Assembly (NCBI GenBank): GCA_027306755.1
Contig: DAHUZE010000089.1
Span: 1 to 60,710 of the forward strand
Reading direction: 5' to 3'
Origin: Acidimicrobiaceae bacterium
Lineage (GTDB): Bacteria > Actinomycetota > Acidimicrobiia > Acidimicrobiales > RAAP-2
DNA length: 60,710 nucleotides
Shown here: in pieces, positions 1-60,710 of the stretch
Layout of the letters: the number at the start of each line of letters is the position of its first letter
Position numbering within the stretch: the first letter of the stretch is position 1
Position numbers and translations under genes: made by a program
Notes under the pieces: model-generated
Seen by the model: only the letters and a program-made list of their open reading frames with translations
What the model was told of the DNA's origin: nothing
Database searches by the model: none

Positions 1-167
1 CTCCGGGCGGCGGCGCGCCTTCCGGCGGCCGCCGCGCCGGGCGCGGCCCTTGCCCCGGCTCGGGGGCGCGCTGACGGGCGCGACGGACCCTGGGGGCGCG
101 GCGGGTCCTTGGGGCGCGACGGGTCCTTGGGGCGCGACGGGCGCGCCGGCGCGGCGGTGGGGGTCAC
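1..167 (-). CDS. ftsI: FtsI/PBP3-like protein, N-terminal fragment (runs off window)
   Basis: An open frame begins with GTG at 167 and stays open to the window edge. Its GTG overlaps the ftsL stop as GTGA, so it is probably translationally coupled to it. The visible 55 residues are a Pro/Arg/Ala-rich cytoplasmic tail containing the hexad RPKDPS twice, encoded by an exact 18-base tandem repeat at 103-138. No transmembrane or transpeptidase segment is reached. The ftsI (septal peptidoglycan transpeptidase) assignment rests on dcw gene order, mraZ-rsmH-ftsL-ftsI, and not on any domain in view. Confidence 0.6.
   Translation of the reverse strand, partial: MTPTAAPARPSRPKDPSRPKDPPRPQGPSRPSARPRAGARAAPGAAAAGRRAAAR
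103..138. repeat. Two exact 18-bp tandem units
   Basis: The unit gggtccttggggcgcgac occurs twice in a row, in frame in the start of the ftsI-like gene, and adds a six-residue RPKDPS unit. The flanks hold decayed copies. It is probably a slippage-prone disordered tail. Confidence 0.8.
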
Positions 168-610
168 CGACCCGGCGTCGCCGCCGGACCGGCGGGCGTG
201 CTCGTGGTGGTGGCGACCTTGGGAGCACCGAGAGGCTTGTCGAGCGGCACGTTCGGGACCTGCTGCTGGCCGACCGGCGGCGTCATGTGCAGCGTCTGCT
301 CGGCCACCTGGAGGACGCGGGCGGGGTTCTCCAGGTTGGCGACCGTCAGCGTGTCCTGACGGTGGGCAGTCTGCGCCGCTGTGAGGGACTGCTCGATCGC
401 CGAGAGGCGTACCTGCCCCTGTGCGAGCTCGGCGTGGGCGATGACCACCATGAAGAGACTTGCGGACACCATCGCTGCGGAAAGAATGGGTGCCAACCGG
501 CGGCGCCGGACCCGGCGCCGCCGCTGCTGGACGACCTCGAGGGCCGGGCGTCGATCCGGTGCGGGCCGCCGCCGGGGCTGTGCGGCCGTCCTGGCGGCGG
601 CCATGCTCAT
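164..610 (-). CDS. ftsL: FtsL-like divisome membrane protein
   Basis: A 148-residue protein with an Arg-rich cytoplasmic N-terminus (about residues 1-40), one transmembrane helix (about 41-60, APILSAAMVSASLFMVVIAH), a short coiled-coil-like stretch and a Pro/Ala-rich tail. This bitopic layout is that of FtsL, which with FtsB and FtsQ scaffolds and activates the septal synthase FtsW-FtsI. FtsL sequences are poorly conserved, so the call rests on topology plus its position between rsmH and the ftsI-like gene. The ATG overlaps the rsmH stop as ATGA, and its own stop overlaps the next start as GTGA, so the genes are coupled. Confidence 0.75.
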   Translation of the reverse strand: MSMAAARTAAQPRRRPAPDRRPALEVVQQRRRRVRRRRLAPILSAAMVSASLFMVVIAHAELAQGQVRLSAIEQSLTAAQTAHRQDTLTVANLENPARVLQVAEQTLHMTPPVGQQQVPNVPLDKPLGAPKVATTTSTPAGPAATPGR

Positions 611-1590
611 CGGTCACCTCCGGAGTCCGTCAACCGTTCCACCACGCGGAACCGAGCGCTCTCGGCTCGACGGTTCCGCTCGACCTCGGCCGCCGACGGC
701 TTCCGGGCTCCACGGAACACCCAGCGGTGCTCCGGCTCGGCCCCGCACACGCACGGGAGCCCCGGGGGGCACGTGCAGCCGCCAGCGACCGCCTCGGCGA
801 AGGCCGCCTTGACCAGGCGGTCCTCTCCTGAGTGGTACGAGATCACCGCAACGCGCCCACCAGGTGCCACGAGCTCGAGGGCGACCGGCAGCACCGTCGC
901 CAGCTGGCCCAGCTCGTCGTTGACGGTGATCCGCAGCGCCTGGAACACGCGGCGGGCCGGATGCCCGCGCCGGCGGACGGCCGCCGGCACCGCCGCGGCA
1001 ACCACCGCGGCCAGCTCGTCGGTGGTCTCGATCGGCCTCGCGCCAACGATGGCCCGGGCGATCCTGCCGGCCAGCCGCACCTCACCGTTGGCGGCGAACA
1101 TCCGGGCCAGCTCGCCCACATCCGCGTTGTTGACGATCTGCGCCGCGTCCAGGGCGGAAGACGGGTCCATCCTCATGTCCAGTCGCGCCGGCCTGCGGTA
1201 CGAGAAGCCGCGCTCGGCACGGTCGAGCTGGGGCGAGCTGACGCCCAGGTCCAAGAGGACGCCAGTCACGCTGTGTCCCCGCCCCCCGGACGCGGGCCAC
1301 CCGGAAGGTGTGGCGGAAGCGGCTGCCACCTCGGCGCCCATCGCCCCGAACGGGGCGCGTCGGATCTTCGCCCGAGCACCGAAGCCTTGCAGCCGTTGCA
1401 GGCTGGCAGCCACGGCCGACGGGTCGCGATCGAGCCCCAGCACCCCCAGGTGCCGGTGGGCGGCCAGGATCGCGGCCGCGTGGCCACCGGCACCGACGGT
1501 GCCGTCCACCACCACGCCGGGGGCAACCGCCCCGAAGGCAGCTACCACCTCGTCGGCCATCACCGGCTCGTGCTCGAATGCCTGGGCCAT
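607..1590 (-). CDS. rsmH: 16S rRNA (cytosine-1402-N4)-methyltransferase RsmH
   Basis: A 327-residue MraW/RsmH protein that uses SAM to methylate N4 of C1402 in the 16S rRNA P site. The opening EHEPVMADEVV, the SAM loop VDGTVGAGGH, LLDLGVSSPQLD, GFSYRRPARLDMRMD, FQALRITVNDEL and the late VAVISYHSGEDR are all family signatures. I chose ATG 1590 because GAGGGG lies about 6 bases upstream and the family begins here. An in-frame ATG at 1695 would add 35 residues of no family resemblance. An almost perfect inverted repeat covers both ATGs and could control initiation. It sits in the mraZ operon. Confidence 0.95.
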   Translation of the reverse strand: MAQAFEHEPVMADEVVAAFGAVAPGVVVDGTVGAGGHAAAILAAHRHLGVLGLDRDPSAVAASLQRLQGFGARAKIRRAPFGAMGAEVAAASATPSGWPASGGRGHSVTGVLLDLGVSSPQLDRAERGFSYRRPARLDMRMDPSSALDAAQIVNNADVGELARMFAANGEVRLAGRIARAIVGARPIETTDELAAVVAAAVPAAVRRRGHPARRVFQALRITVNDELGQLATVLPVALELVAPGGRVAVISYHSGEDRLVKAAFAEAVAGGCTCPPGLPCVCGAEPEHRWVFRGARKPSAAEVERNRRAESARFRVVERLTDSGGDR

Positions 1591-1697
1591 CCGCAGCCCC
1601 TCGACAACGGGGGCAAGAGCGCTCGTCCCATTACGACCTGTGCGGAAGAGGGCGGAGAAGAAGTCTTCCACCACGCCGGTCGAGGGGCTGCGCATGG
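1587..1697 (-). promoter_or_regulatory. 19-nt inverted repeat enclosing the rsmH start
   Basis: Arms 1587-1605 and 1679-1697 are reverse complements at 18 of 19 positions, separated by 73 bases. In the mRNA the 3' arm contains both the GAGGGG ribosome binding site and the AUG of rsmH, and the 5' arm contains the alternative upstream AUG (1695). Pairing would give about 14 bp, one mismatch and 4 bp, and would sequester the start. A regulatory role is inferred. Confidence 0.6.
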
Positions 1698-1751
1698 TCC
1701 GGCACCTTGCTGGTGCTGCTGCCCGATGCAGCCTGGCGTTGCCGTGCTTCG

Positions 1752-2198
1752 CTATGCCTGTCCGCCTGCTGCCTGCTGCCGGCCTCCGCGCGGGCCCAGG
1801 AACCAGCTCTGGGCTGGGGCCACCACCTCCTGCCAGGTGGCCGGGTTCCACAGCTCCACCCGGTCGATGGCGCCGCACACCAGGACGTCCCCGTCCAAGG
1901 AGGCGAATTCCCGCAGGTGCGCTGGGATGGCCATGCGGCCCTGCCGGTCGATCTCCACCTCGTGGGAGCTGGCAGCCCACATTCGGGCCGCATTCAGCTG
2001 GTCGTCCCCTGCGGACGCTTGTTCCTGCATGGCCTGCATCTGCCGATGGAATTCCCCGGGCGTCCAGAGCGCGAGGCAGCCCCCGCGGTTCTCCGACAAA
2101 CAACCGCCCCGCTCGAAGTCGGTGCGGAACCTGGCAGGAAGGATCACCCGACCCTTGGTGTCGAGCGAGTGCTCGTACCTGCCCACGAACCCCGTCAC
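1752..2198 (-). CDS. mraZ: Transcriptional regulator MraZ
   Basis: A 148-residue protein with two SpoVT/AbrB-like DNA-binding repeats: FVGRYEHSLDTKGRVILPARFR near the N-terminus and EVEIDRQGRMAIPAHLREFA near residues 79-98. The D-x-K/Q-GR-(V/M)-x-(I/L)-P motif is diagnostic. MraZ is the first gene of the dcw cluster and represses its own operon through short repeats in its promoter. Those repeats are visible at 2251-2275. The start is GTG 2198, since only a few residues precede the conserved FVGRYEH block. The C-terminal tail is Gln/Gly-rich. Confidence 0.95.
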   Translation of the reverse strand: MTGFVGRYEHSLDTKGRVILPARFRTDFERGGCLSENRGGCLALWTPGEFHRQMQAMQEQASAGDDQLNAARMWAASSHEVEIDRQGRMAIPAHLREFASLDGDVLVCGAIDRVELWNPATWQEVVAPAQSWFLGPRGGRQQAAGGQA

Positions 2199-2250
2199 CG
2201 GCCTCGTCCCTATCCCCGTTCACGACACTCCCCAGGCCGTGCCCTGTGCT

Positions 2251-2275
2251 CCACTTCCAACCACTTCGCGCCACT
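2251..2275 (-). promoter_or_regulatory. MraZ boxes: three AGTGG repeats at 10-bp spacing
   Basis: On the minus strand AGTGG starts at 2275, 2265 and 2255, exactly one helical turn apart, with a related GTGG at 2294-2291 in register. MraZ is known to bind tandem (G)TGG(G/N) repeats with this period. The first box overlaps the -10, as expected for autorepression. Confidence 0.85.
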
Positions 2276-2301
2276 CTACGCCCTCATTCCCCACCGGTCA
2301 A
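2273..2301 (-). promoter_or_regulatory. dcw operon promoter (TTGACC-N17-TAGAGT)
   Basis: TTGACC (2301-2296) and TAGAGT (2278-2273) are separated by exactly 17 bp on the minus strand, about 75 bases upstream of the mraZ start. This is a good primary-sigma promoter, with the MraZ boxes starting at its -10. Confidence 0.8.
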
Positions 2302-2473
2302 CACCACCGGCCCACTTGTGCCCCCCGCGCCCCCTACTGGCGGCCGCCCCGGGCGGAAACTCGGGGGGTGCGGGCCCCATGAAAGGCCGAGCCTCCGTGG
2401 GGGACGGCCGGGCCGATTCAGTGCGGCGGCCGGGCGTGGCAGATCTCAGTGGAGGAGCGGCCGGGGCCGAGCC

Positions 2474-3181
2474 TCAGGCGTCCACGATCTCCCAGGAACC
2501 TTCGTCCGGCAGGGCGCGCAGCAGCGAGTCCGCGGTCCAGCCCGGGGCCCGAACCTCCTCGAGGCCGACTGCCCGGCCGGCTAGCGCTGCCACCAGCTGG
2601 GCACGTGCACCGGCTCCCGGGCACCCCGGTCCCGTGCCGGCCACCAAGAGGTCGGCGATGGCCGCCGGGTCCCAGACGCGGTACGCGCATCCATGGACCA
2701 GGGCGCCCTCGCGGCTGCGCCACTGCGCCAGGCCCACGAGCTTGCGGGCCGCCACGAGCACCTCGCCGGCGCCCACACCGCCAAAGCACACTCGATCCGG
2801 CCGGGGTCCCGGAACGCTCGGGCCGCGATGCACCGTCAACGGCCCAACGAGGCCGCGGGGCAGTGAAGCGGCCCACCATTGGCCGACCAGCTCGGCCGAG
2901 CGACGCGGCTCGGCCGACCACCACACGTCACCCTTGGGCAGCCAGATATCCACCCATACCTGGCTGCGGGGGCCGAGAAGCACCGCTCCCCCGCCGCTTC
3001 GCCGTCGGACGAGCCGGACCCCCGCCGCCTGCAGCCGGGCCCGATCGACGATGGAGACGTCCTGGGTGCTGCCGAGCACGAGCGTCGGGCGGTCCACCGA
3101 TCGCACGACGACCCGACGCCCTGCCTTCCGGAACGAATCGACGTCGAACCAGGCGGCCGCCCCGTCGCTGGGCTGCGTCAG
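2474..3181 (-). CDS. Lipoate/biotin protein ligase-like protein (LplA/BPL fold)
   Basis: A 235-residue protein with the biotin/lipoate ligase signature RRRSGGGAVLL followed by VWVDIWLP, preceded by PTLVLGSTQ and followed by KLVGLAQWRSREGALVHG, the lysine-containing KxxG.AQ.R...l.HG block. Members transfer lipoyl or octanoyl groups to lysines of carrier domains. The substrate cannot be told here, and no lipoyl-domain protein is adjacent. No ATG/GTG/TTG lies near the expected N-terminus. A CTG at 3181 overlaps the HNH stop as CTGA and gives the usual family length. ATGs at 3265 and 3286 would add unrelated residues. Confidence 0.75.
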   Translation of the reverse strand: MTQPSDGAAAWFDVDSFRKAGRRVVVRSVDRPTLVLGSTQDVSIVDRARLQAAGVRLVRRRSGGGAVLLGPRSQVWVDIWLPKGDVWWSAEPRRSAELVGQWWAASLPRGLVGPLTVHRGPSVPGPRPDRVCFGGVGAGEVLVAARKLVGLAQWRSREGALVHGCAYRVWDPAAIADLLVAGTGPGCPGAGARAQLVAALAGRAVGLEEVRAPGWTADSLLRALPDEGSWEIVDA

Positions 3182-3684
3182 GAGGCCGCCGCCAGGTACG
3201 GCTCCCAGAGCGGGTCGACCTCGGCCAGGTGGCGGAGCCGCCAGAGGTGCCCGTCGGGCGCCCATGGGGTGAACGGGAGCGTCCATCCCAGCTCGGAGAG
3301 CAGCTGATCACCCTTCATCAGATTGTCCCGCTTGCACGAAGCGACCACGTTCGTCCACTCGTGGCGCCCGCCCCGGCTCTTGGGGACGACGTGGTCCACC
3401 GTGTCCGCCACCTGCGAGCAGTATGCGCAGGTCCCGCCGTCCCGACGCAGCACGGCCCTGCGGGTGAGCGGAGGCGTACGGGCCCATCTCGGGATCCGGA
3501 CCATGCGCGACAGGCGGACGATGGAAGGCACCTCCACGTCGAGCTGCGCGGACCGGAAGACGGGGGCGTCGGGACGGAAGGCGACCGCCTCGGCGCGCCC
3601 GGCAAGGATCAGGACCACCGCGCGGCGGTCCGTCACGAGGGCAAGCGGCTCGTACGTCGCGTTGAGCAGGAGAACCCGCTCCAT
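3178..3684 (-). CDS. HNH endonuclease family protein
   Basis: A 168-residue protein of the common actinobacterial type that opens MERVLLLNATYEPLALV, with a C-terminal HNH module: CAYCSQ, then DHVVPKSRGGRHEW, then NVVASCKRDNLMKGD. The two CxxC/CxxN pairs plus DH and N residues give the zinc-stabilised ββα-metal nuclease fold. The cellular target of this widespread family is unknown. ATG 3684 is used; a GTG lies directly before it at 3687. It overlaps the ligase-like gene downstream by 4 bases. Confidence 0.9.
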   Translation of the reverse strand: MERVLLLNATYEPLALVTDRRAVVLILAGRAEAVAFRPDAPVFRSAQLDVEVPSIVRLSRMVRIPRWARTPPLTRRAVLRRDGGTCAYCSQVADTVDHVVPKSRGGRHEWTNVVASCKRDNLMKGDQLLSELGWTLPFTPWAPDGHLWRLRHLAEVDPLWEPYLAAAS

Positions 3685-3696
3685 CACGGGGAGAGG

Positions 3697-3969
3697 CTAC
3701 CGGAGGCGGCGACCGCGCCGGCGGCTCTCCCGGCACCATTCGAGGTACTCCACCACGTCGCCGGCCCGGGGCTGCGCGTCACCGGATCCGCCATACGCAG
3801 TCATCATCCGCAAGCGCCAGTAGGCACGGTCGGGCAGGGGCAGCGGCGGCCACCGGCGCCACCATCCCCGCGGCGACAGGTGCACGGCCAGGACCATGGC
3901 GGCGAGCCAGAGATCGGGGCGGCCCGCCACCGCGGCGACCACCCGGACGAGAGCCGTGAGCCGGCTCAC
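3697..3969 (-). CDS. Small conserved actinobacterial protein
   Basis: A 90-residue basic protein, GTG start 3969, overlapping the ROK kinase stop as GTGA. It contains RPDLWLAAMVLAVHLSPRGWWRR and LPLPDRAYWRLRMMTAYGG, a pattern I recall from conserved hypothetical proteins of Actinobacteria. It ends with VEYLEWCRESRRRGRRLR. No catalytic motif is evident. It may associate with membrane or nucleic acid through its Arg/Trp-rich surface, but that is a guess. Confidence 0.7.
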   Translation of the reverse strand: MSRLTALVRVVAAVAGRPDLWLAAMVLAVHLSPRGWWRRWPPLPLPDRAYWRLRMMTAYGGSGDAQPRAGDVVEYLEWCRESRRRGRRLR

Positions 3970-4892
3970 CGGGGGACCGCCGGAGCACCGTCTGAACCGG
4001 CGCCAGGGGTGGGCAGGGGACTCCCGACCCCGCGCCACCCGACCGCGCCCGCGCCCACCAGCGGGCCGTGCCGGCCCAGCAGGGCCGGGATGATGCGGGC
4101 GTCCCGAGAGAACGAAAGGCGCGCCCGGTCCGACAGCTCCCGTTGCGCGGCCGCAAAGAAGGGGGTGCCGAACCCCAGCGCCACGGACCCGGCCACGACG
4201 GCCAGATCGAGGTCGAGCAACGATGCCACGGACGCCACCGCCCTACCCACGAGCGTCCCGGCGCGGTCCACCGCGTCCGGGGACGCTGTCTGCGCTGGGC
4301 TTCCCGTTGCAGCAGCGATGGCCAGCCCGGACGCCTCCGCTTCCAGGCAGCCGTGGCCGCCGCAGCCGCAGAGGCGTCCAGCCGGCTCCACCACGACGTG
4401 GCCGATATGCCCGGCGTTCCCCAGCCGGCCCTCCAGCATCCGGCCGTCCAGGACGACCCCGCCACCCACCCCCGTGGAGACGACCATGGCAATGAAATGG
4501 CGGCTCCCTGCGGCCGCCCCCCGCCAGCCTTCGGCCAGGGCCAGTGCCTTGGCGTCGTTGTCCACGAACGTCGGCAACGAGGTAAGCGCAGCGAGCCGGG
4601 AGCGCAGGGGGAAGCCCCGCCACCCCGGGATGTTCAGCGGCGACACCCTGTCACCCTCCGGTTCCATCGGCCCTCCGGCCCCGACTCCGCAGGCCACCAG
4701 CTTCGCCCCGGGCGTTAGCTCGGCCACCGCGGCCCGCACGACGCCCACCAGAGCGTCCCACAATCCGTCCGCCCCCGCCCCCTGGGGCGTGGCGACCTGG
4801 GTTGCCGCCACGACGTCGCCCGCTCTGTCCACCAGCCCGGCGGCCAGCTTCGTGCCGCCGATGTCGACGGCGAGGACCAGGTTGGTGCTCAG
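3966..4892 (-). CDS. ROK family sugar kinase (glucokinase-like)
   Basis: A 308-residue ROK protein. The N-terminal phosphate-1 motif is LAVDIGGTKLAAGLV, VDNDAKALALAEGW is the catalytic-Asp block, STGVGGGVV is the phosphate-2 loop, and GHIGHVVVEPAGRLCGCGGHGCLEAEAS holds the ROK zinc motif CxCGxxGCxE. It probably phosphorylates glucose or another hexose; the exact sugar is not readable. The conserved region starts four residues after a CTG at 4892, and no ATG/GTG/TTG is nearby, so CTG initiation 13 bases after the DUF3040 stop is proposed. Confidence 0.9.
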   Translation of the reverse strand: MSTNLVLAVDIGGTKLAAGLVDRAGDVVAATQVATPQGAGADGLWDALVGVVRAAVAELTPGAKLVACGVGAGGPMEPEGDRVSPLNIPGWRGFPLRSRLAALTSLPTFVDNDAKALALAEGWRGAAAGSRHFIAMVVSTGVGGGVVLDGRMLEGRLGNAGHIGHVVVEPAGRLCGCGGHGCLEAEASGLAIAAATGSPAQTASPDAVDRAGTLVGRAVASVASLLDLDLAVVAGSVALGFGTPFFAAAQRELSDRARLSFSRDARIIPALLGRHGPLVGAGAVGWRGVGSPLPTPGAGSDGAPAVPR

Positions 4893-4905
4893 GGCTCGAC
4901 GGGGA

Positions 4906-5298
4906 TCAGTGCTCGCGGCGGAACAAGTGGGTCCGGAGCCATTCCCGGGTGCCCTGGACTGCATGGTCGAGGCCGGGCGGTTGCTCGCCCTCTCGGTGCG
5001 GGCGGGCCGAGAGCTGCTGCCAACTGGCCCGCCCCAGCCTGCGGAGGTTCCGTTCGAACACCACCGCCGATACGAACATGATGGCGACCCCCACCAGTCC
5101 GGCCAGCACCGAGTACGAGTAGAAGGCGACGAGCACCGCCAGACCGGCCACGAAGCCGAGGGCAGACCACTTGCACTGCCGCCCTGCATGCCGGTAGACG
5201 GTCTTGGTCCGGACGCGCTCAGCGAATCGCGGGTCCTCGCGGACGAGCGACTCCTCGAGCTCGGCGAGGATCCGTTGCTCGTGCTCAGACAGCGGCAC
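4906..5298 (-). CDS. DUF3040 membrane protein
   Basis: A 130-residue protein beginning PLSEHEQRILAELEESLVREDPRFAERV, the hallmark of DUF3040 (actinobacterial), with two transmembrane helices at about residues 49-90 and a charged C-terminal tail. GTG 5298 is chosen because AGGAGG lies 9 bases upstream; an in-frame TTG at 5316 is the alternative. The function is unknown. In many actinobacteria it lies near the dcw cluster, as here. Confidence 0.85.
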   Translation of the reverse strand: MPLSEHEQRILAELEESLVREDPRFAERVRTKTVYRHAGRQCKWSALGFVAGLAVLVAFYSYSVLAGLVGVAIMFVSAVVFERNLRRLGRASWQQLSARPHREGEQPPGLDHAVQGTREWLRTHLFRREH

Positions 5299-5316
5299 CG
5301 GCCCAACCCTCCTCAA

Positions 5317-5506
5317 CGTCGCCTAGCGGCACCTGCACGCCGAAGGACCTCCTCCCCCGTCAGCGCCGCCGCATCCGGCGCTCATGATCGCGCACCCGTC
5401 GCTCGTGGCAACAGTCTAGAGCGCCCACGTGCCCTACACGCCTCGCCAGTCCGCCCGGGAGTGCGGCAGGGAGGAACGGCCCGGCGGTGAGCTCTACCCG
5501 GGCCCG
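5317..5506. other. 190-bp gap without a supported gene
   Basis: The gap between the LapA-like and DUF3040 genes, both on the minus strand. I see no coding signature, tRNA or clear terminator. It presumably contains the promoter of the DUF3040-ROK-HNH-ligase run. Confidence 0.5.
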
Positions 5507-5809
5507 TCACGACCACCGGTCGCTCCCGCCCGGCCGCCTGCGGCGCCGGGCAACCCGGCCCACCAGGGACGCCACCCCGGCTCCCAGGACGCCGGAGATG
5601 GCGATGACCACGACTAGCGGGGCGCTGGCCGACGTGAGCCAGAAGCGGATCCGGACGCCCTGGAGGTTGGCCACGGCGACCCAGACCAGAAGGATCAGCA
5701 GGGCACCGGTCGCCACCATCCACAGCTGCCTCCCGCGGCCGTGGCCGGGGGGCGGACCGTGCTCCTCCGGAGCGCCCAGGGGTCCGCTGGGACCACTCGG
5801 GTCGTTCAC
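5507..5809 (-). CDS. LapA-like (DUF1049) two-helix membrane protein
   Basis: A 100-residue protein with a Pro/Gly-rich N-terminus, transmembrane helix about 29-49, the family-typical short loop NLQGVRIRFWLTSASAPLVVVI leading into helix 2, and an Arg-rich end. LapA-domain proteins of Gram-positive bacteria have no established role. The GTG start at 5809 has an AGGAGG ribosome binding site 5 bases upstream. It is probably monocistronic. Confidence 0.8.
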   Translation of the reverse strand: MNDPSGPSGPLGAPEEHGPPPGHGRGRQLWMVATGALLILLVWVAVANLQGVRIRFWLTSASAPLVVVIAISGVLGAGVASLVGRVARRRRRPGGSDRWS

Positions 5810-5851
5810 ACCTGCCTCCTCCCCGCCGAAAGCCCCGGTCCCGAGCCCCAG

Positions 5852-6514
5852 CTACGACGGCGAGGCGCCGCCGACACCCACGGGGCACGAGACGCCGGTG
5901 CCGCCCAGACCGCAGTACCCGTTGGGGTTCGCGGCAAGGTACTGCTGGTGGTAGTCCTCTGCGTAATAGAACGGGCCGGCGGGAGCGATCTCCGTCGTCA
6001 CCGGCCCGTAGCCGGCGGCGGCGAGCTCCGATCCGTACCGCTGAGCGGCGTGCTCGGCCGCGTGCTGCTGCGCAGCGGAGGTGGTGAACAGCGCCGACCT
6101 GTACTGGGTCCCCACGTCGTTGCCCTGCCTCATGCCCTGGGTGGGGTCGTGCCCCTCGAAGAAGGTCCGGAGGAGCGACTCGTAGGACACGGCGCCCGGG
6201 TCAAACACGCACAGGACCGTCTCGGCGTGACCGGTCCTGCCCGAGCACACCTCTTCGTACGAGGGGTTGGGCGTGAAGCCGCCGGTGTAGCCCACCGCGG
6301 TGGTCAAGACACCCTCGATCTGCCAGAAGATCCGCTCAGCGCCCCAGAAGCAGCCCATCGCAAAGAGGCCCAGCTCCGATCCGTCCGGGAACGGCGCGGC
6401 GAGCGGGGCTCCCAGCACCCGGTGCCGTCCCGGCACACGCACCGGGGTGCTCCGGCCCGGCAGAGCACCGTCGGCGGTGACCAACTCCGCCTTACGACCA
6501 CTCAGGAAGCCCAT
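5852..6514 (-). CDS. msrA: Peptide methionine-(S)-S-oxide reductase MsrA
   Basis: A 220-residue MsrA that repairs Met-S-sulfoxide with thioredoxin. It shows the catalytic [22 protein letters not shown], the [26 protein letters not shown] block, and a C-terminal [14 protein letters not shown] with two resolving cysteines. The roughly 55-residue N-terminal extension is usual in actinobacterial MsrA. ATG 6514 is favoured because TAGGGT lies 7 bases before it, fitting a leaderless transcript. It is divergent from the ABC exporter. Confidence 0.96.
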
Positions 6515-6521
6515 CTTGCCC

Positions 6522-6527
6522 ACCCTA
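6522..6527 (-). promoter_or_regulatory. -10 element of msrA (TAGGGT, 7 nt before ATG)
   Basis: The minus-strand TAGGGT is spaced so that transcription would begin at or next to the ATG at 6514, implying a leaderless mRNA. Confidence 0.6.
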
Positions 6528-6590
6528 GCCACCGGTCAGGGCGGCAACGGCTTGCGGATTGCCCACAGGGGAGTCTCGGGGAGTGGGCGG

Positions 6591-6596
6591 TAGGAT
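6591..6596 (+). promoter_or_regulatory. -10 element of the ABC exporter operon (TAGGAT)
   Basis: TAGGAT lies 9 bases before ATG 6606, giving a leader of at most a few bases. It diverges from the msrA promoter. Confidence 0.55.
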
Positions 6597-6605
6597 CTCC
6601 GCCGC

Positions 6606-7598
6606 ATGACGACCGCCGAGCCCGCTGCCGGACCGGCCGAGGCGCCGCCGGCCGAGGCCGCGATCCGAACGGTCCAGTTGACCAAGATCTACCCGGGGGC
6701 GGACTTCCGAGCGGTGGACGAGCTGGACCTCACGGTCGGGACCGGAGAGATCTTCGGCCTCCTTGGTCCGAACGGCGCAGGGAAGACGACCACGGCCGGC
6801 ATGCTGACCACCAGGGTCGTTCCCACGGCGGGGCAGGCGTACGTGGGAGGCATCGACGTCGTCGCCCACCCCACGCTGGCCAAGCAGATCCTGGGCATCG
6901 TCAGCCAGCAGAACACGCTCGATCGGCAGCTGACCGTCTGGGAGAACCTCTATTTCCACGGCCGGCTGTTCGGCATGGCCTCGAAGACCTCGCGACAGGA
7001 GGCCGACCGCCTCCTGGCGCAGTTCCAGCTCACCAAGTGGGCCAAGGCCTCCGTCTACGCGCTGAGCGGCGGGATGGCACAGCGGTTGATGGTGGCCCGC
7101 GCCATGTTCCACCGGCCGGCGGTCCTGTTCTTGGACGAGCCCACCGCGGGCCTGGACCCGCAGAGCCGCCTCGCTCTGTGGGACATCCTGGGGGAGCTCA
7201 ATGCCAGCGGCCAGACGATCCTGCTGACCACCCACTACATGGAGGAAGCCGACCAGCTCTGCCGGCGTGTGGCCATCATGGACCACGGGCGCATCCTGGC
7301 GTTGGGGACGCCAACCGAGCTCAAGCGGAGCGTGGGGGCGAACACCGTCGTGCGCCTCCACGCGGGCGGCGACCAGCTTCGCCTGGCCGAGCTTCTCGAG
7401 CGCACCGTGGACGGGGTCACGCGGACGCGGGTGACCGACGGGCGGGTCGAGCTCCACGTCCAGGGGGTGGCCGGAGTGCTCCCGCGCGTCATCGGCGAAG
7501 CGGACCGCGGCGGGTTCGACGTGCTGGACGTGTCGGTGGCGGAACCCAGCCTGGAGACGGTCTTCATCAGCCTCACCGGAAAGGAGCTGCGCGACTGA
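6606..7598 (+). CDS. ABC transporter ATP-binding protein (DrrA type)
   Basis: A 330-residue ATPase with Walker A GPNGAGKTT, Q-loop in SQQNTLDRQLTVWENL, signature LSGGMAQRLMVARAMFHRP, Walker B VLFLDEPTAGLDP, and the switch His in TTHYMEEAD. After residue 230 comes the extra C-terminal domain of DrrA-type drug or natural-product exporters. It pairs with the permease that starts inside its stop codon (TGATG). The substrate is unknown; a hydrophobic compound or lipid is likely. Confidence 0.93.
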   Translation: MTTAEPAAGPAEAPPAEAAIRTVQLTKIYPGADFRAVDELDLTVGTGEIFGLLGPNGAGKTTTAGMLTTRVVPTAGQAYVGGIDVVAHPTLAKQILGIVSQQNTLDRQLTVWENLYFHGRLFGMASKTSRQEADRLLAQFQLTKWAKASVYALSGGMAQRLMVARAMFHRPAVLFLDEPTAGLDPQSRLALWDILGELNASGQTILLTTHYMEEADQLCRRVAIMDHGRILALGTPTELKRSVGANTVVRLHAGGDQLRLAELLERTVDGVTRTRVTDGRVELHVQGVAGVLPRVIGEADRGGFDVLDVSVAEPSLETVFISLTGKELRD

Positions 7599-8497
7599 TG
7601 GCGGTCGAGACCGTTGCCGGGACGCAGGGTCATGGCGACCGTGGACAGCTGGCCGGCGCCGCGGGGAACCGCAGCGCCCTCGCGTCGAGCCGCACCGCCC
7701 TCGCAGCGCTCGTCCTGAGGGACCTGGTGGTGCTGCGCAAGAACTTCTGGGAGTTCGTCATCCGGACCCTCGTGCAGCCCTTCCTCTTGTGCTTCGTGTT
7801 CCTCTACGTCTTTCCCAAGATCGGGCAGGGCATCGGGGCCGGCGGGAGCGCAGCAGGCGAATCGGCCTTCGCCACCGTACTGGTGCCCGGTGTTGCCGGC
7901 ATCTCCATCATGTTCCAGGGCGTCCAGGCCGTGGCCCTGCAGATGGCCCAGGAGTTCGGCTTCACCCGTGAGATCGAAGACCGGGTGCAGGCTCCATGCC
8001 CCATCTGGCTGGTCGCCCTGTCCAAAGTCCTTTCAGGAGCGGTGCAAGGCCTGATCTCCGCGGCGATCGTTCTGCCGATCGCCTCGGTCGTCCACGCCGG
8101 CGGCGTGGAGGCCCATCTGGACCTCCACTGGTGGGTCATCTGCACCCTCGTCCCGCTCGCCTGCATCACCATGACGTCCCTCGGGCTCCTCCTCGGGACG
8201 TCCTTCGAGCCCCGCAACATCGGGCTCATGTTCGGCTTCGTGGTGCTGCCCATCACCTTCCTCGGCGGCACGTACTACCAGTGGACCCGCCTGGCCCCGG
8301 TGAAGATCGGCCCCTGGCACTGGCTGCAGACGGCGGTCCTGGTGAACCCCGTCATCTACGTCAACGAGGGCATGCGGGCGGCATTCACCAGCGCGTCGCA
8401 CATGCACCTGTACGTGGTCTACCCGGTGCTGGCCGGCTTCCTGGTGGCCTTCCTCGGGCTCGGCTTCCGCAACTTCCGCCGGCGCGTCCTGTCGTGA
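7598..8497 (+). CDS. ABC-2 type permease (DrrB type)
   Basis: A 299-residue permease with six predicted transmembrane helices (roughly residues 55-75, 92-115, 140-170, 178-205, 210-235, 265-290) in the ABC-2 fold. It contains FGFTREIEDRVQAPCPIW, matching the DrrB coupling segment, and the late FLGGTYYQWTRLAPV. Its ATG overlaps the ATPase stop as TGATG, so the two are co-translated and form one exporter. Confidence 0.93.
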   Translation: MAVETVAGTQGHGDRGQLAGAAGNRSALASSRTALAALVLRDLVVLRKNFWEFVIRTLVQPFLLCFVFLYVFPKIGQGIGAGGSAAGESAFATVLVPGVAGISIMFQGVQAVALQMAQEFGFTREIEDRVQAPCPIWLVALSKVLSGAVQGLISAAIVLPIASVVHAGGVEAHLDLHWWVICTLVPLACITMTSLGLLLGTSFEPRNIGLMFGFVVLPITFLGGTYYQWTRLAPVKIGPWHWLQTAVLVNPVIYVNEGMRAAFTSASHMHLYVVYPVLAGFLVAFLGLGFRNFRRRVLS

Positions 8498-8659
8498 GCT
8501 GAGCGGCGGCTCGGGTGCGGGCCGGCGGGCCCCCATGCCCGGCGGCCGCGCACGTCCAGGGGTGAGACCGCTACGGTTGGGTACCCATAGATCGGGATCC
8601 GACCACGCTGATGGCTCCGCGGGCGCGCGGCCTTGGGACCGAAGGGACGGTGTGCACAG

Positions 8660-9976
8660 ATGCCACCTGCCAGCGATGGAGATCAGGGCGAGGCGCAGGC
8701 TTCAGGGGTGCCGGCCGGCCGCACGGCACCGGGCACCGGCGGACGCGCCGATGCCGATGACCGCGAGCGGGGCCGCCTCCGGCAGGCGCTCCACGACGTC
8801 CGGCGCTTCACCGAGGCGCTTGCCGCCCCGCTGTCCGCCGAGGACCAGACGGTGCAGTCCATGCCCGATGCGAGCCCCACGAAGTGGCACCGGGCTCACA
8901 CCTCGTGGTTCTTCGAGACCTTCCTCCTCGAGCCGGATCTCCCCCGCTACCGGCCATTCCACCCGGAGTTCGGCTACCTCTTCAACTCGTACTACGAGAC
9001 CGTAGGTGCACGGCACCCCCGGCCCGAGCGGGGGCTCGTGTCCCGCCCGGGCACCGAGGAGGTGGGCAGGTACCGGCGGCACGTGGACGCCGCCATGGAG
9101 GACCTCCTCGACCGGGCGTGCACTCCCGAGACGGCGGCCCTGGTCGAGCTGGGCATCCACCACGAGCAGCAGCACCAGGAGCTCCTGCTTATGGACATCA
9201 AGCATGTGCTCTCGTGCAACCCGCTCCACCCCGCCTACACCCCGGGAGGACCGTCCGGCTCGCCGCGGGAGCCCCGGAAAGCGGGTTGGATCGAGCACGG
9301 AGGGGGCCTCGTGGAAGTGGGCCACGCCGGTCCGGCCTTCTCGTTCGACAACGAGTCGCCCCGCCACTGCGCACACCTGGTCCCGTTCGCCCTGGCCGAC
9401 CGCCTCGTCACCTGTGCCGAGTGGAATGAGTTCATCGACGACGGTGGCTACGCACGCCCGGAGCTCTGGCTGTCCGAAGGTTGGGCCGCGGTGCAGGCAA
9501 CGGGATGGAGGGCGCCCCTGTACTGGACGGACGACCATCTCTTCACCCTCGCCGGCGAGCTGCCCGTCGATCCGGCATCGCCCGTCGTCCACGTGAGCTA
9601 CTTCGAAGCCGACGCCTTCGCCCGCTGGGCGGGGTGCCGCCTGCCGACCGAGGCAGAGTGGGAGGCGATCGCGGCGGCCGATGCCGGGTACCCCGGTGCC
9701 GCGCCGCACGACCTGCACCCGTCGTCGGCCGACGGCGGGCAGTTCCACGGCGAGGTGTGGCAGTGGACGTCCAGCAGCTACGGCCCCTACCCCGGCTACC
9801 GGCCCGCCGCCGGCGCGGTGGGTGAGTACAACGGCAAATTCATGGTGAACCAGCAGGTGCTGCGGGGCAGCGCCTGCATCACGCCCCCCACCCACCGCCG
9901 CACGACCTATCGCAACTTCTTTCCGGCCGGCGCCCGCTGGGCCTACAGCGGCCTCCGGTTGGCTCGGGATCTGTAG
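8660..9976 (+). CDS. egtB: Ergothioneine sulfoxide synthase EgtB
   Basis: A 438-residue protein with an N-terminal DinB-like four-helix domain carrying the iron ligands (KWHRAHTSWFFE and HHEQQHQELLLMDIKH, the HxxxH pair) and a C-terminal formylglycine-generating-enzyme-like domain (CRLPTEAEWE, GEVWQWTSSSYGPYPGYRP, RRTTYRNFFP). EgtB is a non-heme iron enzyme that joins hercynine to cysteine or γ-glutamylcysteine with O2. ATG 8660 is used; no family residues precede it. Its TAG overlaps the egtD start by one base. egtA, egtC and egtE are not in the window. Confidence 0.95.
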   Translation: MPPASDGDQGEAQASGVPAGRTAPGTGGRADADDRERGRLRQALHDVRRFTEALAAPLSAEDQTVQSMPDASPTKWHRAHTSWFFETFLLEPDLPRYRPFHPEFGYLFNSYYETVGARHPRPERGLVSRPGTEEVGRYRRHVDAAMEDLLDRACTPETAALVELGIHHEQQHQELLLMDIKHVLSCNPLHPAYTPGGPSGSPREPRKAGWIEHGGGLVEVGHAGPAFSFDNESPRHCAHLVPFALADRLVTCAEWNEFIDDGGYARPELWLSEGWAAVQATGWRAPLYWTDDHLFTLAGELPVDPASPVVHVSYFEADAFARWAGCRLPTEAEWEAIAAADAGYPGAAPHDLHPSSADGGQFHGEVWQWTSSSYGPYPGYRPAAGAVGEYNGKFMVNQQVLRGSACITPPTHRRTTYRNFFPAGARWAYSGLRLARDL

Positions 9977-10959
9977 TGCCGGCGTCCACCGCCGTCACCG
10001 TCGACATCCATCTGGACGAGCGCGATCTGCGCGCCGCCCTGGAGCGCGACGTCCGTTCCGGGCTGAGCTCGTCACCCAAGCGGATCCCACCCACGTGGTT
10101 CTACGACGAGGAGGGCAGCCGCCTCTTCGAGGAGATCACCGCGCTTCCCGAGTACTACCCCACCAGGGCCGAGCGGGCGCTGCTGGAGCGGCACGCGCAC
10201 GAAGTAGCCGATGCAGCCCGTGCCGACACGCTGGTCGAGCTGGGTGCAGGCTCATGCGACAAGACGCGCCTGCTACTCGACGCGGTCGAGCAAGCCGGCA
10301 CGCTGTCGAGCTACGTCCCGTTCGATGTGAGCGCGGAGTTCCTCCGCGACGCCGCCGGCTCGATCGCCGACCAGTACCCGCAAGTCCAGGTCCACGCCGT
10401 CGTTGGCGACTTCTTGGTCCACCTTGACCGGATCCCGACCGCGGGACGCCGGCTGGTGGCCTTCCTCGGAGGGACCATCGGCAACCTGGCCCCCGCGCAG
10501 CGGAAGCGCTTCCTGGATGCCCTGCGCTCCACCATGGCGCACACCGACGCGTTGCTGCTCGGCACGGACCTGGTGAAGGACCGTGGCCGGATCATCGCCG
10601 CATACGACGACGCTGCGGGGGTGACGGCCCGCTTCAACCGCAACGTGCTGAACGTGATGAACCAGGCGCTGGGGGCGACCTTCGACCCGGACCGCTTCGA
10701 ACACGTGGTGCGTTGGGATGAACGGAACCAATGGATCGAGATGCGCCTCCGGGCCACCGAGCCGCTGACCGTCGCCATCCAACAGCTCGCCATGTCCGTC
10801 GAATTCGAGTCGGGCGAGGAGCTACGCACCGAGATCAGCGCCAAGTTCACGCCTGCGGGGATCGCCGCCGAGCTCGGTGCCGCGGGTTTCGCCGTGGACC
10901 GCCAATGGGGAGCGGACGAGGGCGAGTTCCTCCTGACCCTCGCCCGCCCTCTGGGCTGA
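9976..10959 (+). CDS. egtD: L-histidine Nα-methyltransferase EgtD
   Basis: A 327-residue SAM-dependent enzyme that trimethylates histidine to hercynine, the first step of ergothioneine synthesis. It shows PPTWFYDEEGSRLFEEIT.LPEYYPTRAE, the SAM loop ELGAGSCDKTRLLL, FLGGTIGNL, LGTDLVKD and the late ISAKFTPAGI. The length matches the family. It starts with GTG overlapping the last base of the egtB stop. It converges with the cytochrome b gene 8 bases downstream. Confidence 0.97.
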   Translation: MPASTAVTVDIHLDERDLRAALERDVRSGLSSSPKRIPPTWFYDEEGSRLFEEITALPEYYPTRAERALLERHAHEVADAARADTLVELGAGSCDKTRLLLDAVEQAGTLSSYVPFDVSAEFLRDAAGSIADQYPQVQVHAVVGDFLVHLDRIPTAGRRLVAFLGGTIGNLAPAQRKRFLDALRSTMAHTDALLLGTDLVKDRGRIIAAYDDAAGVTARFNRNVLNVMNQALGATFDPDRFEHVVRWDERNQWIEMRLRATEPLTVAIQQLAMSVEFESGEELRTEISAKFTPAGIAAELGAAGFAVDRQWGADEGEFLLTLARPLG

Positions 10960-10967
10960 TCGGCCGA

Positions 10968-12848
10968 TCAGGTATCCCGGTCGGCCATCCGGTCGGCGCC
11001 GGCATTGCCACTGCCGGACGCGGCCCGGTTCCAGTCCCGCCACACGGCGCGGTGCACGGGCACGAGCCGGGGTATGTCACGCAACCCGGGGACGAACGGG
11101 ACGGCCAGCAGCAGGACGGTGGCGATCCCGGTCATGTACACGGCGATGAGGTCCACGTTGGAAGATGTGCGGAACCCGGGGACCTGGTACCACAGGTCGT
11201 ACAGCCACAGCCACGGCTGCCCCGGGTAGCTGCCCGTCTCGTTCATGACCCCCCACTGTGTCCCAAGAAGGTGGTACTTGGATGCGACCGAGACGAAGTA
11301 GCCACCGTCTTCGAGGAACAGGAGCGGCTTGGTGTAGTTGGTGCCGTAGAACTGGCGCTGCGCCAGGAGCGCCGCGTCCAGGGCGCCCGACTGCGCCATG
11401 CCAAGCTCACCGGCCACCATGACCCCCACCGGTCCGTAGCGGCCGCTGGGCACGGCAGGCACGCCACCGGAGAACCTCACGTGGCTGACGGCCCTGAGGT
11501 ACGCGGCGTCCCAGCTCCGCTGTTGCCCGGCTGAGGCGGCCTGGTAGCGGCTGAGCGCCCGCTGTAGCAGCGGCTGCGTGGAAGCGCGCGTGGCCAGCGG
11601 CTTCAGCACGAATGTCCGGGCGGCACCGACCGGCTGGCGGACCCCGACAAGCTGCTGCCAGGACACGATCACCTTCTGCACGCTGTCAGTGCCGGCGGGT
11701 TCCCCGTTGTTGTTGTACGGCGGCCCGTACGTTGCCGTCTCGCTCGTCCCGGCCAGCTCGGCGGCGCTCGTCGCCATGAAGTCCCCGGGTGTGGCGTGAG
11801 CCCAGCTCTGGACGGTCACCGGCGGCACATCGGGCGACGACAGCACCGCGGAGAGCACGACCGTCAGCAGGAGGACGACCACACTGGCGATCGTGGCCTC
11901 CTTCAAGATGTCGTAACGCCGGGTCGGACCGTGCCATCCAGCGGCGTCGGAGACCGCGGCGGCTCGGCGCGCCGCCCGGCCCCGGGCTCGCTGCGCGGGC
12001 AGCGGATGGCTCACGCCACGGACCCTGACGAGCAGGACGTGGCCGCCCACGATGGCCACCAGGACGAGGGGTACGAGCACGATGTGCCACATGAGCATCT
12101 GTCCGAAGTTCATGGGATCGAAGAAGGCGCCCACTCCCGTGGCATTGAACGCGTCCTTGCCACTGGTCGAGATCCACTGCGAATCCAGGTTCTGCTGGGA
12201 CACATAGCCGGTGAACGCCTCCACGACCGACACCAGGAACGCCACCACGCCACTGATCCACGTCATCCACCGGCGCCCCCGCCAAGCCGCCATCCAGAAC
12301 TTGCCCCACAGGTGGATCACCATGAAGGCCATGAAGAGCTCGACGCTCCACAGGTGGAGACTATTGAAGAAGTGGCCGACCGGCTCGTAGTGCCACCAAT
12401 CCGGGCCGCCAAGGGCGAGAGCGAAGCCGGACACGATGACGACGCCCAGTGCGGCAAGCGTGGCCACGCCGAAGACGTAGATCCACGAGCGCACGTAGGC
12501 CGGTTGGCGGTCGGGCAGGAGCTTGCCCGGGGGAAGCAGCCGCAGGCCCAGATTGCGCACTCGGGCGGTCCACATGGTGGCATCCCCGGGCTGCGTCAGG
12601 TCGTCCACGCGCTCGGGCTCGGCCGCTGCGCTCCCGGGCGCGCCGGCCCCTCCGCCTACCGCTCCGGTCCGGGGCACCCCCTCCTCGCCCTCGTCTCGGT
12701 GCGGGAACGGCACGAGCAAGGCGGCAGCGAAGATCAGGACCATCACCAAGATCACGATGAGGTTCGCCACCGACACCGTGAAGATGTTCCAGTGCACGAA
12801 GCTTCCCGGCGCGTTGAGGTTCACCGCTGCCAAGGGCCGGCCACCCAT
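10968..12848 (-). CDS. Cytochrome b-type membrane protein with an unusual tail
   Basis: A 626-residue protein with an extra transmembrane helix at about residues 25-47, a variable hydrophilic linker, then a cytochrome b N-terminal domain. Helix B carries LHLWSVELFMAFMVIH (His-x13-His), the ef-like segment FTGYVSQQNLDSQW lacks the usual PW, and helix D carries MWHIVLVPLVLVAIVGGH (His-x14-His), so two b hemes can bind. About 300 residues follow, mostly extracytoplasmic, between two more helices. ATG 12848 has AGGAGG 6 bases upstream. No Rieske or cytochrome c gene is adjacent, so its partner is unknown; it is not a standard QcrB. Confidence 0.8.
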   Translation of the reverse strand: MGGRPLAAVNLNAPGSFVHWNIFTVSVANLIVILVMVLIFAAALLVPFPHRDEGEEGVPRTGAVGGGAGAPGSAAAEPERVDDLTQPGDATMWTARVRNLGLRLLPPGKLLPDRQPAYVRSWIYVFGVATLAALGVVIVSGFALALGGPDWWHYEPVGHFFNSLHLWSVELFMAFMVIHLWGKFWMAAWRGRRWMTWISGVVAFLVSVVEAFTGYVSQQNLDSQWISTSGKDAFNATGVGAFFDPMNFGQMLMWHIVLVPLVLVAIVGGHVLLVRVRGVSHPLPAQRARGRAARRAAAVSDAAGWHGPTRRYDILKEATIASVVVLLLTVVLSAVLSSPDVPPVTVQSWAHATPGDFMATSAAELAGTSETATYGPPYNNNGEPAGTDSVQKVIVSWQQLVGVRQPVGAARTFVLKPLATRASTQPLLQRALSRYQAASAGQQRSWDAAYLRAVSHVRFSGGVPAVPSGRYGPVGVMVAGELGMAQSGALDAALLAQRQFYGTNYTKPLLFLEDGGYFVSVASKYHLLGTQWGVMNETGSYPGQPWLWLYDLWYQVPGFRTSSNVDLIAVYMTGIATVLLLAVPFVPGLRDIPRLVPVHRAVWRDWNRAASGSGNAGADRMADRDT

Positions 12849-13037
12849 CGTCACCCTCCTGAGGTCACGCTCTCGAGCGGCGCGTCGCCCGCACCGCTGC
12901 GGGCCACGACGGCTCCGCTGCGTCCAGCGTGCCGGACGCGGGCGGGGGGCGATAGGGGCGGAAGTCCCGACCGCGGCCCGGCACCGCACCACGGGCACCG
13001 GGGCACCGGCTCCGCGGGACGGAAGAGCGTCGGGGCG
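12849..13037. other. Gap with no supported gene
   Basis: About 190 GC-rich bases between the ferritin-like gene and the cytochrome b gene, both on the minus strand. I see no RNA gene. It must contain the ribosome binding site and perhaps the promoter of the cytochrome b gene. Confidence 0.5.
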
Positions 13038-13421
13038 CTACTGCTCGCGTAGGCCCCCGAGACCCAGGGAGCCCTGCCCCCCGCCCTCACTGCCCCGGCC
13101 CTCGCTGCCCCCCTCCCCACCGGATTGCTCTTCGATCTCGGTCAACGGGCCGTCGGTGAACAGGTCGGTGCGCATGTGCCGGTCCAGCACGGGGTCATGG
13201 CGCCGCAACCACTCCAGGAGCATCATCGCGTGCTCCTTCTCCTCGTCCCGGTTGTGGGCGAGAACGGCCCCCAGCTCGGAGTCCGAGGTCGCGTCCACCC
13301 GCTGGTCGTACCAGTCGGCCGCCTCCAGCTCCTCCTGCAACGACGTCAGCGCGCGGTGCCGGTCGATCGTCTCGGGTGACAGCAGCGCTTCGCGCTCGTG
13401 CAGTCCCTCGCTGTTGGCCAT
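13038..13421 (-). CDS. Encapsulated ferritin (EncFtn-like) with cargo peptide
   Basis: A 127-residue protein closely matching EncFtn: LSPETIDRHRALTSLQEELEAADWYDQR, then HNRDEEKEHAMMLLEWLRRHDP. The Glu (EELEA), Trp (DWY) and E-K-E-H residues are those of the ferroxidase centre built at the EncFtn dimer interface. After a Gly/Ser/Glu-rich linker the protein ends GSLGLGGLREQ, matching the encapsulin-loading consensus of the LGIGSL type. It should oxidise Fe(II) and be packed into an encapsulin shell, but no shell gene is in the window. ATG 13421 has AGGAGG 5 bases upstream. Confidence 0.9.
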   Translation of the reverse strand: MANSEGLHEREALLSPETIDRHRALTSLQEELEAADWYDQRVDATSDSELGAVLAHNRDEEKEHAMMLLEWLRRHDPVLDRHMRTDLFTDGPLTEIEEQSGGEGGSEGRGSEGGGQGSLGLGGLREQ

Positions 13422-13452
13422 CTTGTCCTCCTCGAGATCCGTTAGTGGGCCG

Positions 13453-13701
13453 TTACTGCTGGTAGTGCTCGACCGTGGAGGGCGGGCGGGTGACCGCCTC
13501 ATCCGGGTCGCGCCCGGCGTGGCGCAGGGCCCGCCGCTGGCGCAGCACGTCCCACAGCTGGTCCAGGGTCACCTGCAGCTGGTCCATCCGTTCCCGCTCG
13601 CCGGCCGAGAGCCCCTCGACGGCTTGCGCGTGGGACTCCTCCAACTGGCGCTCCTCGTCTGCCAGCTCCCCGATGCGATGGATGATCTCCTCGTCGTTCA
13701 T
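13453..13701 (-). CDS. DUF2630 family protein
   Basis: An 82-residue, highly charged helical protein starting MNDEEIIHRIGELADEERQLEES, with RMDQLQVTLDQLWDVLRQRRALRHAGRDPDEA, the typical DUF2630 pattern. Its role is unknown; it looks like a small coiled-coil dimer. It lies between lon and the encapsulated ferritin, all on the minus strand with gaps of 13 and 31 bases, and so is probably co-transcribed with them. A GTG directly precedes the ATG. Confidence 0.88.
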   Translation of the reverse strand: MNDEEIIHRIGELADEERQLEESHAQAVEGLSAGERERMDQLQVTLDQLWDVLRQRRALRHAGRDPDEAVTRPPSTVEHYQQ

Positions 13702-13714
13702 CACCGCGATCCTG

Positions 13715-16069
13715 TCACGCGACCGCCGGGAGCTGCCCGGCGGCGGCGGCCTCTTGGAGCGCCGGGGCCAGGACCTCGGCCACCGTCGAGGCGAGATGGA
13801 ACGTCATCTGGTCGCGGACCTCCTCGGGCACGTCCTCCAGGTCCGGACCGTTGCGAGCCGGCAGGACCACTTCGGTGAGCCCGGCGCGGTGCGCGGCCAG
13901 GACCTTCTGCTTCACCCCTCCGATCGGCAGCACACGTCCCTGGAGAGTCACCTCGCCCGTCATACCCACCGTGGGCCGTGCCGGCACACCGAGCAGCAGG
14001 CTCACCAAAGCCGTCGTCATGGTGACTCCGGCCGAAGGTCCGTCCTTGGGCACGGCACCGGCCGGCACATGCACGTGGAACCGCTTCCCGGCCATCGCCA
14101 CGGGATCCAGACCCAGCTCCGCGGCATGCGACCGCACGAAGGACAGGGCGATCTCCGCGGACTCCTTCATCACGTCACCGAGCTGGCCGGTGAGGGTCAG
14201 GCCCTCGGGACCGTCCGACATCGACGCCTCCACGAAGAGCACGTCCCCTCCGGCCCCGGTCACTGCCAGGCCAGTGGCCACACCAGGGACGCCCACCCGG
14301 TCCGCCGCTTCGAAGAAGAACCGGGGCCGGCCCAGCCACGTGCGGACGGAGCTGCCCTCCACGACGACCGGGGCGGTAACTTGGCCGGCGGCTACACGCG
14401 TCGCAACCTTGCGGGCCAGGCGCCCGAGCTCCCGCTCCAGGTTCCGCACGCCGGCTTCCCGGGTGTAGTCGCCGACCACGGCACGAAGGGCGCCGTCGGT
14501 CACCTCCAGCTCGCCTTCCGTGAGCGCCGCGCGCTCCTGCTGGCGGGGCAGCAGGTGGTGGCGGGCGATGGAGACCTTCTCGGCCTCGGTGTAGCCGTCC
14601 AGCCGGATCACCTCCATCCGGTCCAGCAGCGGGCCGGGAATGGTGTCGATCACGTTGGCGGTGGCGATGAACAGCACATGGGAGAGGTCCAGGTCCACCT
14701 CCAGGTAGTGGTCGCGGAACGTGTGGTTCTGCGCGGGGTCCAAGACCTCGAGCAGAGCGGAGGAGGGATCACCGCGGTAGTCCGCCCCCACCTTGTCCAC
14801 CTCGTCCAAGAGCAGGACCGGGTTCATGGTCCCGGCCTCGCGCAGGGCTCGCACCATTCGGCCCGGCTGGGCGCCCACGTACGTGCGACGGTGGCCCCGG
14901 ATCTCCGCCTCGTCCCGGACGCCGCCCAGTGCCACCCGGACGAACGAGCGGCCGAGGGCGCGCGCCACCGACTCGCCGAGCGAGGTCTTCCCCACGCCCG
15001 GCGGCCCAACCAAGGCCAGGATGGCTCCGGCACCGTGACCGCCCACCGGCACGAGCCCCCGCTCGGCCTGGAGCTTGCGCACTGCCAGGTGCTCCAGGAT
15101 CCGCTCCTTCACGTCCCCCAGTCCGTCGTGGTCCTCGTCCAGGATCTCGGCCGCCTGTGCGACGTCGAGCCGGTCCTCGGACTCCACGTCCCAGGGCAGC
15201 TCCAGGACGGTGTCGAGCCAGGTGCGGATCCACCCGTTCTCGGGGCTCTGGTCGCTGGTCCGCTCCAGCCGGTCGATCTCACGCCCGACTGCGGCCTGTA
15301 CCTTGTCGGGGAGAGACCGGCCTTCGATCCGCGCCCGGTAATCGTCGGGGTCCACGTCCCCTTCCGTGCGGCTCAGCTCACCGAGCTCCTTGCGGATGGC
15401 CTCCAGCTGCCGGCGGAGGAGGAACTCGCGCTGGGTGCGCTCCATCCCGTCCTCCACGTCGCTCTTTATGCGCTCACGCAGCGTCAGGTCCGCAAGCGTG
15501 TCTCGCGCCCATCCCAGCACCAGGCGCAGGCGGCCTTCCACGTCCAGGGTCTCGAGAACCTCCACCTTCTGGGCCAGCGTCAGGTCCGGCGAGTAGCCGG
15601 CCACGTCGGCCAGGCGCCCCGGGTCGGTGACGTCGCGCAGCTGGGCGGCGATCCGCCCCGCGCCGCGCTGCAGCAGGATGTTCTCCAGCACGGCCCGGTA
15701 CTCGCGGGCGAGCTCGGTGGCGGCCTGCGACGGATCCTCGTCTTCCAGCACCTCGGCCTCGACCCATAGGGCCTGGCCCGTCCCGGGCACGCCCGTCCCG
15801 ATGACCGCGCGCTGGCCTCCCCGGACGACGATCGCCGAGAGCCCACCTGGCAGCTCACCCCGCTCGGTGATCTCCGAGATCACGCCGACGGTGGCATAGC
15901 GGCCCTCGATGTGGGGCACGAGCAGCAGCTTTCCCCCGGCGGACTCGGCCGCGTCCGCGGCGACGCGGGCGTCGTCGGACTCGAGCGCCATCGTGAAGAC
16001 CATGCCGGGCAACATCACGCCCGAGGAGAGGGGAAGCAAGGGAAGGGTCAGGCGTTCCAACGTGGGCAT
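13715..16069 (-). CDS. lon: ATP-dependent protease Lon
   Basis: A 784-residue LonA. An N-terminal substrate-binding (LAN) domain opens PTLERLTLPLLPLSSGVMLPGM. The AAA+ module has Walker A GPPGVGKT and Walker B VLLLDEVDK plus GDPSSALLEVLDPAQNHTF. The protease domain has the catalytic Ser in KDGPSAGVTM and the Lys in GGVKQKVLAAHRAG. Lon degrades damaged and regulatory proteins. ATG 16069 has GGAG directly before it, which is tight, but the family start is here. The upstream gap to merR is 68 bases. Confidence 0.96.
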   Translation of the reverse strand: MPTLERLTLPLLPLSSGVMLPGMVFTMALESDDARVAADAAESAGGKLLLVPHIEGRYATVGVISEITERGELPGGLSAIVVRGGQRAVIGTGVPGTGQALWVEAEVLEDEDPSQAATELAREYRAVLENILLQRGAGRIAAQLRDVTDPGRLADVAGYSPDLTLAQKVEVLETLDVEGRLRLVLGWARDTLADLTLRERIKSDVEDGMERTQREFLLRRQLEAIRKELGELSRTEGDVDPDDYRARIEGRSLPDKVQAAVGREIDRLERTSDQSPENGWIRTWLDTVLELPWDVESEDRLDVAQAAEILDEDHDGLGDVKERILEHLAVRKLQAERGLVPVGGHGAGAILALVGPPGVGKTSLGESVARALGRSFVRVALGGVRDEAEIRGHRRTYVGAQPGRMVRALREAGTMNPVLLLDEVDKVGADYRGDPSSALLEVLDPAQNHTFRDHYLEVDLDLSHVLFIATANVIDTIPGPLLDRMEVIRLDGYTEAEKVSIARHHLLPRQQERAALTEGELEVTDGALRAVVGDYTREAGVRNLERELGRLARKVATRVAAGQVTAPVVVEGSSVRTWLGRPRFFFEAADRVGVPGVATGLAVTGAGGDVLFVEASMSDGPEGLTLTGQLGDVMKESAEIALSFVRSHAAELGLDPVAMAGKRFHVHVPAGAVPKDGPSAGVTMTTALVSLLLGVPARPTVGMTGEVTLQGRVLPIGGVKQKVLAAHRAGLTEVVLPARNGPDLEDVPEEVRDQMTFHLASTVAEVLAPALQEAAAAGQLPAVA

Positions 16070-16137
16070 CTCCGTTCTGCAGTGGTGGGCCTCGCGGCCT
16101 GCACGCTCCAACCCGTCAACATCCGGAGGGAGCGTTC

Positions 16138-16953
16138 CTATTCCGCCGGCTCTCTCTCCGCCCGTCCGCCCGCCCGTCCGCCCGTACCTGGCGCCCAGGC
16201 TCCCGCCCGTCGGGCCAGGTAGTCGCCCAACCGGCGCCGGATCTCCTCCTCCAAGGCCAAGCCGACCTCGGCGGAGGTCACCTGGACGGCCAGGGGGCGC
16301 AGCGACGAGACCAGTTCGGAAAGGGCCCGGGCCCGGCCGGCCGGCATCGGGTCGGCCATGGCCTCCACCACGTGATCCTCGACCAGCCCCACGAAGAGCC
16401 GGGCCAGCGCGGCGGCCTCCGATCTCAGGGTGCGGGCGGCCTCCAGGACGGCGCCCAGCGGCACCCCGGCTCCCACCAGCAGCCGGCCCACCTCGAGCAT
16501 GGGGGGATCGGCCACCCGGAACCCAGCCGGACCGGCCGGCTCCAGGATCCCGGCGCTCACCGCCTGGTCCACCAGGTCGGTGGCATCGGCGCCGAACAGC
16601 GCAACCAAGTCGGCGGCCGTCACGGTCGCCTCCTCGCGGCCGGACGAAGGGGCCACCATCGCGGCCTCCAGGCCCAGCACGGCCGCCACGTCCTGGCCCC
16701 GCTCCCACGCGGCCAGCAGCTCGGCGATGTTGGCCTGGCTGTACCCCCGGTCCAGCAGCGAGGCGATGAGCCGAAGCCGGCCCAGGTGCATCCCCGAGTA
16801 AACCGCGACCCGACCTGTCCGGCGGGGGCGGGGCAAGAGACCCCGGTCCTGGTAGGCGCGGACGTTGCGAACGGTCGTGCCCGCAGCGTGCGCCAGCTCG
16901 TCGATGCGGAAGCTCGGCCCTGGCTGCCCATCCGGCTCAGTTGACGATGACAT
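16138..16953 (-). CDS. MerR family transcriptional regulator
   Basis: A 271-residue protein with an N-terminal MerR winged helix-turn-helix (FRIDELAHAAGTTVRNVRAYQDRGLLPRPRRTGRVAVYSGMHLGRLRLIASLLDRGYSQANIAELL) and a long Ala/Leu-rich C-terminal effector domain with no metal-binding cysteines, so it probably senses an organic compound. It is divergent from the diiron oxygenase operon. TACCAT lies 6 bases before its ATG, predicting a leaderless mRNA, inside the shared palindrome. It most likely regulates itself and that operon. Confidence 0.9.
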   Translation of the reverse strand: MSSSTEPDGQPGPSFRIDELAHAAGTTVRNVRAYQDRGLLPRPRRTGRVAVYSGMHLGRLRLIASLLDRGYSQANIAELLAAWERGQDVAAVLGLEAAMVAPSSGREEATVTAADLVALFGADATDLVDQAVSAGILEPAGPAGFRVADPPMLEVGRLLVGAGVPLGAVLEAARTLRSEAAALARLFVGLVEDHVVEAMADPMPAGRARALSELVSSLRPLAVQVTSAEVGLALEEEIRRRLGDYLARRAGAWAPGTGGRAGGRAEREPAE

Positions 16954-16969
16954 CGCTCAATGGTACATT
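16941..16969 (+). promoter_or_regulatory. Promoter of the diiron oxygenase operon (TTGACG-N17-TACATT)
   Basis: TTGACG (16941-16946) and TACATT (16964-16969) are separated by 17 bp, giving a start near 16976 and a leader of about 30 bases to ATG 17007. The -35 lies inside the divergent merR coding start. Confidence 0.7.
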
Positions 16970-16977
16970 CACTATTG
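16958..16977. promoter_or_regulatory. Candidate operator in the merR / diiron oxygenase gap
   Basis: Inverted repeat CAATGGT-N6-ACTATTG (6 of 7 pairs). It covers the -10 of the plus-strand promoter (16964-16969) and the minus-strand TACCAT (16960-16965) of merR, so one bound protein could control both. MerR is the obvious candidate; binding is inferred. Confidence 0.6.
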
Positions 16978-17006
16978 GGAACGGAGTAGTCAACATGGAG
17001 GTTGCC

Positions 17007-18008
17007 ATGTCCTTCGCCACCCGTTCCGAGCCTGTCTGGCGAGCGATCGGGGACGCCGAGCCGCACCGGAGCGACCGGACGTTCGAGGAGCTGTGCCGTC
17101 GCCTGAACCGCCAGTCCGTCGACAAGCACTTCGACGCCTACGAGGACGTGGACTGGGATGCCCCGGACCATGACGTCCGCAGCGACGACCCCCGGTGGGA
17201 GCTCGCGGACTTCGATCCCGTCGCCACCACGGAGTGGTACCGGTCCCAGCCTGCGCAGGACCGGGCCCGGCTCGGCCTCCAGCGGGTGGCCATGACCATG
17301 CGCACGGGCTGGGAATTCGAGAACGTCCTGCAGCGCGGCCTGCTGGCCCGTGCCTTCTGGTTGCGTGAGGGCGGACCCGAATTCCGCTACCTCCACCACG
17401 AGGTGGTCGAGGAGTCCCAGCACACGATGATGTTCCAGGAGCTGGTGCACCGCGCCGCCATGCCGGCACCGGGCATGCCCGCGCTCGTCAAGCACGCGGC
17501 CGAGCGGTTGGTCGTCCCCCTGGCGCGCCGCTCGCCCGTCCTCTTCTTCTTCTTCGTGCTGGGCGGCGAGGAGCCCATCGACGTCGTGCAGCGGCGGCGC
17601 CTCCGGGCGGGCATCGCGCACCCGCTCCTGGAGCGCATCATCCGGATCCATGTGACCGAGGAAGCCAGGCATCGTTCGTTCGCCAAGCACTACCTCGAGC
17701 ACCAGGTCCCCCACTTGCGCCCCCTGCGCCGCGGGGCCCTGGCGATCGTGGTGCCGTTGCTCCTGGGAACCATGGTGCGCCTGATGCTCGGAACGCCGCG
17801 TAGCTTCAGCCGGCCCAACGGCGTTCCCCGAGCCGTCGTGCGGGCAGCATGGCGGGCCCCCGAGCAGCGCGCACTTCGAGCCGACTCGGTGGCCGGAGTG
17901 CGCCGGCTGTGCGTCCAGACCGGGCTCGTCCCCCGGTGGGCGCGCCCGGTCTGGCGGGCCCTGGGCATCTGGGCCGGCCCGGGCGTGGACGGGCCGGGCT
18001 GCCGGTGA
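17007..18008 (+). CDS. AurF-like diiron oxygenase
   Basis: A 333-residue ferritin-like protein with the full ligand set of the AurF family: Glu in GWEFENVLQRG, ExxH in VEESQHTMMF, and HxxxExxH in RIHVTEEARHRSF. AurF oxidises aryl amines with O2; most relatives are uncharacterised and act on amines or lipids. ATG 17007 is chosen because GGAGG lies 6 bases upstream; ATG 16995 would leave no binding site. It is the first gene of a three-gene operon and overlaps the next as GTGA. Its substrate is probably processed further by the monooxygenase and SDR. Confidence 0.85.
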   Translation: MSFATRSEPVWRAIGDAEPHRSDRTFEELCRRLNRQSVDKHFDAYEDVDWDAPDHDVRSDDPRWELADFDPVATTEWYRSQPAQDRARLGLQRVAMTMRTGWEFENVLQRGLLARAFWLREGGPEFRYLHHEVVEESQHTMMFQELVHRAAMPAPGMPALVKHAAERLVVPLARRSPVLFFFFVLGGEEPIDVVQRRRLRAGIAHPLLERIIRIHVTEEARHRSFAKHYLEHQVPHLRPLRRGALAIVVPLLLGTMVRLMLGTPRSFSRPNGVPRAVVRAAWRAPEQRALRADSVAGVRRLCVQTGLVPRWARPVWRALGIWAGPGVDGPGCR

Positions 18009-19615
18009 GCGTCGGGGCACCCCCGGACGAGCGGTTCCGGATCGCCATCGTGGGCGCCGGCTTCGCCGGGCTCGGCCTGGCGATCCGCCTGCGACAACGT
18101 GGAACAGCAGACTTCGTCGTCCTCGAGCGCGGCAACCGGGTGGGCGGGACCTGGCGGGACAACACGTACCCCGGTGCTGCATGCGACGTGCCATCGAACC
18201 TGTACTCGTTCTCCTTCGCCCCCAACCCGTTGTGGTCTCGCTCGTTCTCCGGACAGCCCGAGATCGAGGCCTACCTCGAGTCCTGCGCAACCCGATTCGA
18301 CCTGATGCGCCACGTGCGCCTGGGAGAAGAGGTCCAGCAGGCCACGTGGAACGAAGGCGGCTGCTGCTGGGACATCACGACGGGCAGCGGCCGGCTCCGG
18401 GCGACCGTGCTCGTCCACGCGCGCGGCCCGCTGAGCGAGCCCAACCTCCCGGACCTGCCGGGGCTCGACACCTTTTCCGGGACCGTCTTCCACTCGGCCC
18501 GGTGGCGCCACGACCACGACCTCGCCGGCGAGCGGGTGGCGGTGGTGGGGACCGGGGCGTCGGCGGTCCAGTTCGTGCCCCGCATCCAGCCGATTGCGGG
18601 TCGGGTGCACGTGTTCCAGCGGACGCCGCCATGGGTCATGCCCCGGCGGGACCGTGCCCTGAGCCCCTTGGAGCACGGGGTGTACCGCAGGGTCCCGGCG
18701 TTCCAGCTGGCCGCTCGAGCCGCGGTCTACTGGGGCCGCGAGGCGTACGTGCTCGGCTTCGTGGGCGAGCCCCGGCGGAGGTGGCGGCGGGCACGGGCCG
18801 CGGCGCAGCTCGCCCGCCGGCACATGGAGCGGCAAGTGCCCGACGCCGATCTCCGCGCCCGCCTCACCCCCGCCTACGAGCTCGGCTGCAAGCGCGTCCT
18901 CATCTCGAGCGACTACTACCCCGCCCTGTGCCAGCCCAACGTCGAGCTCGTCACCGACCGCATCACCAGGGTGACCCGGCGGGGCATCGAGACCGCAGAC
19001 GGCGTGGAGCGACCGGTGGACTCGATCGTGTTCGGGACCGGGTTCGACGTCACGGGCACCGCCTCCGCCGGCCAGACCGTCGGGTGCGGCGGGCAGACCC
19101 TGGCCGAGGCATGGCGCGACCGGGTGGCCGCCTACAAGGGCATGACCGTCCCGGGCTTCCCCAACCTCTTCCTGCTGGTCGGGCCGAACACCGGGCTCGG
19201 CCACTCCTCGATCGTGTTCATGATCGAGTCCCAGGTCCGCTACGTGCTGGGCGCACTGGACGCCATGTCGGCGGCGCGAGCCGAGCGCATGGAGGTCCGG
19301 CCCCGCGCGCTGGCCGCCTGGTGCGAGGAGATCGAGCGGCGAAACCGCAACACCGTCTGGACCCAGGGGGGCTGCGACAGCTGGTACCTGGACGACGCCG
19401 GCCGCAACGTGGCCCTGTGGCCGGGATCCAGCTGGAGCTACCGCCGGGCGACGCGGCGGTTCGACACCTACGCCTATGCCCTGCTGGCGGGCCGTCGCGC
19501 CGCACCCGGCGGCCTGCCGGGCCCGGCGCGTGCCGGCAGGCCGCCGGCCGCGCATCTCTCGGCAGCGGGACACCCGATGGCGGCCGCAGGGACCGACGGG
19601 GCCGCTCAGCCGTGA
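18005..19615 (+). CDS. FAD-dependent monooxygenase, Baeyer-Villiger type
   Basis: A 536-residue flavoprotein. FAD-binding GAGFAG occurs at the N-terminus with GGTWRDNTYPGAACDVPSNLYSFSF, an NADPH-binding VVGTGASAVQ near residue 180, and the Baeyer-Villiger fingerprint FSGTVFHSARW (FxGxxxHxxxW) between them. It also has the late FATGF-like VFGTGFDV and GPNTGLGHSSIVFMIE. Such enzymes insert oxygen into ketones or hydroxylate amines and lipids. GTG 18005 overlaps the previous stop; its own stop overlaps the SDR start, both as GTGA. Confidence 0.92.
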   Translation: MSVGAPPDERFRIAIVGAGFAGLGLAIRLRQRGTADFVVLERGNRVGGTWRDNTYPGAACDVPSNLYSFSFAPNPLWSRSFSGQPEIEAYLESCATRFDLMRHVRLGEEVQQATWNEGGCCWDITTGSGRLRATVLVHARGPLSEPNLPDLPGLDTFSGTVFHSARWRHDHDLAGERVAVVGTGASAVQFVPRIQPIAGRVHVFQRTPPWVMPRRDRALSPLEHGVYRRVPAFQLAARAAVYWGREAYVLGFVGEPRRRWRRARAAAQLARRHMERQVPDADLRARLTPAYELGCKRVLISSDYYPALCQPNVELVTDRITRVTRRGIETADGVERPVDSIVFGTGFDVTGTASAGQTVGCGGQTLAEAWRDRVAAYKGMTVPGFPNLFLLVGPNTGLGHSSIVFMIESQVRYVLGALDAMSAARAERMEVRPRALAAWCEEIERRNRNTVWTQGGCDSWYLDDAGRNVALWPGSSWSYRRATRRFDTYAYALLAGRRAAPGGLPGPARAGRPPAAHLSAAGHPMAAAGTDGAAQP

Positions 19616-20445
19616 GCCGCGCTGGGGACGTCGCAGCAGGCTGCTCGCTCCTGGGATCCGGCCGGCGGGCCGTGGTGACCGGGGCCGGCAGCGGGATCGG
19701 GCGGGCCACGGCCCTGGCCCTGGCGGCCAGGGGCATGCACGTTGTGGCCGTGGACGTGGACGGGCCCGCGGCCGAGTCGGTGGCCTCGGAGACCGGGGGG
19801 GAGGCTCGGACGGTGGATGTCGCCGACGGCGCGGCGATGGACGCGCTGGCCGCCGCCCTGATGGACGAGTCGGGGGCTCCCGACGTCGTGGTCAACAACG
19901 CCGGCGTGGGCCTGACCGGCCACTTCCTGGACACGACCGAGGCGGACTGGCGGTGGATCCTGGAGATCAACCTCGGAGGCGTCATCAACGGGTGCCGCGC
20001 ATTCGGTCCGGCCCTGCTGCAGAGCGGCCGCGGCCACGTGGTGAACCTCTCGTCTGGCCTGGCCTTCGCTCCCCGGGCGACCGAGCCGGCCTATGTCACG
20101 ACCAAGGCGGCCGTTCTGGCCCTGAGCCAGTGCCTGCGAGCGGACTGGGGGCCCAGGGGGGTGGGCGTGTCGGCCATCTGCCCCGGGGTGATCCGCACCG
20201 CCATCGCCTCGAGCACCCGGTTTCGGGGCGAGCGGGCGACCGCCGAGTCGATCACGCGGGTCCGGCGGCTGTTCTCCCGCGGCCACCCGCCCGAGCTGGT
20301 GGCCGAGGCGATCATCGACGCCGTGACGCGCAACCGGCCCGTGGTGCCCGTGGGCATCGAGGCTCGGGTGGGATGGCTGCTCCGGGGGGTGGTCCCGGGG
20401 CGCCTGGCCGATCGGGCCGCTCGCGCCAGCCTCCTCGGCATCTGA
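19612..20445 (+). CDS. Short-chain dehydrogenase/reductase
   Basis: A 277-residue classical SDR with the cofactor loop VTGAGSGIGRATALAL, NNAG at about residue 95, catalytic Ser in NLSSG, and YVTTK (Tyr-x3-Lys). DVD after β2 suggests NAD(H). It has a C-terminal extension (WLLRGVVPGRLADRAAR) seen in SDRs that act on lipophilic alcohols or ketones. GTG 19612 overlaps the monooxygenase stop. In context it would supply the ketone or aldehyde to the monooxygenase, or reduce its product. Confidence 0.92.
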   Translation: MSRAGDVAAGCSLLGSGRRAVVTGAGSGIGRATALALAARGMHVVAVDVDGPAAESVASETGGEARTVDVADGAAMDALAAALMDESGAPDVVVNNAGVGLTGHFLDTTEADWRWILEINLGGVINGCRAFGPALLQSGRGHVVNLSSGLAFAPRATEPAYVTTKAAVLALSQCLRADWGPRGVGVSAICPGVIRTAIASSTRFRGERATAESITRVRRLFSRGHPPELVAEAIIDAVTRNRPVVPVGIEARVGWLLRGVVPGRLADRAARASLLGI

Positions 20446-20475
20446 CAGTGGGCGGCGCCGGCGGGGGGCGGCGGA

Positions 20476-21354
20476 CTACCCAGCGCTTCCGGTCGCCGCC
20501 AGGGCCAGAGGCGACCAGCTGCTCCCTGCATTCGAGGTAGCGAAGAGCGACTGGGCAGAGGAGCAGGACGCCTTCCCCGCCCGACATCCGGTCGCCACGC
20601 CCGTCGCCCACGAGCTGGAGCCGCTCGCAGCGGTGATGGCGGCGATGCCGGTCGCGCCCGGGGGGGCGGCGAGGGTCGACACCTTGCCTGTGGAGCTGAT
20701 GCGCTGAGGAACCGGGTCCGAGCCGGACCCGAGCCACACCGCGTTGCCGGCCACCGCCGCGGCCACAGGCACGTTGGCTCCGACCTTTCCACGGAAGGAC
20801 GCGCGCGCCAAGGTGCTCCAGGTGGCTCCCCCGTCACCGGTCGTGAGCACGGTCACGGCCGCTGATGTCGCCGAGCTCGGAGCGTCGGCCACGAGCACGA
20901 CGGCGCCTGTGGACAGCGCCCCGGGCACGTTGAGCGCATCGCCTGTGACGGCAGGGGGGAGGCTCATCCTCACCCACTTCTGCCCGTTGTCCGAGCTGCG
21001 GAGGAGCCGGCGACTTGTCGGGCTGCTCACCAGCCAGAGCGCGCCGCCGGCGTCGGTCACGAACCCGCCATCCGGCGCGGGGGCCTGCGTCCACGTCACG
21101 CCGCCGTTCACGGTGGAGTACCACGTGGCCCATGAGGAGGGCGGCGAGGCTGCCGTGAACCCGAGGAGCCTGGCTGGCTTCCCCGCCGCGGTGGGCGGCT
21201 CGTGGTGACGGACGGGACCGTTTCCGCTGTCGATCCGGACATACGCGGATGCGCCCCCTGCGAGAAGGAGCGCGCTGGAGACGGCAGCACGTGCGAGCCA
21301 TCGCCGGCGTCCCGGAGTATCGCTGCGAGAAGACACACGCGTATGTTGTGCCAT
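20476..21354 (-). CDS. Secreted BNR/Ycf48-like β-propeller protein
   Basis: A 292-residue protein with a basic N-terminus and hydrophobic segment (RRRWLARAAVSSALLLAGGASAYV), likely an uncleaved anchor or signal peptide, then repeated STVNGGVTWTQA, SSDNGQKWVRM, TTGDGGATWSTL and TSNAGSSWSPL. These are Asp-box/BNR-type repeats of sialidase-fold propellers. The catalytic residues of sialidases are absent, so a binding or scaffold role is more likely. ATG 21354 has AGGAG about 6 bases upstream. It converges with the SDR gene 30 bases away. Confidence 0.8.
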   Translation of the reverse strand: MAQHTRVSSRSDTPGRRRWLARAAVSSALLLAGGASAYVRIDSGNGPVRHHEPPTAAGKPARLLGFTAASPPSSWATWYSTVNGGVTWTQAPAPDGGFVTDAGGALWLVSSPTSRRLLRSSDNGQKWVRMSLPPAVTGDALNVPGALSTGAVVLVADAPSSATSAAVTVLTTGDGGATWSTLARASFRGKVGANVPVAAAVAGNAVWLGSGSDPVPQRISSTGKVSTLAAPPGATGIAAITAASGSSSWATGVATGCRAGKASCSSAQSLFATSNAGSSWSPLALAATGSAG

Positions 21355-21531
21355 CGTCGCTCCTGGTCAGCGTGATCGTCGGTACAGCGATGCCGGAGCC
21401 CATGCTGCGTCCACCCGATCCCGTTCCAATGGTAGCCCCTAGCGATCGGCATATCCACTGCAACTACCTCGCCTGGACTCGCTACCGCCTCCGTGGAGGA
21501 GCAGCCGGCAGCGGGCGGCCAAGATGGGGCC

Positions 21532-21951
21532 ATGACCGTCGTGCGCATCAATGCCATCACCGTCGCCCCAGGGCAGGGCGACGAGCTTGCTCGCCGTTTC
21601 GCCAGCCGGGCTGGAGCCGTGGACCAGGCAGATGGCTTCATGGGCTTCGAGCTCCTCCGGCCCGCCGACGAGCGGGACACCTGGCTGGTGGTGACCCGCT
21701 GGCGGGACGAGGCCGCCTTCCAGGCCTGGGCGCAGTCTCCCGCCTTCGCACACGGCCACCGGGGACCGGAGGCGGGTGGTGGGGAGCGCACCGATCCGGC
21801 CGCCCGGCACCGCGGCGACGGGGGTGCGGCGGGGCACCACAGCGGCGACGGGGGTGCGGCGGGGCACCACGGCGGCAGCGAGGCGCCACCGGTCGCCATG
21901 CACAGCGAGCTGTGGAGCTACGACGTGGTCGACCTCGAAAGAGGCAGGTAG
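21532..21951 (+). CDS. MhuD/IsdG-like heme-degrading monooxygenase with His-rich insert
   Basis: A 139-residue ABM-fold protein that starts MTVVRINAITVAPGQGDELARRF and continues GFMGFELLRPADERDTWLVVTRW, closely following mycobacterial MhuD. Asn7 and Trp66 fall exactly at the MhuD catalytic positions, and His74/His76 (AHGHR) sit where the heme ligand His75 is expected. Between this His and the last strand (LWSYDVVDLE) is an insert of about 40 residues with two copies of GDGGAAGHHS/G. CAAGAT lies 6 bases before ATG 21532, suggesting a leaderless transcript. It overlaps the convergent gene by 34 bases. Confidence 0.85.
   Translation: MTVVRINAITVAPGQGDELARRFASRAGAVDQADGFMGFELLRPADERDTWLVVTRWRDEAAFQAWAQSPAFAHGHRGPEAGGGERTDPAARHRGDGGAAGHHSGDGGAAGHHGGSEAPPVAMHSELWSYDVVDLERGR
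21810..21871. repeat. Two 30-bp tandem units within the heme-degrading gene
   Basis: The unit GGCGACGGGGGTGCGGCGGG plus GCACCACAGC is present twice in tandem with only the last bases differing. It is in frame and encodes SGDGGAAGHH. It looks like a recent duplication. Confidence 0.85.
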
Positions 21952-22439
21952 ACCCGGGCCTGCCACCGACCGGTGAGGGGGCCCGCGGCCAGGGCCTCCC
22001 CGGCCCGGAGCGTCCAGGACACGACGTCGCCGGGCGGTGCCCCTGATGGGGGGTGCACGATGAGCCCGCGCCGGGCGTGGTCCTGGCCGACCCTCCATCC
22101 GGCGGGTACGGCCACGCCGGCCGACGCAAGGCGGGCCACGGCCGCCCTCCCCCGCGGGTGCAGCAGGCCCACGGTCTGCTCGCTCCCGGACGCCGTGGAC
22201 CGGCGGGCGCCGCCCGCCGGCATCCAGGTCGCCATGCTCGCCGGGGCCTGGGTGGCGCTGAAGAGCGCGCCGAGGAACCCACGGGACGGTTGCTCGGCCT
22301 CCCCCTCGGGCATGCCCGGCAGGAAGTTGACCCATCCGTCTCCCGCCGCGGCCAGGCGATCCATCCGGTCCACGACGCCGGAGACGTCCGCCGGGCCGAA
22401 TTCGATCGTCTCCGTGGGGCGTCGGGATCGTCCGGTCAT
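21918..22439 (-). CDS. Conserved hypothetical protein
   Basis: A 173-residue soluble protein with ETIEFGPADVSGVVDRMDRLAAAGDGWVNFLPGM, GFLGALFSATQAPASMATWMP, QTVGLLHPRG and WRVGQDHARRGLIVHPP. I recall similar uncharacterised actinobacterial proteins but no function. GACAAT lies 6 bases before its ATG, so a leaderless mRNA is likely. Its 3' end overlaps the heme-degrading gene by 34 bases on the other strand. Confidence 0.75.
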   Translation of the reverse strand: MTGRSRRPTETIEFGPADVSGVVDRMDRLAAAGDGWVNFLPGMPEGEAEQPSRGFLGALFSATQAPASMATWMPAGGARRSTASGSEQTVGLLHPRGRAAVARLASAGVAVPAGWRVGQDHARRGLIVHPPSGAPPGDVVSWTLRAGEALAAGPLTGRWQARVYLPLSRSTTS

Positions 22440-22445
22440 CGACCC

Positions 22446-22451
22446 ATTGTC
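22446..22451 (-). promoter_or_regulatory. -10 element of the hypothetical gene (GACAAT)
   Basis: The minus-strand GACAAT lies 6 bases before ATG 22439, the same arrangement seen before the TetR gene at 57397. Confidence 0.45.
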
Positions 22452-22490
22452 TCTCGGTGCCGCGGGTCCTCGACGTTCGCACCCGGCGGG

Positions 22491-23081
22491 TCAGGCGGCC
22501 TGGCGCTCCTCGGTCTGGAACGACCTCGGGAACTCCTGTCCGGTCGGCGTCCGGTGCACGTGCCACAGGCCGAGCCCGGTCAATGCCAGCATCACGCACG
22601 CCAGCACGATGGCGGCGATCGCGCCGGCCGTGGCGATCGTCCCGAACTGCGAGAAGGCGTACGCCTCGAGCAGCAGGCCCTCCAGGGTGGTCGCCTTGAA
22701 GCTCACTGTGACGAGCGCGGCCATCTTCTTTGTGCTCGGGTGAGTCATGGCGTAGCCGGAGATCTTCGAGTACACGCCGTGGAACGGCAACCCGTAGACG
22801 TCCATCTGGACCTTGTAGGCGTAGGCCCGGGCCTGTGTCCCGGTGAGGACCTGCTGGCCGGCGTACGGCAGCTGCACCGCACGGGAGATGAAGTTCTCGC
22901 TTTTGGGTGTGTTGATTGTCTTTGCCGTCGGGAAGGTGATCTCCTGGCGGGAAAGTTGGCTGTGGACGTTGCCGTCGGCGTAGTTGGCGCCCAAGAGGAG
23001 CAGCGCTCCGGCCACCGCCAAGATCACCACCATGACCCCTCCAGTAGCGGTGAGGATCAGATCGAGCGCCTTACGTTTCAT
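22491..23081 (-). CDS. Two-helix membrane protein of unknown function
   Basis: A 196-residue protein with an N-terminal transmembrane helix (about 9-33), an extracytoplasmic domain of about 110 residues (FPTAKTINTPKSENFISRAV, GTQARAYAYKVQMDVYGLPFHGVYSKISG) and a second helix (about 143-170). Its domain has none of the motifs I know. It is divergent from the DevR-like regulator, with DosR-type boxes in the shared gap about 105 bases upstream of its start, so it may belong to the same regulon. Confidence 0.7.
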   Translation of the reverse strand: MKRKALDLILTATGGVMVVILAVAGALLLLGANYADGNVHSQLSRQEITFPTAKTINTPKSENFISRAVQLPYAGQQVLTGTQARAYAYKVQMDVYGLPFHGVYSKISGYAMTHPSTKKMAALVTVSFKATTLEGLLLEAYAFSQFGTIATAGAIAAIVLACVMLALTGLGLWHVHRTPTGQEFPRSFQTEERQAA

Positions 23082-23162
23082 TGTTCAACCCCGTTCTCCT
23101 GTCTCGACGCCGGCTCACGGCGTCCATGCTCACCAAGGTGCGCTTCTCCGAAGCGGGCCGGG

Positions 23163-23203
23163 AGGGCCCAAGGGCCCTGTCGCGCCGGGACGAAAGTCCC
23201 GAT
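23163..23203. promoter_or_regulatory. Pair of DosR/DevR-like boxes
   Basis: GGGACGAAAGTCCC (23187-23200) matches 13 of 14 positions of the DosR core GGGACTWWAGTCCC. A second palindrome, AGGGCCC-AA-GGGCCCT (23163-23178), matches 10 of 14 positions and is centred 23 bp away. The proximal box is centred about 51 bases before the regulator's predicted start. Autoregulation is inferred. Confidence 0.7.
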
Positions 23204-23244
23204 TTCGCGCGTCTTGACGCGACGGCCGATGGCAGAATGTGACC

Positions 23245-23916
23245 ATGGCGTTGCGGGTCTTCCTGGTCGACGACCACGAGGTGGTGCGGGCCGGCCTCCG
23301 ATCGTTGCTGGAGAGCGCCGACGACGTCCTGGTGGTGGGCGAAGCCGGGTCCGTGGAGGACGCGCTGGTCCGGATCCCCCTCGCGCATCCCGACGTGGCC
23401 ATCTTGGACGTGCGGCTTCCCGACGGATCGGGCATCGAGGTGTGCCGCCAGATCCGCTCTGACCACCCAGAGGTCGCGTGCCTGATGCTCACGTCCTACC
23501 CCGACGACGAGGCGCTGCTGGCCGCCGTCATGGCCGGCGCCGCCGGGTACGTCCTCAAACAGGTGGGCGGCCGTGACCTGGTGGCCGACATCCGCACGGT
23601 GGGATCCGGCCGCACGCTGCTCGATCCGGCGGTCACCGAGCGGATCATCGAGCGGCTCCGCCAAGGGCCGGCAGAGGACGGGCGGCTCGCCACGCTCACC
23701 CCCCAGGAGAGGCGGATCCTCGACCGCATCGCCGAGGGGCGAACCAACCGCCAGATCGCAGAAGAGCTCTTCCTGGCGGAGAAGACGGTCAAGAACTACG
23801 TGTCCAACCTGCTGGCCAAGCTCGGAATGCAGAGGAGGACCGAGGCGGCGGTCTTCGCCGCCCGGCTGCCTGAGCGCGCCCGCTACCCGGACCGGGCCAA
23901 GCCCATCGGCACCTGA
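23245..23916 (+). CDS. NarL-family response regulator, DevR/DosR-like
   Basis: A 223-residue protein with a receiver domain (acidic VDDHE, phospho-acceptor Asp55 in AILDVRLPDG, Thr in MLTSY, Lys in GYVLKQ) and a C-terminal LuxR-type helix-turn-helix. LFLAEKTVKNYVSNLLAKLGMQRRTEAAVFAA is almost identical to mycobacterial DosR, the hypoxia/NO/CO dormancy regulator. No histidine kinase is adjacent. ATG 23245 is preferred because CAGAAT lies 6 bases before it; GTG 23239 is in frame just upstream. DosR-type boxes lie upstream. Confidence 0.88.
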   Translation: MALRVFLVDDHEVVRAGLRSLLESADDVLVVGEAGSVEDALVRIPLAHPDVAILDVRLPDGSGIEVCRQIRSDHPEVACLMLTSYPDDEALLAAVMAGAAGYVLKQVGGRDLVADIRTVGSGRTLLDPAVTERIIERLRQGPAEDGRLATLTPQERRILDRIAEGRTNRQIAEELFLAEKTVKNYVSNLLAKLGMQRRTEAAVFAARLPERARYPDRAKPIGT

Positions 23917-23977
23917 CACCTGGAGTTGGTGGGAGCGGCGTGCCCCGTCGCCAGGGGGGCCGGCCGCGGTCTCGGCG

Positions 23978-25075
23978 TCACCACGGCCGCCGGTCCGACC
24001 GCATCGCCGGCCCTGTGACCGGGGCGTCCAGGCCGGCTCCTCCGGGATGGTCCGACTGGTCCTGCGCCTCTGCGACGGCCCGGTCGTGCACCTTGGCGGC
24101 AGCCCGGACCGCGTCGGCTCCGGGCCCCCCCGAGGTCGGGGATTCCGGCGATCCCGCCTCCCCCAGCAGTGCGGCCACGACGGCCGAGGTGGAACGACGG
24201 ACCGCCTGCATGTCGTACCCCCCCTCCAAGAAGAGGACTACGCGACCGGGAGCCGGCGCGAAGCGGGCGACCGTGCGGGCGAGATCCGCGAAGTCCGCGC
24301 TGGACAGGGCCAGCTCGGCCAGGGGGTCGGCCCGGTGGGCGTCGAAGCCGCAGGAGACGAGCACCCAGTCCGGCCCGAACGCGTCCACCGCGGGCGCGAC
24401 CACCTCGTCGAGGGCGAGCCGCAGCACGTCGCCCGTGGCGCCCGGCGGCACCGGGAGGTTGATGGTGGCGCCGAGCGCGCCGGGGCCGCCCACTTCGCTC
24501 GGCGTGCCGGTGCCGGGGTAGAGCGGCCACTGATGGGTGGAGGCGTAGAGCACCTCGGGGACCCCCCAGAAGATCTCCTGCGTACCGTTGCCGTGGTGCA
24601 CGTCCCAGTCGACCACCAGTACCCGCTGACCGGCGGCGGCCAGGGATGCCGCGCTCACCGCCACGTTGTTGAGCAGGCAGAACCCCATGCCCCGTGCCCG
24701 CTCGGCGTGGTGGCCCGGTGGTCGGGCGACCACGAAGCCGACACCGTCGCCCCGGTCACGCAACGCTTCCACGGCGGCCAGACCCGCTCCCGCCGCAGCC
24801 AGGGCCACGTCCCAGGACTTGGCCGTGACATAGGTGTCCGGGTCCAGTGCCCCTCCGCCCCGCCGTGCGAGCGCCTCCAGCTCCTCCAGGTAGCCCAGCG
24901 AGTGCACCCGCGCGAGGTCGGCCCGGGTGGCCGGCACCGGCTCGACCACCACCACGTCGGAACCCAGGCGGAGATCCTCGATCCCGCGCCGCACGGCAGT
25001 GATGCGGGCCGGGCGCTCGGGGTGCGCCCCGCCGTCGTGCTCGACCTCGCCGACCGGTCCGGCCACGATCAACAC
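23978..25075 (-). CDS. Histone deacetylase-family amidohydrolase (AcuC-like)
   Basis: A 365-residue class of Zn-dependent deacetylase: HPERPARI near the start, RPPGHHAE (catalytic His pair), GFCLLNNVAV, VLVVDWDVHHGNGTQ (zinc ligands Asp and His), GFDAHRADPL (zinc Asp), and FLEGGYD (catalytic Tyr). It may deacetylate acetyl-CoA synthetase or other acetyl-lysines, or small acylated amines. GTG 25075 overlaps the GNAT gene by 7 bases; an acetyltransferase-deacetylase pair is an appealing reading. A disordered tail follows residue 320. Confidence 0.92.
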   Translation of the reverse strand: MLIVAGPVGEVEHDGGAHPERPARITAVRRGIEDLRLGSDVVVVEPVPATRADLARVHSLGYLEELEALARRGGGALDPDTYVTAKSWDVALAAAGAGLAAVEALRDRGDGVGFVVARPPGHHAERARGMGFCLLNNVAVSAASLAAAGQRVLVVDWDVHHGNGTQEIFWGVPEVLYASTHQWPLYPGTGTPSEVGGPGALGATINLPVPPGATGDVLRLALDEVVAPAVDAFGPDWVLVSCGFDAHRADPLAELALSSADFADLARTVARFAPAPGRVVLFLEGGYDMQAVRRSTSAVVAALLGEAGSPESPTSGGPGADAVRAAAKVHDRAVAEAQDQSDHPGGAGLDAPVTGPAMRSDRRPW

Positions 25076-25674
25076 GGACGGGCGCCCCCCACCGACCGGG
25101 AAGCTTCTCGCCGGGTGAGGGCGTCGGCATAGGCGGGGACGTCGCCGATGGGGAAGCGCACCCGCACGACGCCGCTTTCGAAGGAGGCCTGCACCGGGAA
25201 GCCCATCGAACGGAAGAGCTCGAGCATCTCGTTGTTCTCAGCCAGCGTGTCCGCCACGAAGCCGGTCACGCCCTTCCGCCGGGCGGCGCGCACCAGCTCG
25301 TCCGCGAGCAACGTGCCGATGCCCTGGTGCTGAAAGTCGTCGTCCACGATGAACGCCACCTCGGCCTCGCCGGTGCCAGGGATGCGATCGTAGCGACCGA
25401 CGCCGACGATCCTCGTTCCGACCAGGACCACCAAGGCCATCCGGTCCACGTAGTCCACCCGCGTGAAGCGGATGACCTCATCGGCGGTGAGCACCGGATG
25501 GAACCCGAAGAATCTGAGGTAGACCGTCTGGGGACTCAGCCCGGCGTGGAAGACGACCAGTGCGGGAGCATCCTGGGGACGGATGGGGCGGACGCACACG
25601 ACCGCCCCCCTGCGAATGCGGGCCGTCCGCTCGAGCTGGGCCGGGTAACCCGGCGGGAGGTGTGAGGACGTCAC
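25069..25674 (-). CDS. GNAT acetyltransferase
   Basis: A 201-residue GNAT: VCVRPIRPQDAPALVVFHAGLSPQTVYLRFFGFHP is the segment typical of Pat-like protein acetyltransferases. AEVAFIVDDDFQHQGIGTLLADELVRAARR carries the acetyl-CoA loop Q-x-x-G-x-G/I, and ENNEMLELFRSMGF follows. GTG 25674 avoids an unrelated N-terminus. Mycobacterial-type Pat acetylates acyl-CoA synthetases; here it is translationally coupled to an HDAC-like deacetylase. The target is inferred only. Confidence 0.88.
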   Translation of the reverse strand: MTSSHLPPGYPAQLERTARIRRGAVVCVRPIRPQDAPALVVFHAGLSPQTVYLRFFGFHPVLTADEVIRFTRVDYVDRMALVVLVGTRIVGVGRYDRIPGTGEAEVAFIVDDDFQHQGIGTLLADELVRAARRKGVTGFVADTLAENNEMLELFRSMGFPVQASFESGVVRVRFPIGDVPAYADALTRREASRSVGGARPC

Positions 25675-25738
25675 CCCGGCGGCGACCACACGATCTCCGC
25701 AGCGTGGTGCCCCGCCACGCCCGTGCTGCCACAACGGG

Positions 25739-25744
25739 TACCGT
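25739..25744 (+). promoter_or_regulatory. -10 element of the DinB gene (TACCGT, 7 nt before ATG)
   Basis: TACCGT-N7-ATG; predicts a leaderless transcript starting at 25752. Confidence 0.6.
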
Positions 25745-25751
25745 CGATGAC

Positions 25752-26261
25752 ATGGCAACTACTGCTGACCTCCTCGTTGACGGTTTCGACCGGATCCGCG
25801 ACCTCGTGCACGGAGCTGTTGACGGGCTCCCGATCGCGTCGCTCTCCTGGCGCCCAGCCCAAGGTGCCAATCCCATCGGGTGGCTGGTCTGGCACCTCGC
25901 CCGGGTCCAGGACAACCACGTGGCCACGGCTGCCGGCCTCGAACAGCGCTGGCTCGCCGGCGGGTGGGCCGAGCGCTTCGGGCTGCCGTTCCCCCACGAC
26001 GCCACCGGTTACGGTCAAGACCCTTCGGACGTAGGCAAGGTGACCGCCGGGCCCGAGCTGCTGACCGCGTACCACGACGCCGTCCATGCCGCGACCGTGG
26101 ACTACTTGCGGACCCTGGATGACGGTGACCTGGACCGCATCGTGGACACCCGCTGGGACCCCCCGGTCACGCTCGCCGTGCGCCTGGTGAGCGTGCTTTC
26201 GGACGATCTCCAGCATGCCGGCCAGGCGGCGTACGTGCGGGGACTGCTCGGCAACGCCTGA
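25752..26261 (+). CDS. DinB/DUF664 family protein
   Basis: A 169-residue four-helix bundle of the DinB/mycothiol-dependent superfamily. Metal-binding histidines are visible in WLVWHLARVQDNHVA and in SDDLQHAGQAAYVRGLL. Related actinobacterial proteins are thiol S-transferases using mycothiol or bacillithiol, but many are untested. ATG 25752 follows a TACCGT element by 7 bases. It is divergent from the GNAT gene. Confidence 0.87.
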   Translation: MATTADLLVDGFDRIRDLVHGAVDGLPIASLSWRPAQGANPIGWLVWHLARVQDNHVATAAGLEQRWLAGGWAERFGLPFPHDATGYGQDPSDVGKVTAGPELLTAYHDAVHAATVDYLRTLDDGDLDRIVDTRWDPPVTLAVRLVSVLSDDLQHAGQAAYVRGLLGNA

Positions 26262-26272
26262 GCCGCCGGGGG

Positions 26273-26974
26273 CTAGAGGGTGCCGCGCTTGAGCCCGCGG
26301 CTCGAGCGTCTCGCGGGCAACTGGTGGATGACTGCGCCTCCTCCGGATAGCCCGACCGGCTCGTCCTGGTGGAGCCGTGCCGGTTGCGACGCCACGCTGT
26401 CGGCAGGACTCGCCCCTTCCAGGCTCAGCCGGAACAGCTCCCACCGGCGCGTTGCCCACAGCACCGTCCCCATCCCGACCATGAGCGGCGCCACCCAGTC
26501 CATGAAGGTGAAGGCGAAGCTCCCGTTTGCGAACTCGTCCAACGCGCAGACGCCGGCGATCACGATGCTGCCCACGCCAAGAGCCACCGTCATCTCGATG
26601 TTCACCTGGCGGAACCGGGGGTTGTCGGGCACACCTGGCGCCACGAGGGGGACGGTATAGGCCTCGCTGATGGGCGTGAGCCGGAGGGAGACGAAGGCGC
26701 TCGCCCCCAGCCCCAGCACGGCGATGGACCGGGAGAGGGCGACCGAGGAGTCCCAGGCGGGGCTGGCCAGCGCGGCGACGTAGCACGCGGCCAAGAGGGC
26801 CATGGCGACCCAGGGCAGCGGGGCCCGGCGCCCCCGCCAGTAGGACCAGGCGGCCAGACCAGCGGCGCAGGCCACGGCGCATCCCGCCGCCCAGGCGACA
26901 CCCAGGCCCGACCGCCGATCGATGACCATGAAGACGAGCCACGGCAACAGGTCCGCATAGGCTTCAGCGTCCAT
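26273..26974 (-). CDS. Membrane protein of unknown function
   Basis: A 233-residue protein with about six hydrophobic helices: LVFMVID start, 24-45, 52-72, 80-98, 125-145 and 150-172. The C-terminal cytoplasmic tail is Arg/Ser-rich. No transporter signature is recognised. It is divergent from the MarR regulator with a 150-base gap, so MarR may control it. Confidence 0.7.
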   Translation of the reverse strand: MDAEAYADLLPWLVFMVIDRRSGLGVAWAAGCAVACAAGLAAWSYWRGRRAPLPWVAMALLAACYVAALASPAWDSSVALSRSIAVLGLGASAFVSLRLTPISEAYTVPLVAPGVPDNPRFRQVNIEMTVALGVGSIVIAGVCALDEFANGSFAFTFMDWVAPLMVGMGTVLWATRRWELFRLSLEGASPADSVASQPARLHQDEPVGLSGGGAVIHQLPARRSSRGLKRGTL

Positions 26975-27124
26975 CTGCGCTCCTCACGCCGCAAGCAGGC
27001 CGCGGCCGACCAGAAAGGCCGACCACGCTCCCGCACCCGCCACGAATCTCGTTTGTGGAGTATCCTGGCGGCAACAGTAACAAGGTGCGCCAGGCGGAGC
27101 ACCTCACGGGAGCGGAGGGCCCCG

Positions 27125-27655
27125 ATGCACGTCAGCGAAAAGAGTCACGGAGGCCCCCGGTTGAGCGCCTCCGCGACGAGAGAGCTGGGATCCGTGACGA
27201 CCGATTCGGTAGCCTTCGTGGAGGCACTGGACGCGGCCCAAGCTGTCCTGCGGTCGATCGCGGATCAGGCCTTGAGCGACCTGGGCGGTGGCCTCACGAC
27301 CACGCAGCTGCGCCTCCTGTACCGACTCGAGCGACTGGGCGAGTCGCGCCTGATCGACCTGGCGGACTCCCTGTCCATTGCGCCGTCCACGGCCACCAGG
27401 CTGTGCGACACGCTGGCCGACCGCCAGCTGATCGTCCGGTACCGCCGGGGGCGCGACCGCAGGGAGCTGCAGATCCAGCTCACGGACGCCGGCATCCGGC
27501 TGCTCGACGCCGTGCGCGGCCGCACGGCGGTCGCGTGGGAGGAGATCCTGGAGCGCGTCACCGCCGACGAACGCCGCCGGGTCATGTCGATCCTGGGCAA
27601 GCTGGGCGAAGCACCAGCGCCGGCGCTCGTTGAGACGGGCAGCATCTCGGCCTGA
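27125..27655 (+). CDS. MarR family transcriptional regulator
   Basis: A 176-residue winged-helix protein: LTTTQLRLLYRLERLGESRLIDLADSLSIAPSTATRLCDTLADRQLIVRYRRGRDRRELQIQLTDAGIRLL contains the recognition helix and the DRR wing typical of MarR. The last 35 residues form the dimerisation helices. It is divergent from a membrane protein and lies 0.4 kb before an acyl-CoA ligase on the same strand; either could be its target. GGAG lies in the 15 bases before the ATG. Confidence 0.9.
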   Translation: MHVSEKSHGGPRLSASATRELGSVTTDSVAFVEALDAAQAVLRSIADQALSDLGGGLTTTQLRLLYRLERLGESRLIDLADSLSIAPSTATRLCDTLADRQLIVRYRRGRDRRELQIQLTDAGIRLLDAVRGRTAVAWEEILERVTADERRRVMSILGKLGEAPAPALVETGSISA

Positions 27656-28015
27656 CCCGGTAGGGCCCCCGGCCGGGCGGGTACCTGGACCGCCATGACC
27701 AACGGCCGAAGATCGCAGGTCGGGGCGAGACCGGGACTGGACCGACGCGGAGAGCGAAGGGCTCCCCCAGCTCGAGACACCGCCACCAGGCATCACAGCG
27801 GACAACGCCGTCGAGGGCACGCCCCTCCCCAATGACCACCCGCTCGGGGCCGACGAGCGCGGCACTACGGCTCTCGGCAGAAGCGGCAGCGGTCCACCCT
27901 GGAGGAGCCGTGACCGCCCCTGCGAGCCGCCCCCGCTGTCCCCCGGCGGACAAGCCGCCAGGGCTCCGGGGCCACCGCCAGGCTTCTCGGACCGTCTTCG
28001 ATAGCCTCTCCCTCG
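27656..28015. other. Roughly 360-bp region without a supported gene
   Basis: It lies between the marR and acyl-CoA ligase genes. Several open frames cross it in both strands but none has a recognisable family motif or good ribosome binding site. I see no tRNA. It contains the acyl-CoA ligase promoter region (TAGCCT at 28002). Confidence 0.5.
28002..28007 (+). promoter_or_regulatory. Possible -10 element (TAGCCT) of the acyl-CoA ligase
   Basis: It lies 8 bases before an in-frame ATG at 28016, the leaderless arrangement seen elsewhere in the window. Confidence 0.45.
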
Positions 28016-28031
28016 ATGCCCGGTGCGGCTC

Positions 28032-28054
28032 TCGGCGCCCGAATCGGGCGCCGA
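28032..28054. promoter_or_regulatory. Perfect 23-bp palindrome before the acyl-CoA ligase
   Basis: Arms TCGGCGCCCGA (28032-28042) and TCGGGCGCCGA (28044-28054) around a single A. It sits 16 bases before ATG 28070. It could be an operator, perhaps for the upstream MarR protein, or an mRNA hairpin; if translation starts at 28016 it lies inside the coding region. Confidence 0.55.
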
Positions 28055-28069
28055 CGCTCAGGGAGGGCC

Positions 28070-29842
28070 ATGGGAGCGGACCATGTGGGAAGACCGGCCA
28101 CGCGGGCCTACCGGGCGGCACGGGACCAGCTGCTCGCCTTCCGCGGTGATCCGGAACGCGCACGCTCGACATTCGCGTTCCCCGAGGTCGGTCCGGTGTT
28201 CAATTGGGCGTTCGACTGGTTTGACGTAATTGCCGCCGGCAACGACCGTCCCGCGCTGGTGGTCGTCGACGACGATGGGGCCCGGTCGGCCCGGTCCTTC
28301 GCCGAGCTGTCGGACCGCTCGACCCGGCTTGGCGCCTGGCTGCTCGAGCAAGGCGTCGGGGCCGGGGATCCCGTCATCGTCATGCTCGGCAACGAGGTTG
28401 CACTCTGGGAGACGATGCTGGCCGCCATCAAGGTCGGGGCCGTCATCGTGCCCACCACGACCGCCCTCGGCCCGGCCGACCTGCTCGACCGCCTTCGCCG
28501 CAGCGGCGCCCGCGCCGCAGTCTGCGGACCAGAGCAGACCGAGACGTTCGGCGCCATCGCGGCCGTCACCGGCGACCTCGTCCGCGTCTGCGTGGGCGAC
28601 GCGCCGGGCTGGGCCGACCTGACCGATGCTTTCACCGGAGGCCCGGTGGCCCTCCCCCATCCGGAAACGGGAGCGCACGATCCGCTCCTCTACTACTTCA
28701 CCTCGGGGACGACGAGCCGGCCCAAGCTGGTGGAGCACAGCCACACGTCGTACCCGATCGGCCACCTGTCGACCATGTACTGGATCGGGCTGCAGCCCGG
28801 TGACGTCCACTGCAACGTCTCGTCTCCCGGATGGGCCAAGCACGCCTGGTCGTGCTTCTTCGCCCCTTGGGCCGCCGAGGCTACCGTGCTCGTGCACAAC
28901 TCGGCCCGGTTCGACAGCGTCGCCCTGCTCGAGACGATCGCGCGCGAGCACGTGAACGCGCTGTGCGCACCGCCCACCGTGTGGCGCATGCTCGTCACCT
29001 CCGACCTGTCCGCCGGTCCCTGGACACTGCGCGAGGTCGTGGCCGCCGGCGAGCCCCTCAATCCCGAGGTGATCGCCCAGGTGCGCCGCCACTGGGGTCT
29101 CACCATCCGCGACGGATACGGGCAGACCGAGACCACGGCCATGGTGGCCAACACGCCGGGAGCGGCCGTCGTCCCCGGATCCATGGGCCTACCCCTTCCC
29201 GGAGTTCCGGTGGTGCTGGTGGACGTGGGCACCGGTGTGCCGCTCTGTGGGCCGGGCGAAGGCGAGCTGTGCCTGGACCTGGATCGCCATCCGGTCAACC
29301 TCATGGCCGGGTACCGCAGTCCGGCGGACGGCGGAGGGAAGCAGGGCGACGGAGGGAAGGAGGGCGGGGACCGGGACGCGCCAGCGGGCTCTCCGGGCTC
29401 CGGCAGCTTCTACCACACCGGAGACGTGGCCTCGGTAGACGAGCGCGGGCTGATCACCTTCATCGGCCGGACCGACGACGTGTTCAAAGCCTCGGATTAC
29501 CGGATCAGCCCGTTCGAGGTGGAGAGCGTGCTCATCGAGCACCCGGCGGTGGCGGAGTCAGCGGTGGTGCCCGCGCCCGACGCGCTCCGCCTCTCGGTGC
29601 CCAAGGCCTACGTGGCACTGGCTCCAGGGTTCGCCCCCACGCGCGAGACGGCGCTCGACATCTTCCGGCATGCCCGTGCCCACCTGGCTGCGTACAAGCG
29701 GGTGCGCAGGCTTGAATTCGCGGTGCTTCCCAAGACGATCTCGGGCAAGATCCGCCGGGTGGAGCTGCGGGCCCGGGAGAACGACGGCTCGCCCATGCCC
29801 GACGAATGGCGGGACGAGGACTTCCCCGAGCTCCGCTCCTGA
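28070..29842 (+). CDS. AMP-forming acyl-CoA synthetase (ACSM-like)
   Basis: A 590-residue adenylate-forming ligase. Motifs: YYFTSGTTSRPKLVEHSH (P-loop), the acyl-pocket region NVSSPGWAKHAWSCFFAPW, RDGYGQTETT, YHTGDVASVDERGLITFIGRTDDVFKASDYRISPFEVE (hinge Asp and A8 loop), and the C-terminal catalytic Lys in PKTISGKIRRVELR. The overall pattern resembles medium-chain ligases. A Gly/Lys-rich insert (ADGGGKQGDGGKEGGDRD) interrupts residues about 420-440. The start is ambiguous: ATG 28070 has GGGAGG upstream, while ATG 28016 follows TAGCCT. Confidence 0.92.
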   Translation: MGADHVGRPATRAYRAARDQLLAFRGDPERARSTFAFPEVGPVFNWAFDWFDVIAAGNDRPALVVVDDDGARSARSFAELSDRSTRLGAWLLEQGVGAGDPVIVMLGNEVALWETMLAAIKVGAVIVPTTTALGPADLLDRLRRSGARAAVCGPEQTETFGAIAAVTGDLVRVCVGDAPGWADLTDAFTGGPVALPHPETGAHDPLLYYFTSGTTSRPKLVEHSHTSYPIGHLSTMYWIGLQPGDVHCNVSSPGWAKHAWSCFFAPWAAEATVLVHNSARFDSVALLETIAREHVNALCAPPTVWRMLVTSDLSAGPWTLREVVAAGEPLNPEVIAQVRRHWGLTIRDGYGQTETTAMVANTPGAAVVPGSMGLPLPGVPVVLVDVGTGVPLCGPGEGELCLDLDRHPVNLMAGYRSPADGGGKQGDGGKEGGDRDAPAGSPGSGSFYHTGDVASVDERGLITFIGRTDDVFKASDYRISPFEVESVLIEHPAVAESAVVPAPDALRLSVPKAYVALAPGFAPTRETALDIFRHARAHLAAYKRVRRLEFAVLPKTISGKIRRVELRARENDGSPMPDEWRDEDFPELRS

Positions 29843-29848
29843 CGACCT

Positions 29849-29892
29849 GGTTCACGGCGCAGGTTTGGCTGGTTCACGGCGCAGGTTTGGCG
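29849..29892. repeat. 22-bp tandem duplication after the acyl-CoA ligase
   Basis: The unit TGGTTCACGGCGCAGGTTTG plus GC is repeated twice exactly, directly downstream of the stop codon. Confidence 0.75.
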
Positions 29893-29920
29893 GCCGGACC
29901 GCGGAACCTCGCCAGCGCGA

Positions 29921-29959
29921 CGAAGCCCCTGGGGCGGAGGGGGGTTACCAGGGGCCTCG
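29921..29959. terminator. Hairpin, possible terminator
   Basis: Arms CGAAGCCCCTGG and CCAGGGGCCTCG pair at 11 of 12 positions around a 15-base loop, and are followed by TCTTT. It lies between convergent genes. Confidence 0.45.
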
Positions 29960-30141
29960 TCTTTGGCTGGCACCCGGCTGTACGCCAGGCACCTCAATTC
30001 TACCGAGCATGCGATCAGCCCAAACACACGACTGTTCGTTTCCCGCCCGCAACGGCATCCGGTCCAGCCCCCACCACGCTCGCCGACGGATCCTCGGCTC
30101 AGCCGCCGTGCACCCGAAATTCCCGGCGAGTTGTCGCTCTG

Positions 30142-30765
30142 TCACCGAACGCCCGCTGGCCGGAATTGGATGCTGATCCGCGGCCCCGCGGCGCGTGAGC
30201 TCTTGGGCACGGCATGCTCCCACGTACGCTGGCAGCTGCCGCCCATGACCAGCAGGTCCCCCGGACCCGGCTCGAACCGCCGGACCGGCCCCCCTCCGCA
30301 GGGGCGCATCAAGAAGCGCCGGGGAGCCCCGAGGGACACGATGGCCACCACGGTGTCGCGAGTCGACCCACGGCCGATCGTGTCCCCGTGCCAGGCGACG
30401 CTGTCGGCGCCGTCACGGTACAGGCAGAGCCCGACCGTCGTGAACGCCTCCCCGAGCTCGTCCCGGTAGGCGTCAGTGAGCGCACGGCGCATCTCGTCGA
30501 GCAGCGGATCGGGCAACGCGTCCCCGCTGGCGTAGAAGCACAGCAGGCGGGGGACGTCGACCACCCGGTCGTACATGCGCCGCCGCTCGGCCCGCCACGG
30601 CACCGCAGTGGCCAGGCGTTCGAACAGCGCACCGGCGCCGGCCAGCCATCCGGTGCGGAGATCGACCCATGCGCCGCTCCCGAGCGCCATGCGAGCCCGA
30701 TCGTCACCCACGGGCCGCAGAGAGGCCTGATCACCCGCCGAAAAGAGGGTTGTGAACTGCAGCAC
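30142..30765 (-). CDS. alkB: AlkB-like 2-oxoglutarate/Fe(II) dioxygenase
   Basis: A 207-residue protein with the AlkB core: RLLCFYASGDALPDPLL, AWHGDTIG (iron ligands His and Asp), DLLVMGGSCQRTWEHAVPK (third ligand His), and RISIQFR (2-oxoglutarate and nucleotide Arg residues). AlkB enzymes oxidatively remove methyl groups from alkylated DNA bases. GTG 30765 gives the family length. TACACT lies 8 bases before it and a perfect LexA box directly upstream of that, so damage induction is expected. The next gene upstream (sixA) ends 61 bases away. Confidence 0.92.
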   Translation of the reverse strand: MLQFTTLFSAGDQASLRPVGDDRARMALGSGAWVDLRTGWLAGAGALFERLATAVPWRAERRRMYDRVVDVPRLLCFYASGDALPDPLLDEMRRALTDAYRDELGEAFTTVGLCLYRDGADSVAWHGDTIGRGSTRDTVVAIVSLGAPRRFLMRPCGGGPVRRFEPGPGDLLVMGGSCQRTWEHAVPKSSRAAGPRISIQFRPAGVR

Positions 30766-30773
30766 TGGCGACC

Positions 30774-30779
30774 AGTGTA
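30774..30779 (-). promoter_or_regulatory. -10 element of alkB (TACACT)
   Basis: The minus-strand TACACT lies 8 bases before GTG 30765 and one base downstream of the LexA box. Confidence 0.65.
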
Positions 30780-30780
30780 G

Positions 30781-30794
30781 CGAACGTCTGTTCG
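30781..30794. promoter_or_regulatory. LexA (SOS) box
   Basis: CGAACGTCTGTTCG (CGAACAGACGTTCG on the gene's strand) fits the actinobacterial SOS consensus CGAAC(N4)GTTCG without mismatch. It sits between the -35 and -10 regions of alkB. Confidence 0.85.
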
Positions 30795-30826
30795 TCGTGG
30801 CGGCGGGTCTCCACGATCCGTAGGGA

Positions 30827-31348
30827 TCAGGCAGGGAGGAGTGGAGCCGACCCGGGCGCGGACGGGGGTCCAGGCGTGGACGGGGCCCCGGGCGGGAGGT
30901 AGTCGGCACCGGTGAAGCGCCCGTTCCTCGCCCGCAGCACCCAGATCGACCCCTTCTCGTGGGGGCTCCCAGGCTCGAACGGCAGCCCCGGCCGGCCCAC
31001 GCGCTTCTGCAGCGCCTCGATCGTCTCGCCATGCGTGCACACGACTGCAGGGCCGCGGCCGCTCTTGGCCAGGGAACGCAGAAAGGCGGCCGCCAGGCGG
31101 CCGCCTTCGGGGGCCAATGCCGCGAGCTCCTCCACGCCGAGCCCAAGACGCAGAGCCAGCGGCTGGACCGTATCCACGCAGCGCGCGTACGGGCTCGACA
31201 CGATGCGGGCTGGTGCGTAGGCGGCCAAGGCGTCTGCCACCGCGAGCGCCTCGGCCCGGCCCCGCTCGCTCAGCGGCCGGCGCCGGTCGTCCCCGTCCCA
31301 ACCCTCCTTGGAGCCCGCATGGGCGTGGCGCACCAGGAGCACCTCCAC
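30827..31348 (-). CDS. SixA-like histidine phosphatase
   Basis: A 173-residue phosphoglycerate-mutase-superfamily protein: VLLVRHAHAG (catalytic RHx), RPLSERGRAEALAVADAL, SSPYARCVDTVQPLA (second Arg), and VVCTHGETI (second His). The size and RHA.AG start match SixA, a phosphohistidine phosphatase. The substrate is unknown. The C-terminus is Pro-rich. The GTG start at 31348 is 7 bases after TAGCCT (leaderless). Confidence 0.9.
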   Translation of the reverse strand: MEVLLVRHAHAGSKEGWDGDDRRRPLSERGRAEALAVADALAAYAPARIVSSPYARCVDTVQPLALRLGLGVEELAALAPEGGRLAAAFLRSLAKSGRGPAVVCTHGETIEALQKRVGRPGLPFEPGSPHEKGSIWVLRARNGRFTGADYLPPGAPSTPGPPSAPGSAPLLPA

Positions 31349-31355
31349 CGGAGCC

Positions 31356-31361
31356 AGGCTA
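31356..31361 (-). promoter_or_regulatory. -10 element of sixA-like gene (TAGCCT)
   Basis: TAGCCT-N7-GTG on the minus strand; predicts a leaderless transcript. Confidence 0.6.
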
Positions 31362-31396
31362 TCGGGGACGCCGGCGCCCGTTTCCGATGGCGCTCG

Positions 31397-32887
31397 TCAG
31401 GTCGTCGGGAAGTGCAGCGAGGCCGAGGCGGCGCTGGGCTCGGGCCAGCGCGCCGTGACGACCTTGCCCCGGGTGTAAAAGCTGACTCCCTCCGGCCCGT
31501 GGACGTGGCGGTCGCCGAACAGCGAGTCCTTCCAGCCGCCGAAGGAGAAGTAGGCCACCGGCACCGGGATGGGGACATTGACGCCGATCATGCCCACCGT
31601 GACGGAGCGGTGAAACCGGCGCGCCGCCTCGCCGCTGCCGGTGAACACCGCCGTGCCGTTGCCGTAGGGGTTGGCGTTCACGAGCGCGATTGCCTCTGTC
31701 ACCGTGCCAGCCCGGACGACCGAGAGCACGGGCCCGAAGATCTCCTGCCGGTAGACCTCCATCTCGGGCCGCACCCTGTCCACGACGGTAGGTCCGACGA
31801 AGAAGCCGCCCTCATGGCCGGCCACCTGCAGGCCGCGCCCATCGAGGGCCACGGTGGCGCCAGCCTCCTCCGCTCCGCCGATGGCCGAGACGATCCGGTC
31901 CCGCGCCTCGGGGGTCACGACCGGGCCCATCTCCGTGGCCGGGTCGGTGCCCGGACCGACCTTGATCTCCAGGGCCCGCTCTCGCACCGCTCCTACGAGC
32001 TCGTCGGCCAAGTCCCCCACCGCAACGGCGGCGGAGATGGCCATGCACCGCTGCCCCGCCGAGCCGAAGGCGGCAGCCGACAGCTGGTCTGCGGCGTAGG
32101 CGATATCTGCGTCCGGGAGGACGACGGCGTGGTTCTTGGCCCCACCCAGCGCTTGCACCCGCTTGCCCTGGGCAGTGGCCCGCTCGTAGATGCTGCGCGC
32201 CACCGGCGTGGAACCCACGAAGGACACGGCGGCCACCAGCGGGTGCTCCAGCAATGCGGCAACGGCGTGGTGGTCACCCTGCAGCACATTGAACACGCCA
32301 TCGGGCAGACCCGCTTCCGCCCAGGCCTCGGCCAGCAAGACCGATGCCGAGGGGTCCCGCTCGGACGGCTTGAGCACGAACGCGTTCCCGCAGGCAATGG
32401 CCAGCGGGAACATCCACATCGGGACCATCACCGGGAAATTGAACGGCGTGATGCCGACAGCCACCCCGAGCGGTTGGCGGTAGCTGAACACGTCGATCCC
32501 CGTGGACACCTGGTCCGAGTACTCGCCCTTCAGCAGTTCGGGGATCCCGCAGGCCAGCTCGACCACCTCAAGGCCGCGCTGGATCTCGCCCCGGGCGTCG
32601 GCGAGCGCCTTGCCGTGCTCCCGGGCGACGATCTCGGCCAGCTCGTCAGCACGCCGCTCGACCAGGTTGCGGTAGGCGAAGAGGATCTTGGTCCGGGTCG
32701 AGAGCGAGGATTGGGCCCAATCGACGGATGCGGTCGCCGCCGTGCTGACCGCAGTGTCCACGTCCTCCCGGCTGGCCAGGACCACGTCGGCCTGATGCTG
32801 ACCCGTCGCGGGGTCCCAGACGACCCCGCGACGCTCCGAAGAGCCTGCCGTCCGCTTGCCGCCGATCCAGTGCTCGATCGTTCTCAT
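31397..32887 (-). CDS. mmsA: Methylmalonate-semialdehyde dehydrogenase (CoA-acylating)
   Basis: A 496-residue aldehyde dehydrogenase of the MmsA/IolA type: MRTIEHWIGGKRTAGSS, VAVGITPFNFPVMVPMWMFP, KPSERDPSA, FVGSTPVARSIYERA, ALGGAKNHAVVLPDAD, and the catalytic Cys in FGSAGQRCMAIS. The usual general-base Glu (ALGG.K in place of ELGGK) is absent, as is normal for CoA-acylating MmsA. It converts methylmalonate semialdehyde to propionyl-CoA in valine or inositol breakdown. ATG 32887 follows TACCGT by 7 bases. Confidence 0.95.
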   Translation of the reverse strand: MRTIEHWIGGKRTAGSSERRGVVWDPATGQHQADVVLASREDVDTAVSTAATASVDWAQSSLSTRTKILFAYRNLVERRADELAEIVAREHGKALADARGEIQRGLEVVELACGIPELLKGEYSDQVSTGIDVFSYRQPLGVAVGITPFNFPVMVPMWMFPLAIACGNAFVLKPSERDPSASVLLAEAWAEAGLPDGVFNVLQGDHHAVAALLEHPLVAAVSFVGSTPVARSIYERATAQGKRVQALGGAKNHAVVLPDADIAYAADQLSAAAFGSAGQRCMAISAAVAVGDLADELVGAVRERALEIKVGPGTDPATEMGPVVTPEARDRIVSAIGGAEEAGATVALDGRGLQVAGHEGGFFVGPTVVDRVRPEMEVYRQEIFGPVLSVVRAGTVTEAIALVNANPYGNGTAVFTGSGEAARRFHRSVTVGMIGVNVPIPVPVAYFSFGGWKDSLFGDRHVHGPEGVSFYTRGKVVTARWPEPSAASASLHFPTT

Positions 32888-32894
32888 CGCGCCT

Positions 32895-32900
32895 ACGGTA
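32895..32900 (-). promoter_or_regulatory. -10 element of mmsA (TACCGT)
   Basis: TACCGT-N7-ATG on the minus strand, implying a leaderless mRNA. Confidence 0.6.
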
Positions 32901-33018
32901 GCGACCCGCGCCAGCCCCCTGCCCGGCCGTTGCGGCGCAAGCACCGCCTCGGTAACGTTCGGACTGCCAGCCAGGCGGGGCCGGGACGCTTCGGCGGGGC
33001 GAGCGGAGGGGGCGCGGC

Positions 33019-33642
33019 GTGGCGATCATGCGGACAGGGCCAGCGCCCATGGCCACGGCGGCGGCCGCAGGAAGTTCCTCGCCGCCCGCCCAGGAGCAGT
33101 TCCGCATCGTGCCAGTCCGGGCGCTCCCGGTGGTCGGCGCGGTGCTCGTCGCACTGGTCGTGGCCATCGCCGGCAACTGGCTCTGGGCGCTGGACTTCTT
33201 CCACGTGGCCGGCGGTGCCCTGTGGACGGGCATCGACCTGTTCGTGGGCTTCATCATCGGGCCGATCCTCGGCCGCATGCCCGTGCCGGCCCGGGTGGAG
33301 TTCGCCAAGCGCTTCATGCCCAAGATGCTCCTGCTCATGCCCACGCTGGTGGTCTGCACTCTGGCCGCCGGCTGGCAGCTGGCCCGGCATCTCGGAACCC
33401 TCTCGACCGCGTTCCCCCACCACGGCTGGGTGGTGGCGTCGTTCGTGGTGGTGGCCGTGATGACCGTGGTCGCCTTGGGCCTCCTCGAGCCGGCCAATCT
33501 CGCCGTCCTCTTCGAGTTCAAGAAGGAGCGCCCGGACGGCGTCCTCATCGGCCGGCTGATGCGACGGTTCGTGTACGCCGCCGGGGTGACCGGAACGATG
33601 CAGGTGGCCACGCTGGTCATCATGAGCCGGCTGGCGACGTGA
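33019..33642 (+). CDS. Four-helix membrane protein
   Basis: A 207-residue protein with transmembrane helices at about 34-54, 60-82, 104-124 and 137-160, and a fifth weak one near the end. It contains FFHVAGGALWTGIDLFVGFIIGPILGRMPVPARVEFAKRFMPKMLLLMP, resembling CopD/DUF2269-type integral membrane proteins with membrane histidines. GTG 33019 has a purine-rich GGAGGGGG upstream. It overlaps the next gene as GTGA. The function is not known; heme or copper handling is possible. Confidence 0.75.
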   Translation: MAIMRTGPAPMATAAAAGSSSPPAQEQFRIVPVRALPVVGAVLVALVVAIAGNWLWALDFFHVAGGALWTGIDLFVGFIIGPILGRMPVPARVEFAKRFMPKMLLLMPTLVVCTLAAGWQLARHLGTLSTAFPHHGWVVASFVVVAVMTVVALGLLEPANLAVLFEFKKERPDGVLIGRLMRRFVYAAGVTGTMQVATLVIMSRLAT

Positions 33643-34100
33643 GCGACATCCAGGCTCCCCCCGGGACGGCCGGGCACGGGGCCGACGGCACGGCTCCGGA
33701 CGCCTTCGCCGGCCGTCCCCCCATCCCCGCCGTGTGCGTTGCCTCGATGGTCCTCGTGCTCGTGAGCGGCATCTACCTTGCGGCATACCTGCCGCGCCGT
33801 GCCCCACTGGGGCCGGCAATCGGCCTGGTATGCGCGGGCGCCGTCACGTTGGTGGCAGCGGTGGTCCTGGTGGCCCGGCTCACCGAATTCTCCTGGTCCA
33901 GCTTTTTCCTCGTGGCCAAGTGGGCCCTCCTGGCCTACGGCGTGATCGCCGGCATGCTCGAGTTCGCCTTCATCCGTGACGGGACGAGCGGGTCGATGCT
34001 GGTGCTGCTGACCGCATCCCTGGTCGTGTTCGCCGTGGACATCCCGACGCTGTTGGCGTTCTCGGTCGCCCGCTTCCAGCCGGGCGCTCCGAGACCCTGA
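33639..34100 (+). CDS. Four-helix membrane protein, partner of the preceding gene
   Basis: A 153-residue protein with four helices (about 30-50, 58-80, 90-110, 120-140) and a hydrophilic Gly/Pro-rich N-terminus. GTG 33639 overlaps the previous stop, so the two are coupled and may form a heteromer. No motif is recognised. Confidence 0.7.
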   Translation: MSDIQAPPGTAGHGADGTAPDAFAGRPPIPAVCVASMVLVLVSGIYLAAYLPRRAPLGPAIGLVCAGAVTLVAAVVLVARLTEFSWSSFFLVAKWALLAYGVIAGMLEFAFIRDGTSGSMLVLLTASLVVFAVDIPTLLAFSVARFQPGAPRP

Positions 34101-34112
34101 TCTCCACGCCCG

Positions 34113-35006
34113 GTGACGCGCCGGGGTTGGATCCTGTTCGTCGCGCTGGGCGTCGTCTGGGGTCTCCCCTACCTACTGATCAAGGTGTCGGTGCGCGAGC
34201 TGAGCCCGCCCCTGGTGGTGCTCATCCGGACCGGCGGTGCAGCGCTCGTCCTCGTCCCCCTCGCCGCCGCCACGGGGGCGCTGCGCCCGGCGCTGCGGCG
34301 GTGGCGCACGCTGGTTGCGTACACGATCTGCGAGCTGGCGATCCCCTGGGTGCTGCTCACCAACGCCGAGCGCAGGATCCCGAGCTCACTGGCGGGGCTG
34401 CTCGTTGCCGCGGTGCCGCTCGTGGCCGCCGGGCTGGCGTTCGCCACGGGGTCCGACCGGATCGATCTCCGGCGACTGGCCGGCCTGGTGCTGGGCCTGG
34501 CCGGCGTGGGCGCGCTGGTGGGGTTTGCCGTATCGGGCTCGCAGCTCTTCGCAGTGGGGTCGATCGGGATCGTGGTGGCCGGATACGCCCTCGGACCGTG
34601 GATCGTCGCCCACCGCCTGCAGGGCGTGCCGCCCCTGGGCGTCCTCGCCTGGTCGTGCCTCCTGTGCGCCCTCCTCTACGCCCCCACTTTGGCATTCGCC
34701 ATGCCGCGAGGACGGGTCTCTGCGTCCGCTGTGGAATCGGTGACGGCCCTGACGGTGGTCTGCACCATCGCCGCGTTCCTCATGTTCTTCGCCCTGATCC
34801 GGGAGGTGGGGGCTATGCGCGCCACCCTGATCACCTACGTGAACCCGGCCGTGGCCGTCGTGCTGGGCGTGGCGATCCTCAACGAGCCCTTCGGGCTGCC
34901 TGCCGCCGTCGGCTTCCTTCTCATCCTGGCCGGCTGCTTCCTGGCCACCCGGCCGGCGTCATCTTCCATGGCGCCGCCGGCCGTCCCACCCGGACCGGCC
35001 CCGTGA
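34113..35006 (+). CDS. EamA/DMT family transporter
   Basis: A 297-residue protein with ten hydrophobic helices and two EamA repeats: [34 protein letters not shown] at the start and [46 protein letters not shown] in the second half. Family members export amino acids, nucleosides or other metabolites; the substrate here is unknown. The start is GTG 34113, 12 bases after the preceding gene. Confidence 0.92.
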
Positions 35007-35016
35007 CCGATCGACG

Positions 35017-35550
35017 GTGATGCAGCTTCCGGGTGCGGGCGAAGCACCGGCGATCGAGGCCGTGCTGGGCGACATCACGACCCTGCCCGTGGACGCCGTC
35101 GTCAACGCGGCCAACCGATCCCTGGCCGGCGGGGGCGGGGTCGACGGCGCTATCCACCGGGCGGCCGGGTGGTCCCAGCTCCAGGCCGCATGCCGGCGCC
35201 TGGGTGGCTGCGATCCCGGCGACGCCAAGGCGACTCCCGGCTTCGGGCTCCCGGCCCGGTGGATCATCCACACCGTGGGCCCGGTCTGGCACGGGGGGCG
35301 GGCAGGCGAGCCCCAGGTGCTGGCCTCCTGCTACCGGCGCTCCCTCGAGGTGGCCGAGGAGCTCGGTGCCCGCTCCGTCGCCTTCCCTGCCATCTCCACC
35401 GGCGTCTACAGGTACCCGCCGGAGACAGCGGCCGCGGTGGCGGTCCGGACCGTCCGGGGCGCAGCAGCCACCGGCGTCGCGCTCGTCGTGCTCGTGGCCT
35501 TCGACGCTGCCGCCCTGGCCCTGTACCGACGGCAGCTGTCGATGGGGTGA
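35017..35550 (+). CDS. Macro domain protein (ADP-ribosyl deacylase-like)
   Basis: A 177-residue MacroD-type domain: [34 protein letters not shown] (catalytic Asn and Asp region), [47 protein letters not shown]. These proteins hydrolyse O-acetyl-ADP-ribose or remove ADP-ribose from Asp/Glu. GTG 35017 is followed by ATG 35020; either could be used. It lies 10 bases after the EamA gene, so co-transcription is likely. Confidence 0.93.
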
Positions 35551-35576
35551 CGCCCGGAACAGCCCTGCCGCTCCGG

Positions 35577-35582
35577 TACCGT
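35577..35582 (+). promoter_or_regulatory. -10 element of putA (TACCGT)
   Basis: TACCGT-N7-GTG places transcription start at GTG 35590 and favours it over the in-frame GTG 35581, which lies inside the -10. Confidence 0.65.
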
Positions 35583-35589
35583 GCCTGCC

Positions 35590-38500
35590 GTGACCGAAGA
35601 CGAGCGACTGAGCGCATCCGCCGAGGCGCTCGCTTCCGAGCTGCTCCGTGACGCGACGCAGCGGGCGTCGGCGGCGGAGCGGCGCCAGCGCCGCCGGATC
35701 GCCGCAATGGTGGAGGACGAGGCCAGCCGGGCTTTCCTGCTCGAGCTGACCGACCAGGTGCTGCGCATCCGGACACCCCGCCGCGCTGCCGGCCGCCTGG
35801 CCGACCTGATCGCCACGTTCGGATCGCCGGCCATGGCGGGCCCGCTCGACCGCTTCGCCCTCGAGCTGGCCGGGCGGCTGTCGGGGACGGCCCCGCGGGC
35901 CGTGGTGGCGCTGGCCGGCGCCCGGCTGCGCCGGGAACTGGGCACCCTCGTGCTGCCGGCGGAAGCCGGTCCGTTGGGACGTCACCTGCGCATGCGCCGG
36001 GCCCAGGGCATGCGGTTGAACGTGAACCTCCTGGGGGAGGCGGTGCTGGGCGAGTCCCAGGCCCGAGAGCGCGCGCGCCTGGTGACCGAGCTGCTGGGGC
36101 GCCCGGATGTGGACTGCGTCTCCGTCAAGCTCTCCGCCGTGGACTCCCAGTTGGACGTCCTGGCCTACGCGCAGAGCCTGCACCGGGTGCAGGACCGCCT
36201 GCGGCCGATCTTCCGTGCCGCCGCCGCGCACACCCCAGCCAAACTGGTGTACCTGGACATGGAGGAGTACAGGGACCTGCATCTCACGGTGGACGCCTTC
36301 GTGTCCCTGCTGGACTCGTCCCCGCTCACATCCATGACGGCGGGGATCGCGCTCCAGGCCTACCTCCCCGACACCGCCCAGGTCCTGGCCGATCTCTGCA
36401 CGTTCGCCCGCTGGCGTCACGCCCGCACGGGAGCGTCCGTCCGGGTCCGGCTCGTCAAGGGCGCCAACCTCGCCATGGAACGCGTGGAGGCCGAGCTGCG
36501 GGGGTGGGCGCAGGCTCCGTACGAGACCAAGGCCGAGGTGGACGCCAACTACAAGCGGCTGCTCGACATCGCCTTGTCCCCCGAGAACGAGGGGGCGCTC
36601 CAGGTGGGCGTGGCCAGCCACAATCTCTTCGATGTGGCGTGGGCCATGGTGCGCGACCGGGAGGCGGGCGGCCACCGTGTGGAGATCGAGATGCTCGAGG
36701 GCATGGCCGTCTCGGTGGCGCGGGCCGTCGCCGCCCGCGCCGGGGGCATCCTGCTCTACGCGCCGGTGGTGCGCCGAGGGGACTTCGAGTCGGCTGTCGC
36801 CTACCTGGTGCGCCGGTTCGACGAGAACACCGCCCCGGAGAACTTCCTCGCCCACCAGGCGTCCCTGACGCCGGGCTCGGGCGCCTGGGAAGAGCAGCGG
36901 CGGCGGTTCCGCGCCGCGGTGACTGACCGCCACCGGCCCGCCGGGCCACCACGCCGCGGCTGCCACGCACCGGCGGAGGGGAGCGCCCTTGCCGGAGGCC
37001 CGCACGCTCCGCGGCCCTTCGCCAACGTTCCGGACACCGACTTCACCCAGGCCGACCGCCGCGCCGCGGTGGCTGGCTCGCTGGCCGGCTTGTCCGCCTC
37101 CCCACCGGCCCCGGTCGCCGCGCTGGTCGGCGGGGAAGCGGTGCTCGAGCCCATGACCGGCAAGGGCATCGACCCGTCCCACCCGGAGCGCCCCTGGTAC
37201 TCCTACGTCGAGTGCGACGTCCCGACGGTGGAGCGGGCGGTGGCGGTCGCCCGCCGGGCTGCACCCGGCTGGGCGGCGGTGGCGGCGGAGCGTCGCCGCG
37301 AGCTGCTGCACGCGGTGGCGGCGGTCATGGAGGCGCAGCGGGCTCGCACCACGGCGGTCATGGTGGCCGACGGGGGCAAGGTGGTGCGGGAGGCCGATCC
37401 GGAGATCTCCGAGGCCGTCGACGGCGCCCGGTACTACGGGGACCGTGCCAACCTGGAGCACCTCCACACCGGGGCGAGGTTCCAGCCCCATGGAGTCGTG
37501 GTGATCGCCCCACCGTGGAACTTCCCCTATGCCATCCCCTCGGGCGGAGTCCTTGCATCGCTGGCCGCAGGTAACGCCGTCATCCTGAAGCCTGCCCCGG
37601 AAACGGTGCTGACCGCCGCCCTCCTCGTGGAGCAGTGCCACGAAGCTGGGATCCCGAAGGACGTGCTGCAGTTCGTGCCGTGCGCAGACGACGGTGCCGG
37701 GCGGCGACTGGCGACCCACCCCGGCGTAGACGCCGTCGTGCTGACGGGAGCATGGGCCACGGCGCGCCGCTTCCTCGAGTGGCGACCCGGGCTTGCGCTC
37801 CATGCCGAGACGAGCGGAAAGAACGCCATCGTGGTGACCGCGGCGGCCGACCTGGAGGACGCCGTCCGTGACCTCGTGCACTCGGCGTTCTCCCACGCAG
37901 GGCAGAAGTGCTCGGCGGCCAGCCTCGCCATCCTGGAGGCGTCCGTGTACGACGACCGGCGCTTCCGCTCCCGCCTGGCCGATGCCGTCTCATCGCTCCG
38001 CGTGGGCGCCGCCGAGGATCCCGAGACCGCCGTCGGCCCCCTGATCCGACCTCCGGCCGGTCCCTTGTGCCGCGCCCTGACCCAGCTCGGCCCGGGGGAG
38101 CGCTGGCTGGTCCAGCCGTTCCAGGTGGGCGACAATCCCAATCTGTGGGCCCCAGGCGTCAAGCTGGGAGTGGCGCCCGGAAGCGAGTTCCATCTCACCG
38201 AGTGTTTCGGGCCCGTGCTGGGCCTCATGCGCGCCAGGGACCTGGACCACGCCATCGAGTTGCAGAACGCCGTCCCCTACGGCCTCACCGCCGGGATCGC
38301 CTCGCTGGACGACCGGGAGATCGCCACCTGGACCGACCGGGTGGCAGCCGGGAACCTGTACGTCAACCGGCACATCACCGGTGCCGTCATTCGCCGGCAA
38401 CCCTTCGGGGGCTGGAAGCGCTCGTCCATCGGGCCGGGAGCGAAGGCCGGCGGTCCCAACTACGTCGCCTCCCTCGGCCGGTGGGAGGCAGTCGGCCGAC

Positions 38501-38988
38501 CCGGCGGCACAGCCACCGTGGGCGAAGGCATCCTGGCGGCCGAGCGCCTATTGGCCGGAGAGGACCCCAGCGGCTTGGTGGCCGAGAGCAACGTCTTCCG
38601 CCTGCGGCCACTGCGGCGGGCCGCTCTCCGCCTGACGGCAGCACCGCCGCGAGGGGCGCTCGACGTGTCGCTGGCCGTCGCCTCGGAGCTCGGCGTGGAC
38701 GTGGCCATCTCGGCGCCAGCGCCGTTCCCTGGACTACCACCCGGAGCCCGGCTGGAGGACGACGATACGTTCGCTGCGCGGATCGCCGCCAACCCGCCCG
38801 ACCGGGTGCGGTTGGTGGGCGCCACGCCCGCGCTCCGGCTGGCCATGCACGATGCCGGGACCGAGGTCGACTGGGAGCCGATGGTGGCGGTGGGCAGCTA
38901 CGAGCTGCTCCGCTGGACCCGCGAGCAGGCCGTCAGCACCACCAGGCACCGGCATGGCAACGTGGTGACCCACCCGCAGCGGCGCTAG
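35590..38988 (+). CDS. putA: Bifunctional proline dehydrogenase / P5C dehydrogenase
   Basis: A 1132-residue PutA-like fusion that oxidises proline to glutamate. The N-terminal PRODH barrel (about residues 100-440) has MRLNVNLLGEAVLGE, VSVKLSAV, YLDMEEYRDLHLT, IALQAYLPD, VRVRLVKGANLAME and EIEMLEGM. The aldehyde dehydrogenase half (about 500-1010) has PWNFPYAIPSGG, ETSGKNAIVVTA (Glu) and SHAGQKCSAASLAI (catalytic Cys), ending with RQPFGGWKRSSIG. No N-terminal DNA-binding domain is present, so it is not its own repressor. GTG 35590 follows the TACCGT element by 7 bases. It overlaps pdxH on the other strand by 4 bases. Confidence 0.95.
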   Translation: MTEDERLSASAEALASELLRDATQRASAAERRQRRRIAAMVEDEASRAFLLELTDQVLRIRTPRRAAGRLADLIATFGSPAMAGPLDRFALELAGRLSGTAPRAVVALAGARLRRELGTLVLPAEAGPLGRHLRMRRAQGMRLNVNLLGEAVLGESQARERARLVTELLGRPDVDCVSVKLSAVDSQLDVLAYAQSLHRVQDRLRPIFRAAAAHTPAKLVYLDMEEYRDLHLTVDAFVSLLDSSPLTSMTAGIALQAYLPDTAQVLADLCTFARWRHARTGASVRVRLVKGANLAMERVEAELRGWAQAPYETKAEVDANYKRLLDIALSPENEGALQVGVASHNLFDVAWAMVRDREAGGHRVEIEMLEGMAVSVARAVAARAGGILLYAPVVRRGDFESAVAYLVRRFDENTAPENFLAHQASLTPGSGAWEEQRRRFRAAVTDRHRPAGPPRRGCHAPAEGSALAGGPHAPRPFANVPDTDFTQADRRAAVAGSLAGLSASPPAPVAALVGGEAVLEPMTGKGIDPSHPERPWYSYVECDVPTVERAVAVARRAAPGWAAVAAERRRELLHAVAAVMEAQRARTTAVMVADGGKVVREADPEISEAVDGARYYGDRANLEHLHTGARFQPHGVVVIAPPWNFPYAIPSGGVLASLAAGNAVILKPAPETVLTAALLVEQCHEAGIPKDVLQFVPCADDGAGRRLATHPGVDAVVLTGAWATARRFLEWRPGLALHAETSGKNAIVVTAAADLEDAVRDLVHSAFSHAGQKCSAASLAILEASVYDDRRFRSRLADAVSSLRVGAAEDPETAVGPLIRPPAGPLCRALTQLGPGERWLVQPFQVGDNPNLWAPGVKLGVAPGSEFHLTECFGPVLGLMRARDLDHAIELQNAVPYGLTAGIASLDDREIATWTDRVAAGNLYVNRHITGAVIRRQPFGGWKRSSIGPGAKAGGPNYVASLGRWEAVGRPGGTATVGEGILAAERLLAGEDPSGLVAESNVFRLRPLRRAALRLTAAPPRGALDVSLAVASELGVDVAISAPAPFPGLPPGARLEDDDTFAARIAANPPDRVRLVGATPALRLAMHDAGTEVDWEPMVAVGSYELLRWTREQAVSTTRHRHGNVVTHPQRR

Positions 38989-39572
38989 GGCGAGAGGCGC
39001 TCGGTCCGCCAGCCCCCGCCGCCCTCGCGGACGAGGCGGATGCGGTCGTGCAGGCGGCTCGGCCCCTCCTGCCAGAACTCCACTTCGGCAGGGGTGATGC
39101 GGAAACCGCCCCACCGCTCGGGGCGGACCGGCTCGGCTGTCCGCACCAGCGCGGCCACCTTCTCCTCGAGCACCAGCCGGGTCGGGATCACGGTGCTCTG
39201 GTTCGATGCCAGCGCGCTGCGCCGCGACGCCACCGGTCGGGTCGCCCAGTACCGGTCGCTCTCCGCGGCGCTGGTGAGTTGGACCGCACCGGCGACCCGG
39301 ACCTGGCGGTGCACGGGCCGGAGGAAGTGGAAGACAGCGGCGGCGCGCGGGTTGGATCGGAGGTCCCGCGCCTTGTCACTGCCGTAGTCGGTGAAGAACA
39401 CCACGCCGGTGTCCAATCCGCGCATCAGCACCATGCGGGCGGTGGGCTGCCCGTCCGCGCCGGCGGTGGCCACGCACATCGCTTCGGGCATCGGGTCCCC
39501 GGCTGCACGGGCCTCGTCTACCCAGCTACCCAGCTGCACCAGTGGGTCGGCGTCGAGATCGGAGGCGTCCAC
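38985..39572 (-). CDS. pdxH: Pyridoxamine 5'-phosphate oxidase family protein
   Basis: A 195-residue PdxH: EAMCVATAGADGQPTARMVLMRGLDTGVVFFTDYGSDKARDLRSNPRAAAVFHFLRPVHRQVRVAG binds FMN, and WGGFRITPAEVEFWQEGPSRLHDRIR is the conserved C-terminal substrate segment. It makes pyridoxal phosphate with O2. GTG 39572 is preceded by GATACT at 6 bases. The PLP-dependent kinase/lyase fusion nearby would use its product, but no operon links them. Confidence 0.95.
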   Translation of the reverse strand: MDASDLDADPLVQLGSWVDEARAAGDPMPEAMCVATAGADGQPTARMVLMRGLDTGVVFFTDYGSDKARDLRSNPRAAAVFHFLRPVHRQVRVAGAVQLTSAAESDRYWATRPVASRRSALASNQSTVIPTRLVLEEKVAALVRTAEPVRPERWGGFRITPAEVEFWQEGPSRLHDRIRLVREGGGGWRTERLSP

Positions 39573-39596
39573 AACGCAAGTATCGCCGCTGCCGGG

Positions 39597-40694
39597 CTAG
39601 GGGTGCGGCTCCGCCCCGGCCAGCAAGGCGTACAGCTGCAGCAGTGGCGCCACGTCGTTGAGCGGCACCCGGCGTGCCCGGGGACCTGCGAGCACCGGCC
39701 CCTCGGCCCAGGTGCGCTCGCCGTAGGCGGCAGCGAGCGCGGTGATCCGCGAGTCGGCGGCTCGGCGATCCAGGAGAAAGAGGTTGCGGAAGAAGACGGC
39801 GTTGAAGGCCGGCCCGTTCGGACTGAGCAGCCTCTCCACGTCGAACCGGGCCAGGGCTGCGCCCGCCGTGGCCCGGGCCTCCTCCAGGTAGCGAGCCTCA
39901 CCCGTGGCCTCGGCCAGCAGGACGGCGGCGCCCACCATGGTCCCCTGGTTGTAGCTCCAGTAGTCGGGAACCCGCCAGCCATCGGGCATGATCCGGTCCA
40001 GGTAGAGCCCGTCCGGGTCGCCCAGCGCCCGGCGCGTCCACTCGTAGATCCGCAGCGCCCATTCGAGCGTGGCCCGGTCCCCGGTGCGTGCGTGCACCAT
40101 CGCCGCCGCCTCGGCCGACGGGCCGTTGGCGCAGGTGTTGCGAGACCGGTTGGCGGCCTCCGCCTTCCAGCGGATGCCTCCGGCATGGGACCACCCGCCT
40201 TCCGACGACCAGCCGCTGCAGCAGCACGACACCACACGCCGGGCCAGCGCCAATCCGTCGGCGTCCCCGAGGCGCCGGTGGCGGGCGAGCAGGGCGAGGG
40301 CGACCCAGGCGTTGTCGTCGTAGAAGACCCCACCCCCCGGTCCGAGCGGGGGCGTCACCGAGGACTCGAAGCACGCCTGGTCGGGCCGGGGATCTGCCTG
40401 TTCGCTGCGTTCTCCAGCCTGTGGCGGGAGGAAGGCCAGCAAGCCGCGGGCCAACCCGTCGGCCGCGGCTGCTGCCCGGCTCCCGATGTCCCCGCCCAGC
40501 CCCGCCGCGGTCTCCACAGCAGACCATGCACAGGTGAAGGGCCACAGATGCTCGAACCTGCGGCCTCCCGCCAGGCGCCAGGCGCCGAGGAGCCCCCGGC
40601 GCCGATCGAAGTACCTGGGCCCCATCACGAAGTCCAGAACCTGGCAGGCCCGATCGCGCCATTCCTCTGACGACCGCACAGGTGCGGGATCCAC
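39597..40694 (-). CDS. Glycoside hydrolase family 76 (endo-α-1,6-mannanase-like)
   Basis: A 365-residue (α/α)6-barrel protein: CAWSAVETAAGL, GVFYDDNAWVALALL (the DD catalytic pair of GH76 lies in this YDDNAW motif), GGIRWKAEAANRSRNTCANGPSAEAAA, and DYWSYNQGTMVGAAVLLAEAT. GH76 enzymes cleave α-1,6-mannan backbones, which occur in actinobacterial lipomannans and fungal walls. No signal peptide is present, so it appears cytoplasmic. GTG 40694 is the best start; GTG 40679 is an alternative. It is divergent from the kinase/lyase fusion. Confidence 0.85.
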   Translation of the reverse strand: MDPAPVRSSEEWRDRACQVLDFVMGPRYFDRRRGLLGAWRLAGGRRFEHLWPFTCAWSAVETAAGLGGDIGSRAAAAADGLARGLLAFLPPQAGERSEQADPRPDQACFESSVTPPLGPGGGVFYDDNAWVALALLARHRRLGDADGLALARRVVSCCCSGWSSEGGWSHAGGIRWKAEAANRSRNTCANGPSAEAAAMVHARTGDRATLEWALRIYEWTRRALGDPDGLYLDRIMPDGWRVPDYWSYNQGTMVGAAVLLAEATGEARYLEEARATAGAALARFDVERLLSPNGPAFNAVFFRNLFLLDRRAADSRITALAAAYGERTWAEGPVLAGPRARRVPLNDVAPLLQLYALLAGAEPHP

Positions 40695-40760
40695 ACGTGC
40701 ATGCCTAGCGCCTATCCGAGCCCATCTGCGCCCCGATGCCCTGATGAGCCAGGATTGTGC

Positions 40761-43145
40761 ATGCCAGACCCACTGCTGGAACCGCGACCGGCGGTGGACG
40801 CGACGGGCGCTGCCGCGCTGCTGGCGGAGTGCTACGAGCTGGACGGGGCCGTGACCCCGTTGCACGGCGAGCGCGACTGCAACTTCGAGGTGGACGCCCC
40901 CTCCGGCCGCTTCGTGCTCAAGGTGCACAACTCGGCCGACGGAGCCGCTGTGGTGGACATGCAGACGCAGCTAATGGCGCATGTACGCGCCGTGGACCCG
41001 TCCTTGCCGGTGCCGCGTGTGCTGCCGACGGCCGCAGGCGCGGACATGGCCACGATCGCCGGCTCAGATGGCCGCGTGTCACGCGTGCAGCTCTTCACGT
41101 TCCTCAAAGGACATCATGCGGCGCCGTCGGAGCTCGACGAGGCCCTCTGCTACGAGTGGGGCCGGACGGCTGCCCGCCTGGGACGAGCCATGCGCGGGTT
41201 CTTCCACCCTGCGGCCGGGTACCCCATCCAGTGGGACATCCAGCGGGCCGGCCGGTTGCGGGACCGCCTGCACCTGGTGCACGGGGACGCCCGCGCCCTG
41301 GTCACCACGGTGTTGGACCGCTTCGACTCCCTCGTTGAGCCGCGCCTCGGCGCCCTCAGGGCCCAGGTCGTCCACGGCGATCTCGGCCCCGGCAATGTGC
41401 TCATCGGGACCGACTCGCATGTCTCGGGCATCACCGACTTCGGCGACGCCACCCATACCGCCCTGGTGTGCGACCTGGCCGTGGTGCTGGCCGAGCTGCT
41501 CTCGGGCCGGGAGGACCCCCTGGACCTGGCCGATCCCCTCATCGCCGGCTACACGTCGCTGTCCCCGCTCGAAGACGGGGAGGCGCAGCTCCTCGCCGAC
41601 ATGGCGGCGGCCCGGGCGGCAACCGACGTCATCGTCACGACGTGGCAACGCAGCAACCACCCGCACATCTCCGACGATCCCGATGGCTCCATGGCCCTGC
41701 TGCGAGTCCTGGACGAGATCGGGTTCGACCGCGCCAGGGCACGCCTAGCCGGGATGGCCCGCCGAGCACCGTCGCCGTCGTCGCTCCCCTACACTGCCCG
41801 CCCCTCCGGTCTCCTGGCTGCGGCACGGCCCCGGGTCCTCGGTCCCCTCGAGCTGAGCTACGACGAGCCGCTCCACCTCGTGCGGGGCGACGGCACGGCG
41901 CTGTTCGACGCCGAGGGGCGGCGTTACCTGGACGCGTACAACAACGTGCCGGTTGCGGGGCACTGCCACCCCCGGGTCACTGAAGCGATCGCCGCCCAGG
42001 CGGCCACCCTCGTGACCAACACGCGCTACCTGCATGAAGCCGGCATCAGCCTCGCAGAGCGCCTCGTCGCGCTGGCGCCGGGAGGGCTCGACCGGGTGCT
42101 CTTCGTCAACTCCGGGAGCGAGGCCAACGACCTTGCCTGGCGAATCGCCCGGTTCACCACCGGACGGCGGGGAGCGCTCGTGACCGAGTTCGCCTACCAC
42201 GGTGTGACCGAGGCCACCGCCGACCTGTCCCCCGAGGAGTGGCCCCCCGGGTTCGTGCCCGGGCGCATCGGCCTGCTGCCGGTCCCCCGCATTGCCGGTG
42301 GCCCGGGTGGCCCGGGTGGCCGCGAGGCCTGGATCAGCTCACGCACCCCGGCTGACCTCGCCGACTCCGCCCCAGCCGCTGGTGCCGCCGCCGTGGCCGC
42401 AGCTGTGGCCGCAGTCGAAACGAGCGCCCACGGCCCGGTCCCGCCGGCGGCGCTCTTCGTGGATCCGGCCTTCACCAGCGACGGCATCTTCGGTCCGGCC
42501 ACCGGCTGGATGGCCGGCGTCACGGCGGCCGTCCGAGCGGCCGGTGCAGTCGTGGTGGGAGACGAGGTCCAGGCCGGCTACGGCCGCACCGGCGATCACC
42601 TGTGGAGCATCGCCGCGTCCGGTTCGGCCCCCGACCTCATGACCCTGGGCAAGCCGATGGGGAACGGCTTCCCGGTGGCCGCCGTACTGGGCAAGGCCGA
42701 CCTCCTGGACCCCTTCATGGAGGCGACGGGCTACTTCAGCACGTTCGGCGGCAGCACCCTGGCGTGCGCCGCGGCGCTGGCCACGCTGGAAGTGGTCGAG
42801 CGGGAAGGGCTGGTAGCCCATGCGGCGGCGGTGGGCGCGTCACTGCACGGCCGCGTCCGCAAGGTGGCCGATGCCCATCTCGGCACCGGCCAGCTGCGCA
42901 GCTGGGGCCTCCTGCTCGGGCTCGACCTCGTCGGTCCCGACGGCGCGCCGGACGCCGCCCGGGCCCGTGCCGTCGTCAACCGGATGCGCGAGCTGGGTGT
43001 GCTGGTGGGGACCACCGGCCCAGCCGGCAACGTGCTCAAGGTACGCCCTCCTCTCGTGTTCGACCTGGCCGACGCCGCACTGCTGGCCGACCGGCTGGAC
43101 GAAGCGCTCGGCACCACCGGTCAGAGTCTGCCCCTTACGCCATGA
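40761..43145 (+). CDS. Fusion of small-molecule kinase and class-III PLP phospho-lyase (hydroxylysine/ethanolamine type)
   Basis: A 794-residue two-domain protein. Residues 1-340 are an APH/choline-kinase fold: VLKVHNSADG (nucleotide Lys), VVHGDLGPGNVLI (catalytic Asp) and GITDFGDATHTALVCDLAV (metal DFGD). Residues 365-790 are a class-III aminotransferase fold: NNVPVAGHCHPRV, FVNSGSEANDLAWR, VVVGDEVQAGYGRTG, and the PLP Lys in MTLGKPMGNGFPVAAV. This pairing matches the kinases and phospho-lyases for 5-hydroxylysine and phosphoethanolamine (AGPHD1 and AGXT2L families), so phosphorylation followed by elimination is the likely chemistry. ATG 40761 is chosen. Confidence 0.88.
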   Translation: MPDPLLEPRPAVDATGAAALLAECYELDGAVTPLHGERDCNFEVDAPSGRFVLKVHNSADGAAVVDMQTQLMAHVRAVDPSLPVPRVLPTAAGADMATIAGSDGRVSRVQLFTFLKGHHAAPSELDEALCYEWGRTAARLGRAMRGFFHPAAGYPIQWDIQRAGRLRDRLHLVHGDARALVTTVLDRFDSLVEPRLGALRAQVVHGDLGPGNVLIGTDSHVSGITDFGDATHTALVCDLAVVLAELLSGREDPLDLADPLIAGYTSLSPLEDGEAQLLADMAAARAATDVIVTTWQRSNHPHISDDPDGSMALLRVLDEIGFDRARARLAGMARRAPSPSSLPYTARPSGLLAAARPRVLGPLELSYDEPLHLVRGDGTALFDAEGRRYLDAYNNVPVAGHCHPRVTEAIAAQAATLVTNTRYLHEAGISLAERLVALAPGGLDRVLFVNSGSEANDLAWRIARFTTGRRGALVTEFAYHGVTEATADLSPEEWPPGFVPGRIGLLPVPRIAGGPGGPGGREAWISSRTPADLADSAPAAGAAAVAAAVAAVETSAHGPVPPAALFVDPAFTSDGIFGPATGWMAGVTAAVRAAGAVVVGDEVQAGYGRTGDHLWSIAASGSAPDLMTLGKPMGNGFPVAAVLGKADLLDPFMEATGYFSTFGGSTLACAAALATLEVVEREGLVAHAAAVGASLHGRVRKVADAHLGTGQLRSWGLLLGLDLVGPDGAPDAARARAVVNRMRELGVLVGTTGPAGNVLKVRPPLVFDLADAALLADRLDEALGTTGQSLPLTP

Positions 43146-43273
43146 CCGTCTGGTGACGTCGTGCTACGTGCGCTGCCTGAGTCGACCGGCAGAGATCCCG
43201 TGTCGATCCGAAGCGCCTGGGTAATGCAGAGATCGTGTTGGACGACCACACACCGACCACAGGAGAGGAATCC

Positions 43274-43495
43274 ATGGACGAGAACACGATGGTGGAGCGC
43301 ATTCATGCACTGGAGGTTGCCCAAGCAACCGCCGAGGCGGTCCAGTCGGGCGCACAGGCGACGCAGGCAGCGACTCAAGCAGGAATGTCCGCCACGACGG
43401 CCGCTGCCCACGCTGGAACCTGGTCGACCATGGCTGGTTCGGCGGCTGGGCTCGTTATCGGCATCTTCTTGGGCATTGCCATCGCGAATTCCTGA
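43274..43495 (+). CDS. Small Ala/Thr-rich membrane-anchored protein
   Basis: A 73-residue protein: MDENTMVERIHALEVAQATAEAVQSGAQATQAATQAG is a heptad-like Ala/Gln-rich helix, followed by a single C-terminal transmembrane segment (MAGSAAGLVIGIFLGIAIANS). AGGAGAGG lies 5 bases before ATG 43274, so it is a real gene. The function is unknown; a tail-anchored coiled coil is the best description. Confidence 0.75.
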   Translation: MDENTMVERIHALEVAQATAEAVQSGAQATQAATQAGMSATTAAAHAGTWSTMAGSAAGLVIGIFLGIAIANS

Positions 43496-43599
43496 CGGCA
43501 GCCTCCTCGCCTCTCAGACGGGGCACGCGTCCTCTCAGCGAGATCCAGGGCGCCGGAGCCGGACCAAGGACTTGCGCACTTGGTTCAACAAATCGCGCT

Positions 43600-44160
43600 T
43601 CACCCGTGGCTGTCGATGTACTCCCCGCGCAGGGCAGCCTCGTGCATGGTGCGCGTGATCCAACGTGTGCACGCGGCCGGAGGTCGCCGCCGAGCGCCAA
43701 GCCCACAGGTCCGCGGCGGACACGTCTACACGCGGACCGCACGAAGTCATAGACGGCTCGGCCGGAGGGGACGATGTCATGGAGCGTGGAGGCATCGAGG
43801 AGATCTCCGAAGGTCGTTGCCGGTCGGAGGGCGTCAAAGGTGAAGCGGCGGTCTGGGACGACCAGGAAAAGGAGCCCGCCGTCTTCGATCACCGTGGCGA
43901 CGTCGGCCAGCCATCCCACCAGATCGGGCACGTGCTCGATGGCGTGACAGGGAAGGCCCACCGGTATGGCGCCTTGGGAGCCACCGCTTCCGCGAGTGTC
44001 CGCAGTCGGTCCGCGGCTCGAAGTTGGGAGTCGACCTCCCCGATGGATTGTGGTACAACGTCGGCATAATCCCGGTAGTGCTCGCGCAGAGCGGAGGCGT
44101 CGAACACGTCCGCGTAGTAGACGTGGCACTCCTATTTGGTGGCCAGCGGCTCGTCCAGCG
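43600..44160 (-). pseudogene. Decayed SAM-dependent methyltransferase
   Basis: Read on the minus strand, pieces of one methyltransferase lie in order but in different frames. VYYADVFDASALREHYRDYADV with SLAEAV-like TLAEAVAPKAPYRW starts it, preceded by an in-frame TAG at 44134-44132. Then a frameshift leads to HAIEHVPDLVGWLADVATVIEDGGLLFLVVPDRRFTFDALRP. Then come VDVSAADLWAWRSAATSGRVHTLDHAH and, in a third frame, TMHEAALRGEYIDSHG before TGA 43602-43600. At least three frameshifts and one stop make it nonfunctional. The SAM-binding N-terminus is not recognisable. Confidence 0.8.
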
Positions 44161-44437
44161 TCGGGTGGCCGTCGGACGGCCACCACGCACTCGCCGGCGC
44201 AGGCGCACCACCTTGTCCCAGCGGGCCGGGGCGTCGAGCGACGCAGCGCCGTAATCAAAGTCGCGTCTCCGCGGGAACGTCGGCCACCGCAACTGCGGCA
44301 CGCCCGGGCAACGGCGCAAAGCCGAAGCCGCCGTTGCGTCGACCCCGATCCTCACCAACGAAGCGCGTCACAGCCTCGTGGCACGATCACGTCGGCTCGA
44401 AACAGTGAACTGGGTCCCCACCAAAAGGTGAAGACCC
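44161..44437. other. Gap between the pseudogene and tRNA-Gly
   Basis: About 280 bases, probably the eroded 5' part of the methyltransferase. No intact gene is seen. Confidence 0.5.
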
Positions 44438-44513
44438 TGGAGCGGACGACGGGACTCGAACCCGCGACCCTCACCTTGGCAAGGTGATGCTCTACCAACT
44501 GAGCCACGTCCGC
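44438..44513 (-). tRNA. tRNA-Gly (GCC anticodon)
   Basis: On the minus strand the 7-bp acceptor stem GCGGACG/CGTCCGC, the D-arm GCTC..GAGC, the anticodon stem TCACC/GGTGA with loop TTGCCAA (anticodon GCC), and the T-arm GCGGGTTCGAGTCCCGT fold into a standard 76-base tRNA. CCA is encoded at the 3' end after discriminator T. Confidence 0.97.
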
Positions 44514-44556
44514 GTGAAGGCCCTACCTTACCCCGCAGTCGGGCCGGGGTGGGTCC

Positions 44557-46068
44557 TCAGCCACCCACCACCGAGGCCGCCCGGCGCACCAGGTCCCTTA
44601 CGCAGGTCTCCAGCAACCGGGCGAAGCCGGCCACGTCGGGCACCTGGCGCGGGCACGCAGCAAGCCCCAACGAAACAGCTCCTCGATACGTCATGGCCGT
44701 GACGTTGAGGCCGACCCCGCCCACGACGGGCCCCAAGGGGTAGACGGCGGACACCTCACGGCCCGCCCACCACAGCGTGACGTCGGGCACGACCACGGTT
44801 GAGATCACCAGGTTGCACGGCGGAGGCACGCGATCAAACAGTCGGAACCGATCGATGCCCCGCATCGCCGCACGCAAGAACACCAGCGGTACGGCACGGG
44901 TGAGCCCTTCCAGCAGGTCTCCGCCGGCCCGTTCCTCCTGTTCCTTGGCCACCTGGGCAGCCTGTGCGACGGCACGGAGCCGCTCGAAGGGATCGGGCGC
45001 CTGGACCGGCAGCGGCACGAGCATCCCCGAGATGGCGTTGCCGACGTGAGCCGCGCTGCCGTCGTCCGGCACCGTGGCCGGCCCGCGGGTGGACACGGGC
45101 ACCAGGGCCACCAGCGGATCGTCCGGCGTCTCCCCCCGCTGGCCCAGCAGGCGCGTGGCGGCGTCCCCCACCGCGCACAGGATGACGTCGTTGACGGTCA
45201 AGCTGCCGCCGCATGCGGCCCGCACCTCCTCAAGGTCGGCCAGTGGAACAGTCAGCGTGGCCACCGTCCGCTCCGCCGTGACGCTACCGTTGAGGCTGGT
45301 CCTGGGAGCGCGGAACGGCGGTGGCGGCGGGGTGCGACCTTCGGCTGCGAGTCGCCGGTTCTGCTCGGCCAGCGCCACCATTGCGCCCAGGCTCCGATGG
45401 AGCGCGTCACGGGCCACGTCCGGCTGGCGGGCAACCGAGGATGCGACATATCGCAGGAGACCGGCCGCGTCCGGGGTGGGTGGGCGGACCGTCGCGCTCG
45501 GCGCGCTGGGCGGCCCCGGCGGCCCCGAGCGTGTAGCCGGCTCGGGTTCCAGGTCCAAGAAGGCGGCCATCGCAGTGGCGCCCGACACTCCGTCCAGAAC
45601 GGCGTGGTGGAGCCGGGCCACGACGGCAGCGCGCCCGCCGGCCAGGCCCTCCACCACCACCATCTCCCACAGCGGGCGGTCGGGGGGCAGTGGGCGGCCC
45701 ATGATCTCGCCCAGGAACGCCTCCAGCTCCCGGCGCCCCCCCGGTGAGGGAAGGGCCGCTCTCCGGACGTGGGCGTCGACGTCGAAGGCGGGGTCCTCCA
45801 CCCAGGCCGGGGGCAGCAGGTCCAGGGGCATCCGGACGACCCTGCGCCCGAGCCGCGGCACGAGCACCGTGCGGGCGGCGATCAGCGCCCGGATCCGTTC
45901 GAAGAAGGCCGGCCCGTCCCAGGCCGTCCCTTCCGCCGGCGGCTCCAGGACCAGGACGCCGGCAACGTAGGGTCGGCTCGTTGCCGTCTCGAGTGCCAGG
46001 AAGGCGCTGTCCAGGCCCGAGAGCGGTTCCAGCGCGCTACCGCCCGCTGTGCCCGAAACCACCGTCAC
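44557..46068 (-). CDS. Wax ester synthase/diacylglycerol acyltransferase (WS/DGAT)
   Basis: A 503-residue protein with the catalytic HHAVLDG (HHxxxDG) near residue 155, PLSGLDSAFLALET at the N-terminus, RPLPPDRPLWEMVVVEGL before the active site, SLTVNDVILCAVGDAATRLL in the second domain, and PPCNLVISTVVVPD near the end. These enzymes make triacylglycerol or wax esters from acyl-CoA. GTG 46068 overlaps the dut gene by 32 bases, suggesting coupling, an odd pairing with dUTPase. A Pro/Ser-rich linker occurs near residue 185. Confidence 0.93.
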   Translation of the reverse strand: MTVVSGTAGGSALEPLSGLDSAFLALETATSRPYVAGVLVLEPPAEGTAWDGPAFFERIRALIAARTVLVPRLGRRVVRMPLDLLPPAWVEDPAFDVDAHVRRAALPSPGGRRELEAFLGEIMGRPLPPDRPLWEMVVVEGLAGGRAAVVARLHHAVLDGVSGATAMAAFLDLEPEPATRSGPPGPPSAPSATVRPPTPDAAGLLRYVASSVARQPDVARDALHRSLGAMVALAEQNRRLAAEGRTPPPPPFRAPRTSLNGSVTAERTVATLTVPLADLEEVRAACGGSLTVNDVILCAVGDAATRLLGQRGETPDDPLVALVPVSTRGPATVPDDGSAAHVGNAISGMLVPLPVQAPDPFERLRAVAQAAQVAKEQEERAGGDLLEGLTRAVPLVFLRAAMRGIDRFRLFDRVPPPCNLVISTVVVPDVTLWWAGREVSAVYPLGPVVGGVGLNVTAMTYRGAVSLGLAACPRQVPDVAGFARLLETCVRDLVRRAASVVGG

Positions 46069-46480
46069 CGCGAGCGGTGGCCGTCAGCTCCCGCTGCTCC
46101 ACCGGCATGAAGGCGACCGGCACCACCAGCTGGATCACGAGCTGGGCGATCCGGTCCCCCCTGTGCACCTCGTAGGCCTCCGCCGGATCCGTGTTGACGA
46201 GCAGCACGGCCAGCTCTCCCCGGTAGCCGGCATCGATCAGCCCCGGGGTGTTGAGGCAGGTGACCCCGTGCCGTAGGGCCAGCCCGCTGCGGGGCAGCAC
46301 GAACCCTGCGTAGCCCGGTGGTATGGCCACAACCACGCCCGTAGGCACCAGGGCACGGCCGCCGCCGGGGGCAAGCCGGACGTCCACCCTGGCCACCAGG
46401 TCCGCCCCCGCATCGTCCGGACGTGCGTAGGAGGGCAGCGGGAGGTCCGGGTCGAGCTGGTGGACCTGCACCGTGAGCAC
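46037..46480 (-). CDS. dut: dUTP diphosphatase
   Basis: A 147-residue trimeric dUTPase with all five motifs: ARPDDAGADLVA (1), LPRSGLALRHG (2/3 region: PRSGLA), GLIDAGYRGELAVLLVN (motif 3), RGDRIAQLVIQ (4) and GDGGFGHSGR (P-loop-like motif 5). It converts dUTP to dUMP. GTG 46480 follows TACCAT by 6 bases, fitting a leaderless message. The 3' end overlaps the WS/DGAT start by 32 bases. Confidence 0.96.
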   Translation of the reverse strand: MLTVQVHQLDPDLPLPSYARPDDAGADLVARVDVRLAPGGGRALVPTGVVVAIPPGYAGFVLPRSGLALRHGVTCLNTPGLIDAGYRGELAVLLVNTDPAEAYEVHRGDRIAQLVIQLVVPVAFMPVEQRELTATARGDGGFGHSGR

Positions 46481-46486
46481 CTGGCG

Positions 46487-46492
46487 ATGGTA
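46487..46492 (-). promoter_or_regulatory. -10 element of dut (TACCAT)
   Basis: TACCAT-N6-GTG on the minus strand. Confidence 0.6.
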
Positions 46493-46665
46493 GACGGCCC
46501 GGCAGCCGCGGGGCCCGGCGAGGCCCCGGTTAGCGCACGGTTAGCGCTCGCCAGAAGTCCCGCCCGATCGATGACCGAGTGGTGGTGTCACACCCCTCGG
46601 GCACAGTCGTCCATGTGATCGCGTCCGACCGGCAGGCACTCAAGGTGGGAACCTCCCTTCTGGTC

Positions 46666-47140
46666 GTCGACGGCGTCGACGAGACCCTCACCCGCAAGGC
46701 CGAGTTCTCCCTGCGCCCTACGAGGGGACAGGCCCACGCCCTCGAGCACGGGCTCTTTCAACTGCCCCGCGATGCCTACAACGCCGCGTTGGAGCAACGC
46801 CGGGGCGCCTGGCGCTGGAACCGGGTTTCGGTGAGTGCCTTCGACCAGTTCAAACAGATCGACGACGAGCTGCGCGTGCGGCTCGTCCCGAGCTCACCCG
46901 CTTCGGCATCCAGGTAGATCCGCGGTTCTCGTTGCAGACCTGCATCGCCTGTGGGCACACCGAGCGGGCCAACCGCAACCACACCCGCTTTACCTGTGTC
47001 CGTTGCGAGCACGGCGCCCATGCCGACGTCAACGCAGCCCAGGTGCTCACCTGGCGGGGCAGAGGCGCAGAAGGCAGGTGGCAGGAGCTCGGGAGCCCTC
47101 CCAACCGGCGACCTGCGCCGAGATTGCGACGGCGCAAAGC
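46666..47140 (+). pseudogene. Remnant of IS200/IS605-type tnpB
   Basis: The N-terminal HTH segment of TnpB (TRKAEFSLRPTRGQAHALEHGLFQLPRDAYNAALEQRRGAWRWN.....FDQFKQIDDEL) is joined, with a frame change near 46880-46900, to IQVDPRFSLQTCIACGHTERANRNHTRFTCVRCEHGAHADVNAAQVL, the C-terminal zinc ribbon and last catalytic Asp. The whole central RuvC region (normally about 200 residues) is deleted. No tnpA is present. It is an inactive relic of an RNA-guided nuclease element. Confidence 0.88.
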
Positions 47141-47187
47141 GGACGCTAGGTCAGAAGTTGTGCGGCCCGGGGCCGGGTCGGCTCCTC

Positions 47188-47202
47188 ACGCGGTAGCCGC
47201 GT
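47188..47202. mobile_element. Possible right-end hairpin of the IS605 relic
   Basis: A short perfect hairpin ACGCGG-TAG-CCGCGT lies about 60 bases after the tnpB zinc ribbon, where IS605 right ends carry subterminal palindromes. The left end was not identified. Confidence 0.4.
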
Positions 47203-47240
47203 AGTCTTCGGGCTGCGCGACGTACCTTGCGGCAGACCCT

Positions 47241-47246
47241 TAGCAT
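47241..47246 (+). promoter_or_regulatory. -10 element of orn (TAGCAT)
   Basis: TAGCAT-N7-GTG; leaderless arrangement for the orn start at 47254. Confidence 0.65.
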
Positions 47247-47253
47247 CACCGAC

Positions 47254-47787
47254 GTGCTGGCCTGGATGGACCTGGAGATGACCGGTCTCGACCCCACCCG
47301 AGACGTCATCGTGGAGATCGCCACGCTGGTCACCGACGACGACCTGCGCCTGGTGGCCGAAGGCCCCGACCTTGTCGTGGCGGCGCCGCAGGCGGCGCTA
47401 GCCGCCATGGGCGACGTGGTGCGCGAGATGCACACCCGCTCCGGGCTCCTGGCGGCCATCGAAGCCTCCACCTGCAGCTTGGAGGAGGCCGGCCAGGCCA
47501 CGCTGGCCTTCCTCCAGGCGCACATGGAGCCGGGGACCGTACCGCTGGCCGGCAACTCGATCGGGGTGGACCGCCGGTTCCTGGCGCTGCAACTTCCCAA
47601 GGTCGAGCAGTTCCTCCACTACCGCTCCGTGGACGTCTCCACGGTCAAGGAGCTGGCGCGCCGGTGGCTCCCTGAGGCCGTTGCCCGTGCGCCGCACAAG
47701 CGAGGTGCGCACCGGGCGCTGGACGACATCAAAGAGAGCGTGGCCGAGCTGGCCTATTACCGGGAGGCGGTTTTCAAGGCTCCATGA
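47254..47787 (+). CDS. orn: Oligoribonuclease
   Basis: A 177-residue DEDDh exonuclease that degrades 2-5 nt RNAs and pGpG. It shows WMDLEMTGLDPTRDVIVEIATLVTDDDL (first Asp-x-Glu pair), GNSIGVDRRFLALQLPKVEQFLHYRSVDVST (second Asp), and HRALDDIKESVAEL (His and last Asp). GTG 47254 is chosen since TAGCAT lies 7 bases before it and it leads straight into the conserved start. Its stop overlaps the acyl-CoA ligase start as ATGA. Confidence 0.96.
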   Translation: MLAWMDLEMTGLDPTRDVIVEIATLVTDDDLRLVAEGPDLVVAAPQAALAAMGDVVREMHTRSGLLAAIEASTCSLEEAGQATLAFLQAHMEPGTVPLAGNSIGVDRRFLALQLPKVEQFLHYRSVDVSTVKELARRWLPEAVARAPHKRGAHRALDDIKESVAELAYYREAVFKAP

Positions 47788-49655
47788 GCGAGCTGTCCTA
47801 CGCGGACGCCGTGGCCCGCCTGACGGCACCGGGCCAGCTCTTCGAGATGGAGGAGCGGGACATCCGGGGCGTGACCCTACGGACGTGGAAGGCGGCACCC
47901 GCCTCGCTGCGCACCGTGCTCGATCTCTCGCTCGGGCACGGCGCGGCGGACTTCATCGTGTACGAGGACCGCCGGATCTCCTACGACCGGCATTACCGGC
48001 TGGCAGCCACGCTGGCGCATCGCCTGATCGACGAGGTCGGCGTGGCAAAGGGCGACCGGGTCGCCATCGCCATGCGCAACCTGCCGGAGTGGATCGTCGC
48101 CTTCTGGGCCTCTATCGCCTGCGGGGCGGTCGTCGTACCCCTCAACGCCTGGTGGACGGGGCCCGAGCTCGCCTACGGCATAGCCGACGCGGGAGCCTCG
48201 GTGGTGTTCGCCGATGCCGAACGGGCGCGCCGCCTCGGGCCGGAGCGGGCCGGGCTGCCGGGTGTGCGCACGGTGGTCCTCACCGACGACGAGGGGACCG
48301 GGGCGCCCGGCTCCGACGCAGGCGAGGGGACCGGGGCGCCGGCCTCTATGGCGGAAATGGGTGGGGGCGCCCGGACCGCCAGCAACCCGGCCACGGGCGA
48401 CCGGGCGTTCGAGGAGCTGGTCGGCCAGGTCGCGCTCGACGCTGCACCCCCGGACGTGGCCATCGACCCGGAAGACGACGCGACCATCTTCTACACGTCG
48501 GGCACCACCGGGAAGCCGAAGGGCGCGGTCGGCACCCACCGGAATGCCTGCACCAACCTGATGAACCTGTTCTTCTCCCAGACGGCCGGTCAGCTCCGCT
48601 TCGGCGCCGGTCCGGGGGACCAGGGCGACGCCCCGCAGCGCTGCTACCTCCTCAATGTCCCGCTCTTCCACGCCACGGGCTGCCATGCCGTGCTCGTGGC
48701 CAACACCGCGGCCGGCTCCAAGCTCGTGCTGCAACGCCGTTTCGACCCGGAGGAGGCGCTGGCGCTCATCGAGCGGGAGCGGGTGACCATCTTTGGGGGC
48801 GTGCCCACGGTCGTCATGCGCATCTTGGACTCGCCGGACCTCGGCCGCCGTAACGTCTCGTCGGTCCGGTCCATCTCGTACGGGGGCGCGCCAGCCCCGG
48901 CCAACCTGGTGCGGCGGATCCGGGAGGCCTTCGCAACCGGCCAGGCGGGGAACGGGTACGGGCTGACGGAGACGTCGGCGGCCACGGCGCTCAACGGGGG
49001 CGCGGACTACGTCTCGAGGCCCGACAGCGTGGGCCGAGCCGTGCCCGTCGCCGACGCGGCCGTCGTGCCGGAGGGGTTCACCGGGGAGGAGCCGCCGGCC
49101 CAGGTCCCGGGAGCGACCGGCGAGCTGTGGATCCGCGGCCCCCATGTGGTCCGCGGGTACTGGAACCGCCCCGAGGACACGCGCCAGGCCATCACCCGGG
49201 GCTGGCTCCACACCGGGGACGTCGCCCGCATCGACACAGAGGGCTTCATCTACATCGTCGACCGGGCGAAGGACGTGGTGATCCGCGGCGGCGAGAACGT
49301 CTACTCGGTAGAAGTGGAGGACGCGCTGTTCTCCCACGGAGCCGTGGCCGAATGCGCGGTGATCGGCGTCCCCCATCCGGTGCTGGGCGAGGAGGTGGGC
49401 GCGGTCGTCGTCCTGCGCCCGGGGTCCAAGGTTGGAGCCGACGAGCTGGCGGACCATGTGCGCGACCGGCTGGCGGCTTTCAACGTGCCCACCCGGTTCT
49501 GGTTCCGGCGAGCGCCCCTGCCGAGGAACCCGGCCGGCAAGCTCTTGAAACGCAAACTGCGGAGCGATGTGCTGGAGGGCACCCCCACCGGCGCGACCGC
49601 AGAATGGGGTGGCGACCCTTCGGCATGGGGCGCCGCGCCGGGGCCCAGCGACTGA
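47784..49655 (+). CDS. Fatty acyl-CoA synthetase (AMP-forming)
   Basis: A 623-residue ANL enzyme: IFYTSGTTGKPKGAVGTHRN (P-loop), VPLFHATGCHAVLV, SYGGAPAPANLVRRI, GNGYGLTETSAATAL, WLHTGDVARIDTEGFIYIVDRAKDVVIRGGENVYSVEVEDAL, and the catalytic Lys in PRNPAGKLLKRKLR. The pattern is that of long-chain or short-branched fatty acid ligases. A Gly-rich insert with repeated EGTGAP occurs at about residues 170-195. It is translationally coupled to orn (ATGA), an unexpected partner. Confidence 0.94.
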   Translation: MSELSYADAVARLTAPGQLFEMEERDIRGVTLRTWKAAPASLRTVLDLSLGHGAADFIVYEDRRISYDRHYRLAATLAHRLIDEVGVAKGDRVAIAMRNLPEWIVAFWASIACGAVVVPLNAWWTGPELAYGIADAGASVVFADAERARRLGPERAGLPGVRTVVLTDDEGTGAPGSDAGEGTGAPASMAEMGGGARTASNPATGDRAFEELVGQVALDAAPPDVAIDPEDDATIFYTSGTTGKPKGAVGTHRNACTNLMNLFFSQTAGQLRFGAGPGDQGDAPQRCYLLNVPLFHATGCHAVLVANTAAGSKLVLQRRFDPEEALALIERERVTIFGGVPTVVMRILDSPDLGRRNVSSVRSISYGGAPAPANLVRRIREAFATGQAGNGYGLTETSAATALNGGADYVSRPDSVGRAVPVADAAVVPEGFTGEEPPAQVPGATGELWIRGPHVVRGYWNRPEDTRQAITRGWLHTGDVARIDTEGFIYIVDRAKDVVIRGGENVYSVEVEDALFSHGAVAECAVIGVPHPVLGEEVGAVVVLRPGSKVGADELADHVRDRLAAFNVPTRFWFRRAPLPRNPAGKLLKRKLRSDVLEGTPTGATAEWGGDPSAWGAAPGPSD

Positions 49656-49701
49656 CGCGCGGCGCCCGCGGCGCCCGCGGCGAGCGTGGAGCCCGGGTGC
49701 C

Positions 49702-49730
49702 CACGGAGCCGGCGCACGGCCGGCTCCGTG
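49702..49730. terminator. Hairpin between convergent genes (1)
   Basis: CACGGAGCCGG and CCGGCTCCGTG form an 11-bp perfect stem with a 7-base loop, 46 bases after the acyl-CoA ligase stop. No T-run follows, so it may be a GC-type terminator. Confidence 0.65.
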
Positions 49731-49735
49731 CAATC

Positions 49736-49764
49736 ACACCGGCGGCCACCTCGGCCGCCGGTGT
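49736..49764. terminator. Hairpin between convergent genes (2)
   Basis: ACACCGGCGGCC and GGCCGCCGGTGT form a 12-bp perfect stem with loop ACCTC. It begins inside the peroxiredoxin stop codon and with hairpin 1 probably terminates both convergent transcripts. Confidence 0.7.
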
Positions 49765-50399
49765 CACTTATTGGGCTGGGGGGTGAGGCGGAGGTACGGG
49801 CGGAGGGTGGTGAACCCCTTGGGGAACTTCGCAGCCGCATCCTCGTCGCTGATTGCGGGTGCGATGATGACGTCCCCGCCATCGGTCCAGTTGACGGGCG
49901 TGGACACCTGGTAGCCGCTCGTCAGCTGCAGCGAGTCCAGGACCCGCAGGATCTCGTCCACGTTGCGCCCGGTGGAAGCCGGGTAGGTGAGGGTCAGCTT
50001 GACTTTCTTATCCGGCCCGACGATGAACACCGAGCGCACCGTCAAGGTGTCGTTGGCGTTCGGGTGGATCATGTCGTACAGGTCGGCAACGCGATGGTCC
50101 TCGTCACCGATTATGGGAAAGTTGAGGGCGCTGCCCTGGGTGTCCTCGATGTCACCGGCCCAGCTCTTGTGGGACTCCACCGAGTCGACCGAGAGCCCGA
50201 TGAGCTTGGTGTTGCGCTTGTCGAACTCCGCCTTGGCCTTGGCGAAGGCGCCGAGCTCGGTCGTGCAGACCGGGGTGAAGTCTTTGGGATGGGAGAACAG
50301 GATCCCCCAGCTGTCACCGAGCCACTCGTGAAAGCTGATCGTCCCCTCGGTCGTGTCCGCGGTGAAGTCAGGAGCGGTGTCTCCCAGTCGAATCGCCAT
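49764..50399 (-). CDS. 1-Cys peroxiredoxin (Prx6 type)
   Basis: A 211-residue peroxiredoxin: LGDTAPDFTADTTEGTISFHEWLGDSWGILFSHPKDFTPVCTTELGAFAKAKAEF holds the peroxidatic Cys (PVCTTE), and the long C-terminus NVDEILRVLDSLQLTSGYQVSTPVNW.DGGDVIIAP is that of Prx6. It reduces peroxides. No resolving Cys is visible. AGGAGG lies 4 bases before ATG 50399. Confidence 0.95.
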   Translation of the reverse strand: MAIRLGDTAPDFTADTTEGTISFHEWLGDSWGILFSHPKDFTPVCTTELGAFAKAKAEFDKRNTKLIGLSVDSVESHKSWAGDIEDTQGSALNFPIIGDEDHRVADLYDMIHPNANDTLTVRSVFIVGPDKKVKLTLTYPASTGRNVDEILRVLDSLQLTSGYQVSTPVNWTDGGDVIIAPAISDEDAAAKFPKGFTTLRPYLRLTPQPNK

Positions 50400-50563
50400 G
50401 TGGCCTCCTCGTGCGTGTGATCGGTCTCTGCAGGCCGGGCGCCGGCCACTGCCACCGCCGGTTGGAGGCTACCAGCGAATGTCGATCCATTGACTCAGGA
50501 ATTGGGGCGACGGGCTGCGCGTGTCCCATGGCCCGGTCCCGGCGCGTGGGAGAATGGACCGTC

Positions 50564-51406
50564 ATGGGTGGGGAAGGCGTGACCGTGACTCGGGGCGGGG
50601 CGGTGACGGTGGTCACCATCGACCGGCCCGAGGTGCGCAACGCCGTGGATGGCGCGACGGCCCGCCGCCTCCGGGCGGCGTTCGAGGCGTTCGGGGCCGA
50701 CCCGGACGCCTCGGTGGCCGTGCTCACCGGCGCCGGGGGCACGTTCTGCGCCGGTGCGGACCTGAAGGCGCTCAGTGCCGGCGACCGTCGCCCGGTGCGC
50801 GACGAGGGCCCCGGACCGATGGGTCCCACCCGCATGGTGCTGGACAAGCCGGTGGTGGCGGCCATCGAAGGCTACGCCGTCGCCGGAGGCCTGGAGCTGG
50901 CCTTGTGGTGCGACTTGCGGGTGGCGGCCGAGGATGCGGTGCTGGGTGTCTTCTGCCGTCGCATCGGCGTCCCGTTGGTGGACCTCGGCACGGTGCGGCT
51001 GCCCCGCATCATCGGCCACGGCCGGGCCATGGACCTCATCCTCACCGGGCGCCCGGTCGGGGGCGCCGAGGCCCTGGCCATGGGGCTCGTCAACCGGCTG
51101 GTGCCTCCAGGCCAGGCGCTGACTGCGGCTCGGGCGCTGGCCGCCGAGCTCGCCTCGTTCCCCCAGGCGTGCCTTCGCAGCGATCGGCAGTCGGCCATCG
51201 AGCAGTGGGACCTCCAAGAGGCCGCTGCTACGGCCAATGAAGCCCGGCACGGGCGCGCCGTCATCGCAACCGGCGAGACCGCGGCGGGCGCTCGACGGTT
51301 CGTCGGGGGCGCCGGCCGGTCGGGCACCGCGCTCGAGCCGGATCCGCGCCAGCTCTCCGTCCGCCCGCCGGTGCCGGCGCCCGGAGAGCTGGCGGCGGAC
51401 CGATGA
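50564..51406 (+). CDS. Enoyl-CoA hydratase/isomerase family protein
   Basis: A 280-residue crotonase: VTVVTIDRPEVRNAVDGATARRLRAAFEAF, GGTFCAGADLKAL (first oxyanion-hole block), DKPVVAAIEGYAVAGGLELALWCDLRVAAEDAVLG (second oxyanion Gly), and PLVDLGTVRLPRIIGHGRAMDLILTG. The acid residue pattern is ambiguous, so hydratase versus isomerase cannot be told. It starts ATG 50564 with GAGAAT 8 bases before. It overlaps the HAD gene as ATGA. Confidence 0.93.
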   Translation: MGGEGVTVTRGGAVTVVTIDRPEVRNAVDGATARRLRAAFEAFGADPDASVAVLTGAGGTFCAGADLKALSAGDRRPVRDEGPGPMGPTRMVLDKPVVAAIEGYAVAGGLELALWCDLRVAAEDAVLGVFCRRIGVPLVDLGTVRLPRIIGHGRAMDLILTGRPVGGAEALAMGLVNRLVPPGQALTAARALAAELASFPQACLRSDRQSAIEQWDLQEAAATANEARHGRAVIATGETAAGARRFVGGAGRSGTALEPDPRQLSVRPPVPAPGELAADR

Positions 51407-52110
51407 GCAACCAGCGGCCCACGGTGGCCGCCTTCGACTTCGACGGGACCATCACCCGCGGCGGCAGCGTGGCCGCGTTCCTGGTGAAGGTCCGCGGCCC
51501 CGGGGCCGTTGCGGCGGCGCTGCTCGAGCAGGCCCCGGCCGTGGCCCGCGCCGCGGTCGTGGGCGGGGCGGCCGCCGACAACACCAAGGAGAAGCTGTTC
51601 ATGCGGCTGCTCGCCGGCGTCCCGGCGGACGAAGTGGAGCGTGCCGGCGTCGCATTCGCCCAAGAGCACCTGCGCCGCCGCCTCCGACCCGAGACCGGCG
51701 CCCGGATCGACTGGCACCGCAAGCAGGGCCACCACGTCATCGTGGTATCCGCGTCACCCGAATGCTACATCCGCCCGGCGGCCGAGCTCCTCGGCGCGCA
51801 GGGCGCGCTCGCCACCAGGCTGGCCGTGAGCGGGTCCCTGCTCACCGGCCGCTACGAGGGCAAGAACTGCCGGGGCGCCGAGAAGTACGCCCGGGTCATG
51901 GGATGGATCCGTTCGCAGGGCCTCGGCGGGGGCCAACCCGTCCTGTGGGCCTACGGCAACAGCCGCGGTGACCAGCGCCTGCTCCAGGCGGCGGACTTCG
52001 GCATCGACGCCGGGCGCCTCGGACGCTTCGGCCGCCTGCGGCGGTTCCCCCGCCTGGCGGAGCTGGAGCACCGGTCGGGCAATGCCCCGGCCGGGCGGTT
52101 CACGGAGTGA
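51403..52110 (+). CDS. HAD-IB family phosphatase (SerB-like)
   Basis: A 235-residue HAD hydrolase: AAFDFDGTITRGGS (motif I DxDGT), VIVVSASPECYI (motif II Ser), the Lys in EGKNCRGAEKYARV, and AYGNSRGDQRLLQAADFG (motif IV GNSxGD). This is the subfamily of phospholipid and PSP-like phosphatases in actinobacteria. Substrate unknown. ATG 51403 overlaps the crotonase stop; its 3' end overlaps the next, convergent gene by 11 bases. Confidence 0.92.
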   Translation: MSNQRPTVAAFDFDGTITRGGSVAAFLVKVRGPGAVAAALLEQAPAVARAAVVGGAAADNTKEKLFMRLLAGVPADEVERAGVAFAQEHLRRRLRPETGARIDWHRKQGHHVIVVSASPECYIRPAAELLGAQGALATRLAVSGSLLTGRYEGKNCRGAEKYARVMGWIRSQGLGGGQPVLWAYGNSRGDQRLLQAADFGIDAGRLGRFGRLRRFPRLAELEHRSGNAPAGRFTE

Positions 52111-52531
52111 CGGGCTCCGACGTCGCGATTGCCACGGCTTCGAACCGGCTCCGGCAGGCCCGCAACGCGGCGACTCGCCCGGCATGCACGGTGACGACAT
52201 GGAAATTGCGATCCCCCGTTGCTCGCGCCCTGCGGGCGTCGAGCCCCGGCACCCGGGTGACGACGACCGCCCGCTGGCCGCAGGGCACGATCTCTTCCAC
52301 GGTGATGCTCGCGCCCTGCTCCCCGAGCCGGCGCCGGAGCTCGTCCCGCCCCCGGCAGACCTGAGGCTGCGGGTCAGGGTCATCAGGGTCCAAGTAGGTC
52401 CATTCGAGCGCCGGGTCCACGAGCTCGAGCAGCCGGGCGAGGTCACCGGCGGCCAGAGCCTCGAACGCGGCGCGGACAACCGCTGCGGGCGGCGCGTCGC
52501 CTCGAGAGTCGGCCTGCCCGTCGGCGGGCAT
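52100..52531 (-). CDS. SnoaL-like/NTF2-fold protein
   Basis: A 143-residue protein with VVRAAFEALAAGDLARLLELVDPALEWTYLDP, GRDELRRRLGEQG and FHVVTVHAGRVAALRACRSRFEAV, the NTF2-like cone fold used by SnoaL-type isomerases and many small-molecule-binding proteins. No catalytic residues can be assigned. It converges on the HAD gene. Confidence 0.82.
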   Translation of the reverse strand: MPADGQADSRGDAPPAAVVRAAFEALAAGDLARLLELVDPALEWTYLDPDDPDPQPQVCRGRDELRRRLGEQGASITVEEIVPCGQRAVVVTRVPGLDARRARATGDRNFHVVTVHAGRVAALRACRSRFEAVAIATSEPVTP

Positions 52532-52548
52532 ACCCGGCCCCCGCAGCC

Positions 52549-54570
52549 TCAGCTCGCCGCGGCCGCGGCCACGACACGGCCGCTGTAGCCGGGGTCGGCT
52601 GTCGTCACGCTCCCACCGAAGCGCGCGCTGCCGAACGCAGCGACGTCGCCCCCCTGCGAGGCGATCAGGTATCCCGAAGCCGACGTGGCCACCATCTGGG
52701 CCGCCGGGCTGCCGGCGCTGGTCCCCACCGCCGATCCCTCGAAGGGCGCGTTCCCGAACGTGAAAACCCCACCGTCGGAGGCCACCAACCAGTACCCCGA
52801 TCCCGAGGGCGTCGAGGCCATGCCGACGATGGGCTGGTTGAGCACCATCCCCCCGGTCGAACCGTCGAACTGGGCGGTGCCGAAGGTGAAGATGCCGCCG
52901 TCGGAGGCCACCTCCCAGTAGCCCTTGCCTGTGGGCGTGGCAGCCATGCCGACGATGGGCTGGTTCAGGTGCTGGCCCCCCATGGACCCGTAGAAGGAGG
53001 CCGTGCCGAAGGTGAAGATCCCGCCGTCGGAGGCGGCGAGCCAGTAGCCGCCCCCTGTGGCCGTTGCCGCCATGGCCACCACGGGCTGGTTGAGCGGCGT
53101 GCCGGCCATCGATCCGTGGGACACCGCTCCCCCGAGGGCGAAGACGTCACCTGCGGTGTCGGCCAGCCAGTAGCCCCCGGCGACGGCCGGCGGAGGTGTT
53201 GTAGGGGTCACGCCGCCCGGCAGGGCCCCCACGGTTGCCGGAGCGTAAAAGTGCTGCACGATCTTCTGCCATGTCCAGCTTCCCTGGCCGCGATCTGTCC
53301 CCACTGCGTAGCCGAGCGCCCCCCACTGCCCCATCCCCACGCCCGGTCCCCAGCCGTGGCCGGAGATGGTCAGGGGCTGCGCGGGACCCGAGGTGATGGC
53401 GAAGAAGTCGGACTTTAGGCCCAGGTCGCCGACGAACGTGTACGCCGGCACCGCCTGCTGGGTGCCGTTGCCGCTGATGGTCACGGTGGTGGCCCGGCCG
53501 CCCCCTGTACCGAGGCCGTTGCGGGCCGAGACGGTCACGGTGGGTGTTGTCCCCTCGGCCGGCCACAGGGCATGCACCTGGGCCAGCGGGACGGTGACCG
53601 ACCAGTTGTGGCTGGGGTTGCAGACGGCCGCCTTCGAGTAGCCGGCGGGAAGCGGTGTCAGGCAGATGCCGTCGCCTGTGTCGGGGACGGCGGAGAACGG
53701 CGAGCTCTCGGCGGCACCCGCGGTATAGCCGCCGGTGGATGCCGCGTACTCGGTGGTGGCGATGGCGCCGTCGGGCATGACCATGACCCTGCCTGCCGTG
53801 TCCTGAGCGGCGGCCACGCTGAGCGGCGACGCGTACCGGGTCCCGCGGTAGGTCTGGCACCCGAGGTCGCAGGTTGTGGCGTAGCCGCCGTACCCACCGG
53901 GATGCGCCAGGACGTACGAGCGGACGGCGACCGCCTGGGCCTCCAGCTCCTGGAAGCCCCAAGCGTGCGACTGCGGGCCCGGGCCGCCGAGTGTGCCCCA
54001 GTAGGAGGGAGATTCGGCGGGTACCACGTCGGCCACGTACTCCTCCAGTGGCAGCGTGTTCACCGTGCGGGCCTGCCCGGCCGAGTTGGTTACACCCGAG
54101 ATGGTGCCCTGATCCGTAGTGTTTGTGCCGTTGTCGCCGCACAGCGTCAGCTCGCCGCCGGCGGCGGCCGGGGTGGCCGTCGGTGTGGCCACGGGCGCGC
54201 CCGGCACGGGCGTCCAGGGTCCCGCGCATCCGGCTCCGGTGGCAACCGTCCAGACGCCGCCCCCGGCCGGATGGAACATGACCGCCTGGGCGCCGGACAC
54301 CCCCGGACCGTTCACCCCTCCCGCAGCGGTGACGATGACGCTGCCTGTGTCGTTCTCGGTCATGGCGATCCGCACCATCGTCGAGTCCGCAGGGAAGCTG
54401 TGCACCCCAGCCGCCGCCGCCGACGGCGCCCCCGGCACTGCGGCCAGCACTGCGGTCACCGAGGCGGCCGCCGAGGCGCACACCGCCGCGACCAGCACTG
54501 CGGCCACCGATGGGGCCGCCGCCGCGGCCAGCGACGCGGACACTCGGCGGGAGGGGCTTGAGGGGCGCAT
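52549..54570 (-). CDS. Secreted SpoIID/LytB-domain protein with C-terminal propeller-like repeats
   Basis: A 673-residue exported protein: signal-peptide-like N-terminus (SVAAVLVAAVCASAAASVTAVLAA), then a SpoIID/LytB domain (LPLEEYVADVVPAESPSYWG, AQAVAVRSYVLA, CQTYRGTRY, ATTEYAASTGGYTAG, SGHGWGPGVGMGQWGALGYA), then four to five copies of a 44-46-residue unit GYWLAASDGGIFTFGTASFYGS plus a LNQPIVGMAATPTG linker. SpoIID enzymes cleave peptidoglycan glycans lacking stem peptides; repeats of this kind are common in Acidimicrobiia. ATG 54570 is chosen. Possibly cell-wall bound. Confidence 0.9.
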   Translation of the reverse strand: MRPSSPSRRVSASLAAAAAPSVAAVLVAAVCASAAASVTAVLAAVPGAPSAAAAGVHSFPADSTMVRIAMTENDTGSVIVTAAGGVNGPGVSGAQAVMFHPAGGGVWTVATGAGCAGPWTPVPGAPVATPTATPAAAGGELTLCGDNGTNTTDQGTISGVTNSAGQARTVNTLPLEEYVADVVPAESPSYWGTLGGPGPQSHAWGFQELEAQAVAVRSYVLAHPGGYGGYATTCDLGCQTYRGTRYASPLSVAAAQDTAGRVMVMPDGAIATTEYAASTGGYTAGAAESSPFSAVPDTGDGICLTPLPAGYSKAAVCNPSHNWSVTVPLAQVHALWPAEGTTPTVTVSARNGLGTGGGRATTVTISGNGTQQAVPAYTFVGDLGLKSDFFAITSGPAQPLTISGHGWGPGVGMGQWGALGYAVGTDRGQGSWTWQKIVQHFYAPATVGALPGGVTPTTPPPAVAGGYWLADTAGDVFALGGAVSHGSMAGTPLNQPVVAMAATATGGGYWLAASDGGIFTFGTASFYGSMGGQHLNQPIVGMAATPTGKGYWEVASDGGIFTFGTAQFDGSTGGMVLNQPIVGMASTPSGSGYWLVASDGGVFTFGNAPFEGSAVGTSAGSPAAQMVATSASGYLIASQGGDVAAFGSARFGGSVTTADPGYSGRVVAAAAAS
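52552..53205. repeat. Array of 4-5 coding repeats of about 135 bp
   Basis: The 3' part of the SpoIID gene encodes tandem units of GYW-x-VASDGG-x-FTFG type. The copies differ, so it is an old protein-level repeat, possibly a β-propeller. Confidence 0.8.
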
Positions 54571-54639
54571 GGGAACGATGGGGCATCGTACTGCCGGGTC
54601 GGGCGCGCACGTGGTTCCGGACGGCCTCCTCCGGCTGCC

Positions 54640-54645
54640 TACACT
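54640..54645 (+). promoter_or_regulatory. -10 element of the glycosyltransferase gene (TACACT)
   Basis: TACACT-N7-GTG implies leaderless initiation at 54653. Confidence 0.6.
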
Positions 54646-54652
54646 CTCGCCG

Positions 54653-55729
54653 GTGCGCGTCGACCAGGTCATCCCGTCGCTCGCCAGCCGGGACGCCATC
54701 GGGGTCCACACGCTGGCGCTCACCCGGGCGCTCCGGGCGGCGGGGATCGACTCGGACATCTTCTACGGCAACTGCACGCCGGACATGGCCTCGCAGGGCC
54801 GGCCGGTAACCGGGCTGGGCCGCGCCTCGCGCGACCGCTTCCTGCTGTACCAGTCCTCCATCGGGAGCCCGGTGTTCGACATCGTGGCGGCACGCTCGGA
54901 GCCCAAACTTGTCAACTACCACAACATCACCCCCGCCTCCCTGCTCGAGCCGTGGGAGCCGGCGGTGGCCTTTGAGGCCGCGCTGGGGCGGGCGCAGCTC
55001 GAACGGCTGAGCGCCGACTGCGGGCTGGCCGTGGCGGACTCGGCGTTCAACGCCGGCGAGCTGGCCGACGCCGGGTACACGGACACCGCGGTCGTGCCCC
55101 TCCTCATCGACATGACGCACGCCGGCGCACCTCCCGACCCGGCCACGGCTGAACGCCTCGCCGCCGAGAAGTCCGGGGGCGGCGCCGAGCTGCTCTTCGT
55201 GGGAAAGATCTCGCCGCACAAGGCCCCGCATGATCTGGTGAAGATGCTCTCGGTCTACCGCAGGCTCTACGACGGGAAGGCCCGGCTCCGGCTGGTCGGA
55301 TCCCCGCTGGGATCCACGTACGGGCCCGCGCTCCATGCGTTCGTGCACGAGCTGCACCTGGACGACGCCGTGGTCGTCACCGGCTCCGTCGACGCCGCAA
55401 CCCTCGAGGCCCACTACCGCGCCGCCGACGTGTTCGTGTGCGCATCGGACCACGAAGGCTTCTGTGTGCCCATCGTGGAGGCCATGGGCCACGGCGTGCC
55501 CGTGGTCGCCTTCGGCACCGCCGCGGTTCCCGAGACCGTGGCCCAGGCCGGCATCGTCCTCCCGACAAAGGACCCGGTCCGCTTCGCCGCCGCCGTGGCA
55601 CGGGTGGCCACGGACGAAGACCTCCGGAGCCGCCTGGCCGGGGCGTCGTCCCGGCGGTCGGCGGCATTCGGGGTGGAGCGGTCCACCGCCCGGTTCGTGG
55701 ACCTCGTCCGCCGGGCCGTCGGGGCATAG
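54653..55729 (+). CDS. Family 4 glycosyltransferase
   Basis: A 358-residue GT-B enzyme: RVDQVIPSLASRDAIGVHTLALTRALRAAGIDSDIFYGN in the N-terminal Rossmann domain, ELLFVGKISPHKAPHDLVKMLSVYRRL at the inter-domain start, LRLVGSP, and the nucleotide-sugar motif CASDHEGFCVPIVEAMGHGVPVVAF (EGFCxPxxE). It uses a nucleotide sugar to build a glycan or glycolipid. GTG 54653 is favoured by a TACACT 7 bases before it; a long upstream open frame has no such support. It is divergent from the SpoIID gene. Confidence 0.9.
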   Translation: MRVDQVIPSLASRDAIGVHTLALTRALRAAGIDSDIFYGNCTPDMASQGRPVTGLGRASRDRFLLYQSSIGSPVFDIVAARSEPKLVNYHNITPASLLEPWEPAVAFEAALGRAQLERLSADCGLAVADSAFNAGELADAGYTDTAVVPLLIDMTHAGAPPDPATAERLAAEKSGGGAELLFVGKISPHKAPHDLVKMLSVYRRLYDGKARLRLVGSPLGSTYGPALHAFVHELHLDDAVVVTGSVDAATLEAHYRAADVFVCASDHEGFCVPIVEAMGHGVPVVAFGTAAVPETVAQAGIVLPTKDPVRFAAAVARVATDEDLRSRLAGASSRRSAAFGVERSTARFVDLVRRAVGA

Positions 55730-55742
55730 CAGGCCCGGAAGG

Positions 55743-55748
55743 TACCCT
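55743..55748 (+). promoter_or_regulatory. -10 element of the secreted-protein gene (TACCCT)
   Basis: TACCCT-N6-ATG (55755), directly after the glycosyltransferase gene; may give a separate leaderless transcript. Confidence 0.5.
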
Positions 55749-55754
55749 GGCTCG

Positions 55755-56309
55755 ATGCGGCGGTTCCCATCGGCGTTCCTGATCCTTGGCGTGCTATCGC
55801 TCCTCGCGGTGGGGGCGGTGGCCCTCGGCGTCGCGGAGGCGCCCACAGGGACCACCCTGGCCGTCCACAACGGGGCCGGTGAGACGCTCGGCGCTTCCCG
55901 GGTCACAGGGCACTACACCGCCTCCTACCTGGGCACCGACGTGGTGTCATTCCGCTACGTGCCCGGCTCGGCCTCGCTCGTGGCCCGGACGACTGGCGGC
56001 AAGGTCCAGGGGCGGCGATCGGTCTCGGGCTCGAACGCCATCGGGATCCTGGAGCCGGTCAAGGCGCTACTGACCGTGACGCAGTTCACCCAGCACGGGT
56101 CCCTGTACCAGAGCACAGAGCCGATCGCCGACATCGTCCCCGCCCGGCAGCGCGCGACCGTGTCCGGCCACTACCGCACCGCCGTCCGCATGGCCGGCGG
56201 CTATGTGGTGAGCGTGAAGCTGGTCATCAACGCCGTCCAGGCCGGCCGCCAGGTGGGCGAGACGGTGGACTACCACCTCACGCGGGTCGGGAGCTGGGGG
56301 GCCGGCTGA
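55755..56309 (+). CDS. Secreted or membrane-anchored hypothetical protein
   Basis: A 184-residue protein with an N-terminal hydrophobic segment (about residues 6-28, signal peptide or anchor) and a β-rich body: TTLAVHNGAGETLGASRVTG, YLGTDVVSFRYVPGSASLVART, ATVSGHYRTAVRMAGGYVVSVKLVINAV. No family recognised. It overlaps the nucleosidase as CTGA. Confidence 0.7.
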   Translation: MRRFPSAFLILGVLSLLAVGAVALGVAEAPTGTTLAVHNGAGETLGASRVTGHYTASYLGTDVVSFRYVPGSASLVARTTGGKVQGRRSVSGSNAIGILEPVKALLTVTQFTQHGSLYQSTEPIADIVPARQRATVSGHYRTAVRMAGGYVVSVKLVINAVQAGRQVGETVDYHLTRVGSWGAG

Positions 56310-56992
56310 GCGGGGGTGGCCCCACCGCCGTCCTGGCCGCGATGCCCCGCGAGCTCCGCCCGCTCGTCCGGGCCCTGGCCATGACGCCGACGGAGCTTGC
56401 AGGACGGCCGGCCTGGCGGACCGCGGCGGTGGTCGCCGCCGTCCTCGGCGTCGGTCCGCACCGCGCCCGGCGGGCCGCCGACACCCTGCTGGAGGCGTCC
56501 GGGGCATCGCGCGTGCTCGTCGTCGGGCTGGCCGGTGCCTGCGACGCCCGGCTGCGGGTGGCCGACGTGGTGGCGCCGGCCTCCGTGGTACGCGCCACCG
56601 GCGGCCAAGCGTTCGAGCCCGACGGTTCGATCTTCGGCAGCTCCGGCGTGGCGCGCCAGGGCATCTTGGCGACGGTGGACCGCATCGGCGATCCGGTCCC
56701 GCACGGCGCCACGCTGGTCGACATGGAGACGGCGGCCGTGGCCGAGGCCTGCGTGGCCCGCTCGGTCCCCTGGGACGTGCGCCGCGCCGTCAGCGACGTA
56801 CCCGGCGGGTTGCCCGCCGGCATCGAGGCGGTGCTGAGACCCGACGGGGGGGCGGACGTGGCGGCCCTGGCCCGGCTGCTTTCCCGCCGTCCCGGCGCGG
56901 CATTGGCCCTGGTAAGGCTCGGACGGGACGCCGGCCGGGCAGTGCGGGCAGTAACCGCAGAAGCCCTTGCGCTGCTCGACGACAGCCGGTGA
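56306..56992 (+). CDS. Nucleoside phosphorylase/nucleosidase-like protein
   Basis: A 228-residue PNP/UDP-phosphorylase-superfamily protein: TAVLAAMPRELRPL (first strand), VVAAVLGVGPHRARRAADTLL, VLVVGLAGACDARLRVADVV, and DMETAAVAEACVARSVPWDVRRAVSDV (ligand-binding DMExAA). It resembles MTA/SAH nucleosidases and HpnG-like phosphorylases. The first strand starts before the first ATG (56342), so initiation at CTG 56306, overlapping the previous stop as CTGA, fits the family better. Confidence 0.8.
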   Translation: MSGGGPTAVLAAMPRELRPLVRALAMTPTELAGRPAWRTAAVVAAVLGVGPHRARRAADTLLEASGASRVLVVGLAGACDARLRVADVVAPASVVRATGGQAFEPDGSIFGSSGVARQGILATVDRIGDPVPHGATLVDMETAAVAEACVARSVPWDVRRAVSDVPGGLPAGIEAVLRPDGGADVAALARLLSRRPGAALALVRLGRDAGRAVRAVTAEALALLDDSR

Positions 56993-57396
56993 CGGCTGCC
57001 GGCGGACCGTGCCCCCTCCGTCCCGCTGCGAACTACACGATCCACCGGCAAGGCCGTCGGCCCCCCCGGTTCCCGATTGGGTGACGTAGTTCTATCCCGC
57101 CGTCCGTGCGCGCGCAATAGGAAATCATTAAGTTCTGCATGGCGGAATAGGTGCTGCTCACGTGGGTTACCGTGAGCCGGAGGGCGTACGAAGGCCCCTC
57201 ACTCGAGACCGAGGGAGGAGCCGCCGAGCGCCGCAATCGGCGATGCATGCTGCGTGAAGGCTGCGACGTCCCGCATCCCGGGTTGCGGACTCCCGCCCGG
57301 GGACCGGGAGCGGTGCCCGGAGAGGCCCCGGGGGGCGCCCGGGTGGTGTGACCTGGTCAAATCGCGACGCGCTCGACGCGGCACCCCCGTGCGCCC
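56993..57396. other. Non-coding gap of about 400 bp before the TetR gene
   Basis: It has a local AT-rich patch at 57110-57165 (AATAGGAAATCATTAAGTTC) unlike the surroundings, and several hairpin-prone GC blocks at 57240-57345. No gene or known riboswitch pattern was recognised. Confidence 0.5.
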
Positions 57397-57402
57397 GACA
57401 AT
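57397..57402 (+). promoter_or_regulatory. -10 element of the TetR gene (GACAAT)
   Basis: GACAAT-N6-GTG (57409); leaderless arrangement. Confidence 0.5.
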
Positions 57403-57408
57403 GGGGCG

Positions 57409-58044
57409 GTGACCTCGTCCCCCTCACCCCAGCCCCGCTCTCCCACGCAGCCGCAGCCGGGTGGCCCGGTGTCCCAGCGCCAGCACATCTTGGACACGGC
57501 CCTGGCCCTCATGTCCCAGCGTGGTGTGGACGGCACCAGCATGCGGGACCTGGCATCGGCCGCCGGCCTCAACGTCGCCTCGCTCTACCACTACTTCGCC
57601 TCGAAGCGGGATCTCCTCGTTGCCGTTCTGCAGGAGCGGGGGTTCATCGAGGACCTGGCGGCGGCACCGGCACCGGCCATCGCCCGGGACGACCTGGACG
57701 GCCTGGCCGACATCCTCGACGACATCCTGCGCTCCATGCTGGAGGTGGAGGACTTCATCCGGCTGATGCTCGGCGAGGTGATGCGAGGCGAGGAGACGGC
57801 CCACGCCGTTGGGGTCGAGCTCTTTGAGGCCACGCAAACCGCACTCGAGCGGTGGCTGGAGGAGTCCGAGCCTGCAGTGTGCGAAGGGCCCGGTGCGCCG
57901 GCGGTCGCAAGAGTCCTCCGTGCCTTCATCGTGGGCCTCTTCTTCGAGCACCTCGCGGGTGTCACAGGCCCGTCGGATGACGGAGCGACCAACTTCCGGG
58001 CCCGGGCGGCCGAGGCGGCAGCGGTGCTGCGGGCCCGGTTCTGA
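57409..58044 (+). CDS. TetR family transcriptional regulator
   Basis: A 211-residue TetR protein: after a Pro-rich tail, RQHILDTALALMSQRGVDGTSMRDLASAAGLNVASLYHYFASKRDLLVAVL is the helix-turn-helix with the LYHYFxSKxxLL hallmark. The C-terminal helices are a ligand pocket (DFIRLMLGEVMRGEET). GTG 57409. Its nearest gene is the convergent DUF2237 gene; its targets are unknown. Confidence 0.9.
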   Translation: MTSSPSPQPRSPTQPQPGGPVSQRQHILDTALALMSQRGVDGTSMRDLASAAGLNVASLYHYFASKRDLLVAVLQERGFIEDLAAAPAPAIARDDLDGLADILDDILRSMLEVEDFIRLMLGEVMRGEETAHAVGVELFEATQTALERWLEESEPAVCEGPGAPAVARVLRAFIVGLFFEHLAGVTGPSDDGATNFRARAAEAAAVLRARF

Positions 58045-58062
58045 TGCGTGGTCCCCACGCCC

Positions 58063-58470
58063 TCAGCGAGGGTCGGGCTCGGGGCGCGGCGGCTCGGGGC
58101 GCGGCGGCTCGGGGCGAGGCGGCTCGGCGTGCTGTCGGAGGTCCTCCAACCTGACCCATTCCAGGGTCGTCGCGTGCGTGCACTCGAGAACGACCGTGGG
58201 CGCCTCCCCCGCCTCGAGCGCCTCCTGCCAACGCGAGGCGCAGAGGCACCACCGGTCACCGCGCTGCAGGCCCCGGAACCCAGGGCGCGGCGTGGACAGG
58301 TCGTTGCCCTGCGCCCTCGAGAAGGCCAGGAACGCGTCGGTCACCACCGCGCACACGGTGTGCACGCCGAGATCTTCTGCCCCCGTGTTGCAGCAGCCGT
58401 CGCGATAGAAGCCCGTCAGGGGGTCGGCACTGCAGGGCTGGAGGTCCCCGCCGAGGACGTTCTTCGCCAA
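58063..58470 (-). CDS. DUF2237 family protein
   Basis: A 135-residue protein: KNVLGGDLQPCSADPLTGFYRDGCCNTGAEDLGVHTVCAVVTDAFLAFSRAQGNDLSTPRPGF....GDRWCLCASRWQEAL is the DUF2237 signature with six conserved cysteines, some probably metal-binding. TTG 58470 is the first residue of the conserved block. The C-terminus adds three PPRPE units from an exact 15-base tandem repeat. Function unknown. Confidence 0.9.
   Translation of the reverse strand: MAKNVLGGDLQPCSADPLTGFYRDGCCNTGAEDLGVHTVCAVVTDAFLAFSRAQGNDLSTPRPGFRGLQRGDRWCLCASRWQEALEAGEAPTVVLECTHATTLEWVRLEDLRQHAEPPRPEPPRPEPPRPEPDPR
58078..58125. repeat. Three 15-bp tandem units in the DUF2237 tail
   Basis: The unit CTCGGGGCGCGGCGG occurs about three times (third copy slightly changed), coding for PPRPE. 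Confidence 0.75.
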
Positions 58471-58564
58471 CGCCTCAGGACCTCGCCGCTGCTGCCGGAT
58501 GTGCGCCCAGCCTGCTCACCATGGCCGCCTGCACCCCCGCGCCGGACTAGAAAGTGGGCAGACT

Positions 58565-59383
58565 ATGGAGCACATTCTCGTCACCTGGGGTTATCTCGCC
58601 CTCTTTGCCGTCTGCCTCATCTCCTCCCTGGGCATACCCATCGGATCGGAGATCGTCACCGGCTATGCCGGGGCCCTGGCCAGCGGCAAGCTGACGTCTA
58701 CCCATGACCACCTGTCGCTGGGCGTGGTCATCGGCGTAGCGGTCGCCGGCGAGCTGGTGGGTTCCACCGCAGGGTACCTGGTGGGCCGGTACGGAGGTCG
58801 GCCGCTCGTGGACCGCCTGGGCAGGTACGTGCTCCTCACCCACCGAGACCTCGACCGGGCGGAGGCCTGGCTGAGCCGTCGGGGCGAGCCGTTCGTGCTC
58901 ATCGGACGGTGCATCCCGCTGCTGCGGTCGTTCGTGTCGGTGGCGGGCGGCCTCGGGGAGATGGCGTACGGCAAGTTCCTGGCCTTCACGGTCATCGGTA
59001 GCGCCATCTTCGTGAGCGTGCTGTCCGTGGTCGGCTACAGCCTGGGCGGCAGCTGGCACCGCGTCCTGAAGGACTTCGACTACGCCGGCTACGTGGCCGG
59101 CGCCCTGTTCGTCGTCCTCGTGGCGGCGGTGTTCCTCCACCGCCTCCGGGTGGTACGGGCAGAGCGCAACGGCACCGACCCGCTCCACGCCCGGCGGGTG
59201 GTGGACGCCGACCGGACGCGTCCCGGCGGCCGCCCCGCGGTCCCGCCCCGGCGGTCGGTGGTCGCCCCGGGGCCGGTCGTGGCCCGGCGCCCCCCGTCGA
59301 CACCGAGCCGGCCGATCCCCCGCTCACCGGTCCCGCCCCGGCCCCCGGTGGGCCCGCCGGGCTCAGGTCCCATGGCCGACTGA
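58565..59383 (+). CDS. DedA family membrane protein
   Basis: A 272-residue DedA protein: HILVTWGYLALFAVCLISSLGIPIGSEIVTGYAGALASGKL, GELVGSTAGYLVGRYGGRPLVDRLGRYVLL, FVLIGRCIPLLRSFVSVAGGLGEMAYGKFLAFTVIGSAIF, with the conserved Glu, Arg and FVSVAGG-like motif. DedA proteins flip lipids across the membrane; undecaprenyl phosphate is a known cargo. A 60-residue Pro/Arg-rich tail follows the last helix. ATG 58565 is used. Confidence 0.92.
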   Translation: MEHILVTWGYLALFAVCLISSLGIPIGSEIVTGYAGALASGKLTSTHDHLSLGVVIGVAVAGELVGSTAGYLVGRYGGRPLVDRLGRYVLLTHRDLDRAEAWLSRRGEPFVLIGRCIPLLRSFVSVAGGLGEMAYGKFLAFTVIGSAIFVSVLSVVGYSLGGSWHRVLKDFDYAGYVAGALFVVLVAAVFLHRLRVVRAERNGTDPLHARRVVDADRTRPGGRPAVPPRRSVVAPGPVVARRPPSTPSRPIPRSPVPPRPPVGPPGSGPMAD

Positions 59384-59417
59384 CACGGTTGGCGCCCGCC
59401 GGCCGACGCCGTGCAGC

Positions 59418-60704
59418 TCAGGTCCGTGTGGGGTCCAGGAAGTCCCGGAACGCCGAAGCCAGGGCATCGAGGAGCTCGGGCGGTGCGGTGCCTGAGATGA
59501 GGAAGACGTTCCTCCCTCCCTTCTCGTCGGGGGTCACGTTCACCCGCAGGACGTCGCGGGCGGTGTTGACCCGGAACCGCCGCTGGCGAACCCCGGCCAG
59601 ATCCGGTCCCTGGCGCTCGGTGAACATGAAGAACGACACCGTCGGCTCGGGGGGGGCGAACGGCGACGGCGCCTGGATCCGTGCCTCGGCCAGCGGGACG
59701 GGCACGGCGCTCGCCGCAAGGGCCGACCGCAGGGCGGCCATCACCCGCGGGGACACGTCCTCCAGGCGGTCCCCGGCGGTCAACTCGGCCAGCAGGCGGA
59801 CCGGGCCGACGAAGTTCCCGATCACGCCCCGTGACCCAGGGCGGCTGCGGTTGGCGACGGCCGAGGTGACGACGAACCGCTCGGCGCCCGCCACCCGGGC
59901 CAGCGCCATCTCCAGCCACGAGAGCACGACCACGAACGGCATCGCCGCCATGCCCGGCGTCCGTGCCACCAACCGCTGCCACCGGTCGGCCGGCACGTTG
60001 AAGAACCGCGACCGGGGCCGGCCGGAGATCTCGGTGGGCCACGATCCGGCGGCCACCGGCTCGTCGCGCAGGGTGGCCCAGTGCTGGACGGCACGATGCT
60101 GCACCGCCTCGGGCACCGGGTTGTCGAGCACCCAGCGCAGGTAGCTGCCCTCCGAGGGGACCGGCAGCTCCGGGGGCTCCTTTCCGGCGTGCCTGGCGTA
60201 GGCCCGGGAGAGCTCGGCGGCCATCAACGTGCCCGACTCCCCGTCCACGAGCGCCTCGGCCACGAAGATCGAGAGCACGTGGGTCTTGGGGGCGACGCGG
60301 TAAAGGGTGGCACGCAGCCGGGCCTCGTCCCAGGGCGTCAGGTCCCGGTACTCGGCCTCCACGGCCCGCACGGCCGTCGCCAGTGCCTCCACCTTGGGGC
60401 GGTCGTCCACGCCGATCTCGTAGAGCACGCCGGGGCGGAACGGGGCGACCACCTGGACCGGACCGTCCGGAGCCTGCTCGAAGCGGACCCGAAGGATGTC
60501 GTGGGCGGCCACGACGTCGTCCACCGCCCGGGCCAGCGCGCCGGCGTCCAGCTTGCCGTTGAGCTGGTACACCCAGCTCATGTGCTCCCTGCTCGGGTTG
60601 TGCGGGGCCATCAGCAGCGAGGACTGCTGGGTCAGCGACAGCGGCGCCCGCACCGGGGCGGGGTCCTGCTCCGTCTCGCCTCGTGCCGGCACCGGCATGC
60701 TCAT
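59418..60704 (-). CDS. Condensation-domain-like protein with altered active-site motif
   Basis: A 428-residue NRPS condensation-like fold: PLSLTQQSSLLMAPHNPSREHMSWVYQLNGKLDAGALARAVDDVVAAHDILRVRF, LTPWDEARLRATLYRVAPKTHVLSIFVAEALVDGES, VTSAVANRSRPGSRGVIGNFVGPVRLL. The catalytic HHxxxDG is replaced by AEALVDG, so both His are lost. A carrier-protein or docking domain is absent. It resembles the start of standalone C-domain proteins, perhaps a chaperone or structural domain, or a divergent acyltransferase. ATG 60704 is near the window edge, so more may lie upstream. Confidence 0.82.
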   Translation of the reverse strand: MSMPVPARGETEQDPAPVRAPLSLTQQSSLLMAPHNPSREHMSWVYQLNGKLDAGALARAVDDVVAAHDILRVRFEQAPDGPVQVVAPFRPGVLYEIGVDDRPKVEALATAVRAVEAEYRDLTPWDEARLRATLYRVAPKTHVLSIFVAEALVDGESGTLMAAELSRAYARHAGKEPPELPVPSEGSYLRWVLDNPVPEAVQHRAVQHWATLRDEPVAAGSWPTEISGRPRSRFFNVPADRWQRLVARTPGMAAMPFVVVLSWLEMALARVAGAERFVVTSAVANRSRPGSRGVIGNFVGPVRLLAELTAGDRLEDVSPRVMAALRSALAASAVPVPLAEARIQAPSPFAPPEPTVSFFMFTERQGPDLAGVRQRRFRVNTARDVLRVNVTPDEKGGRNVFLISGTAPPELLDALASAFRDFLDPTRT

Positions 60705-60710
60705 CTGCTC

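Follow-up and report, generated by a model that had tools for sequence, protein, structure and literature searches.

A conserved diiron oxygenase, BVMO-like and SDR gene set with a divergent MerR gene and a putative spacer operator in an Acidimicrobiaceae bacterium

The window, the whole stretch of 60,710 nucleotides analyzed here, holds a MerR-family gene on the minus strand that diverges from three enzyme genes on the plus strand, which encode a diiron oxygenase, a Baeyer-Villiger monooxygenase (BVMO)-like flavoprotein (FMO) and an SDR. Both junctions between the enzyme genes are 4-base GTGA overlaps (18005-18008 and 19612-19615). Gene coordinates, translations and Pfam matches bore out the four genes, their strands and the two overlaps given in the initial annotation of this DNA. 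The features, with the evidence for each in brackets, are as follows.

16138-16953, minus strand: MerR-family regulator, 271 aa, winged helix at residues 14-81 (Pfam PF13411, MerR_1; alignment of 17 relatives)
16941-16946, plus strand: -35 element TTGACG; TTGACA in three congeners (promoter search, congener comparison)
16951-16962, no strand: proposed MerR operator CATCGCTCAATG, consensus CAnT-N4-AnTG, inside the 17-bp spacer (congeners, genome scans)
16958-16977, no strand: 20-bp dyad of the initial annotation, 7 of 10 pairs, at chance level and unconserved (dinucleotide shuffles, congener comparison)
16964-16969, plus strand: -10 element TACATT (promoter search, congener comparison)
16997-17001, plus strand: probable Shine-Dalgarno sequence GGAGG, also in three congeners (congener comparison)
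17007-18008, plus strand, alternative start 16995: AurF-family (PF11583) diiron oxygenase (Pfam, ligand alignment)
18005-19615, plus strand: type I BVMO-like FAD monooxygenase, GTG start inside the GTGA overlap (Pfam, motifs)
19612-20445, plus strand: SDR of the PRK05855 (hydrolase-SDR, EphD-like) subfamily, GTG start inside the GTGA overlap (Pfam, model scores)

Based on Pfam, the diiron protein belongs to the AurF family (4.9e-77; 259.3 bits against a cut-off of 29.6), and genes of this type were found in 41 of 397 genomes of the order at E<=1e-40. The seven diiron ligand positions (E; ExxH; E; H; ExxH), compared with the ligand list of AzoC (PMC6783550), are E109, E140, H143, E192, H219, E223 and H226, counted from the start at 16995. 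All seven are invariant in a 15-row alignment. When 95 rows were aligned, E109, E140, H143, E192 and H226 occurred in 95/95 and H219 and E223 in 94/95, with one gap. Among solved folds, those nearest the diiron model in Foldseek were CmlI and then AurF, with acyl-ACP desaturases and R2 proteins ranking next, all of them above E 0.001 (best E 2e-3). No solved relative was found by phmmer at E<=1, and a profile search of solved structures with the diiron alignment gave AurF at E 0.019.

Since the diiron ligands are N-oxygenase-like, amine oxidation is a live rival to the aliphatic reading developed below. The AurF-type enzyme would turn a lipophilic amine into a nitroso or nitro compound, and the flavoprotein and the SDR would process the oxidized or keto product. 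Membership in PF11583 and the leading ranks of CmlI and AurF are consistent with it, as is the conservation of all seven ligand positions, the 3 His/4 carboxylate set being described in PMC12101540 as largely unique to N-oxygenases. A nitronate-monooxygenase-family gene (PF03060) also adjoins MerR in one locus (L117). The AurF second-shell residues Asp135 and Asp226 (PMC12101540), however, are both replaced by Glu (Glu139 in 95/95 rows, Glu222 in 94/95 with one gap), and CylC, an AurF-like enzyme, works on unactivated carbon according to the same source. The genes found next to the diiron gene across loci, which include BVMO, SDR, hydrolase, P450 and fatty acid desaturase, would also be more typical of aliphatic chemistry. 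We regard amine oxidation as unlikely, albeit the foremost of the alternatives.

The flavoprotein matched Pyr_redox_3 (7.2e-19) and FMO-like (3.2e-15) in Pfam, contains two GxGxx[GA] motifs (GAGFAG and GTGASA) and carries the BVMO1 motif [GA]GxWx4[FY]P[GM]x3D as GGTWRDNTYPGAACD. The fingerprint FxGxxxHxxxW read by the initial annotation is indeed there, as FSGTVFHSARW, and BVMO1 and this fingerprint are present in the 25 aligned FMOs. The strict BVMO2 form FxGx3Hx3W[PD] (PMC9044951) was observed in 20 of the 25; the window protein ends in W-R and the three congeners in W-D. The SDR matched adh_short (1.8e-46) and has the classical motifs TGxxxGxG, NNAG and YxxxK. Its best model was PRK05855 with 303.7 bits, the next model reaching 166.8; the match spans the SDR half only and stays below the whole-protein cut-off of 455.

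Between 16800 and 17100 a single sigma-70-like promoter was detected, TTGACG-17-TACATT at 16941-16969, against a mean of 0.0 (sd 0.1) in shuffles, as had been proposed for the enzyme genes. The window and the three congeners have the same spacer length, 17 bp. The promoter DNA showed no better hairpin than shuffles (z -0.38). Because of the GGAGG shared by the window and the congeners, the ATG at 17007 is favored over 16995 as the start of the diiron gene. The initial annotation had placed a 20-bp palindrome over the -10 elements of both the enzyme genes and merR. The best 20-bp dyad in 16900-17060 was equaled or bettered in 488 of 1000 dinucleotide shuffles, and the matching 20-mers of the three congeners, lined up visually at the -10 element, pair at 5, 4 and 1 positions; the -10 element of merR was likewise not borne out.

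What the congeners conserve is the 12-bp dyad CAnT-N4-AnTG between -35 and -10, from which the window copy deviates at one arm position and within which the called merR start codon falls. A scan of 61 genomes gave 8 operator matches and a reversed control gave 0. All 8 adjoin a MerR homologue or head its operon, 3 of them had not been used in defining the operator, and one site was found in the window's own genome. An exact 16-bp version occurs 7 times in 396 genomes, 7/7 between MerR and BVMO genes; only exact matches count, because with one mismatch the frequency was about that of the reversed control. Within the window, the 12-bp dyad by itself gave 6 matches when one mismatch was allowed, against 15.8 expected, and is therefore informative only in its promoter context. 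The operator arms showed no per-sequence covariation (pairing 0.608 observed, 0.645 row-shuffled mean); the palindrome therefore belongs to the consensus of the columns and not to individual sequences. Further operons of this MerR lineage carry the operator as well, and a related site is present in another family (f84). The proposed control of the operon by MerR is therefore supported by a conserved putative operator, although the palindrome named for it lends no such support.

The winged helix of the regulator is matched by PF13411 (9e-18; 64.6 bits against a cut-off of 21.6). The C-terminal part of the window protein, about 180 aa, matched no Pfam family at E<=1. A profile search at E<=10 brought up no sequence link between this part and Rv1264, and hhalign gave a probability of 0.7% for a neighboring cyclase; by fold, the match to Rv1264 was weak (TM by query 0.35-0.40).

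The conserved co-occurrence on which the initial annotation had staked its reading is present. The order MerR|diiron-FMO-SDR was found in the window's own genome and in 3 of 12 further congeneric genomes, which makes 4 of 13; several genomes of the genus are incomplete. The four form a supported clade in the diiron tree (100/99) and in the FMO tree (100/100). It could be argued that oxidoreductases evolving separately are adjacent by accident, as BVMO-type genes are widespread in the phylum (FMO hits at E<=1e-110 in 58 of 396 genomes) and the diiron-linked FMOs are not a single clade in the FMO tree. The overlapping genes, the synteny within the supported clade and the conserved promoter-operator argue against such an accident, which is already disfavored and in our estimate extremely improbable. 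The conserved three-enzyme operon is real, and the kinds of its components are known.

Reshuffled versions of the gene set occur in the order and the phylum. Of 80 named loci, 16, each titled Actinomadura, have diiron-FMO-SDR behind TetR, which means that the window is not alone in combining these enzymes. MerR|BVMO-hydrolase-SDR without the diiron gene occurs in 9/9 loci of family f84 from the FMO search, with the gene order read in four of the nine. The suggestion that the combination may be new is partly right in view of these two arrangements; no literature on the full combination was found by title and abstract among the matches listed, which is weak evidence of absence. Three of the 80 named loci have a hydrolase near the diiron gene: L092, from an Acidiferrimicrobium strain, L097 and L099. 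SDR, hydrolase, diiron and BVMO genes are consecutive in L099, the last three overlapping, and hydrolase-diiron pairs occur with MerR in L057 and L097 and with SDR in L058 and L092. No MerR, FMO, SDR or hydrolase gene was found near the diiron gene in 26 of 40 loci of the order, some of which end at contig ends. Similarly, among four annotated plasmid-collection neighborhoods, Tsukamurella L169 and Rhodococcus L170 have no BVMO or SDR gene beside it.

The gene set might instead make keto- or ester-type lipids rather than degrade a substrate. The SDR belongs to the EphD-like PRK05855 family, and EphD has been tied to the synthesis of ketomycolates (PMC7998700); in L052 a fatty acid desaturase gene comes after the diiron gene, with a same-cluster gene in L101. 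With the set present in just 4 of the 13 genomes of the genus, several of which are incomplete, an accessory trait would be a better fit than a part in structural lipid synthesis, and the regulator is a local one, with one site found in the genome. Such an anabolic role is improbable, more so than amine oxidation.

We tentatively favor, at somewhat less than even confidence, a dedicated catabolic operon, probably lipid-responsive, with the logic of subterminal oxidation: a repressing MerR, a diiron enzyme, an SDR, a BVMO and a hydrolase. This reading draws on what the sequence offers, namely a MerR gene that diverges from three overlapping enzyme genes, one predicted promoter and a recurring operator-like element in the spacer. 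Against it stand the N-oxygenase-like ligand set with CmlI and AurF among the nearest folds, the W-R ending of the window BVMO, the lack of a hydrolase in the window operon and the loci in which the diiron gene has no such neighbors. In the order of the subterminal-oxidation pathway (PMC6304351), the AurF-type enzyme would oxygenate an aliphatic position, the SDR would oxidize the resulting alcohol to a ketone, which the BVMO would turn into an ester by inserting oxygen, and the ester would be cleaved by an alpha/beta hydrolase. The hydrolase gene, found in the operon of some relatives, is absent from the window operon. In a search with the L099 hydrolase (E<=1e-15), only the window's own genome, which is 82% complete, lacked a match among the 13 genus genomes. 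The initial annotation had mentioned neither this hydrolase nor the EphD type of the SDR. A MerR dimer on the dyad would repress, and the 17-bp spacer, as against the 19-20 bp of classic MerR proteins (PMC1526738), suggests repression rather than classic distortion, with induction probably by release of MerR. The inducer would probably be the substrate or a related lipid, and a lipophilic substrate is plausible. Taken together, the initial observation is partly confirmed and its interpretation partly supported.

The AurF relatives in the cited papers are mostly N-oxidizing enzymes, with the halogenase CylC in addition, and window-type genes are frequent in the order. The repeated pairing of the diiron gene with BVMO, SDR and hydrolase genes suggests a definite class of substrates that can be tested. 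Since the MerR lineage has a readable operator, its targets are predictable in genomes, and the lineage could be made into a sensor component for hydrophobic substances. A broader view, doubtful to about the same degree as amine oxidation or slightly more, is that a large EExxH clade of AurF-like diiron enzymes comprises aliphatic C-H hydroxylases starting soluble, modular lipid-cleaving pathways, and that the MerR lineage represses from CAnT-N4-AnTG in a 17-bp spacer and senses lipid through a C-terminal domain similar to the regulatory domain of the cyclase Rv1264.

Compared with subterminal (Baeyer-Villiger) oxidation, the operon likewise combines an oxygenase, an SDR-type dehydrogenase and a BVMO, with the hydrolase in relatives; it differs in that the oxygenase is of the AurF diiron type and not one of the usual alkane hydroxylases, no esterase/hydrolase is included, and control is by MerR. 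The arylamine N-oxygenases AurF, CmlI and AzoC share PF11583, the seven metal-ligand positions and the ferritin-like fold. The window protein is 15-18% identical to the solved AurF and CmlI structures, has EExxH and HxxEExxH instead of DExxH and HxxDExxH, and is encoded beside BVMO, SDR and hydrolase genes. The window SDR resembles by score the SDR half of EphD/PRK05855 fusions but is unfused and accompanied by diiron and BVMO genes; a fusion of this type occurs in two same-family genomes, in an operon with the same MerR lineage and behind the operator. Like MerR, CueR and BmrR, the regulator has a winged helix and a palindrome between -35 and -10, but the spacer is shorter, the dyad CAnT-N4-AnTG is short and the long C-terminal part has no Pfam match. 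The mymA operon of Mycobacterium tuberculosis comprises the BVMO MymA, the LipR hydrolase, an SDR, AdhD and others, with the AraC-type regulator VirS. MymA has been connected to lipids (PMC9044951). Both operons unite a BVMO with an SDR, whereas the window set has an AurF-type gene, a MerR in place of the AraC-type regulator, and no LipR-type hydrolase in the operon.

The four genes proposed in the initial annotation, a divergent MerR regulator followed by genes for a diiron oxygenase, a flavoprotein and an SDR, are real, and each has a Pfam assignment in keeping with its proposed identity. With the neighboring Lon gene and the promoter, they are arranged as follows.

13715-16015, minus strand, Lon
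16138-16953, minus strand, MerR regulator (Pfam MerR_1)
16941-16969, plus strand, sigma-70-like promoter TTGACG-17-TACATT
17007 (likelier start; alternative 16995) to 18008, plus strand, diiron oxygenase (Pfam AurF)
18005-19615, plus strand, flavoprotein, FMO (Pfam Pyr_redox_3/FMO-like)
19612-20445, plus strand, SDR (Pfam adh_short)

The two GTGA overlaps said to join the enzyme genes are present (18005/18008 and 19612/19615), and the claim of a single promoter was borne out, the one listed being the only one found within 16800-17100 (shuffle mean 0.0). The diiron start at 17007 is likelier than that at 16995 because GGAGG precedes this ATG in the window and also in the congeners. The source assembly comprises 2.55 Mb in 108 contigs, of which the window is contig 64, and is 82% complete. 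An ABM-domain gene lies about 1 kb 3' of the operon (21493-21951, plus strand); genes of the same cluster come after the SDR in the three congeners, with one gene intervening in L050. Just downstream of Lon are an EncFtn-like (encapsulated-ferritin-type) gene (13041-13421, minus strand) and a DUF2630 gene (13456-13701, minus strand). At 8708-10956 (plus strand), an FGE-sulfatase-domain gene is followed by a histidine-specific methyltransferase gene, an arrangement as in ergothioneine biosynthesis (egtB-egtD).

The proposed check of conserved co-occurrence gave a positive result within the genus. A strong diiron match was found in 4 of 13 genomes, window included, and all four keep MerR divergent from diiron-FMO-SDR in unchanged order; PF11583 exceeded the Pfam cut-off in six once weaker matches were counted. 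Lon adjoins MerR in the window, L049 and L051, not in L050. In the order as a whole, 41 of 397 genomes gave a diiron match at E<=1e-40. Among 40 fetched loci, some of them truncated at contig ends, MerR lay within 2.5 kb of the diiron gene in nine and FMO in five, and 26 had none of MerR, FMO, SDR or hydrolase within that distance. The 80 named loci contained SDR in 51, FMO in 21, MerR in 17, hydrolase in 3, and FMO together with SDR in 20; 16 of these 20, all titled Actinomadura, share the layout TetR, diiron, FMO, SDR, with TetR assigned via Pfam of one cluster member. Neither BVMO nor SDR was found beside the diiron gene in the Tsukamurella L169 and Rhodococcus L170 neighborhoods, which counts against a fixed diiron-BVMO-SDR link. 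In Streptomyces SAT1 (L171), alpha/beta hydrolase and FAD oxidoreductase genes stand in front of the diiron gene, and in MerR-containing diiron loci elsewhere a P450 gene comes next in L061 and a fatty acid desaturase gene in L052. Two MerR-diiron loci titled Bifidobacterium breve MAG (L109, L114) have sequences near those of L110 and L115, and L114 clusters with uncultured actinobacteria in the diiron tree; these titles are probably wrong labels.

Judged by sequence comparison, diiron, BVMO and SDR genes probably came together on more than one occasion, since the window SDR and the tested SDR of Spirillospora albida (L130, same family as Actinomadura and the only one of the group tested) match different best models. 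The former scored 303.7 with PRK05855 (next model 166.8), and the latter 189.0 with PRK05650 and 179.8 with PRK05855. The diiron tree, of 95 rows, places the window with its three congeners in a clade (support 100/99) within a 32-row set (99/99) made up of all 17 rows labeled MerR-linked and 15 others; the remaining 63 rows (99/99) include every Actinomadura row. The FMO tree, of 35 rows, keeps the window clade (100/100) separate from the Actinomadura and L099 FMOs; its deeper forks lack resolution.

Comparison of the regions between MerR and the operon yielded a common element, TTGACAnTnnCATTGTnCAnTGnTACAnT. At <=3 mismatches it gave eight matches in 61 genomes, one of them in the window's own genome, and none for the reversed control. 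Each of the eight adjoins a MerR homologue or stands at the head of an operon containing one; five helped define the element and three are new (G040, G034, G015), the G040 MerR being only 36% identical. With a slightly relaxed consensus at <=4 mismatches, a site was present in 24 of 44 non-redundant MerR upstream regions and missing from 20, a test that is partly circular because some regions defined the consensus; in the control, 5 of 300 stretches of 460 bp drawn at random from these loci had a site, and such stretches may contain the sites themselves. A cleaner check came from f84, another family of the phylum, in which three of four promoters read carry GCCAGTGTTCACTGGC, a 7+2+7 dyad with the same CAGT-N4-ACTG core. 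Its seven exact matches in 396 genomes, four of them not used in defining it, are all in f84, each in the gap that separates MerR from the divergent FMO, 23-52 bp upstream of the FMO match. The exact site is missing from two of nine f84 loci, with one mismatch its frequency is about equal to that of the reversed control, and the TTGACA-17 promoter of the window was not seen at the f84 sites. Taken by itself, the operator is very probably genuine.

According to PMC1526738, known MerR-type regulators recognize palindromes that lie between the -35 and -10 elements of promoters whose spacers are 19-20 bp long. The same paper offers two readings of one 17-bp case: either the site has been destroyed, or the genes undergo repression and its relief without ever being activated. 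We prefer repression for the window MerR because the window and three congeners have a 17-bp spacer and the element is conserved. Autoregulation is plausible, as the called MerR start codon (16951-16953) overlaps the operator. The C-terminal part of this MerR has no Pfam match. When its structural model (mean pLDDT 86.9, pTM 0.62) was searched with Foldseek, MerR proteins ranked first, and both the Rv1264 adenylyl cyclase and the regulatory domain of this enzyme appeared in the top 50 (E 0.003-0.016, TM by query 0.35-0.40). A fatty acid was reportedly bound to this domain in its crystal structure. The link found no support in sequence profiles, and an Rv1264-type effector domain may be taken as a lead only. 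In L222, an adenylyl cyclase gene (7595-8692, minus strand) matching Rv1264 over residues 2-335 (4e-14) adjoins a MerR relative 51% identical to that of the window.

No hydrolase is encoded in the window operon. In relatives, an alpha/beta hydrolase gene lies beside the diiron gene, as hydrolase-diiron divergent from MerR (L057, L097), as SDR-hydrolase-diiron (L058, L092), or as SDR-hydrolase-diiron-FMO divergent from TetR, with 4-base overlaps among the last three genes (L099). At E<=1e-15 the L099 hydrolase has a match in 12 of the 13 genomes of the genus; the window's own genome, 82% complete, is the one without. In two genomes of the same family (L185, L186), a hydrolase-SDR fusion shares an operon with a MerR 43-45% identical to that of the window and with an ABC1-kinase-like gene, and an FMO gene lies nearby on the opposite strand; the L185 fusion scored 743.5 bits with PRK05855 and the L186 fusion is 94% identical to it. 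FMO-hydrolase-SDR divergent from MerR was read in four loci of f84 (genus g250), and all nine f84 loci returned by the FMO search match the four genes. Other MerR relatives neighbor an M24 peptidase, an SDR or hydrolase-SDR, and a membrane-type protein of about 600 residues, found near the same MerR lineage with M24 peptidase and/or SDR genes in the following copies.

L218, 8302-10128
L217, 920-2794
L229, 2311-4194
L220, 3584-4633 (cut)

None of these four copies has a Pfam match; the three full ones share the His motifs WHID, NPAHW and WGPTH, and the protein is possibly an unrecognized membrane enzyme.

The nearest solved relatives of the flavoprotein are steroid, phenylacetone and cyclohexanone monooxygenases. 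The FxGxxxHxxxW fingerprint attributed to it is indeed present and invariant in 25 aligned FMOs, but in the window an Arg follows its Trp; the window SDR has TGAGSGIG, NNAG and YVTTK. In the diiron enzyme, E109, E140, H143, E192, H219, E223 and H226 are kept across the 95 rows apart from a single gap at H219 and E223. This pattern is the same as that listed for AzoC in PMC6783550. The second-shell aspartates of AurF are replaced by glutamates in the 95 rows. The 3 His/4 carboxylate set is largely unique to N-oxygenases according to PMC12101540, which counts against a hydroxylase role; the same paper describes action on unactivated carbon by CylC, a relative of AurF-type enzymes, which counts for it. 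Oxidation of an amine nitrogen is a rival but less likely function; L117 has, immediately following MerR in a divergent MerR-diiron locus, a gene of the nitronate-monooxygenase family (6144-7094, minus strand), which would fit an amine-to-nitro route. Anabolic tailoring of a lipid appears less likely still. We tentatively read the operon as subterminal oxidation of a lipid-like compound, through oxygenation, a ketone, a Baeyer-Villiger ester and hydrolysis, in which we infer the reaction of the diiron enzyme. Oxygenase, SDR, BVMO and hydrolase fit the order given for this route in PMC6304351, the last being missing from the window operon. Among the matches listed in a literature search, there was no published account of the AurF-type module or the MerR operator. 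Every part of the operon is of a known kind.
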